Positions 1-41,759 of a stretch of DNA of 41,759 nucleotides are shown piece by piece (position 1 is the first letter of the stretch; each line of letters starts with the position of its first letter). This stretch comes from Actinomycetes bacterium. Its GTDB lineage: Bacteria > Actinomycetota > Actinomycetes > Propionibacteriales > Nocardioidaceae. The position numbers and the translations under genes were made by a program. The notes under the pieces are model-generated. The model was not told the origin of the DNA. It ran no database searches and saw nothing but the letters and a program-made list of their open reading frames with translations. Where the stretch lies: assembly GCA_030432975.1 (NCBI GenBank), contig JAUILS010000004.1:1-41759 (forward strand). The letters are read 5' to 3'.

Positions 1-306
1 CGGGCCATCGAGCAGGCCGCGCAGAAGGAGGGGATCGCCGTCGCCGACATCGACCTGTTCGAGCTCAACGAGGCGTTCGCCGCGGTCGGCATCGAGTCCG
101 CCCGCCAGCTGGGCGTCGACGAGGACCAGGTCAACGTCAACGGCGGCGCGATCGCGCTGGGCCACCCCGTCGGCATGTCCGGCGCCCGCATCGTCCTCCA
201 CCTCGCCCTGGAGCTGCAGCGGCGCGGCGGCGGCGTGGGCGCGGCGGCGCTGTGCGGCGGTGGCGGCCAGGGCGACGCCCTGATCGTCCGCGTCCCCGCC
301 TCCTGA
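1..306 (+). CDS. acetyl-CoA C-acetyltransferase (thiolase), C-terminal part, truncated at window start
   Basis: Frame 1 reads ...[21 protein letters not shown]...[22 protein letters not shown]..., with thiolase NEAFA and [16 protein letters not shown] motifs; TGA at 304-306. Confidence 0.95.
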
Positions 307-335
307 CCCGGCCGACCCGCCACCCGGGCGCCTCG

Positions 336-1301
336 GTGTCACGATCCGCGCCGGTCGCCGACCTGGTGGCGCGGGCGCGTGCCGGCGAGCCCCGCGCGGT
401 GGCCCGGCTGATCTCGTGGGTCGAGGACGAGGCGCCCGCGCTGCGCGAGGTGATGGCGGCCCTGGCCGCCGACACGGGCCGCGCCCACGTGGTGGGCGTG
501 ACCGGCCCGCCGGGCGTCGGCAAGTCCACGACCACCTCGGCGCTGGTGGCAGCGCTGCGGCGGGCGGGCCGCCGGGTGGGGGTGCTCGCCGTCGACCCGT
601 CCTCGCCGTTCTCCGGCGGCGCGCTGCTGGGCGACCGGGTGCGGATGGGTGAGCACGCCGTCGACGCGGGCGTCTTCATCCGCTCGATGGCCTCCCGCGG
701 GCACCTCGGGGGCCTCGCCTGGAGCACGCCCCAGGCCCTCCGGGTGCTCGACGCGGCGGGCTTCGACGTCGTCGTCGTCGAGACCGTGGGCGTCGGGCAG
801 AGCGAGGTCGAGGTGGCCGCGCTGGCCGACACCACGCTCGTGCTGCTCGCCCCCGGCATGGGCGACGGCATCCAGGCCGCCAAGGCCGGGGTCCTCGAGA
901 TCGGCGACCTCTACGTCGTCAACAAGGCCGACCGCGACGGCGCCGACCAGCTGCGCCGCGAGCTGCGCGGGATGCTGGCGCTGGTCGACCGGCCGGCAGG
1001 CGGCTGGGTGCCGCCGATCGTGGCCACGGTGGCCTCGCAGGGCGAGGGGATCGACGATCTGCTCGCCGCCGTGGACGCCCATCGGTCGTGGCTGGCCGAC
1101 AGCGGAGAGCTCGCGCGCCGGCGTACCCGCCGGGCGGCGGCCGAGGTCGAGGCGCTCGCGCTGGCCGCGCTGCGGAGCCGCTGGGGCGGGGTCGGCGGCG
1201 ACGGGAGGGTCGACGAGCTGGCCGCGGAGGTGGCCGCCGGCACCCTCGACCCGTACGCCGCGGCGGACCGGCTGGTGGCCGAGCCGCCGAGGCCCGGCTG
1301 A
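336..1301 (+). CDS. meaB: methylmalonyl-CoA mutase-associated GTPase MeaB (ArgK family)
   Basis: GTG start at 336 inside ORF 252..1301; Walker A GPPGVGKSTTTSAL, then AVDPSSPFSGGALLGDRVRM, MASRGHLGGLAWSTPQA and VVVETVGVGQSEVEVA typical of MeaB. Confidence 0.93.
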   Translation: MSRSAPVADLVARARAGEPRAVARLISWVEDEAPALREVMAALAADTGRAHVVGVTGPPGVGKSTTTSALVAALRRAGRRVGVLAVDPSSPFSGGALLGDRVRMGEHAVDAGVFIRSMASRGHLGGLAWSTPQALRVLDAAGFDVVVVETVGVGQSEVEVAALADTTLVLLAPGMGDGIQAAKAGVLEIGDLYVVNKADRDGADQLRRELRGMLALVDRPAGGWVPPIVATVASQGEGIDDLLAAVDAHRSWLADSGELARRRTRRAAAEVEALALAALRSRWGGVGGDGRVDELAAEVAAGTLDPYAAADRLVAEPPRPG

Positions 1302-1391
1302 GCCCTGCTGAGCGCGCCTCACCCACTCGCGGGCGGCTTGCTGCTAGGAAGGTGCCGTCATGTCGACGACGTCTGCCCGGGAGCTCCCACG

Positions 1392-1562
1392 ATGAACGCG
1401 AAGAAGCTGTTCCTCATCGTGGTCGTCGTGTTCGTGGGCTTCTGGATGTTCACCGACCCCAACGGCCTCGCCGACGCCGCGAGGGCCGGTGTCGGCCAGG
1501 TGTGGAGCCTCGCGACCCAGCTGTTCGGCGCCGTCATCGACTTCATCGCCGCCCTCACCTGA
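1392..1562 (+). CDS. small single-TM hypothetical protein (56 aa)
   Basis: In-frame ATG at 1392 within ORF 1338..1562: MNAKKLFLIVVVVFVGFWMFTDPNGLADAARAGVGQVWSLATQLFGAVIDFIAALT; followed 13 nt later by the next CDS. Confidence 0.65.
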   Translation: MNAKKLFLIVVVVFVGFWMFTDPNGLADAARAGVGQVWSLATQLFGAVIDFIAALT

Positions 1563-1575
1563 GGCCCGCGCCGCG

Positions 1576-2097
1576 ATGAGCCTGCTCGCCAGACTCGAGC
1601 CCGACATCGGCAAGCACCTGCTGCGCGACGAGGGCGAGGTCGTCGTCGACGTGATCACGAAGCACTGGGTGGCCTACTGGCGGCCGCTGGTCGGGACGGT
1701 CGCCGGGGTGGCGCTCCTGGCGCTGATCCCGTTCGCGACCCTCGACCTGGCCTGGGTGCCCATCCTGCTGTCGGGTGTCGTGTTCGGGCACGCGGTGTGG
1801 CGGGCGCTGCAGGTCAAGGTGGACCGGTTCGTCGTCACCAACATGCGGGTCTTCCGGATCCACGGGGTCCTCAACCGCAAGATGGCCACCGTGCCCCTGG
1901 TGCGGATCCTCGACATCACCGTGGCCAAGCCGCTGACCGGGCGGGTGCTGGGCTACGGCCACTTCGTGTTCGAGTCCGCCGCGCAGGAGCAGGGCCTGCG
2001 CGAGATCCGCTTCGTCGGCCGGCCCGACGACCGCGACCTGGAGATCCAGCGGATGCTGCAGCGCTCGGGCCTGCGCGGCCCGCGGCTGGTCAACTGA
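1576..2097 (+). CDS. PH-domain (YdbS-like) membrane protein
   Basis: ATG at 1576; two hydrophobic segments followed by VDRFVVTNMRVFRIHGVLNRKMATVPLVRILDITVAKPLTGRVLGYGHFVFESA, a bacterial PH (bPH2) pattern. Confidence 0.8.
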   Translation: MSLLARLEPDIGKHLLRDEGEVVVDVITKHWVAYWRPLVGTVAGVALLALIPFATLDLAWVPILLSGVVFGHAVWRALQVKVDRFVVTNMRVFRIHGVLNRKMATVPLVRILDITVAKPLTGRVLGYGHFVFESAAQEQGLREIRFVGRPDDRDLEIQRMLQRSGLRGPRLVN

Positions 2098-2133
2098 CCG
2101 GCTCACCTGCCCCGCTCACCTCGCCGGGCCCGG

Positions 2134-2901
2134 TCAGCGCCGGGTGAGCCCGACCGGGAGCGTCTGCCCGCTCAGCCCGCCCGAGGCGCTGCTGGCGAGG
2201 AAGAGGGACAGGTCGAGCACCTGCTGCTCGACGAGCGTGCGGGCGCCGGTGGTGCGGGTGAGCAGCGGACCGTCCTGATGCCCTGCGGAGGCTGCCGGGG
2301 GGCTCAGCTCGCCGCGCTGCTCGGGCACCGCGAGCGGCGCGGTCACCGTGTTGACCCGGACGCCCAACCGGCCCCAGGTGCTGCCGAAGCGCTGCGTGGT
2401 CCGCTCCAGCTCGACGTCGGGGCTCGGCGCCGAGGCGGGGGGCGCGGGCCCGCCGGCCGCGAGGGCGAACCAGCCGCGGGTGGCCGGCAGGTTGACGATG
2501 CTGCCGCCGCCGGACATCTCGCTGGCCGCCATCCGGAGCCGGAGCCGCGTGGCCAGCTGGAACGGGCCGACGAGCGTCAGCCGGGCCGCCTGCGCGAGGA
2601 ACTCCCGCTCGGCGTCGTCGGCGGCCGTGCTGATCCGTGGCGCCGCCGCGTTGACCAGCACGTCGAGCGGACCCAGCCGCTCCGCGAGGTCGGCGATCTC
2701 GTCGCCGTCGGTGAGGTCGACCTGGTGGTAGCCGAACCGTGCGACGCTCGGGTCGTAGTAGGACACCAGCGAGGACGTGCCGGTCACGGCGACCTCCGCG
2801 CCCGCGTCGGCGAGCGCGTGTGCCACGAGCAGCCCGACGCCGCGCGTGCCCCCGGTGACGAGGGCCCGACGACCGGAGAAGTCGTAGCTGGCTAGGCCCA
2901 C
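2134..2901 (-). CDS. SDR family oxidoreductase
   Basis: GTG start at 2901; Rossmann GRRALVTGGTRGVGLLVAHALA and DVLVNAAAP motifs. The canonical YxxxK is not obvious, so it may be a divergent SDR. Confidence 0.82.
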   Translation of the reverse strand: MGLASYDFSGRRALVTGGTRGVGLLVAHALADAGAEVAVTGTSSLVSYYDPSVARFGYHQVDLTDGDEIADLAERLGPLDVLVNAAAPRISTAADDAEREFLAQAARLTLVGPFQLATRLRLRMAASEMSGGGSIVNLPATRGWFALAAGGPAPPASAPSPDVELERTTQRFGSTWGRLGVRVNTVTAPLAVPEQRGELSPPAASAGHQDGPLLTRTTGARTLVEQQVLDLSLFLASSASGGLSGQTLPVGLTRR

Positions 2902-3048
2902 CGCTCTCCTCGTCGTCTGGTCGTTGCGTCCATGATGCCCGCCTCGACAAGCCCGGCGGCCCGCGTCTCAACGTAGGGGAAACCGCACCGTCCCGGCCAC
3001 CCGGGACCCCGGCTGGCACGGGTCGGACGGGACTGGTGGAATGGGGTC

Positions 3049-4260
3049 GTGAACCTGTCAGCGATCCTGGCCGACCTCCCCGAGAACCCCCGCGTCGTCG
3101 CGACCGGCAACCACGTCACCCCCTGGCACACCCTGGGTCTGGTCGACGCCGCGCTGCCGGCGTACCGCCTGTGGGTGCTCAACGGCCAGCGCGGGCTGCC
3201 CGACCGCGACGGGGTGACCCTCGAGACGTCGTTCGTGGGCCCGGCCCAGCGCCGGTCGCCCCGGCTGTCCTACGTGCCCTGCCGGCTGTCGCTGGTGCCG
3301 CTGACGTTCCAGGGCCCGCTGCCGCCCGACCTGGTGCTGCTGCACACGACGCGTCCCGAGGGCGGCAAGGTCTCGCTCGGCACCGAGGTCAACGTGCTGC
3401 CGGCCGCGGTGGAGGCGGTCCGCCGGCGCGGCGGCAAGGTCGTCGCGCAGGTCAACGCCCACATGCCGTGGACGTACGGCGACGCGGAGCTGCCGGTCTC
3501 GGAGATCGACGTGATGGTCGAGGCCGACGAGGAGCTCCCCACCGCCCCGGTCACGGCGATCGACGACGACTCGGCACAGATCGGCGCGCTGGTGGCCGCC
3601 CGGGTCCCCGACGGGGCGACCCTCCAGGCCGGCATCGGTGCCGTGCCCGACGCGGCGCTGCGCGGGCTCACCACGCGGTCCGGGCTGCGGGTCTGGACCG
3701 AGATGTTCTCCGACAGCATCCTGGCCCTCGAGCGGGCCGGCGCCCTGGACCGCGCGGTCCCCATCACGGCGTCGTTCCTGTTCGGGTCCCCCGAGCTGAT
3801 GGAGTGGGTCGACCGCAACGAGCGCATCCACATGGTGCGCACCGAGGTGACCAACGACCCCGCGCTGATCGCCCGCAACCCGTCGATGGTCTCCGTCAAC
3901 ACCGCGCTGCAGGTCGACCTCTTCGGCCAGGCCAACGCGTCGCGGATCGACGCCCGGATCTTCTCGGGCTTCGGCGGTCAGACCGACTTCATCGTCGGCG
4001 CGCTGCACAGCCACGGCGGCCAGGCGATGATCGCGCTGCGCTCGTGGCACCCGAAGGCCGACTGCTCCACCATCGTCCCGCTCGTCGACGAGCCGGTGAC
4101 GTCGTTCCAGATGAGCGCGATCGTCACCGAGCAGGGGGCCGCGCAGGTGTTCGGCAGCGACCAGAAGACCCAGGCCCGGCAGCTGATCGAGCACTGCGCG
4201 CACCCCGACGTGCGCGAGGAGCTCTACGAGGAGGCCGTCGCCCTGGGGCTGGCGCCCTAG
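3049..4260 (+). CDS. acetyl-CoA hydrolase/transferase family protein (4-hydroxybutyrate CoA-transferase-like)
   Basis: GTG start at 3049; GATLQAGIGAVPDAALRGL, EMFSDSILALERAGALD and IFSGFGGQTDFIVGA, hallmark class I CoA-transferase motifs. Confidence 0.9.
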   Translation: MNLSAILADLPENPRVVATGNHVTPWHTLGLVDAALPAYRLWVLNGQRGLPDRDGVTLETSFVGPAQRRSPRLSYVPCRLSLVPLTFQGPLPPDLVLLHTTRPEGGKVSLGTEVNVLPAAVEAVRRRGGKVVAQVNAHMPWTYGDAELPVSEIDVMVEADEELPTAPVTAIDDDSAQIGALVAARVPDGATLQAGIGAVPDAALRGLTTRSGLRVWTEMFSDSILALERAGALDRAVPITASFLFGSPELMEWVDRNERIHMVRTEVTNDPALIARNPSMVSVNTALQVDLFGQANASRIDARIFSGFGGQTDFIVGALHSHGGQAMIALRSWHPKADCSTIVPLVDEPVTSFQMSAIVTEQGAAQVFGSDQKTQARQLIEHCAHPDVREELYEEAVALGLAP

Positions 4261-4291
4261 CCCCCACCCGCCGCCACCTAGGATGGCGCGC

Positions 4292-5239
4292 ATGACGCAG
4301 CAGCCGTTCAGCCGTCCGGGCGCCGTGGACCTCTCAGGTCTCAGCGGCGGTCCCGCCGCCCCCGGAGCCGGTGCCGGAGGTGCCGCCGGAGGGGCCCCCG
4401 GCGGGATCGCCGGCGGGTCGGCGTACGCCGTGCCGATCGACGAGCAGAACCTCCAGACGGTGCTCGAGTCCTCGATGACCGCACCGGTCCTGCTGGTGTT
4501 CTTCTCCCGCTCTCGGATGCCCGAGTCCGGCCAGCTGGCCGACGACGTCGAGACGCTGTCGAGGGAGTTCGAGGGGCGCTTCCTCGCCGGGCTGGTCGAC
4601 ATCGACGCGACGCCGCAGATCGCGCAGGCGATGCAGATCCCCAGCGTGCCGCTGGTCGTGGTCGTGCTCGACGGGCGCCCGATGCCGCTGCTGCAGTCGG
4701 TGGTGCCGATCGAGGAGCTCCGGGACGCGCTCACCCAGGTGCTCCAGCAGCTCACCGCCCAGGGCGTGACCGGCCGGCACACCCCGCGAGCCACCGCTGC
4801 CCCCGACGCTGAGGGCGAGGAGGGGCCCGACCCGCGCTACGCGCCGGCGTACGACGCGCTCCAGGCGGGCGACGTCGACACCGCGATCGCCGAGTTCCAG
4901 AAGCTCGTCGACGCCAACCCGGCCGACACCGAGGCAGCCTCCGGGCTGGCCATGGCCGCCATCCTGCGCCGGACCCAGGGGGTCGACCTGAACGCCGCGC
5001 GCGCGGCCGCCGCCGCGGCCCCCGACGACGTCGACGCCCAGACGATGGTCGCCGACCTCGACATGCTGGGCGGCCACGTCGAGGACGCCTTCGGGCGGCT
5101 CGTCGAGCTGGTCCGCCGCACCGCCGGCGACGACCGCGACCGGGTGCGCCAGCACCTGCTCGACCTCTTCGCGGCCGTGGGCAACGACGACCCGCGCGTC
5201 CTGCGGGGTCGCCAGAACCTCGCCTCCGCGCTGTTCTGA
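4292..5239 (+). CDS. YbbN-like co-chaperone: thioredoxin-fold plus TPR protein
   Basis: ATG at 4292 (alternative 4283); thioredoxin-like region PVLLVFFSRSRMPESGQLADDVETLSREFEGRF...QAMQIPSVPLVVVVLDGRPM, then TPR-like DALQAGDVDTAIAEFQKLVDANPADTEA. Confidence 0.85.
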   Translation: MTQQPFSRPGAVDLSGLSGGPAAPGAGAGGAAGGAPGGIAGGSAYAVPIDEQNLQTVLESSMTAPVLLVFFSRSRMPESGQLADDVETLSREFEGRFLAGLVDIDATPQIAQAMQIPSVPLVVVVLDGRPMPLLQSVVPIEELRDALTQVLQQLTAQGVTGRHTPRATAAPDAEGEEGPDPRYAPAYDALQAGDVDTAIAEFQKLVDANPADTEAASGLAMAAILRRTQGVDLNAARAAAAAAPDDVDAQTMVADLDMLGGHVEDAFGRLVELVRRTAGDDRDRVRQHLLDLFAAVGNDDPRVLRGRQNLASALF

Positions 5240-5261
5240 ACGCCGTGCCTGCGAGCGCGCC

Positions 5262-6209
5262 GTGACCCCCCGTGACCGCGCCGCTCTCGTGCTGGTGACG
5301 CTGATCTGGGGGCTGAACTTCGTCGTCATCGACTGGGGGATGGCCGGGGTGCCGCCGCTGGTCTTCGCGGCGCTGCGGTTCACGCTGGTGATGGTGCCGG
5401 TGCTGTGGCTGCCCCGCCCCGCGGTGCCGTTCCGCTACGTCGCCGCCGTCGGCGTGTTCATGTCGCTGGGTCAGTTCGGGCTGCTCTACGTCTCCCTCGA
5501 CCTCGGCATGCCGCCCGGCTTGGCCTCGCTGGTGCTGCAGGCCCAGGTGGTCTTCACCGTGGCGGTCGCCGCCGTGGCGCTGGGGGAGCGGCCGCTGCCG
5601 TGGCAGCTGGCGGGCATCGTGGTGGGCAGCGCGGGGCTGGTGCTGATCGGCTGGACCCGCACCGAGGGTGGCCTCGGTCTCGCCGCGCTCGCGACGTGCG
5701 TGCTCGCGGCGCTCTCGTGGGCGATCGGCAACGTCGTCGCACGCGCCGCCGGGGTGCGCGCCGGGTTGTCGCTCACGGTCTGGTCGGCCGTGGTCGTGCC
5801 CGTCCCGCTGTTCGCGCTGGCGCTCCTGGTCGACGGCCCGGCAGCCGTGGTCGACGCCCTGGCCGGCCTCGGCCCACGCGCGGCCCTCTCGACGGCGTAC
5901 ACCGTGGTGCTGGCGTCGTTCGTGGGCTACGGCATCTTCACCACGATGCTCGCGAGGTACCCCTCCGCCGTCGTCGTGCCGTGGATCCTGCTGGTGCCCG
6001 TCTTCGGCATGTCGTCGGCGTGGCTGCTCCAGGGGGAGCGGCCCGATCCCGCCGAGCTGGTCGGCGGGGCGGTGCTGCTCGCCGGCGTCCTGCTGGCCGC
6101 CGGCATCCGGCGGCCCGGACACCGGCCGCCCGCTGCGGCTCAGCCGATGGCCGACCGCCCCGCCTCGAGCCGCGCGACCGGCACGCGGAACGGGGAGCAG
6201 GAGACGTAG
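5262..6209 (+). CDS. EamA/DMT family transporter
   Basis: GTG start at 5262; LVLVTLIWGLNFVVIDWGMAGVPPLVFAALRFTLV plus about 10 hydrophobic helices. Confidence 0.88.
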   Translation: MTPRDRAALVLVTLIWGLNFVVIDWGMAGVPPLVFAALRFTLVMVPVLWLPRPAVPFRYVAAVGVFMSLGQFGLLYVSLDLGMPPGLASLVLQAQVVFTVAVAAVALGERPLPWQLAGIVVGSAGLVLIGWTRTEGGLGLAALATCVLAALSWAIGNVVARAAGVRAGLSLTVWSAVVVPVPLFALALLVDGPAAVVDALAGLGPRAALSTAYTVVLASFVGYGIFTTMLARYPSAVVVPWILLVPVFGMSSAWLLQGERPDPAELVGGAVLLAGVLLAAGIRRPGHRPPAAAQPMADRPASSRATGTRNGEQET

Positions 6210-8800
6210 TCGAGCCCGACGTCGTCGAAGAAGTGGATCGACTCCGGGTCGCCGCCGTGCTCGCCGCAGACCCCCAGGTGCAGGTCGGGACGAGCCTGGC
6301 GACCGGCCTCCGCGGCGCGGCGCACCAGCGCCCCGACCCCCTCCTGGTCGATCGACTCGAAGGGCGAGACCGGGAACACGCCGGACTCGAGGTACTGCGA
6401 GAAGAACGCCGCCTCCACGTCGTCGCGGGAGAAGCCCCAGGTCATCTGGGTGAGGTCGTTGGTGCCGAAGGAGAAGAACTCCGCCGACGGTGCGATCTGC
6501 TCCGCGGTGAGGGCGGCGCGCGGCAGCTCGATCATCGTGCCGATGTGGACCGGCAGCTCGACACCCTCCGCCTCCTGGATCTCGCGGGCCACGGCGAGGA
6601 TCTTGGTGCGGACCAGCTCCAGCTCGCGGACGGACGCGACCAGCGGGATCATGATCTCGGGGCGCGGGTCGCCGCCGGCCTTGATCCGGGCCGCCGCGGC
6701 CTCGAGGACCGCCCGGGACTGCATCACGAACAGGCCGGGGATGACGATGCCCAGACGCACGCCGCGCAGCCCCAGCATGGGGTTCTGCTCGTGCAGCCGG
6801 CGGACGGCATCGAGCAGCTTGCGCTCGTGACGCTTGCGGTGGCCCCGCACGTCGGCGACGGCCATCTTGACCGAGAGCTCGGTGTAGTCGGGCAGGAACT
6901 CGTGCAGCGGCGGGTCGATCAGCCGGATCGTCACCGGCAGCCCGTCCATCGCCTCCAGGATCTGGGTGAAGTCCTGGCGCTGCAGGGGCAGCAGCTCGGC
7001 CAGCGCCGCCTCCTGCTCCTCCTCGCTCTCCGCGACGATGAGGTGCTCCACCAGCAGGCGCCGGTCGCCGAGGAACATGTGCTCGGTGCGGCACAGCCCG
7101 ATGCCCTCGGCGCCGAACCGGCGGGCGCGGGCGGCGTCATCGGGGGTGTCGGCGTTGGTGCGGACGTGCAGCCGCCGCTTGGTGTCGGCGTGCTCCATCA
7201 GTCGGCGTACGGCGTCGACCAGGGGCTCGTCGACGTCCTGGCCCTCGAAGTAGCGCACCACGTGGGAGTCGGCCACCGGCACGGCGCCGGCGAAGATCTC
7301 GCCCGTCGTGCCGTCGATGGAGATCAGGTCGCCCTCGTGGATGACCGGACCGCCGCGCACGGTGAAGCGGCCGTGCCGGGCGTCGACGTCGAGCGCCTCG
7401 GCGCCGCAGACGCAGGTGCGGCCCATGCCGCGGGCCACCACGGCGGCGTGCGAGGTCTTGCCGCCGCGGCTGGTGAGGATGCCCTTGGACACCATCATCC
7501 CGTGCAGGTCCTCGGGGCTGGTCTCTTTGCGGACGAGGATGACGTCCTCGCCCTTCTCGGCCCAGTCGACGGCGGTGGCCCAGTCGAAGACCACCTTGCC
7601 GACGGCCGCGCCGGGGGAGGCGTTCATGCCGGTGGCGAGCAGGTCGCGCCTCGCTGCGTCGTCGAAGCGCGGGAACATCAGCTGGGCCAGCTGCTGGCCG
7701 GTGACGCGCTGCAGCGCCTCGTCCATCGTGATCAGGCCCTCGTCGGCCATGTGGACGGCGATCCGGAAGGCGGCCTCGGGGGTGCGCTTGCCGACCCGGG
7801 TCTGCAGCATCCACAGCTTGCCCTGCTCGACGGTGAACTCGATGTCGCACATGTCGCGGTAGTGGTTCTCGAGCGTGGCCATGATCTGCATCAGCTCGTC
7901 GTGGGACGTCGGGTCCATCTCGGCCATGTCGTCGAGGGACACCGTGTTGCGGATGCCGGCGACGACGTCCTCGCCCTGGGCGTTGGCGAGGTAGTCGCCG
8001 TAGACGCCCTGGTGGCCGGAGGCGGGGTCACGGGTGAACCCGACACCCGAGCCGGAGCTCATGCCGCGGTTGCCGAAGACCATCGCCTGGACGTTGACGG
8101 CGGTGCCGAGGTCCTCGGGGATCCGCTCGGAGCGGCGGTAGAGCACCGCGCGCTCGGTGTTCCAGGAGTCGAAGACCGCGCGGACGGCGAGGTCGAGCTG
8201 CTCGCGGGGGTCCTGGGGGAAGGGGCGGCCGGTGTGCTCCTCGATGATCTTCTCGTAGCGCTGCGCGAGGGCGCGCAGGTCGTCGACGTCGAGGTCGAGG
8301 TCGGCCGTGGTGCCCTTGGCCTTCTTGGCCTCGTCGATCGCCTCGGAGAACAGCTCGGAGTCGACGTGCAGCACGGTCGACCCGAACATCGACAGCAGCC
8401 GACGGTAGGAGTCGGCGGCGAACCGCTCGTTGTCGCTCTGCGTGGCCAGCCCGCGGATCGACTCGTGGTTGAGCCCGATGTTGAGCACCGTCTCCATCAT
8501 CCCGGGCATCGAGAACTTCGCACCGGACCGGACCGACACCAGCAGCGGGTCGTCGGGGTCGCCCAGCCGGCGCCCCATCTTCTGCTCGAGCCGGGCCAGG
8601 TGGTCGCCGATCTCGGCCGCCAGCTCGTCGGGCTCGGTGCCGGCCTGCAGGTAGGCCTGGCACGCCTGCGTGGTGATCGTGAACCCCGGTGGGACGGGCA
8701 GGCCGAGGTTGGTCATCTCGGCCAGGTTGGCGCCCTTGCCCCCCAGCAGGTCCTTCAGGTCCTTGTTGCCGTCCGCGAAGTCGTACACGTAGGTGGTCAC
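6140..8800 (-). CDS. ppdK: pyruvate, phosphate dikinase
   Basis: GTG at 8798-8800 gives VTTYVYDFADGNKDLKDLLGGKGANLAEMTNLGLPVPPGFTITTQACQAYL; catalytic GGKTSHAAVVARGMGRTCVCG and FGTNDLTQMTWGFSRDD; 886 aa. Confidence 0.97.
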   Translation of the reverse strand: MTTYVYDFADGNKDLKDLLGGKGANLAEMTNLGLPVPPGFTITTQACQAYLQAGTEPDELAAEIGDHLARLEQKMGRRLGDPDDPLLVSVRSGAKFSMPGMMETVLNIGLNHESIRGLATQSDNERFAADSYRRLLSMFGSTVLHVDSELFSEAIDEAKKAKGTTADLDLDVDDLRALAQRYEKIIEEHTGRPFPQDPREQLDLAVRAVFDSWNTERAVLYRRSERIPEDLGTAVNVQAMVFGNRGMSSGSGVGFTRDPASGHQGVYGDYLANAQGEDVVAGIRNTVSLDDMAEMDPTSHDELMQIMATLENHYRDMCDIEFTVEQGKLWMLQTRVGKRTPEAAFRIAVHMADEGLITMDEALQRVTGQQLAQLMFPRFDDAARRDLLATGMNASPGAAVGKVVFDWATAVDWAEKGEDVILVRKETSPEDLHGMMVSKGILTSRGGKTSHAAVVARGMGRTCVCGAEALDVDARHGRFTVRGGPVIHEGDLISIDGTTGEIFAGAVPVADSHVVRYFEGQDVDEPLVDAVRRLMEHADTKRRLHVRTNADTPDDAARARRFGAEGIGLCRTEHMFLGDRRLLVEHLIVAESEEEQEAALAELLPLQRQDFTQILEAMDGLPVTIRLIDPPLHEFLPDYTELSVKMAVADVRGHRKRHERKLLDAVRRLHEQNPMLGLRGVRLGIVIPGLFVMQSRAVLEAAAARIKAGGDPRPEIMIPLVASVRELELVRTKILAVAREIQEAEGVELPVHIGTMIELPRAALTAEQIAPSAEFFSFGTNDLTQMTWGFSRDDVEAAFFSQYLESGVFPVSPFESIDQEGVGALVRRAAEAGRQARPDLHLGVCGEHGGDPESIHFFDDVGLDYVSCSPFRVPVARLEAGRSAIG

Positions 8801-8806
8801 GGTTCG

Positions 8807-8835
8807 ATCTAAGCACTCCTGCGCCGCCGTGTTGA
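8807..8835 (-). promoter_or_regulatory. candidate leaderless promoter of ppdK
   Basis: On the minus strand TCAACA - 17 nt - TTAGAT - 6 nt - GTG(start). Confidence 0.4.
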
Positions 8836-8916
8836 GGGGGGTCGGGCTGCGGCGGCGCGAGCCGGGCGGTGCGAACCGGGCGGCGGCGGGGTGGCCGGCG
8901 TACGCGCGGAGGAGGG

Positions 8917-9957
8917 TCAGTCGCGGCCGGACTCGGTGTAGGCGCCGCCCTGGGCTCGCCGGCGGGCGGCGAGCGCGGCGGCGATGCGACGCGCGGTGAA
9001 GTCGGCCGCCCGCGCGGCCACCTCCTCGGGGGTGCAGAACGCGACGTCCTTGATCTCGCGGGGGTCCTTGACGACGCCGGCGAGCAGGCCGGGGTCGTGG
9101 GTGCCGCCGTCGAAGACCAGGCAGAGGGCGTCGTCCCAGCCGCCCCACGGGGGCAGCCAGTCGGTGAGCAGGAGCGGGCCGGGAGCGAGCTCGATCCCGA
9201 GCTCCTCGGTGCACTCGCGGGCCAGCCCGACGCGCGGTGACTCGCCCACCTCGATCACGCCGCCGGGGAGGTCCCAGTCGCGCTTGTAGGTCAGCTGGCA
9301 CAGCAGCACGCGGTCGTCGGGGTCGCAGACCAGCAGCTGGCTGATGCCGCGCTTGCGCGGGAGGATCGAGTTGAGCAGCGCGCGGAACCCCTCGGGGTCG
9401 CTGATGGGCGGGTCGGTCGCGAGCCTGGCCAGGATGACGTACTCCGTCGCCTCGGGCCGCTCGCCGGTGCCGGCCGGGATCCGGCGGACCCCCTCCCGAC
9501 GCAGCCCCGCGCGGCTCGCCACCCGGAGCGAGGCCAGGTTGTCGGGCTCGACGCGGGCCTGGATGCGGCCCAGCCCGAGGCCGCCGTCGGGCTCGTCGGT
9601 CATCGCGTAGTCGGCCAGGATGCGCACCGCGCGAGTCGCGTGGCCGCGGCCCCGGTGGCCGGCGTACAGGGTCCAGAAGAGAGTGCCGGTGTGGTCCTCC
9701 TGCTGGAGCTCACAGCCGCCGACCAGGGTGCCGTCGTGCTCGATGGCGAAGCCGACCAGCCGGCGATGGTCGGCGTACCCCGTCCGCCAGCGGCGGATCC
9801 GCTCGCGCATCTCCTCGGCCGTGGGGCGATGGCCCTCCGGGCCGAACCAGTGCGCCGCCAGCTCGTCGTGCCCCGCCGCCGCCGGCTCCGCATCCTCCTC
9901 GCGCCACGGCCGCAGCGTCACCACGCCGTCCGTCAGCGTCGGCTGGGGCTGGGTCAC
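8917..9957 (-). CDS. GNAT acetyltransferase fused to NUDIX hydrolase
   Basis: N-terminus VVTLRPWREEDAEP...LYAGHRGRGHATRAVRILADYA (GNAT); C-terminus KRDWDLPGGVIEVGESPRVGLARECTEELGIEL (Nudix box GX5EX7REXXEELG-like). Confidence 0.88.
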   Translation of the reverse strand: MTQPQPTLTDGVVTLRPWREEDAEPAAAGHDELAAHWFGPEGHRPTAEEMRERIRRWRTGYADHRRLVGFAIEHDGTLVGGCELQQEDHTGTLFWTLYAGHRGRGHATRAVRILADYAMTDEPDGGLGLGRIQARVEPDNLASLRVASRAGLRREGVRRIPAGTGERPEATEYVILARLATDPPISDPEGFRALLNSILPRKRGISQLLVCDPDDRVLLCQLTYKRDWDLPGGVIEVGESPRVGLARECTEELGIELAPGPLLLTDWLPPWGGWDDALCLVFDGGTHDPGLLAGVVKDPREIKDVAFCTPEEVAARAADFTARRIAAALAARRRAQGGAYTESGRD

Positions 9958-9987
9958 CTTCGCAGCCTACGGGGTGGGTGCGGGGGG

Positions 9988-10083
9988 TGGAGGTTCACCA
10001 TGTGATGCTGGTGAGTTGTCACTTCTCGTGCTGAGTTCACCGTGGGAAGTGATGGTTCGTCTGCATCACATGATGAACCTCCA
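9988..10083. repeat. palindromic repeat copy 1 (96 bp)
   Basis: TGGAGGTTCACCATGTGATGC...GCATCACATGATGAACCTCCA; inner arms TCACTTC.../...GAAGTGA. Aligns without gaps to copy 2 at roughly 80% identity by eye. Confidence 0.9.
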
Positions 10084-10120
10084 GTGACGCTGAGGTGAGG
10101 GCACGGCCGACCCGACGAGG

Positions 10121-11065
10121 TCAGGCGGCGCGTCGCATCAGGGCGGCAATGCGCGTTGCGGTCTCGCGAGGGTGATCGAGATCGCGCCACACGAGGCGGA
10201 TCATTGCGAAGCCGGTGGCCTCGCGGATCGCGTCCTCGCGTTGCTTCTCCCGGAAGACGACGTCGCCGGGATCCTGGCCTTCGGCGAGCAGCCGTCCATA
10301 CTTCATCCGCCCGTCGAACTCCCCCAGCAACCCCAGGTCTGGCCAGCCCCAGTCGCAGATGCCGAGTAGGTGTCCCGACGCATCGTGGACGGGGTACTGG
10401 GTTTGAGGCGCCGGGAGGTGATGGCGCCAGAAGAGCCAGCGGCCCCTGGACTCGCCGGGGCTCTGGCCGCCGGCGTCGGCTAGTCGGACGGGAACATGCA
10501 GTCGCCGTGCCCCGGGCCACTGCGCCATCTGCTCGAACGCGCTCTGAAGTTCATCTGGGGTGGTGAGGCCGAGGTGGAGCGAGGAGTCGAGCATCACAAG
10601 GGCACGCTCCGGAGTGACGAGCGTGCTGGACTCCAGCACACAACGCGCCGCCGAGAGCGCCGTGAGCCCGTTGTCCAGATGGTGCACATCACGGCCTTGC
10701 GCTACGCCGACGTGGTGCTCGACGTCACCCTCGATCCGCCCGGACCCATGGTCGAGCCGGGTGACGTGGACCCTCCTTAGCGGGACTCCCCAGGTGGCCA
10801 CACCATGGGCGAGAGCGCCGGCGACGTGGCTGAGAGCGACCCTAGGACCTAGCGAATGGAGGACTGCTGACGAGCGGATCAGATGCTTTTGCTCCGGCGA
10901 GCTGGCTGCCCACGTGTCGGGGGATGTGTAGTAGCCACGCCGAAAGCGAATCCACTCACCTCGCCTCAGCGCGGCGGCGATGTCGCGGTCGTGGAGGCCG
11001 ACCGCGCGGGCATCCGCTCGGGTGAAGAAGTCACGGTCGTCGAGCAGGTCTGAGGGGTCGATCAT
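10121..11065 (-). CDS. orphan AbiEi-like (type IV TA antitoxin N-terminal wHTH) protein with Vsr/DUF559-like C-terminal domain
   Basis: ATG at 11063-11065; N-terminus FFTRADARAVGLHDRDIAAALRRGEWIRFRRGYYT matches the AbiEi N-terminal wHTH pattern; C-terminus ICDWGWPDLGLLGEFDGRMKYGR...EKQREDAIREATGFAMIRLVWRDL resembles the PD-(D/E)XK Vsr-like domain often fused to it. Confidence 0.75.
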   Translation of the reverse strand: MIDPSDLLDDRDFFTRADARAVGLHDRDIAAALRRGEWIRFRRGYYTSPDTWAASSPEQKHLIRSSAVLHSLGPRVALSHVAGALAHGVATWGVPLRRVHVTRLDHGSGRIEGDVEHHVGVAQGRDVHHLDNGLTALSAARCVLESSTLVTPERALVMLDSSLHLGLTTPDELQSAFEQMAQWPGARRLHVPVRLADAGGQSPGESRGRWLFWRHHLPAPQTQYPVHDASGHLLGICDWGWPDLGLLGEFDGRMKYGRLLAEGQDPGDVVFREKQREDAIREATGFAMIRLVWRDLDHPRETATRIAALMRRAA

Positions 11066-11181
11066 GGTTCGACAATGCCGGGAAGATGGGCCCGTCGATG
11101 CGGCGTACTCACAAACCTTGCCCCGGCGGCGCTTGCGCGGCTGCCTGTGCACGGAATCTGGCCCGCTGTCTCTCGGTGCGA

Positions 11182-11286
11182 GGGTGGAGGTTCACCAGGT
11201 TATGCAGGCGAGTGGTCGCTTCTCATGGTGAGTTCATCATGAGAAGCGATGGTTCACCTGCATCACATGGTGAAGCAACAACACCC
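11182..11286. repeat. palindromic repeat copy 2 (core 11191-11274)
   Basis: TTCACCAGGTTATGCAGGCGAGTGGTCGCTTCTCATG...CATGAGAAGCGATGGTTCACCTGCATCACATGGTGAA; outer GGGTG...CACCC. Ends 1 nt before the glgB stop codon. Confidence 0.9.
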
Positions 11287-11287
11287 C

Positions 11288-13480
11288 TCACGCCCGCCGC
11301 AGCCACACGGTGGCAAGGGGAGGGACGATGATCGTGGCGCTGGCGGGCTGACCGGACCAGGGCTCGTCGGTGGCCTCGGTGCCGCCGAGGTTGCCGACAC
11401 CGGAGCCGGTGTAGGACTCGGCGTCGGTGTTGACGACCTCCTCCCAGCGGCCGGCGGAGGGGAGGCCGACGCGGTAGCCGTCGTGGGGCAGGGCGGCGAA
11501 GTTGGCGACGCACACCAGGTCGGGCCCGTCGCCGCCGCGGCGCACGAACGAGAAGACGTTGCGGCCGGCGTCGTTGGCGTCGATCCAGTCGAAGCCGCCC
11601 GGCTCGTTGTCGCGCGCCCACAGCGAGGAGGTCTCGGCGTAGACCCGGTTGAGGTCGCGCACCAGCGACTGCATGCCGCGGTGCTCGGGGTGGTCGAGCA
11701 GCCACCAGTCGAGCTCGCGCGCCTCGGCCCACTCCGACTCCTGGCCGAGCTCGGCGCCCATGAACAGCAGCTGTTTGCCGGGGTGCGCCCACATGAACCC
11801 GAGGTACGCGCGGAGGTTGGCGAGCTGCTGCCACCGGTCGCCCGGCATCTTCCGCAGCAGCGAGCCCTTGCCGTGGACCACCTCGTCGTGGCTGAGCGGC
11901 AGCACGAAGTTCTCCGACCAGGCGTAGACGGTCGAGAACGTCATCTCGCCGTGGTGGTACGCGCGGTGCACCGGGTCGTGCTCCATGTAGGAGAGCGAGT
12001 CGTGCATCCAGCCCATGTTCCACTTGAAGCCGAAGCCCAGCCCGTCGGCCGACGTCGGCTTGGTGACGCCCGGCCAGGAGGTCGACTCCTCGGCGACGGT
12101 GATCGCGCCCGGGACGCGCTTGTAGACGGTGGCGTTCATCTCCTGCAGGAACTGCACCGCCTCGAGGTTCTCGCGGCCGCCGTAGACGTTGGGCGTCCAC
12201 TGGCCGTCCTCGCGCGAGTAGTCGAGGTAGAGCATCGAGGCCACCGCGTCGACGCGCAGCCCGTCGATGTGGAACTCCTCCAGCCAGTAGAGCGCGTTGG
12301 CGACCAGGAAGTTGCGCACCTCGTGGCGGCCGAAGTTGAAGACGTAGGTGCCCCAGTCGGGGTGCTCGCCCCGGGTCGGGTTGGGGTCCTCGTAGAGCGG
12401 CGTCCCGTCGAAGCGCGCCAGCGCGAAGGCGTCCTTCGGGAAGTGCGCCGGCACCCAGTCGACGATGACGCCGATGCCCGCCTGGTGCAGCCGGTCGACG
12501 AGGTAGCGGAAGCCGTCGGGGTCGCCGAAGCGCGCGGTCGGGGCGTAGTACGACGTCACCTGGTAGCCCCACGACCCGCCGAAGGGGTGCTCCATCACCG
12601 GCAGGAACTCCACATGGGTGAAGCCCAGGTCGGCGACGTAGGACACCAGCTCGTCGGCGAGCTGGCCGTAGTTCAGCGTGGTGCCCCACGGCTTGCGCCA
12701 CGACCCGAGGTGGAGCTCGTAGACCGACATCGGCCGCTCGACGGGCGGCTGGTCGCTGCGACGGGCCATCCACTCGTCGTCGCCCCACTCGTAGTGCGAC
12801 TGGTAGACCACCGAGGCCGTCGACGGCGGCACCTCGGTGTGGAAGGCCATCGGGTCGGCCTTCTCGCGCCACTCACCGTCGGCGCCGAGGAGCAGGAACT
12901 TGTAGCGGCTGCCGGAGCCGACATCGGGCACGAACAGCTCCCACACCCCGGAGGTGCCGAGCTGGCGCATCGGGTGCTCGCGGCCGTCCCAGTTGTTGAA
13001 GTCCGCCTTCACGCGCACGCCCCGGGCGGCCGGCGCCCACACCGCGAACGACGTGCCGGTGACCGACCCGGTGGGGGAGTCGTAGGTGCGCACGTGGGCA
13101 CCCAGCACCTCCCAGAGCTGCTCGTGGCGCCCCTCGTTGAACAGGTGGAGGTCCGTCTCGCCGAGCGTCGGGAGGAAGCGGTAGGGGTCGTCGACCACGG
13201 TCGGCTCGGAGTCGTAGGCCACCGCGATCCGGTAGTCGGGCACCTTCGCCACCGGCAGGACGCCCACCCAGATCCCCCCGTGCTCGTGGTCGAGCGCGGT
13301 CTCACTGGTCTTGCCGTCGACGGTCCAGCGGACCACCACGCTGGCGGCCAGCGGCTTGAACACGCGGACGGTGACGCCGTCGTCGTGGGTGTGTGGGCCG
13401 AGGACGGCGTGCGGGTGGCCGTGCTCGCCGCGGAGGACCAGCTCCAGCTCGGCGCGGTCGATCGGATGGATCTCGCTCAT
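11288..13480 (-). CDS. glgB: 1,4-alpha-glucan branching enzyme
   Basis: ATG at 13478-13480 ([30 protein letters not shown]); [67 protein letters not shown]; 730 aa. Confidence 0.96.
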
Positions 13481-14897
13481 GACTCGCTCTCCTCCGCGTG
13501 GGAGTCGGTGGTCCGGCCGGGCCGGGGTCGGTGCCAGCGTGCCAGCGCGTCCAACGGGATGGACACCCAGGTGGGCCGGTTGCGTGCTTCGTAGACGGCC
13601 TCGTAGACCGCCTTGTCGGCGACGTAGGCCGTGAGGATGACGCCTTCGGTCTCGGTCAGCTCGCGGCCGGCGTACGCCGTCAGGAAGGCGTCGCGGTTGC
13701 GGTCGGCCCACTCCGCGGCGCGAAACGCCAGCTGGTCGTGGCTGGCCGGGCTCTCGCCGCCCATCGTCCGCTCGACCACGCGGGCGGCGTAGTCGAAGGA
13801 GCGCAGCATGCCCGCGACGTCGCGCCAGCGGGAGTCGGGCAGCATCCGCTCGGCCAGCGGCTTGGCGGGCTCGCCCTCGAAGTCGACGAGCTTCCACCCG
13901 CGCACGGTGCGCAGCGTCTGGCCGAGGTGCAGGTCGCCGTGGATCCGCTGGGCCTCGAGGGCGCCGAGCGCCCCCAGACGGGCGAACGAGGCTCGCAGCG
14001 TCTCCTCGTGCGCCGCCAGCTCGGGCACCACCGGCAGGGCCAGGTCGAGGCGCGCGTTCATCTGGTCGGCGAGGTCGCGCGCCGGCAGCGAGGAGCCACC
14101 GAGCTGGTCGAGCAGCGTGGTGTGGACCTCGGCCACCGCCTCGCCCAGCCGGGCGGACTCGCCGGCGAAGTCGCCGCCCACCTCGTCGGCGTGCAGGTCG
14201 GCCTCGGCGTAGAGGTTGCGGACGCTCGCCTGCGCGAGGTCCCAGCCGTCGCTGGCGGTGCGGAGGAACTGCTGCAGCATCGCGAGGTGCATGGTCCCCC
14301 CGGGGCCGTCGACCTCGATCCAGCCGTAGAGCGCGGCGACGTGCTCGCTCCCGCCGCGGGTCAGCGTCTCGTGGAGGGTGATGTCGGGGTTCTCGCCGGG
14401 CGTCACCTTGCGGAAGACCTTCATCAGCGAGTCCTCGCCGAAGGCCACCGAGGAGTTCGACTGCTGGCCCGAGAACAGCGTCGAGTGCACGTCGGGGTCG
14501 AGCTCGTGCCCCGGCACCCGCCGGAAGCGTACGCCGGCCGCAGCAGGTCCGCCGTCGTCGCCGGCGGCCGCGAACGCCCGGAGGTAGAGCGCCATCGCGG
14601 CCCGGTCGTGCACCGCGTCGTAGGCGTGCACGAACTCGCCGTCGCCGCCGTCCCACCACCCCACGAAGGCGTGGTCGAGCTGGGGCTGGGTGTCGCGGTA
14701 GAGCGACAGGGGGAGCTGGTAGTAGTCGACCCCGCCCTCCGCGTCGGTGAACTCCACCGGCAGCAGCTCCACGACCACCTCGGGCTCGTCGTCGGCGCCG
14801 CCGAGCGACCCCAGCCGGACCAGGTCACCGAGCGTGAACGGGCGGCCCTTGCCGCCGAACCAGCGGGCGGCCTGGAGATAGGGGGTCAGGTCGGTGG

Positions 14898-14901
<4 letters not shown>
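13477..14901 (-). CDS. mak: maltokinase
   Basis: GTG at 14899-14901 ([24 protein letters not shown]); [33 protein letters not shown], typical Pep2/Mak; ATGA overlap with glgB. Confidence 0.93.
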
Positions 14902-16636
<1,735 letters not shown>

Positions 16637-16640
<4 letters not shown>

Positions 16641-18625
16641 GTGTGCCTCCGCACCGTGAGCACGTGGGCCGGCTCGACGTGGGGGTCGAGCCGGACATAG
16701 CTGTGCTCGTGCCAGGTCCAGCTCTGGCCGGTGATCTCGTCGTGGACGACGAAGGAGTCCTGCCAGTCGAGCCCGAGCGCCGGCATGTCGAGGTGCACCG
16801 TGGTCTCGCGGGTGCCGTGGGGGTCGAGGTTGACCACGACGATCACCACGTCGTCGGACCCGTCGTCGCGCCGGGCCCGCTTGCTGAAGACCAGGACCGA
16901 GTCGTCGTCGCTGCTGTGGATGGTCAGGTTGCGCAGCAGCTGCAGGGCCGGGTGCGCGCGGCGCATCTCGTTGAGGCGGGTGAGGTACGGCGCCAGCGTG
17001 CGGCCGCTGGCCTCCGCCTCGGCCCAGTCGCGGACCCGGATCTGGTACTTCTCCGAGTCGAGGTACTCCTCGCTGCCGGGGCGCACCGCCACGTGCTCGT
17101 AGAGCTCGTAGCCGGCGTAGACGCCCCAGCTGGGCGAGCCCATCGACGCCAGCACGGCGCGGATCTTGAACGCCGGCGGGCCGCCGTACTGCAGGAACGC
17201 GTGGAGGATGTCGGGGGTGTTGACGAAGAAGTTGGGCCGCATCAGGTGGTCGGACTGCGACGACACCTCGCGGAGGTAGTCCTCGAGCTCGTGGCGGGCC
17301 GTGCGCCAGGTGAAGTAGGTGTAGGACTGGTGGAACCCCACGGCGCCCAGCGCGTGCATCATGGCCGGCCGGGTGAACGCCTCGGAGAGGAACACCACGT
17401 CGGGGTCGGTGCGGCGGACCTCGCCGAGCAGCCACTCCCAGAACTCCACGGGTTTGGTGTGGGGGTTGTCGACGCGGAAGATCCGCACGCCGTGCGACAT
17501 CCAGAGCCGCACGATCCGGAGCACCTCGGCCCGGATGCCCTCCGGGTCGTTGTCGAAGTTGACGGGGTAGATGTCCTGGTACTTCTTCGGAGGGTTCTCG
17601 GCGTAGGCGATGGTGCCGTCGGCGCGGGTGGTGAACCACTCGGGGTGGGAGGTGACCCACGGGTGGTCGGGCGCCGCCTGCAGCGCCAGGTCGAGCGCCA
17701 CCTCGAGGCCCTCCTCCCGGGCGCGGGCGACGAACGCGTCGAAGTCGTCGAAGCCGCCGAGGTCGGGGTGGATGGCGTCGTGGCCGCCGTCCTTGCTGCC
17801 GATCGCCCAGGGCGAGCCGGTGTCGTCGGGGCCGGGGGTGAGCGTGTTGTTGGGGCCCTTGCGGTTGACCTCGCCGATCGGGTGGATCGGCGGGAGGTAG
17901 ATGACGTCGAAGCCCATCGCGGCCACGGCGGGCAGCCGCTCGGCGGCGGTGCGGAGCGTGCCGCTGGTGACCGCGCCTGTCTCGGGGTCGCGGGTCGCGC
18001 CCTCGGAGCGCGGGAAGAACTCGTACCAGCTGCCGTAGAGCGCGCGGGCGCGGTCGGCGTAGGCCGGGAAGGGGCCCTCGACGCTGACCAGCTCGCGGAT
18101 CGGGTGCTTGCGCATCAGGGCACGCACCTCGGGGGAGAGCATCGCGGCCAGCCGGGCCTCGTCGGGACGCTTGGTGTCGCGGGCGGCCTCCAGGGCCGCC
18201 TTGACCAGGGCGCGACAGGCGTCGTCCTTGCGCGGCAGCCGCTTCTGGACCTGCTGGAGCAGCAGGCGGCCCTCGGTGAACATCAGCTCGACGTCGACGC
18301 CGGCCGGCACCTTGATGCCGGCGTTGTGGGCCCAGGTCGCCAGCGGGTCGGACCAGGCCTGCACCTCGAACTGCCAGGCGCCTTCGGTGTCGGGGGTCAC
18401 CCAGGCGCGGTAGAGGTCGGGCACCCAGGCGTCGGGCTCCATCCGCACCGGGTCGCGGCGGCGCCCGTCAGGGCCGATCGTCACCACCTCGGCGGCGAGC
18501 TTGTCGTGACCCTCCCGGAACACCTTCGCGGTGACGGGGAAGGGCTCGCCCGCGGTCGCCTTCGCGGGCAGACGACCGCGATCGACGAGGGGGGTCACGT
18601 CCATGACGGGGATCCGGCCGACCAT
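16637..18625 (-). CDS. glgE: alpha-1,4-glucan:maltose-1-phosphate maltosyltransferase
   Basis: ATG at 18623-18625 ([23 protein letters not shown]); [68 protein letters not shown] overlap with treS. Confidence 0.96.
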
Positions 18626-18733
18626 GCTGCAACCCTTGCGAAGTCCGGTGCCCGATGCAAGGCGGAGCCGGACGGCCGCGCGCGGCGGCGGGCAAAATCG
18701 TCCGGGCGGGCGTCGCAGCGGGCCCCGCCGGGC

Positions 18734-18762
18734 TTGGAACGATCCAAACATTCCGTTACCGT
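18734..18762 (+). promoter_or_regulatory. candidate leaderless promoter of glgP with overlapping inverted repeat TTGGAACGATCCAA
   Basis: TTGGAA (18734-18739) - 17 nt - TACCGT (18757-18762) - 6 nt - GTG at 18769; perfect arms TTGGA/TCCAA at 18734-18747. Confidence 0.5.
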
Positions 18763-18768
18763 CCCTTC

Positions 18769-21354
18769 GTGCGAGCCATCCGTCGATTCACCGTCCGTCC
18801 CGTCCTCCCCGCCGAGCTGCAGCCGCTGGGTGAGCTGGTGGCCAACCTGCGGTGGTCGTGGCACCCGCCGACGCAGGACGTCTTCCGCACCGTCGACCCC
18901 GAGGTGTGGGAGCAGGTCAACCACGACCCCGTCCGCCTGCTCGGCACGGTCAGCCGCGCCCGGCTGGAGGAGCTCGCGGGGGACGCGTCGTTCCTCTCCG
19001 CGCTGGGGGCGGCACACGCCGACCTGACGGCGTACCTCACCGACGAGCGGTGGTACCACCAGCGGGTCGGCGAGGACGCGCCCGCGGCGATCGGCTACTT
19101 CTCGCCCGAGTTCGGCATCACCCACGTGCTGCCGCAGTACTCCGGCGGCCTCGGCATCCTGGCCGGCGACCACCTCAAGGCCGCCTCCGACCTCGGCGTC
19201 TCGCTGGTCGGCGTCGGGCTGCTCTACAAGTACGGCTACTTCAAGCAGTCGCTCTCCCGCGAGGGCTGGCAGCAGGAGACCTACCCCGTCCTCGACCCCG
19301 ACGAGCTGCCGATCACGCCGCTGCGCGAGGCCGACGGCAGCCGTGCGTGCGTGACGATCGCGATGCCCGACGGCCCCGACCTGGTGGCGCGGATCTGGGT
19401 GGCGCAGGTCGGCCGGGTGCCGCTGCTGCTGCTCGACAGCGACATGGAGGAGAACCCGCAGCACCTGCGCGAGGTCACCGACCGGCTCTACGGCGGGACC
19501 ACCGAGCACCGGCTGCGCCAGGAGCTGCTGCTCGGCGTCGGCGGCGTCCGTGCGCTGCGCGTCTACGCCCGGATCACCGGCACCCCCGCCCCCGAGGTGT
19601 TCCACACCAACGAGGGCCACGCCGGCTTCCTCGGGCTGGAGCGGATCCGCGAGCTCACCGTCGCCGCGGACGGCCCCGAGCTCGACTTCGACACCGCGCT
19701 CGAGGTCTCGCGGGCCGGCACGGTGTTCACCACCCACACGCCGGTGCCGGCGGGCATCGACCGCTTCCCGCTGGAGCTGGTCGAGCAGTACTTCGGCGGC
19801 AACAGCCCCACGCCGGGCGTGCCGGTCGACCGGATCCTCGCCCTGGGCGCGGAGGACTACGAGGGCGGCGACCCCGCGGTCTTCAACATGGCCGTGATGG
19901 GCTTCCGCCTCGCCCAGCGCGCCAACGGCGTCTCGCTGCTGCACGGCCACGTGTCGCGCGGGATGTTCCACGGGCTGTGGCCGGCGTTCGACGAGGCCGA
20001 GGTGCCGATCGGCTCCATCACCAACGGCGTCCACGCCGGGACCTGGGTCGCGCGCGAGATCTTCGAGCTGGCCGCGGAGTACGGCGTCGACATCGACGAG
20101 GACCCCGACCAGGTGTGGAGCCTGGTCGACAAGATCCCCGGCAAGGAGATCTGGGACCTCAAGCGGGTGCTGCGCGAGCGGCTGGTGCTCGACGCCCGGG
20201 CTCGGCTGGCGAAGTCCTACGCCAAGCGCGGCTTCGCGAAGGCGGAGTACTCCTGGACCGAGTCCGCGCTGGACCCCGACGTGCTGACGATCGGCTTCGC
20301 GCGTCGCGTGCCGTCGTACAAGCGGCTCACGCTGATGCTGTCCGACCCCGAGCGCCTCAAGGCGCTGCTGCTCCACCCCGAGCGCCCGGTCCAGCTGGTG
20401 ATCGCGGGCAAGTCGCACCCCGCCGACGACGGCGGCAAGCGGCTGATCCAGGAGCTGCAGCGCTTCGCCGACGACCCGGAGGTGCGCCACCGGATCGTCT
20501 TCCTGCCCAACTACGACATCGCGATGGCGCAGCCGCTCTACCCCGGCTGCGACGTGTGGCTCAACAACCCGCTGCGGCCCTACGAGGCGTGCGGCACGTC
20601 CGGCATGAAGGCCGCGCTCAACGGCGGGCTCAACCTGTCGATCCTCGACGGCTGGTGGGACGAGTGGTACGACGGCTCCAACGGCTGGGCGATCCCGTCC
20701 GCCGACGGCGTCGAGGACCCCGACCGGCGTGACGACCTCGAGGCCGCGTCGCTCTACGACCTGATCGAGAACGAGGTCGCGCCGAAGTTCTACGACCTCG
20801 ACGCCGACGGCGTGCCCCCGCGGTGGCTGGAGATGGTGCGGCACACGCTGAAGTCGCTCGGCCCGAAGGTGCTGGCGCGACGGATGGTGCGCGACTACGT
20901 CCGGCAGCTCTACGCCCCGGCCGCCCACACGGCCCGCGCGCTCAACTCCGACTTCGCCGGCGCCCGCGAGCTCACCTCGTGGAAGAAGCTCGTGCGCTCC
21001 TCGTGGAGCTCGGTGCGCGTGGAGCACGTCGAGTCCAGCGGCGTGGGCGACGCCCCCGAGGTTGGCGCCACGCTGACCGTGCGCGCCTTCGTGGCGCTCG
21101 GCGACCTCAGCCCTGACGACGTCGACGTGCAGGTGGTCTTCGGCACCACGACGCCGGACGACGTCCTCCTCGACGAGTCGGTGGAGGTCGCCTCGATGAG
21201 CGTGGCCGAGTCCTACGACGGTGGCCGTCACCGCTTCGACGCCCCGGTGACCATCGACGCCTCCGGCGCCTTCGGCTACACCGTCCGCGTCGTGCCCCGC
21301 CACCCCTCCCTCAGCTCGGCCGCCGAGCTCGGGCTGGTGTCGCTGCCGGGGTGA
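18769..21354 (+). CDS. glgP: alpha-glucan (glycogen) phosphorylase
   Basis: GTG at 18769 (VRAIRRFTVRPVLPAELQPLGELVANLRWSWHPPTQDVFRTVD, DUF3417-like N-terminus); PLYPGCDVWLNNPLRPYEACGTSGMKAALNGGLNLSILDGWWDE, a phosphorylase PLP-site region. Confidence 0.95.
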   Translation: MRAIRRFTVRPVLPAELQPLGELVANLRWSWHPPTQDVFRTVDPEVWEQVNHDPVRLLGTVSRARLEELAGDASFLSALGAAHADLTAYLTDERWYHQRVGEDAPAAIGYFSPEFGITHVLPQYSGGLGILAGDHLKAASDLGVSLVGVGLLYKYGYFKQSLSREGWQQETYPVLDPDELPITPLREADGSRACVTIAMPDGPDLVARIWVAQVGRVPLLLLDSDMEENPQHLREVTDRLYGGTTEHRLRQELLLGVGGVRALRVYARITGTPAPEVFHTNEGHAGFLGLERIRELTVAADGPELDFDTALEVSRAGTVFTTHTPVPAGIDRFPLELVEQYFGGNSPTPGVPVDRILALGAEDYEGGDPAVFNMAVMGFRLAQRANGVSLLHGHVSRGMFHGLWPAFDEAEVPIGSITNGVHAGTWVAREIFELAAEYGVDIDEDPDQVWSLVDKIPGKEIWDLKRVLRERLVLDARARLAKSYAKRGFAKAEYSWTESALDPDVLTIGFARRVPSYKRLTLMLSDPERLKALLLHPERPVQLVIAGKSHPADDGGKRLIQELQRFADDPEVRHRIVFLPNYDIAMAQPLYPGCDVWLNNPLRPYEACGTSGMKAALNGGLNLSILDGWWDEWYDGSNGWAIPSADGVEDPDRRDDLEAASLYDLIENEVAPKFYDLDADGVPPRWLEMVRHTLKSLGPKVLARRMVRDYVRQLYAPAAHTARALNSDFAGARELTSWKKLVRSSWSSVRVEHVESSGVGDAPEVGATLTVRAFVALGDLSPDDVDVQVVFGTTTPDDVLLDESVEVASMSVAESYDGGRHRFDAPVTIDASGAFGYTVRVVPRHPSLSSAAELGLVSLPG

Positions 21355-21355
21355 C

Positions 21356-21463
21356 GGGGGTGGTCGCTTCACCATGCTGGGTAGGCGAAGCCGCACCTAG
21401 CACGCCCAGTTGGCCGTGCGAAGTGCTGTGCCAGCCACTCAGCATGGTGAAGCAGCAACCCCC
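21356..21463. repeat. palindromic repeat copy 3 (108 bp), between convergent glgP and glgX
   Basis: GGGGGTGGTCGCTTCACCATGCTGGGTAGG...CCACTCAGCATGGTGAAGCAGCAACCCCC; diverged interior still pairs (GCAC..GCACG..C/G..CGTGC..GTGC). Confidence 0.85.
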
Positions 21464-23625
21464 TACCGAGCGTGGTCGGTCTGGCGCAGCACCAGGACGG
21501 ACCGGCCGGCGAGGGTGAACTGGTCGCCGGAGGCGACGGGGGTGCCGACGGCGATGTCGGGGTCGGTGGAGAGCACGACCTCGCCGTGGTTGACCCACTG
21601 GTTGCGCGGCAGGGTCAGCGCGACCGCCTCGGGGCCGCCGTTGAACCACATCAGGAACGAGCAGTCGTGCTGCTGCTCGCCGCTCGGGCCGGGGGAGCGC
21701 AGCGGGTCGCCGGAGACGAACATCCCGACCGTGTGGAGGTCGGTGTCGTACCAGTCCTTCTCCACCATCTCCCGACCCGAGGGGTGCATCCAGGCGAGGT
21801 CCTTCGGCCCGCCGTCGATGGTGGGCGTGCCGACGAAGTGGTGCCGCTGCCGCAGCGTGGCGTGCTCGCGGCGCAGCCGCAGCGCCGCCTTGGTGAACTC
21901 GTAGACGTCGAGCCACGCGTCGTCGGGTCGCCAGTCGACCCAGGAGACCTCGTTGTCCTGCACGTAGGCGTTGTTGTTGCCGCGCTGGGTGCGGCCGCGC
22001 TCGTCGCCGGCGGTGAGCATCGGCGACCCGTTGGACAGGCACAGCGTGACCATCATGTTGGCCGCCTGCCGCCGCCGCAGAGCGACGATCTCGGGGTCGT
22101 CGGTCTCGCCCTCCACCCCGTGGTTCCACGAGCGGTTGTGGTCGGTCCCGTCGCGGTTCTCCTCGCCGTTGGCGAGGTTGTGCTTGGTGTTGTAGGACAC
22201 CAGGTCGCGCAGCGTGAAGCCGTCGTGGGCGGTCACGAAGTTCACCGAGGCGTACGGCGACCGGCCGTCGTCGGCGTACAGGTCCGAGGAGCCGGCCAGC
22301 CGCGAGGCCACGTCGCGGATGCCGCCCGACGACGCGCGCCAGAAGTCGCGCATCGTGTCGCGGTAGCGGTCGTTCCACTCCACCCACGGCGGCGGGAAGG
22401 AGCCGACCATGTAGCCGTCCATCGACGCGTCCCACGGCTCCGCGATGAGCTTGACGTGCCGCAGCACCGGGTCCTGGCTGATCGTGGTCAGGAACGCGCT
22501 GCGCATGTCGATGTCGTGGCCGGTGCGCGACAGCGCGGAGGCGAGGTCGAAGCGGAACCCGTCGACGCGCATCTCGGCCGCCCAGTAGCGCAGCGAGTCG
22601 AGGATCAGCCGCAGCGCCGCGAGGTTGGTGGTGTCGACGGTGTTGCCGCAGCCCGTCACGTCCCAGTAGGCGTCGCCGGGCGTGCCGGAGCGCTTGTAGA
22701 AGCCGTGGTCGTCCAGCCCCCGGAAGGAGTACGCCGGCCCGTCGGCGCCGCCCTCGGCCGTGTGGTTGTAGACCACGTCGAGGAACACCTCGATCCCCGC
22801 CGCGTGGAAGTTCTTGACCATCTGCTTGAACTCGGCGATCTGCTGCCCCCGGTCGCCGGCTGCCGAGTAGGCCCCGTGCGGGGCGAAGAAGCCGATCGAG
22901 TTGTAGCCCCAGTAGTTGACGTGGCCGCGCTGGGCGACGCCCGGCTCGGTGAAGAACTGCTGGACGGGCAGCAGCTCGACGGCCGAGACGCCGAGGTCCT
23001 TGAGGTAGTCGATGACGGTGTGGCTGCCGAGGCCGGCGTAGGTCCCCCGGAGGTGCTCGGGGATCTCGTTGTGCAGGGCGGTGAAGCCCTTGACGTGCAG
23101 CTCGTAGATCACGGTGTCGCGCCAGCGGGTGCGCAGCCGCCGGTCGTCGCCCCAGTCGAACTCGTCGTGGGTGACGACGCAGCGCGGCATGCTGGCGGCC
23201 GAGTCGAGCGGGCTGCGCGCGGTCGGGTCGCCGACCATCGCGGGCAGCGTCTCGGGCCCGTAGCGCACCTCGCCGCTGACCGCTCGCGCATAGGGGTCGA
23301 GCAGCAGCTTGGCGGGGTTGAACCTCCGGCCGTGGGCGGGGTCCCAGGGCCCGTCGGCGCGCAGCCCGTAGAGCTGTCCGACCGGCACGCCCGGGATCTG
23401 CCCGTGCCAGACGCCGAGGGTGTGCTCGGTGAGCCGGTGGCGCGTCTCGGCGCCGTCGTCGTCGAAGAGGCAGACCCACATGCTGGTCGCCTCGGGCGAC
23501 CACACCGCGAAGTTGGTGGCCTGCGGACCCCACGTGGCCCCGAGCTGCTGGTGGTGGCCGGGCCACACCGGAGCGGTCTCGTCGCGGCTCTGCCAGCTCC
23601 AGGTGTTCGGGGTCACCCGGCCCAT
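21463..23625 (-). CDS. glgX: glycogen debranching protein GlgX
   Basis: ATG at 23623-23625 (MGRVTPNTWSWQSRDETAPVWPGHHQQLGATWGPQATNFAVWSPEAT); VRYGPETLPAMVGDPTARSPLDSAASMPRCVV, DGFRFDLASALSRTGHDIDM, MLTAGDERGRTQRGNNNAYVQDNE. Confidence 0.95.
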   Translation of the reverse strand: MGRVTPNTWSWQSRDETAPVWPGHHQQLGATWGPQATNFAVWSPEATSMWVCLFDDDGAETRHRLTEHTLGVWHGQIPGVPVGQLYGLRADGPWDPAHGRRFNPAKLLLDPYARAVSGEVRYGPETLPAMVGDPTARSPLDSAASMPRCVVTHDEFDWGDDRRLRTRWRDTVIYELHVKGFTALHNEIPEHLRGTYAGLGSHTVIDYLKDLGVSAVELLPVQQFFTEPGVAQRGHVNYWGYNSIGFFAPHGAYSAAGDRGQQIAEFKQMVKNFHAAGIEVFLDVVYNHTAEGGADGPAYSFRGLDDHGFYKRSGTPGDAYWDVTGCGNTVDTTNLAALRLILDSLRYWAAEMRVDGFRFDLASALSRTGHDIDMRSAFLTTISQDPVLRHVKLIAEPWDASMDGYMVGSFPPPWVEWNDRYRDTMRDFWRASSGGIRDVASRLAGSSDLYADDGRSPYASVNFVTAHDGFTLRDLVSYNTKHNLANGEENRDGTDHNRSWNHGVEGETDDPEIVALRRRQAANMMVTLCLSNGSPMLTAGDERGRTQRGNNNAYVQDNEVSWVDWRPDDAWLDVYEFTKAALRLRREHATLRQRHHFVGTPTIDGGPKDLAWMHPSGREMVEKDWYDTDLHTVGMFVSGDPLRSPGPSGEQQHDCSFLMWFNGGPEAVALTLPRNQWVNHGEVVLSTDPDIAVGTPVASGDQFTLAGRSVLVLRQTDHAR

Positions 23626-23734
23626 TCTGGACGACCGCCCACCCCTGAGGGTGACCGGCCTTCCGGAGAGGCTGCTGGCTAGGCTCGCGGGGGAGCCGGG
23701 CGCAGGGCCCGGCCGCGGGCCGAGGGAGCAGCGC

Positions 23735-24514
23735 ATGGGTGAGTTCGTCCGACTCGAGGTGGCCGACGGGGTCGGCACCATCCGGCTCGACCGGCCCAAG
23801 ATGAACGCCCTCGACGCCGCGATGCAGGAGGAGATCCGGGAGGCCGCCCACGAGGCCACCACCCGTGACGACGTCCGGGCGGTCGTGCTCTATGGCGGCG
23901 AGAAGGTCTTCGCCGCCGGCGCGGACATCAAGGAGATGGCGGCGATGTCCTACACCGACATGGTCCGGCACTCCGGGGTGCTGCAGTCGGCGTTCACCGC
24001 GGTCGCGCGGATCCCCAAGCCGGTCGTCGCCGCGGTCACCGGCTACGCCCTCGGCGGCGGCTGCGAGCTGGCGCTGTGCGCGGACATCAGGGTCGCGGCC
24101 GACGACGCGGTGCTGGGCCAGCCGGAGATCCTGCTGGGCATCATCCCCGGCGCCGGCGGCACCCAGCGGCTCACCCGGCTGGTGGGGCCCAGCCGGGCCA
24201 AGGACCTGATCTTCACCGGCCGCTTCGTCAAGGCCGACGAGGCGCTGGCGATCGGCCTGGTCGACACGGTGGTGCCCGCCGACCGGGTCTACGCCGAGGC
24301 GATGGCGTGGGCCGGGCAGTTCGCCGGCGGGGCGGCGTACGCCCTGCGCGCCGCCAAGGAGGCCGTCGACCGCGGCCTGGAGACCGACCTCGACACGGGA
24401 CTGGAGATCGAGAGGCAGCAGTTCGCCGCGCTCTTCGCGACCGAGGACCGCACCATCGGGATGACGTCGTTCGTCGAGAACGGCCCCGGAAAGGCGCGGT
24501 TCGTGGGCCGCTGA
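23735..24514 (+). CDS. enoyl-CoA hydratase/isomerase family protein
   Basis: ATG at 23735; GGEKVFAAGADIKEMAAM and GYALGGGCELALCADIRVAADDAVLGQPEILLGIIPGAGGTQRL crotonase motifs. Confidence 0.93.
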   Translation: MGEFVRLEVADGVGTIRLDRPKMNALDAAMQEEIREAAHEATTRDDVRAVVLYGGEKVFAAGADIKEMAAMSYTDMVRHSGVLQSAFTAVARIPKPVVAAVTGYALGGGCELALCADIRVAADDAVLGQPEILLGIIPGAGGTQRLTRLVGPSRAKDLIFTGRFVKADEALAIGLVDTVVPADRVYAEAMAWAGQFAGGAAYALRAAKEAVDRGLETDLDTGLEIERQQFAALFATEDRTIGMTSFVENGPGKARFVGR

Positions 24515-24549
24515 GCGCGTGCCTGGCCTGTGACTGACTCCACCCGGAC

Positions 24550-24561
24550 GTCGGTACCGAC
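24550..24561. promoter_or_regulatory. perfect 12-bp palindrome GTCGGTACCGAC upstream of etfB (possible operator)
   Basis: Exact self-complementary 12-mer about 100 bp upstream of the etfB start. Confidence 0.3.
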
Positions 24562-24661
24562 TCCGCCTACCGGCGGGTAGCCTCACCAGAGCACGTCCGT
24601 GACCCGGCTCTCGTCCGGGCCCGACCCGGCGGCCTCGGCGCCGCCCACGATAGGACCAGCT

Positions 24662-25453
24662 GTGAACATCGTCGTCTGTGTGAAGTACGTCCCCGACGCC
24701 TCGGGCGAGGTCGCCTTCGAGTCCGACAACACCGTCGACCGCACCGCCACCGACGGCCTGCTCTCCGAGCTCGACGAGTACGCCGTCGAGCAGGCGCTGC
24801 AGGTCAAGGAGAAGCGTGAGGACGAGGAGGTCACCGTGACCGCCCTCTGCGTCGGCCCCGAGAAGGCCGCCGACGCCGTCCGCAAGGCGCTGCAGATGGG
24901 TGCCGACCAGGGCGTCCACGTGCTCGACGACGCGATCGCCGGCTCCGACGCCGCCGCCACGTCGCTGGTGCTGGCCGAGGCCGTGAAGAAGGCAGGGCCG
25001 GCTGATCTCGTCATGTGCGGGATGGCGTCGACCGACGGCGGGATGAGCGTGGTGCCGGCGATGCTGGCCGAGCGGCTCGGCCTGCCGCAGGTGACGTTCG
25101 CGTCGGTCCTGGAGACCCAGGGCGACCAGGTCCGCATCAAGCGCGACGGCGACGTCGCGACCGAGGTGGTCGGCGCGACGATGCCGGTGGTGGTCTCGGT
25201 GACCGACCAGACCGGCGAGGCGCGCTACCCGTCGTTCAAGGGGATCATGGCGGCGAAGAAGAAGCCGGTGGAGACCTACTCCCTGGCCGACCTCGGCGTC
25301 GAGCCTTCGCAGGTCGGCCTGTCGGTCGCGTGGAGCGCCGTCGAGGAGACCACCGCCCGCCCGCCGCGCACCGCCGGCGAGGTCGTGCCCGACGAGGACG
25401 GCGCGGGCGCCCAGGCGCTGGCCGACTTCCTCGCGTCCAAGAAGTTCATCTGA
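24662..25453 (+). CDS. etfB: electron transfer flavoprotein subunit beta
   Basis: GTG at 24662 (VNIVVCVKYVPDASGEVAFESDNTVDR); ADLVMCGMASTDGGMSVVPAMLAERLGLPQVTFAS. Confidence 0.95.
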   Translation: MNIVVCVKYVPDASGEVAFESDNTVDRTATDGLLSELDEYAVEQALQVKEKREDEEVTVTALCVGPEKAADAVRKALQMGADQGVHVLDDAIAGSDAAATSLVLAEAVKKAGPADLVMCGMASTDGGMSVVPAMLAERLGLPQVTFASVLETQGDQVRIKRDGDVATEVVGATMPVVVSVTDQTGEARYPSFKGIMAAKKKPVETYSLADLGVEPSQVGLSVAWSAVEETTARPPRTAGEVVPDEDGAGAQALADFLASKKFI

Positions 25454-25492
25454 GCAGCCCTCCGATTAGCAGAGATCACGGGAGCCACAGTC

Positions 25493-26455
25493 ATGTCTGA
25501 AGTCCTGGTGCTGGTCGACCACGTCGACGGCGCAGTCCGCAAGCCCACGTTCGAGCTGCTCACCATCGCGCGCCGCCTCGGCGAGCCGTCCGCGGTGTTC
25601 ATCGGCGCCGCCGACCAGGCGGCCGCCGCGGCCGAGTCGCTGGGGAAGTACGGCGCGGAGAAGGTCTACGCCGTCGACGACGCGCAGATCCGCGGCTACC
25701 TCGTCGCCCCCAAGGCAGAGGCGCTCCAGCAGGTCGCCGGCCAGGTGAGCCCGGCGGCGATCCTGATCTCCTCCACCGCCGAGGGCAAGGAGGTCGCGGG
25801 CAGGCTCGCGGTCAAGCTCGAGTCCGGCCTGATCACCGACGCCACCGACGTCCAGGCGGGTGAGGGCGGCCCGGTGACCACCCAGTCGGTCTTCGCCGGC
25901 AACTACACCGTGACCGCGAAGGTCACCCAGGGCACGCCGATCATCACGGTCAAGCCCAACTCCGCCACGCCGGAGGAGGTGGCCGGCGCCGCCGCGGTCA
26001 GCGAGGTCGCCGTGACCGTCTCCGACGCCGCCAAGACCGCGCAGATCATCGCCTCCCAGCCCCGCCAGGCCACCGGCCGGCCCGAGCTGACCGAGGCCGC
26101 GATCGTGGTCTCCGGCGGGCGTGGCACCGGCGGCAACTTCGAGCCGGTCGAGCAGCTCGCCGACTCCCTCGGCGCGGCCGTGGGCGCCTCGCGGGCCGCG
26201 GTCGACTCCGGGTGGGTGCCGCACACCTACCAGGTCGGCCAGACCGGCAAGACCGTGTCGCCGCAGCTCTACGTCGCCGCCGGCATCTCCGGCGCGATCC
26301 AGCACCGCGCCGGCATGCAGACCTCCAAGACGATCATCGCGGTCAACAAGGACGAGGAGGCGCCGATCTTCGAGCTCGTCGACTTCGGCGTCGTGGGCGA
26401 CCTGCACGCCGTGCTGCCCGCCCTCACCGAGAAGGTCACCGCCCGCAAGGGCTGA
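25493..26455 (+). CDS. etfA: electron transfer flavoprotein subunit alpha
   Basis: [98 protein letters not shown]. Confidence 0.97.
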
Positions 26456-26457
26456 GG

Positions 26458-27975
26458 TCAGCCGCCGAAGCGCTCTCGCAGGAGGGCCGCCCGGAAGTAG
26501 TAGCCGCCGTACTCGTCGATGACCCCGACCTGGGCCGCTCGCACCCAGCGCTTCTTGCCCTTGCCGCCGATCCGGATCTTGCGCAGGGACTCGTTGTTGG
26601 TGCTGTCGCCCTCGACGAGGTTGCCCTCCGGGTTGGCGGTCACCCGGATGTAGTAGACGCCGTTGGGGAGCGTGCCGAGCCGGAACGCCTGCCCGGTGCG
26701 GTACTGGTAGTAGGTGTCGCCCGAGCCCGACGGCAGCACCTCGCGGATGCTCTGCATCTCCTGGCCGCCGCAGGCCGTCGACAGGTCGGTGTTCCACGGG
26801 TGCCAGTCGGCGCCGGGCACGGTGTAGTCCACCGCGTCGGTGGCCGCGAGGCAGAACGACTGCTTCTTCGACTTCACCGCCAGCGACAGGTCGGCGTTGA
26901 GCAGCTCGTACTTCGCGAAGTCCTCGAAGTGCCAGTGGCGGTGGTTGCCCTCATGCCAGTGCATCTCGCCGACCTGCTGGTAGCCGGTCTCGTTGCCGTC
27001 GGCGTCGAAGAAGTACTGGTAGGCGCCCATGACGTCCTCGCCGGGCCGGCGGAACCCGTCGATCAGCAGCGGGCTGTCGCCGGCGTTCCACACGTTGGCG
27101 CCGAAGCGGATCGCGGTGCGGTCCTTGTTCATGCTGATGCCGAACGCCGGCAGCGAGCGGAGGTCCATCACGGTCTCGGGCACGACGCCGGCCGCCTCGG
27201 CGGTGGGGCGGGTGGCGTGCGGCCGCGCGTCGGCCGGCCGGGGCGCGGTGGCGCGCGGGGCGGTGCGGCAGCCGCGCGGACTGGTGGCCGTGGCCCGGCA
27301 GCCGGTGCCGGACTGCACGACCATCGTGAACGTCGTGCGGGCGTCGTCGAGCGCGATGCCGAGCGACTGGCGGAAGGGCAGCGCGATGACCACGGTCACC
27401 GTGTAGGTGCCGGGCCGCACGCGCAGCGGCCGCTGCCAGTTCTGCAGGGTGGCGCCCCAGTCCTGCTGGATGCCCATCACCCCGCCGAGGGTGTAGGGGT
27501 TGTAGGGGCACCACTCGGGGTACGGCGACCGGAGCGGGCTGTCGGGACCGTTGCGGGTGTTGGCCTCGTTGAGGCAGACGCCCAGCGTGCGACGGGCCGC
27601 CACGCTGCCGTCGGCGCGCCGCACCCGCAGGGAGTAGAACCGCGAGAGCTCGGCGAAGCTGGTCATCGCGCCCTCGGGAAGCGGGCCGGACAGACCGCCG
27701 CTGCGCCACTCGCCGGTGATCGGGTCGTCGTAGGTCGCCCGGTTGGCCCAGACCTCGAACGGCTGGTCGGGCGCGGTGACGCGCACCCCGAGCGGGTCGT
27801 AGATGTAGTTGCCGCTGTAGCTCGTGACGGTGACGGACTCGGGTGCGGTCAGCACCACCGGGGGACCGGCCGGGTCGGCGCCGGCGGCCGGCAGCGTGGA
27901 CGGTGCCGCCACGGCGAGCGTGGCCGGCAGGGCCGCGGCAACGACGCTCGCGGCGAGTGGACGGAGTGGACGCAC
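26458..27975 (-). CDS. secreted lysyl oxidase family protein
   Basis: GTG start at 27975, Ala-rich signal peptide; MHWHEGNHRHWHFEDFAKYELL resembles the lysyl-oxidase copper-binding His cluster; C-terminal YYIRVTANPEGNLVEGDSTNNES, typical of bacterial lysyl oxidases. Confidence 0.85.
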   Translation of the reverse strand: MRPLRPLAASVVAAALPATLAVAAPSTLPAAGADPAGPPVVLTAPESVTVTSYSGNYIYDPLGVRVTAPDQPFEVWANRATYDDPITGEWRSGGLSGPLPEGAMTSFAELSRFYSLRVRRADGSVAARRTLGVCLNEANTRNGPDSPLRSPYPEWCPYNPYTLGGVMGIQQDWGATLQNWQRPLRVRPGTYTVTVVIALPFRQSLGIALDDARTTFTMVVQSGTGCRATATSPRGCRTAPRATAPRPADARPHATRPTAEAAGVVPETVMDLRSLPAFGISMNKDRTAIRFGANVWNAGDSPLLIDGFRRPGEDVMGAYQYFFDADGNETGYQQVGEMHWHEGNHRHWHFEDFAKYELLNADLSLAVKSKKQSFCLAATDAVDYTVPGADWHPWNTDLSTACGGQEMQSIREVLPSGSGDTYYQYRTGQAFRLGTLPNGVYYIRVTANPEGNLVEGDSTNNESLRKIRIGGKGKKRWVRAAQVGVIDEYGGYYFRAALLRERFGG

Positions 27976-28135
27976 GTTTCCCCCTGAGAAGTGACGGATG
28001 GGTCACTCCGTCAGACGCCGTCCGGGACGGTTCGGTTGCCTCGGCGGAGCAGAGGGATTGTGGCACCTCCGGGGCCGCTCCGGGAGGCGAGACGGGTGGC
28101 CGGTTGCGGACAGCCGGGTGACTACCCTGGGAGGC

Positions 28136-29386
28136 ATGAACGACGACCATCCGGTGCTGGTGGCGGCCGAGCGTGCCCGGGCCGCGAGCTATGGCCTCGC
28201 GGTGGCCACCCGCGAGCAGAAGGACCGCGCCCTGCACGGCATGGCGGCGGCTCTCGAGACCCACCGCGACACGATCCTCGCGGCCAACGCCGACGACGTC
28301 GCGCGGGCTGAGGAGGGCGGCACGCCGGCCAACATCGTCGACCGGCTGCGGCTCACCCCCGAGCGCCTGGCCGGCATGGCCGACGGGCTGCGCGACGTGG
28401 CCGGGCTGCCCGACCCGGTGGGCGAGGTGGTGCGCGGCAGCACGCTTGCCAACGGGCTGGAGCTGCGGCAGGTGCGCGTGCCCTTCGGCGTGGTCGGCAT
28501 GATCTACGAGGCCCGCCCCAACGTCACCGCCGACGCCGCGGGCATCTGCCTGAAGTCCGGCAACGCCGTCCTGCTGCGCGGGTCCTCGAGCGCCCGGTCG
28601 AGCAACGCCGCGATCGTCGAGGCGCTCCGCGAGGCCGTGGTCGCGGCCGGCCTCGAGGCCGACGTCGTCCAGCTGGTGCCGGGCGACTCCCACGAGAGCG
28701 TCAAGGTGCTGATGCGCGCCCGCGGCCTGGTCGACGTCCTCATCCCGCGCGGGGGAGCGGGCCTGATCCGCTCGGTGGTCGAGGAGTCGACGGTGCCCGT
28801 CATCGAGACCGGCGTCGGCAACTGCCACGTCTACGTCGACGCCGGGGCCGACCTCGACAAGGCGCTCGCCATCGTCGTCAACGCCAAGACCCACCGCACC
28901 TCGGTCTGCAACGCCGCCGAGTCCCTGCTGGTCCACGCCGACGTGGCCGAGGAGTTCCTGCCGCGGGTGGTGCCCGCCCTGCAGGAGGCCGGCGTGACCA
29001 TCCACGGCGACGCCGCCTTCACGGCGTACGCCGACGTGGTGGAGGTGACCGAGGAGGACGACGCGACGGAGTACCTCTCGCTCGACATCTCAGCCCGCGT
29101 GGTGCCCTCCCTGGACGCCGCTGTCGACCACATCCGGCTCTGGTCCAGCCAGCACTCCGACGCGATCGTCACCGACGACCTCACCGCCGCTCGCCGCTTC
29201 ACCGCGGCCGTCGACTCCGCCGCCGTGCTGGTCAACGCCTCGACGCGGTTCACCGACGGCGGGGAGTTCGGCTTCGGCGCGGAGATCGGCATCAGCACGC
29301 AGAAGCTCCACGCCCGCGGCCCGATGGGGCTGCCCGAGATGACGTCGACGAAGTACGTCGTCACCGGGGACGGTCACATCCGCTGA
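28136..29386 (+). CDS. proA: glutamate-5-semialdehyde dehydrogenase
   Basis: ATG at 28136; [79 protein letters not shown]. Confidence 0.97.
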
Positions 29387-29452
29387 GCGGCGCCGACCGG
29401 CCGGGAGCGGGTGGCCCCCGGTGGTCGGTGGTCGGTGCCTGTCGGTGCCCGG

Positions 29453-29755
29453 TCAGTGCAGGTGGGCGAGGCGGTCCATCTCGTGCTGGATGGCCTCCTC
29501 CCCGAACTCGCCGCCGCGGTAGGCGTCGTACCAGTGCGCGACGAGCCCGATGGCCCAGCCTCCGATCGCGAAGATCGGCCAGAAGAACCCGTCGGGGCCG
29601 ATGGTCACCGCCCAGATCACCACGAGAAACGCGTTGACCGCGACGTAGACGAGTGCGTGCACCCGGAAGTCGCGGCGCTTGCTGAGCTGCTTGACGGCGC
29701 GCTCGCGGAGCTCAAGCGGTGGCGGAGCAGGATCGTTCGGTTCGTTGTACGACAT
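29453..29755 (-). CDS. 2TM-domain small membrane protein
   Basis: ATG at 29753-29755; LRERAVKQLSKRRDFRVHALVYVAVNAFLVVIWAVTIGPDGFFWPIFAIGGWAIGLVAHWYDAYRGGEFGEEAIQHEMDRLAHLH matches the 2TM pattern. Confidence 0.88.
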   Translation of the reverse strand: MSYNEPNDPAPPPLELRERAVKQLSKRRDFRVHALVYVAVNAFLVVIWAVTIGPDGFFWPIFAIGGWAIGLVAHWYDAYRGGEFGEEAIQHEMDRLAHLH

Positions 29756-29953
29756 CTCGCTCTCCTTCCCTCCCTTCCACGCTAGGCCCGTCTCGGCCCC
29801 CCGCTCCTGTGAGAACGCAGACATCGAACCGCCGGCCACTGTGGCCTCCGGCGCATCCTCACGGACGGACGGAAACAACGGCGATCGGCTCGGCACCGGC
29901 ACGCTCGGCGATATCCGGTTGCTGCCCGCCTGGTGCCGCAGCATGCTGCCGGC

Positions 29954-30649
29954 GTGGACAACGCCTCGGACCCGACGCCACCCTGGGCAGCGCCGCTGCT
30001 CGCAGCGGTGGACCGGGCCTTCCTGCGCACCGGAGCGGCGACGCCGGGATGGCCGGACCCGCATCGGGGCGCGGCCCCTCGCCCGGAGGAGTACTCACGG
30101 GTCACAGAGGTGGGGAAGTACCGCATCCTGGATGCGCGCCTCGAGGCATGGGTGGAGGTGTTGGCCGACGCAGACGTCGCCACGACAGCCGACGTTGCCG
30201 CCAGGGCGTGGCCCGGCGCCCGTCGACCGCCCGAGCACTACGCACGAGTGCGTCTCGTGGAGCCGGTCGCCCAGGGCGGACTGAGCCTGCTCGCGGGCAA
30301 CAACCTGGTCGACGGTGAGCCCTTCGGGCTTGACCTCGGGATCGCCTCGGATCGCGAGGGTCTCGTCTTCCTGGCTGGGCTCCCCGGCTGCGGTTGCGAC
30401 GCCTGCGACGACGGCTCTGACGCCCTGCTCGACGAGATGGACGGATGGATGCTCACGGTGGCGCGTGGTGGGGTGGTGCACGCCAGGCGAGGTGACGACT
30501 GGGCCACGCGCATCGGGAGCGGCTCGGAGCGGGCCAACCGCGGCTCCCTTGCCTGGCTCGACGAGGCGATCGCGGCGCCGGACGGCGTACGCCGGTGGAC
30601 GGGCGCCCCGTGGCTGAACGGGACCGCTACGGGGGAGAGGGGCGGGTGA
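29954..30649 (+). CDS. DUF6226-like hypothetical protein
   Basis: GTG at 29954 (alternative 29933); PEEYSRVTEVGKYRILDARLEAWVEVL... and LAGLPGCGCDACDDGSDALLDEMDGWMLTVA. DUF name is from memory. Confidence 0.65.
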   Translation: MDNASDPTPPWAAPLLAAVDRAFLRTGAATPGWPDPHRGAAPRPEEYSRVTEVGKYRILDARLEAWVEVLADADVATTADVAARAWPGARRPPEHYARVRLVEPVAQGGLSLLAGNNLVDGEPFGLDLGIASDREGLVFLAGLPGCGCDACDDGSDALLDEMDGWMLTVARGGVVHARRGDDWATRIGSGSERANRGSLAWLDEAIAAPDGVRRWTGAPWLNGTATGERGG

Positions 30650-30665
30650 CCGGTACGCTGTCGCC

Positions 30666-30815
30666 ATGTCGAGCACCGTCATCCGTCTCGCCGAGACCGC
30701 GGAGCACAGCAGCAGCTCCCTGAACCCCTACGCCGTGGGCGGCGTGACGCTGGCGATCCTGCTGTTCCTGCTGGTCGCCCTGCTGATGTTCGGCAAGGGA
30801 CGAGACCACAGCTGA
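30666..30815 (+). CDS. small single-TM hypothetical protein (49 aa), not in ORF track
   Basis: ATG at 30666, TGA at 30813-30815: [49 protein letters not shown]; stop 2 nt before the nadD start. Confidence 0.7.
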
Positions 30816-30817
30816 GC

Positions 30818-31489
30818 GTGTCCGACGCCTCGCTCACGCCGCCTTCCCGCACCGCTCCCGGGCGCCGGGTGGGCGTCATGGGCGGCACGTTCGACCCCAT
30901 CCACCACGGGCACCTGGTGGCGGCGTCGGAGGTGCAGGCGTGGTTCGACCTCGACGAGGTCGTGTTCGTGCCGACGGGCGACCCGTGGCAGAAGTCCGAC
31001 CGGCAGGTCACGACGGCCGAGCACCGCTACCTGATGTCGGTGATCGCGACGGCCTCCAACCCGCGGTTCTGGGTGTCCCGGGTCGACATCGACCGCGACG
31101 GGCCGACGTACACCATCGACACGCTGCGCGACCTGCGCGGGCAGCTGCCCGACGCCGAGCTCTACTTCATCACCGGTGCCGACGCGCTGGCCGACATCTT
31201 CACCTGGCGCGACGCGGAGGAGCTGTTCGAGCTGGCGCGGTTCGTCGGCTGCACCCGCCCGGGCTACACCATGCCACCGGAGACGCTGGCCAAGATCCCC
31301 TCCGACCGGGTGACGCTGGTCGAGGTGCCGGCGCTGGCGATCTCCTCCTCCGACTGCCGCGCGCGGCGGAGGCGGGGCGAGCCGGTGTGGTACCTCGTGC
31401 CCGACGGTGTGGTGCAGTACCTCGCCAAGCACGACCTCTATCCGACCGAGACCCCGACGCCGACCACGGCCAGAAAGCCCGAGGCATGA
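30818..31489 (+). CDS. nadD: nicotinate-nucleotide adenylyltransferase
   Basis: GTG at 30818; [76 protein letters not shown]. Confidence 0.96.
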
Positions 31490-31950
31490 CCGCGACCGAC
31501 CACGCGACCGACCTGGTCCACACCGCCGCCCTGGCGGCCGCCGACAAGCTGGCCCAGCACATCATCGCCTTCGACGTCTCCGACCAGCTGGCGATCACCG
31601 ACGCCTTCCTGCTGGCGTCGGCGCCCAACGACCGACAGGTGCGGGCGATCGTCGACGAGATCGAGAAGAAGCTCCGCGAGCACGACGCGAAGCCCATCCG
31701 CCGCGAGGGGCACCGCGAAGGCCGCTGGGTGCTGCTGGACTACGGCGACCTGGTGGTGCACGTGCAGCACGAGGAGGAGCGCCAGTTCTACGCCCTCGAG
31801 CGGTTGTGGCGAGACTGTCCGGTCATCGCGCTCCCCGACGAGGTGGCGGCTCACGCGGCGGCGGCCGAGGCGACGGATGCGCCGGCCGGGACGTCGCCCG
31901 AGGTGGAGCCAGACGTGGAGCACACCGCGAACCCCGACACCGATGGGTGA
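31486..31950 (+). CDS. rsfS: ribosome silencing factor
   Basis: ATG at 31486 (ATGA overlap); [43 protein letters not shown]...[36 protein letters not shown]. Confidence 0.96.
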
Positions 31951-32626
31951 GCGGCGCACGCTCATCCTGCTCCGGCACGGCCGCACCGCCTGGAACGCCG
32001 TCGGGCGGGCGCAGGGGCACGCCGACGTACCACTGGACGAGCTGGGCCGTGCCCAGGCCGAGGCGGCGGCGCGCGCGCTGGCGGGACGTGGCCCGGTGCG
32101 GCTGTGGTCGTCCGACCTGGCCCGCGCCCGCGAGACCGCGGAGCGGGTGGCGGTGGCCACCGGCCTGACGGTGGAGACCACCGAGGCGTTCCGGGAGTAC
32201 TCCGTCGGCGACCGGACGGGGCTGACCCTGCCGGAGTTCGCCGAGCGCTTCCCGGACGAGTACGCCGCGTGGCAGGCCGGCACGGCGGGAGTGGCGGGGG
32301 CGGAGAGCGACGCCGACGTGCTCGCGCGTTTCGTGCCGGCGCTGCGCGCGGCGCAGGACGCGCTCGGCCCGGGGGAGACCGGCATCGTGGTGACCCACGG
32401 CGCCGCGATGAAGGCGGCGCTCGCCGAGGTGCTGGGGCTGGGCGTCGTCGGCCGCGACGCCCTGGGGGTGCTGGGCAACGCGCACTGGGTCGAGCTGGCC
32501 CACGCCGCCTCCGGTTTCCTGGGCGGCGAGCCGCGTTGGCGGCTGGCGGGCTACAACCTCGCGGCGCCCGGCGCGCCCACCGACGAGCCGGGGGCCGATT
32601 TCGTCTCCGACCAGCCCGCCCGCTAA
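31943..32626 (+). CDS. histidine phosphatase family protein (phosphoglycerate mutase-like)
   Basis: ATG at 31943; RTLILLRHGRTAWNAVGRAQGHADVPLDELGRAQAEAAA; TGIVVTHGAAMKAAL. Confidence 0.94.
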   Translation: MGERRTLILLRHGRTAWNAVGRAQGHADVPLDELGRAQAEAAARALAGRGPVRLWSSDLARARETAERVAVATGLTVETTEAFREYSVGDRTGLTLPEFAERFPDEYAAWQAGTAGVAGAESDADVLARFVPALRAAQDALGPGETGIVVTHGAAMKAALAEVLGLGVVGRDALGVLGNAHWVELAHAASGFLGGEPRWRLAGYNLAAPGAPTDEPGADFVSDQPAR

Positions 32627-32672
32627 GATTCCCGAGTTGCCCAGCCGGTCCCGGCGGGGCAGCCACCCACCC

Positions 32673-32745
32673 GGGGCTGTGGCGCAGCTGGTAGCGCACC
32701 TGCATGGCATGCAGGGGGTCAGGGGTTCGAGTCCCCTCAGCTCCA
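32673..32745 (+). tRNA. tRNA-Ala (anticodon GGC)
   Basis: GGGGCTGTGGCGCAGCTGGTAGCGCACCTGCATGGCATGCAGGGGGTCAGGGGTTCGAGTCCCCTCAGCTCCA; acceptor GGGGCTG/CAGCTCC, anticodon arm CCTGC-ATGGCAT-GCAGG, T arm AGGGG-TTCGAGT-CCCCT; 3' CCA not encoded. Confidence 0.97.
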
Positions 32746-32750
32746 CCGAC

Positions 32751-32790
32751 ACGAGGGTCGGCCGTTCAGGCCGGCCCTCGTCGGTCTTTC
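32751..32790 (+). terminator. hairpin terminator downstream of tRNA-Ala
   Basis: ACGAGGGTCGGCCGTTCAGGCCGGCCCTCGT strong hairpin, then TCGGTCTTTC (weak T tract). Confidence 0.7.
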
Positions 32791-33959
32791 CGGGCCTGCC
32801 ACACCCCCGCGACGACGGCGAGCCCGAGGAGAGCGGCGAGGACCACTTGGCGCCAGTACCACGTCCAGGTCCAGGCCGCGGTGCCCATCACCATCGGCGT
32901 GGGGCCCTCGGCGAGGGCCGCCGCGGTGATGGTGACGCACTGCGACTGCATCCGGTGGTGGACCGCGACCAGATCGGTCAGCCCTCGTGTGGTCAGCTGT
33001 CGCACCCGGACCTGGTAGCCGAACCCGCGGTCACCCCCGCTGAAGACCGGCTGGTCTCCCGCCCAGCCGATGGCGCAGACCCCATCGAGACGCAGCGTCT
33101 CGGACCTCCGCTCGGCACCCGTGACGGGGTCGAACCAGCGCACCACCTCGTCCTCGCCCTGCACTCGCTCGACCAGGAGCAGCTCACCTCCGGGAGACAC
33201 CGTGGCCGTGAGGGCGTCGCCGGTCCAGGGGATGGCGGGGCGGAGCCTGACCGACGCGGCGCGGGGCTCGTCCGGCCCGACGAAGGACAGGGCGACCACA
33301 GGCGCGTCCTCCGGGCCGGAGACCCGGAGGGCGGCGGCCCGGCCGTCGGGCAGGAAGCCGAACGGTCTGCCGGCGAGCGGCAACGGCCGCACCTCGCCTC
33401 GCGCCGGGTCGACCAGGGCGGCGGCCCGGCTGTTCGACGCGTTGCGTCCGAGCGGCACCAGCAGCATGCTGCCGTCGGGCGACCAGGCGACCGGAGCGTT
33501 GACGTGCACCCATTTCCTCGGCACCCCGGCGGCGACGGCGGCCAGGCGCAGGTCGCGCTGGGGCAGCGGCGTCGTCGTGCCCGACACCAGGTCGCGGACG
33601 GCGTACGTCGTGTCCTGCGAACGCCTGCCCTCGGACACGAGCACGAGGCTGGTCCCGTCGTCGGCGAGCAGGGCCGGCCACTCGTCGCCGCCTCGCCACC
33701 AGCGACCCGTCGTGTCGAGGACCTCCCAGGCGCCGACGCCGAAGTTGTTGTCGTCGACGACCATCACCAGCGGGCCGGGGGCGGCCGGCAGCGCGGGGGA
33801 GTCGCGCACGAAGCCGACCCGCTCCGGGAAGCCGCCCTCCGCCGGCCCGGGCAGCCACGTCAGGCGAGGAGCAGCTCCGGGCACGAACGACACCAGCAGG
33901 CCGACGACCGCGAGCGCCCAGGCCGCCCGGAGCAGCCGCCGTCCCCATGCTGGCGTCAT
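32766..33959 (-). CDS. membrane-anchored beta-propeller (PD40/WD40-like) hypothetical protein
   Basis: N-terminal TM (LLRAAWALAVVGLLVSFVPG) and C-terminal TM (VVLAALLGLAVVAGVW); repeated blade-like VAWSPDGSMLLVPL, TVSPGGELLLVERV. Confidence 0.6.
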   Translation of the reverse strand: MTPAWGRRLLRAAWALAVVGLLVSFVPGAAPRLTWLPGPAEGGFPERVGFVRDSPALPAAPGPLVMVVDDNNFGVGAWEVLDTTGRWWRGGDEWPALLADDGTSLVLVSEGRRSQDTTYAVRDLVSGTTTPLPQRDLRLAAVAAGVPRKWVHVNAPVAWSPDGSMLLVPLGRNASNSRAAALVDPARGEVRPLPLAGRPFGFLPDGRAAALRVSGPEDAPVVALSFVGPDEPRAASVRLRPAIPWTGDALTATVSPGGELLLVERVQGEDEVVRWFDPVTGAERRSETLRLDGVCAIGWAGDQPVFSGGDRGFGYQVRVRQLTTRGLTDLVAVHHRMQSQCVTITAAALAEGPTPMVMGTAAWTWTWYWRQVVLAALLGLAVVAGVWQARKDRRGPA

Positions 33960-34078
33960 GGCCGGAAACCTAGCCGTGGGCCGCCGCCGGCGCGCCGGCC
34001 TTCACGAGACCGCTACAGGTCCGTCACCGGACCCGCACGGCCCGCGGGCCAACACCGGGCGGCGACGCGTACGCCGGG

Positions 34079-35557
34079 TCAGTCCTGGCAGACCCGGGCC
34101 GACTCCGACCAGCTCTGCTCGTAGGAGTCGAACTTCTTGCGGTAGTCCAGGGTCCAGTCGGCCTCGGAGTTGCGCGAGGAGTCGAAGTAGTTCAGCCCGG
34201 CTCCGCCCATGGCGCGCATGTCGCGGTAGGCGCGCGCGATCCAGTTCGGGTCGACGTCGGCGCTGGCCGCGGTCTGGCCGGTCTCACCAATCGCCCAGCC
34301 CTTCGTGCCGTGCGCCTCGGCCCACGCCGCCATCTTCTCGTAGTAGGTGGTGATGTCGAGCGAGTTGGTGATCATCTTGCCGTTCTTGTACTTCCCGTAC
34401 GGGTTGTAGGCGTCGACGGCGAGGATGTCCACGTGCTGGTCGCCGGGCCACTTGGTGGCCACGTTGTCCTTGCCCTGCGCGTAGGTGTGCCAGCCGCCGT
34501 AGATCACGGAGTAGGCCACGTTGTCGGTCCGGGCGTGGATGATCGGGGCGACCCGGCGCTGCATCTCCGTCCAGAGCTGCATGTCGCCGTCCATCTCGGG
34601 CTCGTGGTGGATCGCGAGCCAGACCGGGCCGGGCACCGTCGCGAGGGCGTCGGCGAGCTGGCGGCTCCAGGCGTCGCCCTCGCCGGCGGCCATCGACTCC
34701 CACGACATCGGGGGCTTGAAGCTGATCCAGGGCAGTCGGCCCAGCGCGAGGTCCTCCTTTGCCACGCGCACCGCCCGGTCGATCTGGTCGCCCTGGTAGT
34801 ACGTGCGGTGCAGCGGGAGGGTGCCGCCGAGCTCGGACTCACGCGCGCCGATGTCCGAGGTGCCGCCGACAGCGGCGCCGAGCAGCGTCGTCCCGGGGGC
34901 GGGGATCCCCATCGGGTCCGCGATGCAGGGCGGGGTCCCGGGGTCCTGCGGAGCGGGCGCCGACGTGCCGCCGTCGGAGGTCATCGAGATGTCGTCGACC
35001 AGCAGGGCGACGTGCGTGCCGAGCTTGTCGCCGGCGACGCTCACGTCGAGCGCGGCGGCCTTGGAGGGCGTGAACTGCAGGCGCACCCGCTTCCAGCCGT
35101 CGCCGGCGCGGAACCGCTTCCAGTGCCGCTTGACCACGGTGCCGTTCTTGACCTCGCGCACCCGGAGCCGGCCCGGGATGACCTTGCCGGTCGAGCGGAC
35201 GTACGCCGTCAGCGTGTAGGTCGCGTCGGTGTCCGCCGTCGCGACCGACGGGCGGGTGTTCTTCAGCACCGTGCGGCCGGGGACGGTCACCTTGAGCCGG
35301 GCCGAGCTGGCGCCGCTCACCGACGGGCGGGTCGCCCTCAGGGTCTGCCGCTTCCGGTTGGTGCGCCAGGCGGCGATCCCGTCCTCGAAGCCGCCGTTGG
35401 TCACCAGCTCCACCTCCTGCACGGCGGCCGCCTGGGCGGGCGCCGGGCCCCACGCCGGCACGACAGCGGCCAGCGGGAGCAGCAGGGTCGCGAGCACGGA
35501 GCTCAGCAGGGCCGACCGTCGTCGGCCGGGGTGCGGGCGAGTGGCGGGGTGGTCCAT
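34079..35557 (-). CDS. secreted glycoside hydrolase (GH26-like) with N-terminal carbohydrate-binding module
   Basis: Signal peptide LLSSVLATLLLPLAAVVPAWGPAPAQA; CBM4/9-like ELVTNGGFEDGIAAWRTN...; catalytic-domain motifs LAIHHEPE and GWAIGETGQ. Start MDHPATRPHPGRRR at about 35557; the ORF extends to 35599. Confidence 0.7.
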   Translation of the reverse strand: MDHPATRPHPGRRRSALLSSVLATLLLPLAAVVPAWGPAPAQAAAVQEVELVTNGGFEDGIAAWRTNRKRQTLRATRPSVSGASSARLKVTVPGRTVLKNTRPSVATADTDATYTLTAYVRSTGKVIPGRLRVREVKNGTVVKRHWKRFRAGDGWKRVRLQFTPSKAAALDVSVAGDKLGTHVALLVDDISMTSDGGTSAPAPQDPGTPPCIADPMGIPAPGTTLLGAAVGGTSDIGARESELGGTLPLHRTYYQGDQIDRAVRVAKEDLALGRLPWISFKPPMSWESMAAGEGDAWSRQLADALATVPGPVWLAIHHEPEMDGDMQLWTEMQRRVAPIIHARTDNVAYSVIYGGWHTYAQGKDNVATKWPGDQHVDILAVDAYNPYGKYKNGKMITNSLDITTYYEKMAAWAEAHGTKGWAIGETGQTAASADVDPNWIARAYRDMRAMGGAGLNYFDSSRNSEADWTLDYRKKFDSYEQSWSESARVCQD

Positions 35558-35750
35558 GGGGGCGGGGTTCCTCGGGTCGCGTCGGGTGCTGTCGAGCACC
35601 CATGCAAGCCACGCGCGCCGCTCCTGTTCGCCGAATGGAGAACTCCTGACCGTTCGGCCGCCACTGGTCTAGCGCGCTGTGACTCGTGTGGCGCCTGTGA
35701 CGTGACCCGCCTCTCATCGCGGGCCGCGGCCCCGGTGGGATGATCGAGGT

Positions 35751-36206
35751 ATGACGAAGACGCACGAGCACGACTGGTCGCCGACCGGGGTCGTGGTCGG
35801 CGACGACGGGTCCACCGGCGCCGCCGCCGCCGTCCGGTACGCCGTCGAGGAGGCCCAGCGCCGCGGCTGCACGGTGCACGTGGTGCGCGCCTACACCCTG
35901 CTCAGCAGCAGCCGCCCGGCCGACGTGCCGTTCGGCGTGGTCCCCTCCGACGAGGAGCTCCGCCAGGCGGCCGAGTCGGAGCTGGCGGCGCGCTGGCGCA
36001 GCCTCGCCGAGGAGAGCGGCGTGGAGATCGACTGCCATCCCGTGCACGGCCGCGCCGACCAGGTGCTGATCGACGCGAGCCACTCCGCCAGCGCCGTCGT
36101 CGTGGGTGCGCGCGGTGTCGGCGGCATCGAGGCCCTGCTGCTCGGGTCGGTAGCCGACCGGGTGGTCCACCACGCCCGCTGCCCGGTGGTGGTGGTCCGC
36201 GGGTGA
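35751..36206 (+). CDS. universal stress protein (UspA family)
   Basis: VVVGDDGSTGAAAAVRYAVEEAQRRG...; ATP-binding GARGVGGIEALLLGSVADRVVHHARCPVVVV (G2xG9xGS). Confidence 0.93.
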   Translation: MTKTHEHDWSPTGVVVGDDGSTGAAAAVRYAVEEAQRRGCTVHVVRAYTLLSSSRPADVPFGVVPSDEELRQAAESELAARWRSLAEESGVEIDCHPVHGRADQVLIDASHSASAVVVGARGVGGIEALLLGSVADRVVHHARCPVVVVRG

Positions 36207-37096
36207 CCGACGCCTCCGGCCGGTCGCTGGCCGAGACCCTGGCCACCAGGGTCGTCGTGCTCGACGGAGGCCTGGCCACTCGGCTCGAGGAGCGCGGCCA
36301 CGACCTCTCCGACGACCTGTGGTCGGCCCGGCTGCTGCTCGACGCGCCCGACGAGGTCCGCGCCGCCCACGCCGACTACGCCGCCGCCGGGGCAGAGGTC
36401 GCCGCCACGGCGTCGTACCAGGTGTCCTACGGCGGCCTGGCCGCCCGCGGGGTGGACGCCGCACGCGTCGACGCGCTGCTGCGGCGCAGCGTCGCCCTGG
36501 CCCGGGAGTCGGGGTCCCGCTGGGTCGCCGCTTCCGTCGGGCCGTACGGCGCCGCGCTCGCCGACGGCCAGGAGTACACCGGCGACTACGACCTCGACGT
36601 CGCGGGGCTGCGCCGCTGGCACCGCCGCCGGCTGGGCGTGCTGGCCGAGGCGGGCCCCGACGCGCTCGCTCTCGAGACCATCCCGTCGCTTGCCGAGGTC
36701 GAGGCGCTGCTGGCCGAGGTCGCGGGGCTCGGGGTCCCGTGCTGGCTGTCGCTGACCGCCGACGGCGACCGGACCCGCCGCGGCGAGCCGGTCGCGGAGG
36801 CCTTCGCGATGGCCGCCGACGTGCCCGAGGTGGTGGCCGTGGGTGTCAACTGCTGCACCGCCGACAGCGCCGACGCCGATGTGCCGCTGGCCCGCGCGGC
36901 CGGGCGGCCGGCCGTCGCCTACCCCAACTCGGGCGAGGCGTGGAACGGCACCGGACGGCACTGGGTCGGCGACCCCACGTTCACCCCCGCGCGGGTGGGC
37001 CGCTGGGTCGAGGACGGCGCCCGGCTGGTCGGCGGCTGCTGCCGCGTCGGGCCGGAGCAGATCGCGGCAGTGGCGGCCCTGGTCCGGGGGAGGTGA
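36203..37096 (+). CDS. mmuM: homocysteine S-methyltransferase
   Basis: GTG at 36203 (GTGA overlap); VVLDGGLATRLEERGHDLSDDLWSARLL, VAVGVNCCTAD, VGGCCRVGPEQIAAVA (Zn-binding Cys). Confidence 0.92.
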   Translation: MTDASGRSLAETLATRVVVLDGGLATRLEERGHDLSDDLWSARLLLDAPDEVRAAHADYAAAGAEVAATASYQVSYGGLAARGVDAARVDALLRRSVALARESGSRWVAASVGPYGAALADGQEYTGDYDLDVAGLRRWHRRRLGVLAEAGPDALALETIPSLAEVEALLAEVAGLGVPCWLSLTADGDRTRRGEPVAEAFAMAADVPEVVAVGVNCCTADSADADVPLARAAGRPAVAYPNSGEAWNGTGRHWVGDPTFTPARVGRWVEDGARLVGGCCRVGPEQIAAVAALVRGR

Positions 37097-37123
37097 CCCG
37101 GGGCACACGCCGCGCCCGGGAAT

Positions 37124-37139
37124 GGTTGAAGGTTCAACC
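37124..37139. promoter_or_regulatory. perfect inverted repeat GGTTGAA-GG-TTCAACC upstream of nitroreductase gene (putative operator)
   Basis: 7-bp perfect arms separated by 2 bp, ending 14 nt before the ATG at 37154. Confidence 0.6.
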
Positions 37140-37153
37140 TTGTTCTGCCGGGC

Positions 37154-37744
37154 ATGACTGAACTCGTGCTCGCCCCCGACGCCCAGGACCTGCTGTTCCG
37201 CGAGGCCCGCACCGCCAACGCGTTCACCGACGAGCCGGTGACCCGCGAGCAGGTGGCCGCGATCTACGACCTGGTGAAGTACGGCCCCACCGCCATGAAC
37301 GGCCAGCCGCTGCGCATCCTGCTGGTCGACGCCGAGCAGCGCGAGCGGCTGCTCAAGCACATGGCCGACGGCAACCGCGACAAGACCGCCGACGCCCCGC
37401 TCGTCGCCGTCCTGGCGGTCGATACCGACTTCCACGAGCAGCTCCCTCGCACCTTCCCGCACGCTCCGCACGTCAAGGACGCCTTCGCCGACGCCGAGAA
37501 GCGCGAGACCAACGCCCGCTTCAACGCCGCCCTGCAGGCGGGGTACTTCCTGATCGGCGTCCGCGCGGCCGGTCTCGCCGCCGGTCCGATGGGCGGCTTC
37601 GACGCCGCCGGGATCGACGAGGAGTTCTTCTCCGGCACCAGCTGGAGGTCCTTCCTGGTCGTCAACCTGGGCCGGCCCGCGGAGAACGCCTGGTTCGACC
37701 GGCTGCCGCGGCTGGAGCTCGACGAGGTCGTCGCCGAGGCGTGA
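37154..37744 (+). CDS. malonic semialdehyde reductase (RutE/HadB-like nitroreductase)
   Basis: LLFREARTANAFTDEPVTREQVAAIYDLVKYGPTAMNGQPLRILLV; AALQAGYFLIGVRAAGLAAGPMGGFDAAGIDEEFFSGTSWRSFLVVNLG. Confidence 0.9.
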   Translation: MTELVLAPDAQDLLFREARTANAFTDEPVTREQVAAIYDLVKYGPTAMNGQPLRILLVDAEQRERLLKHMADGNRDKTADAPLVAVLAVDTDFHEQLPRTFPHAPHVKDAFADAEKRETNARFNAALQAGYFLIGVRAAGLAAGPMGGFDAAGIDEEFFSGTSWRSFLVVNLGRPAENAWFDRLPRLELDEVVAEA

Positions 37745-37768
37745 GCCTCGGCTCCACCCGTCCCTGGG

Positions 37769-38488
37769 TCACTCGCTCCCGAGGGCGGCGAGCTGCGCTT
37801 CCGTCCACCCGTCGGCGACGCCTCCGGCGTCCATGAGGTACGCCGCGTGGTCGGCCGCCGAGCCCCCGTGGGCCTCGAGCAGCCCGGCCACGATCGTCCG
37901 GGCGTAGGCCGGCGCGGGCGGGGCCGGCTCGGCCGCGCGCCGGGTGGTCAGGGTGAACATCGGGTGCCCGTCGCGCTCGCCCAGGCCGACGACGCGCTCG
38001 TAGGCGGGCGGCTCCGCGTCCCAGCTCCCGGCCTCCCGGGTCAGCGCCGGCCCCGCGCCGACCGCGACCCGCGCCTCCTGGGCGGCGACGTCGCGCAGCT
38101 GCCCCGCGGTGAGCAGGTAGGCCCGGCCCAGCGCCCGCCCGTCGGCGTCGGCGTCGAGGTAGGCCAGCCCGCCGCCCCACGTCGGCGACGCGCCGCCGAA
38201 GCAGAGCCGGCCGGGCATCGTCACCGGCGCCGCGTCCCGCCACGGGGTGGTGTCGCGGCAGCCGGCGTACTCACGGCGGGCGCCGGGCGGCCGACCCCCG
38301 GCGAGGTAGCAGCCGAAGCGTGCCGCCAGCAGGTTGGAGCCGTAGGCGGCGTACCAGACCAGGTCGTCCTCCGCGAGGGAGGGCGACCCCGGCGCAGCGT
38401 CGGCCGTGGGGCTCAGGTGATGCTCATCCCGCCGTCGACCACGATCGTCTGGCCGGTGACGTAGGCGCCGGCGGGGGAGGCGAGCCAC
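37769..38488 (-). CDS. gamma-glutamylcyclotransferase-like (AIG2-fold) protein; start uncertain
   Basis: WYAAYGSNLLAARFGCYLAGGRPPGARREY...MPGRLCFGGASPTWGGGLAYLD shows the GGCT-like YxxYGSNL motif; the nearest canonical in-frame start is a GTG at 38486-38488, inside the upstream SDR gene. Confidence 0.7.
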   Translation of the reverse strand: MARLPRRRLRHRPDDRGRRRDEHHLSPTADAAPGSPSLAEDDLVWYAAYGSNLLAARFGCYLAGGRPPGARREYAGCRDTTPWRDAAPVTMPGRLCFGGASPTWGGGLAYLDADADGRALGRAYLLTAGQLRDVAAQEARVAVGAGPALTREAGSWDAEPPAYERVVGLGERDGHPMFTLTTRRAAEPAPPAPAYARTIVAGLLEAHGGSAADHAAYLMDAGGVADGWTEAQLAALGSE

Positions 38489-39099
38489 ACCGCGGTCGCG
38501 GCCAGCTCCGCCGGGTCGCCCCACCGGCCGGCCGGCACCCGCCACTGGAGGATCATCTGCACGCCGTCCGGAGGCAGCTGGGCGGTCATCTCGGACTCGA
38601 AGAAGCCGGGGGCCAGTGCATTGACCCGAATGCCCTTGCGGCCGGTCCACTGCTGGGCGAGCACGGACGAGAGGTTGATGATGCTGCTGCCGGGCTCCAT
38701 CACGCGGCCACAGGCCTGGGCCATCCAGTAGCAGCCGTTGAGGTTGACGTCGACGACCGAGCGGAACTCCTCGGGGGTCTCCCGCGTCGCCGGCACCGCG
38801 GAGGGGACGCCGGCGTTGTTGACGAGCACGTCGACCCGCCCGAACTCGGCGACCGTCGCGTCCACCAGCGCCTGGCACTGGTCGGGGTCGGTGACGTCGG
38901 TCTGGACCGTGAGGGCGCGGCGACCCGCGCCGCGCACCAGCGCGGCCGTCTCCTCGAGCCGGTCGGCGCGCCGCGCGCCCAGTGCCACGTCGGCGCCCGC
39001 CTCGGCGAAGGCCTTGGCGAACGCCACCCCGAGGCCGCTGGACGCCCCGGTCACGATCGCCACCTTGCCGTCCAGCCCGAACATCTCCAGCACGCTCAT
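38413..39099 (-). CDS. SDR family oxidoreductase
   Basis: GKVAIVTGASSGLGVAFAKAFAEAGADVALGARR, VDVLVNNAGVP, GIRVNALAPGFFESEMT, GQTIVVDGGMSIT. Confidence 0.92.
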   Translation of the reverse strand: MSVLEMFGLDGKVAIVTGASSGLGVAFAKAFAEAGADVALGARRADRLEETAALVRGAGRRALTVQTDVTDPDQCQALVDATVAEFGRVDVLVNNAGVPSAVPATRETPEEFRSVVDVNLNGCYWMAQACGRVMEPGSSIINLSSVLAQQWTGRKGIRVNALAPGFFESEMTAQLPPDGVQMILQWRVPAGRWGDPAELAATAVWLASPAGAYVTGQTIVVDGGMSIT

Positions 39100-39256
39100 G
39101 GGGGCCAGGCTAGCGAGCCCGGCCGGGGGTCCGCGTACGCCGACCCCGAGGCCACCCTGAGGTCACCCCGAAACGGGATGAAGCGGAGGTCGCGGCGCGG
39201 TTCACTGGAGACAGGACCGAGATCCGGTCCGCGCGACCCGGTCCCAGGAGGACACG

Positions 39257-39667
39257 ATGAACGACCAGGCCCAGCAGCTCCCGCAGGGCAGCCCCGTCAC
39301 GCCGGCGGCACCCCGCCCGATCGACCCGTCCGCCGAGCGCGGCTGGGGCACCATCACCCATGTCGTGCCGCTCGTCGCGACGGTGGCGTCGGTGGGCACG
39401 CTCGGCTTCGTCGGCTCGCTGGTGATCTACCTGCTCTACAAGGACCGCGGGCCCTTCGTCCGCGCCAACGCCGCCAACTCGCTCAACATCCAGATCACGA
39501 CCGGCATCGTGCTGTTGTTGTCGTTCCCGCTGATGCTCATGCTGGTGGGCTTCCTGACCTACCCGCTGGCCCTGGTCTACGCCGTTGTGATGCACGTCAT
39601 CGGCGCGATCAAGGCCAACAACGGCGAGTGGTGGAACCCGCCGCTCACGCCGCGCTTCGTCCGCTGA
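39257..39667 (+). CDS. DUF4870 domain-containing membrane protein
   Basis: ERGWGTITHVVPLVATVASVGTLGFVGSLVIYLLYKDRGPFVRANAANSLNIQITTGI... and YAVVMHVIGAIKANNGEWWNPPLTPRFVR; preceded by AGGAGG-like SD. Confidence 0.85.
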   Translation: MNDQAQQLPQGSPVTPAAPRPIDPSAERGWGTITHVVPLVATVASVGTLGFVGSLVIYLLYKDRGPFVRANAANSLNIQITTGIVLLLSFPLMLMLVGFLTYPLALVYAVVMHVIGAIKANNGEWWNPPLTPRFVR

Positions 39668-39668
39668 C

Positions 39669-39706
39669 GGGCCGGGCCACCGCGTCGCGGCGCGGTGGCC
39701 GGCCCC
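39669..39706. terminator. strong GC hairpin downstream of DUF4870 gene (no T tract)
   Basis: GGGCCGGGCCACCGCG-TCGCGG-CGCGGTGGCCGGCCCC. Confidence 0.5.
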
Positions 39707-39752
39707 ATCCCGCTGCGGTTGGGGCCGGCGCCACCACCTCGGGCGAACGGCG

Positions 39753-39782
39753 GTGAACCACGACGCGCGCAGGCGCTACCAT
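39753..39782 (+). promoter_or_regulatory. candidate promoter for leuS leader transcript
   Basis: GTGAAC (39753-39758) - 18 nt - TACCAT (39777-39782), 7 nt before ATG at 39790. Confidence 0.4.
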
Positions 39783-39789
39783 GGTGGGC

Positions 39790-39816
39790 ATGCGCAGGAC
39801 CCTGCTCCTTCTCTAG
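39790..39816 (+). CDS. leuS leader peptide MRRTLLLL* (longer in-frame form [11 protein letters not shown] from 39781)
   Basis: ATG CGC AGG ACC CTG CTC CTT CTC TAG: four consecutive Leu codons then stop, followed by hairpins and leuS. Confidence 0.75.
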
Positions 39817-39842
39817 CCGCGTCGACCACACCCGGCGCGGCT

Positions 39843-39867
39843 GCCCCTCGTGTGCGAGGGGCTTTTT
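39843..39867 (+). terminator. intrinsic terminator/attenuator upstream of leuS
   Basis: GCCCCTCG-TGTG-CGAGGGGC perfect 8-bp stem immediately followed by TTTTT. Confidence 0.88.
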
Positions 39868-39907
39868 CATGTCCCGAGCGGATCCCGACAGCGAGCGAGA
39901 GAGACCG

Positions 39908-41759
<1,852 letters not shown>

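Follow-up and report, generated by a model that had tools for sequence, protein, structure and literature searches.

A protein joining an AbiEi-type wHTH to a putative nuclease half is associated with dispersed palindromic repeats in Actinomycetes

Introduction

RAYT genes are flanked by two inverted REPs, and the cognate REPs are abundant where the gene is present (PMC2817692); the RAYTs are single-copy, while the REPINs are mobile (PMC3116915). Two further groups of proteins are relevant to the locus described here. AbiEi antitoxins and Rv2827c bind inverted repeats in their own promoters and autoregulate (PMC7319586), and MTES_1575, a Vsr-type restriction endonuclease, occurs in conflict proteins (PMC3710099). 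The tagged-REP survey makes no mention of actinobacteria (PMC3733652), and a 2025 REP survey gives REP counts for actinomycetes without a RAYT or a nuclease (PMC12306157). In the open-access full-text literature we found no description of an AbiEi/DUF559 nuclease with palindromic repeats, nor of an actinobacterial REP with a nuclease.

Results

The gene and its two palindromes

The window, that is the whole stretch of 41,759 nucleotides that was analysed, has a G+C content of 72%; it is one of the 358 contigs (C285) that make up a draft genome of 3.43 Mb. A first-pass annotation had described in it a minus-strand gene of about 315 codons with an AbiEi-type wHTH, lying between a GNAT-NUDIX gene and glgB and lacking an AbiEii partner. 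All of this was confirmed: the gene encodes 314 aa (Table 1), the GNAT-NUDIX gene is found on one side and the GlgB gene on the other, and between them there is no AbiEii toxin gene and no room for a further gene. As no toxin gene adjoins it, the locus is not an AbiE toxin-antitoxin pair.

The two palindromes said to flank the gene are indeed present, one on each side and both intergenic. They are imperfect palindromes of ~95 bp, 84% identical over 93 bp, and their hairpins are far stronger than those of shuffled DNA (z of -5.6 and -7.8 for copies 1 and 2, respectively). A third copy had also been mentioned, and none was found in the window. A blastn search of the own genome with the palindrome returned 18 rows that correspond to 11 places, copies 1 and 2 included, leaving about nine others dispersed; a palindromic core is common to nine aligned own-genome copies. 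Rfam returned sub-threshold matches to eukaryotic microRNA precursors alone, which were taken as chance hairpin similarity.

Table 1. Position of the gene, its parts and the flanking palindromic units in the window.
Feature	Position	Strand	Remark
Palindromic unit copy 1	9985-10085		intergenic, in the spacer that separates the gene's stop codon from the GNAT-NUDIX start; downstream of gene
Gene, AbiEi-wHTH / putative PD-(D/E)XK (Vsr/DUF559-like) protein	10121-11065	minus	ATG start, 314 aa; proposed trans-acting partner of the palindromes
Nuclease-like C-terminal part (residues ~198-314)	10124-10474	minus	invariant residues, profile match, weak Vsr-like fold matches
K255 codon	10301-10303	minus	invariant in 28 homologs; putative catalytic role
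D251 codon	10313-10315	minus	invariant in 28 homologs; putative catalytic role
E249 codon	10319-10321	minus	invariant in 28 homologs; putative catalytic role
D238 codon	10352-10354	minus	invariant in 28 homologs; putative catalytic role
E205 codon	10451-10453	minus	invariant in 28 homologs; putative catalytic role
wHTH part (Pfam AbiEi_4, residues 7-48)	10922-11047	minus	Pfam match
Palindromic unit copy 2	11182-11274		intergenic; 117-209 bp upstream of the gene's ATG

The encoded protein

In Pfam the protein matched AbiEi_4 alone (33.8 bits, with a cut-off of 25); DUF559 gave no match, no Pfam nuclease threshold was passed, and there was no match to HUH/Y1 (PF01797) or to a DDE transposase. 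NCBIfam and PHROGs had no match, and the PADLOC models scored the N-terminal part as AbiEi and nothing else. The AlphaFold2 model was confident (pLDDT 92). Structure prediction, which the first-pass annotation had proposed as a check, recovered by Foldseek the fold of Streptococcus agalactiae AbiEi (6y8q, E 1.3e-5) and of Mycobacterium tuberculosis Rv2827c (1zel, E 2.6e-3), whereas the matches to the Vsr-type fold (Vsr, I-Bth0305I and AbaSI) were weak (E 0.3-0.9).

Over their full length, the AbiEi-type proteins of the own genome that have DUF559 and/or MTES_1575 matches align with the family to which the protein belongs (hhalign probability 99.8, E 1.2e-27). An alignment of 28 sequences identified S202, E205, R207, P220, D238, E249, D251, G252, K255, Y256, E273, R276, W293 and D295 as invariant, so that the putative nuclease residues, a search for which had been suggested as a further check, are all retained. 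The nuclease assignment therefore comes from the profile comparison, the conserved residues and the weak fold matches, not from Pfam DUF559, and it led us to consider the C-terminal half a putative PD-(D/E)XK (Vsr/DUF559-type) nuclease. The Vsr/DUF559-like region that had been proposed from the letters is supported, as a putative domain, by the strong profile match to the DUF559/MTES_1575 paralogs and by the residues, but not by a Pfam DUF559 match.

Bracketing of homologs by matched repeats

The protein and the palindrome were searched in 59 genomes, the own and related ones. The best homolog belongs to Nocardioides sp. SR21 (G010; 57% identity, C3:85562-86494). It too has a palindrome on either side, at 85359-85448 and at 86509-86598, and more than a dozen dispersed copies are found in its genome. 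Other homologs, mostly 34-55% identical, are also bracketed, by different palindromes, the repeat sequence varying from gene to gene; in many of them the repeats are inverted, 70-95 bp long, and consist of an outer and an inner hairpin. A comparison of flank against flank showed a matched upstream/downstream repeat in 26 of 28 homologs. The own flank pairs outscored all pairings with the flanks of other genes, except for L027 (a near-tie) and for L031, L032, L038 and L040, whose upstream flanks have a longer neighbouring sequence in common with the downstream flank of L020. This flank of L020, like that of L105/L113, resembles an acetyl-CoA acetyltransferase gene at its 3' end, so that diverged homologs may sit repeatedly at one chromosomal spot.

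A scan of the genome collection with a narrower alignment (A2) gave 80 named loci, 75 of them with enough flank, from Nocardioides, Marmoricola, Aeromicrobium, Microlunatus, Rhodococcus, Prescottella, Hoyosella, Geodermatophilus, Pseudonocardia and other genera. A matched repeat on both sides (flank-pair score of at least 25) was found for 61 of the 75, and for none of 403 control intervals shifted along the same loci, whose score never exceeded 23.5. Across the class, 110 of 198 genomes have a homolog (E<=1e-30); 27 of 30 loci, which were the best-scoring ones with the window's own gene included and not a random draw, were bracketed, as opposed to 0 of 118 shifted intervals. On the strength of these controls we rejected the possibility that the bracketing arises by chance or from base composition. 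The enrichment of homologs next to palindromes, which had been put forward as a test, is therefore clear, and we regard the gene-palindrome association across Actinomycetes as nearly certain.

Mismatched gene pairs also reach high flank scores (maximum 70.5), as expected where the homologs are close relatives. Inverted pairing scored better in 36 of the 54 strongest flank pairs. The higher the identity of two proteins, the more similar their repeats tend to be (Mantel rho 0.385, 0 of 500 permutations), a trend to which shared ancestry contributes. In the distant homologs L294, L295, L298, L292, L300 and L304 the terminal repeats have a TGATCACGTT-like motif near the outer end, and the rest differs.

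The remaining 14 of the 75 homologs have no bracket despite an intact E-x-D-G-x-x-K-Y motif, so loss of nuclease residues was rejected as the cause. Four loci of N. luteus and its relatives (L128, L130, L135 and L136) are collinear over 8.9 kb and have an intact-looking gene with no matched flanking repeat.

Dispersal of the units

Fourteen repeat families were concatenated, with N between them, and this single query was run against the 14 genomes from which they come. In all 14, which belong to the order of Nocardioides, the own repeat was dispersed, with 14-87 rows per genome, a count in which one palindromic unit may give two rows. Among the matches listed for these families nearly all were to the genome's own family, with two cross-family matches. 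Of seven more distant genomes, six had their own repeat dispersed (26-53 rows each), which brings the number to 20 of 21 further genomes; it was dispersed too in four genomes of two species pairs. The exception was G196, in whose genome only the two bracketing copies were found. The gene match of G196 (L298) is C-terminally truncated (783 bp, profile positions 6-267 of 311), a single case from which no trend can be drawn.

In a complete genome (G012), 20 copies (L177-L196) have two identical ends and unrelated flanks. The unit comprises a first hairpin (TTCAGCGATCCCCGG/CCGGGGATCGCTGAA), a second hairpin (CTTGTCAGGCC/GGCCTGACAAG) and, after these, a tail in which one arm of each hairpin occurs again, TTCAGCGA-GAG-CCTGAC. 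This tail (TTCAGCGA...CCTGAC) is reminiscent of the guide-like sequences of IS200/IS605.

The window's genome contains further pairs of this kind. Its AbiEi/DUF559-like genes L312 (C37), L313 (C272) and L315 (C324) have inverted repeats of their own (scores 46-56.5), and weaker cases are L308 (C122; score 28.5) and L316 (C132; three palindromes nearby). The repeats of all five are also dispersed elsewhere in the same genome.

Occupied and empty sites, and genomic context

In the region of the gene, Nocardioides sp. 503 and N. lijunqiniae share about 90% identity, and each of the two species has roughly 25 units. Among 20 unit sites of sp. 503 that were fetched, about half match a fetched unit-bearing site of N. 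lijunqiniae. At three sites a unit is present in sp. 503 and the N. lijunqiniae site is empty, which may represent gain or loss. Each of the three is situated between a stop codon and an apparent opposing gene end, and neither a target duplication nor a clear target motif was evident at them, the two species differing by about 10%. When relatives were aligned around the gene, clean excision of the whole cassette, the boundary of which had been proposed for inspection, was not seen. One N. lijunqiniae locus (L106, near 3629) is without a 148-bp stretch of L104 (near 3832) that takes in the start codon and some of the spacer upstream of it; its gene may be damaged, although units persist in the N. 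lijunqiniae genome.

The neighbours of 57 units in four genomes are convergent genes in 28 cases, tandem genes in 24 and divergent genes in 2, with 3 unclear, the gene strand being called by a G+C-phase heuristic. In related loci, strand switches of the convergent and of the divergent type are equally common (213:207). The avoidance of divergent regions may reflect selection rather than insertion preference, and would be expected if the units are tolerated only at a distance from promoters.

Discussion

A two-part system as the probable explanation

The gene is bracketed, the arrangement is conserved across Actinomycetes, each gene has a repeat family of its own, this family is dispersed with exact ends, and its sites differ in occupancy between relatives. 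Because this is the pattern of REP/RAYT organisation, we propose mobilisation in trans: the locus is probably part of a REPtron-like two-part system, composed of a sedentary gene, single-copy, between two units and of dispersed, non-autonomous units that its protein would mobilise. The first-pass annotation had taken the protein and the dispersed palindromes for one module, either self-spreading or devoted to genome defence. The module is supported by the bracketing of most homologs; "self-spreading", however, fits the repeats and not the gene, since the latter is present as 1-5 diverged homologs per genome (protein search, E<=1e-40, 59 own and related genomes) and is syntenic in relatives. 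The gene-bearing form has not multiplied, and thus movement of the gene itself was not seen.

As for the mechanism, the wHTH would bind the cognate palindrome or hairpin, which is plausible because AbiEi proteins bind inverted repeats (PMC7319586). Judging from the conserved residues, the nuclease domain could nick or cut the palindromic unit at its edge, after which another intergenic site would gain the unit, by copying or by capture. We know of no strand-transfer chemistry for a hydrolytic nuclease, and for this reason we assign the joining or re-insertion of the unit, speculatively, to host repair; Ku/LigD end joining exists in actinobacteria and could join the unit leaving no target duplication.

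Alternative explanations

The units might instead be operators or chromosome-organising sites, spread by another process, with the AbiEi-like protein acting as an autoregulator or nucleoid-type factor. AbiEi and Rv2827c do autoregulate through promoter inverted repeats (PMC7319586), copy 2 lies, as the annotation had noted (at ~125 bp), upstream of the start codon where such a site could be, and strong hairpins between convergent genes could also be terminators. We nevertheless consider this explanation unlikely: a matched copy is also found downstream of the gene, dozens of copies with exact ends occur elsewhere, which requires DNA mobility, and a repressor needs no conserved nuclease-type motif.

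MITEs are non-autonomous derivatives of DDE transposons, and the dispersed units with fixed ends are MITE-like. If they depended on an unrelated transposase, for which our scan covered Y1, the AbiEi-like gene would be a mere passenger between two of them. Bracketing in most of more than 100 homologs from many genera, each with its own dispersed family, does not fit such a passenger, and the window's genome contains further AbiEi/DUF559-like genes with repeats of their own. Moreover, PF01797 (Y1) was absent from 10 of 10 repeat-bearing genomes, while it was detected in control genomes. We therefore find a passenger gene quite improbable, and a RAYT/IS200 enzyme, absent from these ten genomes, was likewise rejected as a hidden mover.

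Quite improbable as well, in our judgement, is a genome-defence module in which the palindromes label self DNA or shield it, and DNA that lacks or carries them is a target of the nuclease. The AbiEi score in PADLOC and the presence of MTES_1575-type Vsr endonuclease domains in conflict proteins (PMC3710099) would agree with it. Nevertheless, the interval from the GNAT-NUDIX gene to glgB contains neither a toxin gene nor a methylase gene nor any other gene of defence, PHROGs gave no match, and the units stand singly among ordinary genes, so that the defence role first suggested for the locus was not borne out. A plasmid-borne element was also considered and rejected, as a single weak, partial plasmid match was all that was found.

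The AbiEi_4 match of the protein and its fold match to 6y8q and Rv2827c might indicate an orphan antitoxin of type IV (AbiE), next to which palindromes happen to lie. This is very improbable, given bracketing far beyond chance and a conserved nuclease-like half that AbiEi does not have.

Implications

Returning to the REPtron-like system, our results suggest that the protein helps small repeats to spread by means of an enzyme type not previously linked to such elements. On balance we lean towards a wider proposal, namely that wHTH + PD-(D/E)XK/Vsr-type proteins constitute a widespread class of DNA-mobilising proteins in Actinomycetes that spread cognate units in trans; they would be a counterpart of REP/RAYT by convergence, with hydrolytic instead of HUH chemistry, several pairs per genome would be possible, and many proteins annotated as "AbiEi antitoxin" or "DUF559" would belong to them. 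If true, this would account for where many of the short palindromic repeats of actinobacteria come from (ten repeat-bearing genomes have no RAYT). It would also reveal a function, so far overlooked, of the many proteins that currently go by the name of orphan AbiEi antitoxin or DUF559 protein, and would mean that populations of REP-like repeats had two origins or more, with enzymes that are unrelated. For direct tests of specificity, dozens of pairs of protein and palindrome are available in nature.

Comparison with known systems

With AbiEi antitoxins (6y8q; Rv2827c, 1zel) the protein shares the N-terminal wHTH and the overall fold of its first half; unlike them, it has no adjoining AbiEii toxin, it has an extra C-terminal nuclease-like half, and its inverted repeats lie on both sides of the gene and genome-wide. 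The resemblance to Vsr, DUF559, MTES_1575 and the EDxHD homing endonucleases (I-Bth0305I) consists of the profile match, the weak fold matches and a D-x(10)-E-x-D pattern with an upstream E, but here this putative domain is fused to an AbiEi wHTH, with no mismatch-repair or intron/intein setting. Like MITEs, the units are short non-autonomous copies with the ends of a gene-bearing element; in contrast to MITEs, the bracketed gene has no DDE-transposase match, no target duplication is visible and the gene-bearing form is not multiplied.

The closest likeness is to REP/RAYT (REPtrons and REPINs; TnpA-REP, related to IS200/IS605), in which a single-copy, diverse gene also lies between two palindromic repeats (PMC2817692, PMC3116915, PMC8266576), the cognate repeats are dispersed in the same genome and mostly extragenic, each gene has its own repeat, and several independent gene-repeat pairs occur per genome. 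The units described here measure 55-105 bp and have two or more hairpins, as opposed to REPs of 20-40 bp (PMC3733652). RAYTs are HUH/Y1 tyrosine transposases, whereas our protein combines an AbiEi wHTH with a PD-(D/E)XK-like domain; with no HUH/Y1 domain in it and no PF01797 in the ten genomes, it is not a RAYT. By its behaviour alone the system would, on a cautious view, count as a variant within the REPtron kind; by its enzyme it is of a new kind.
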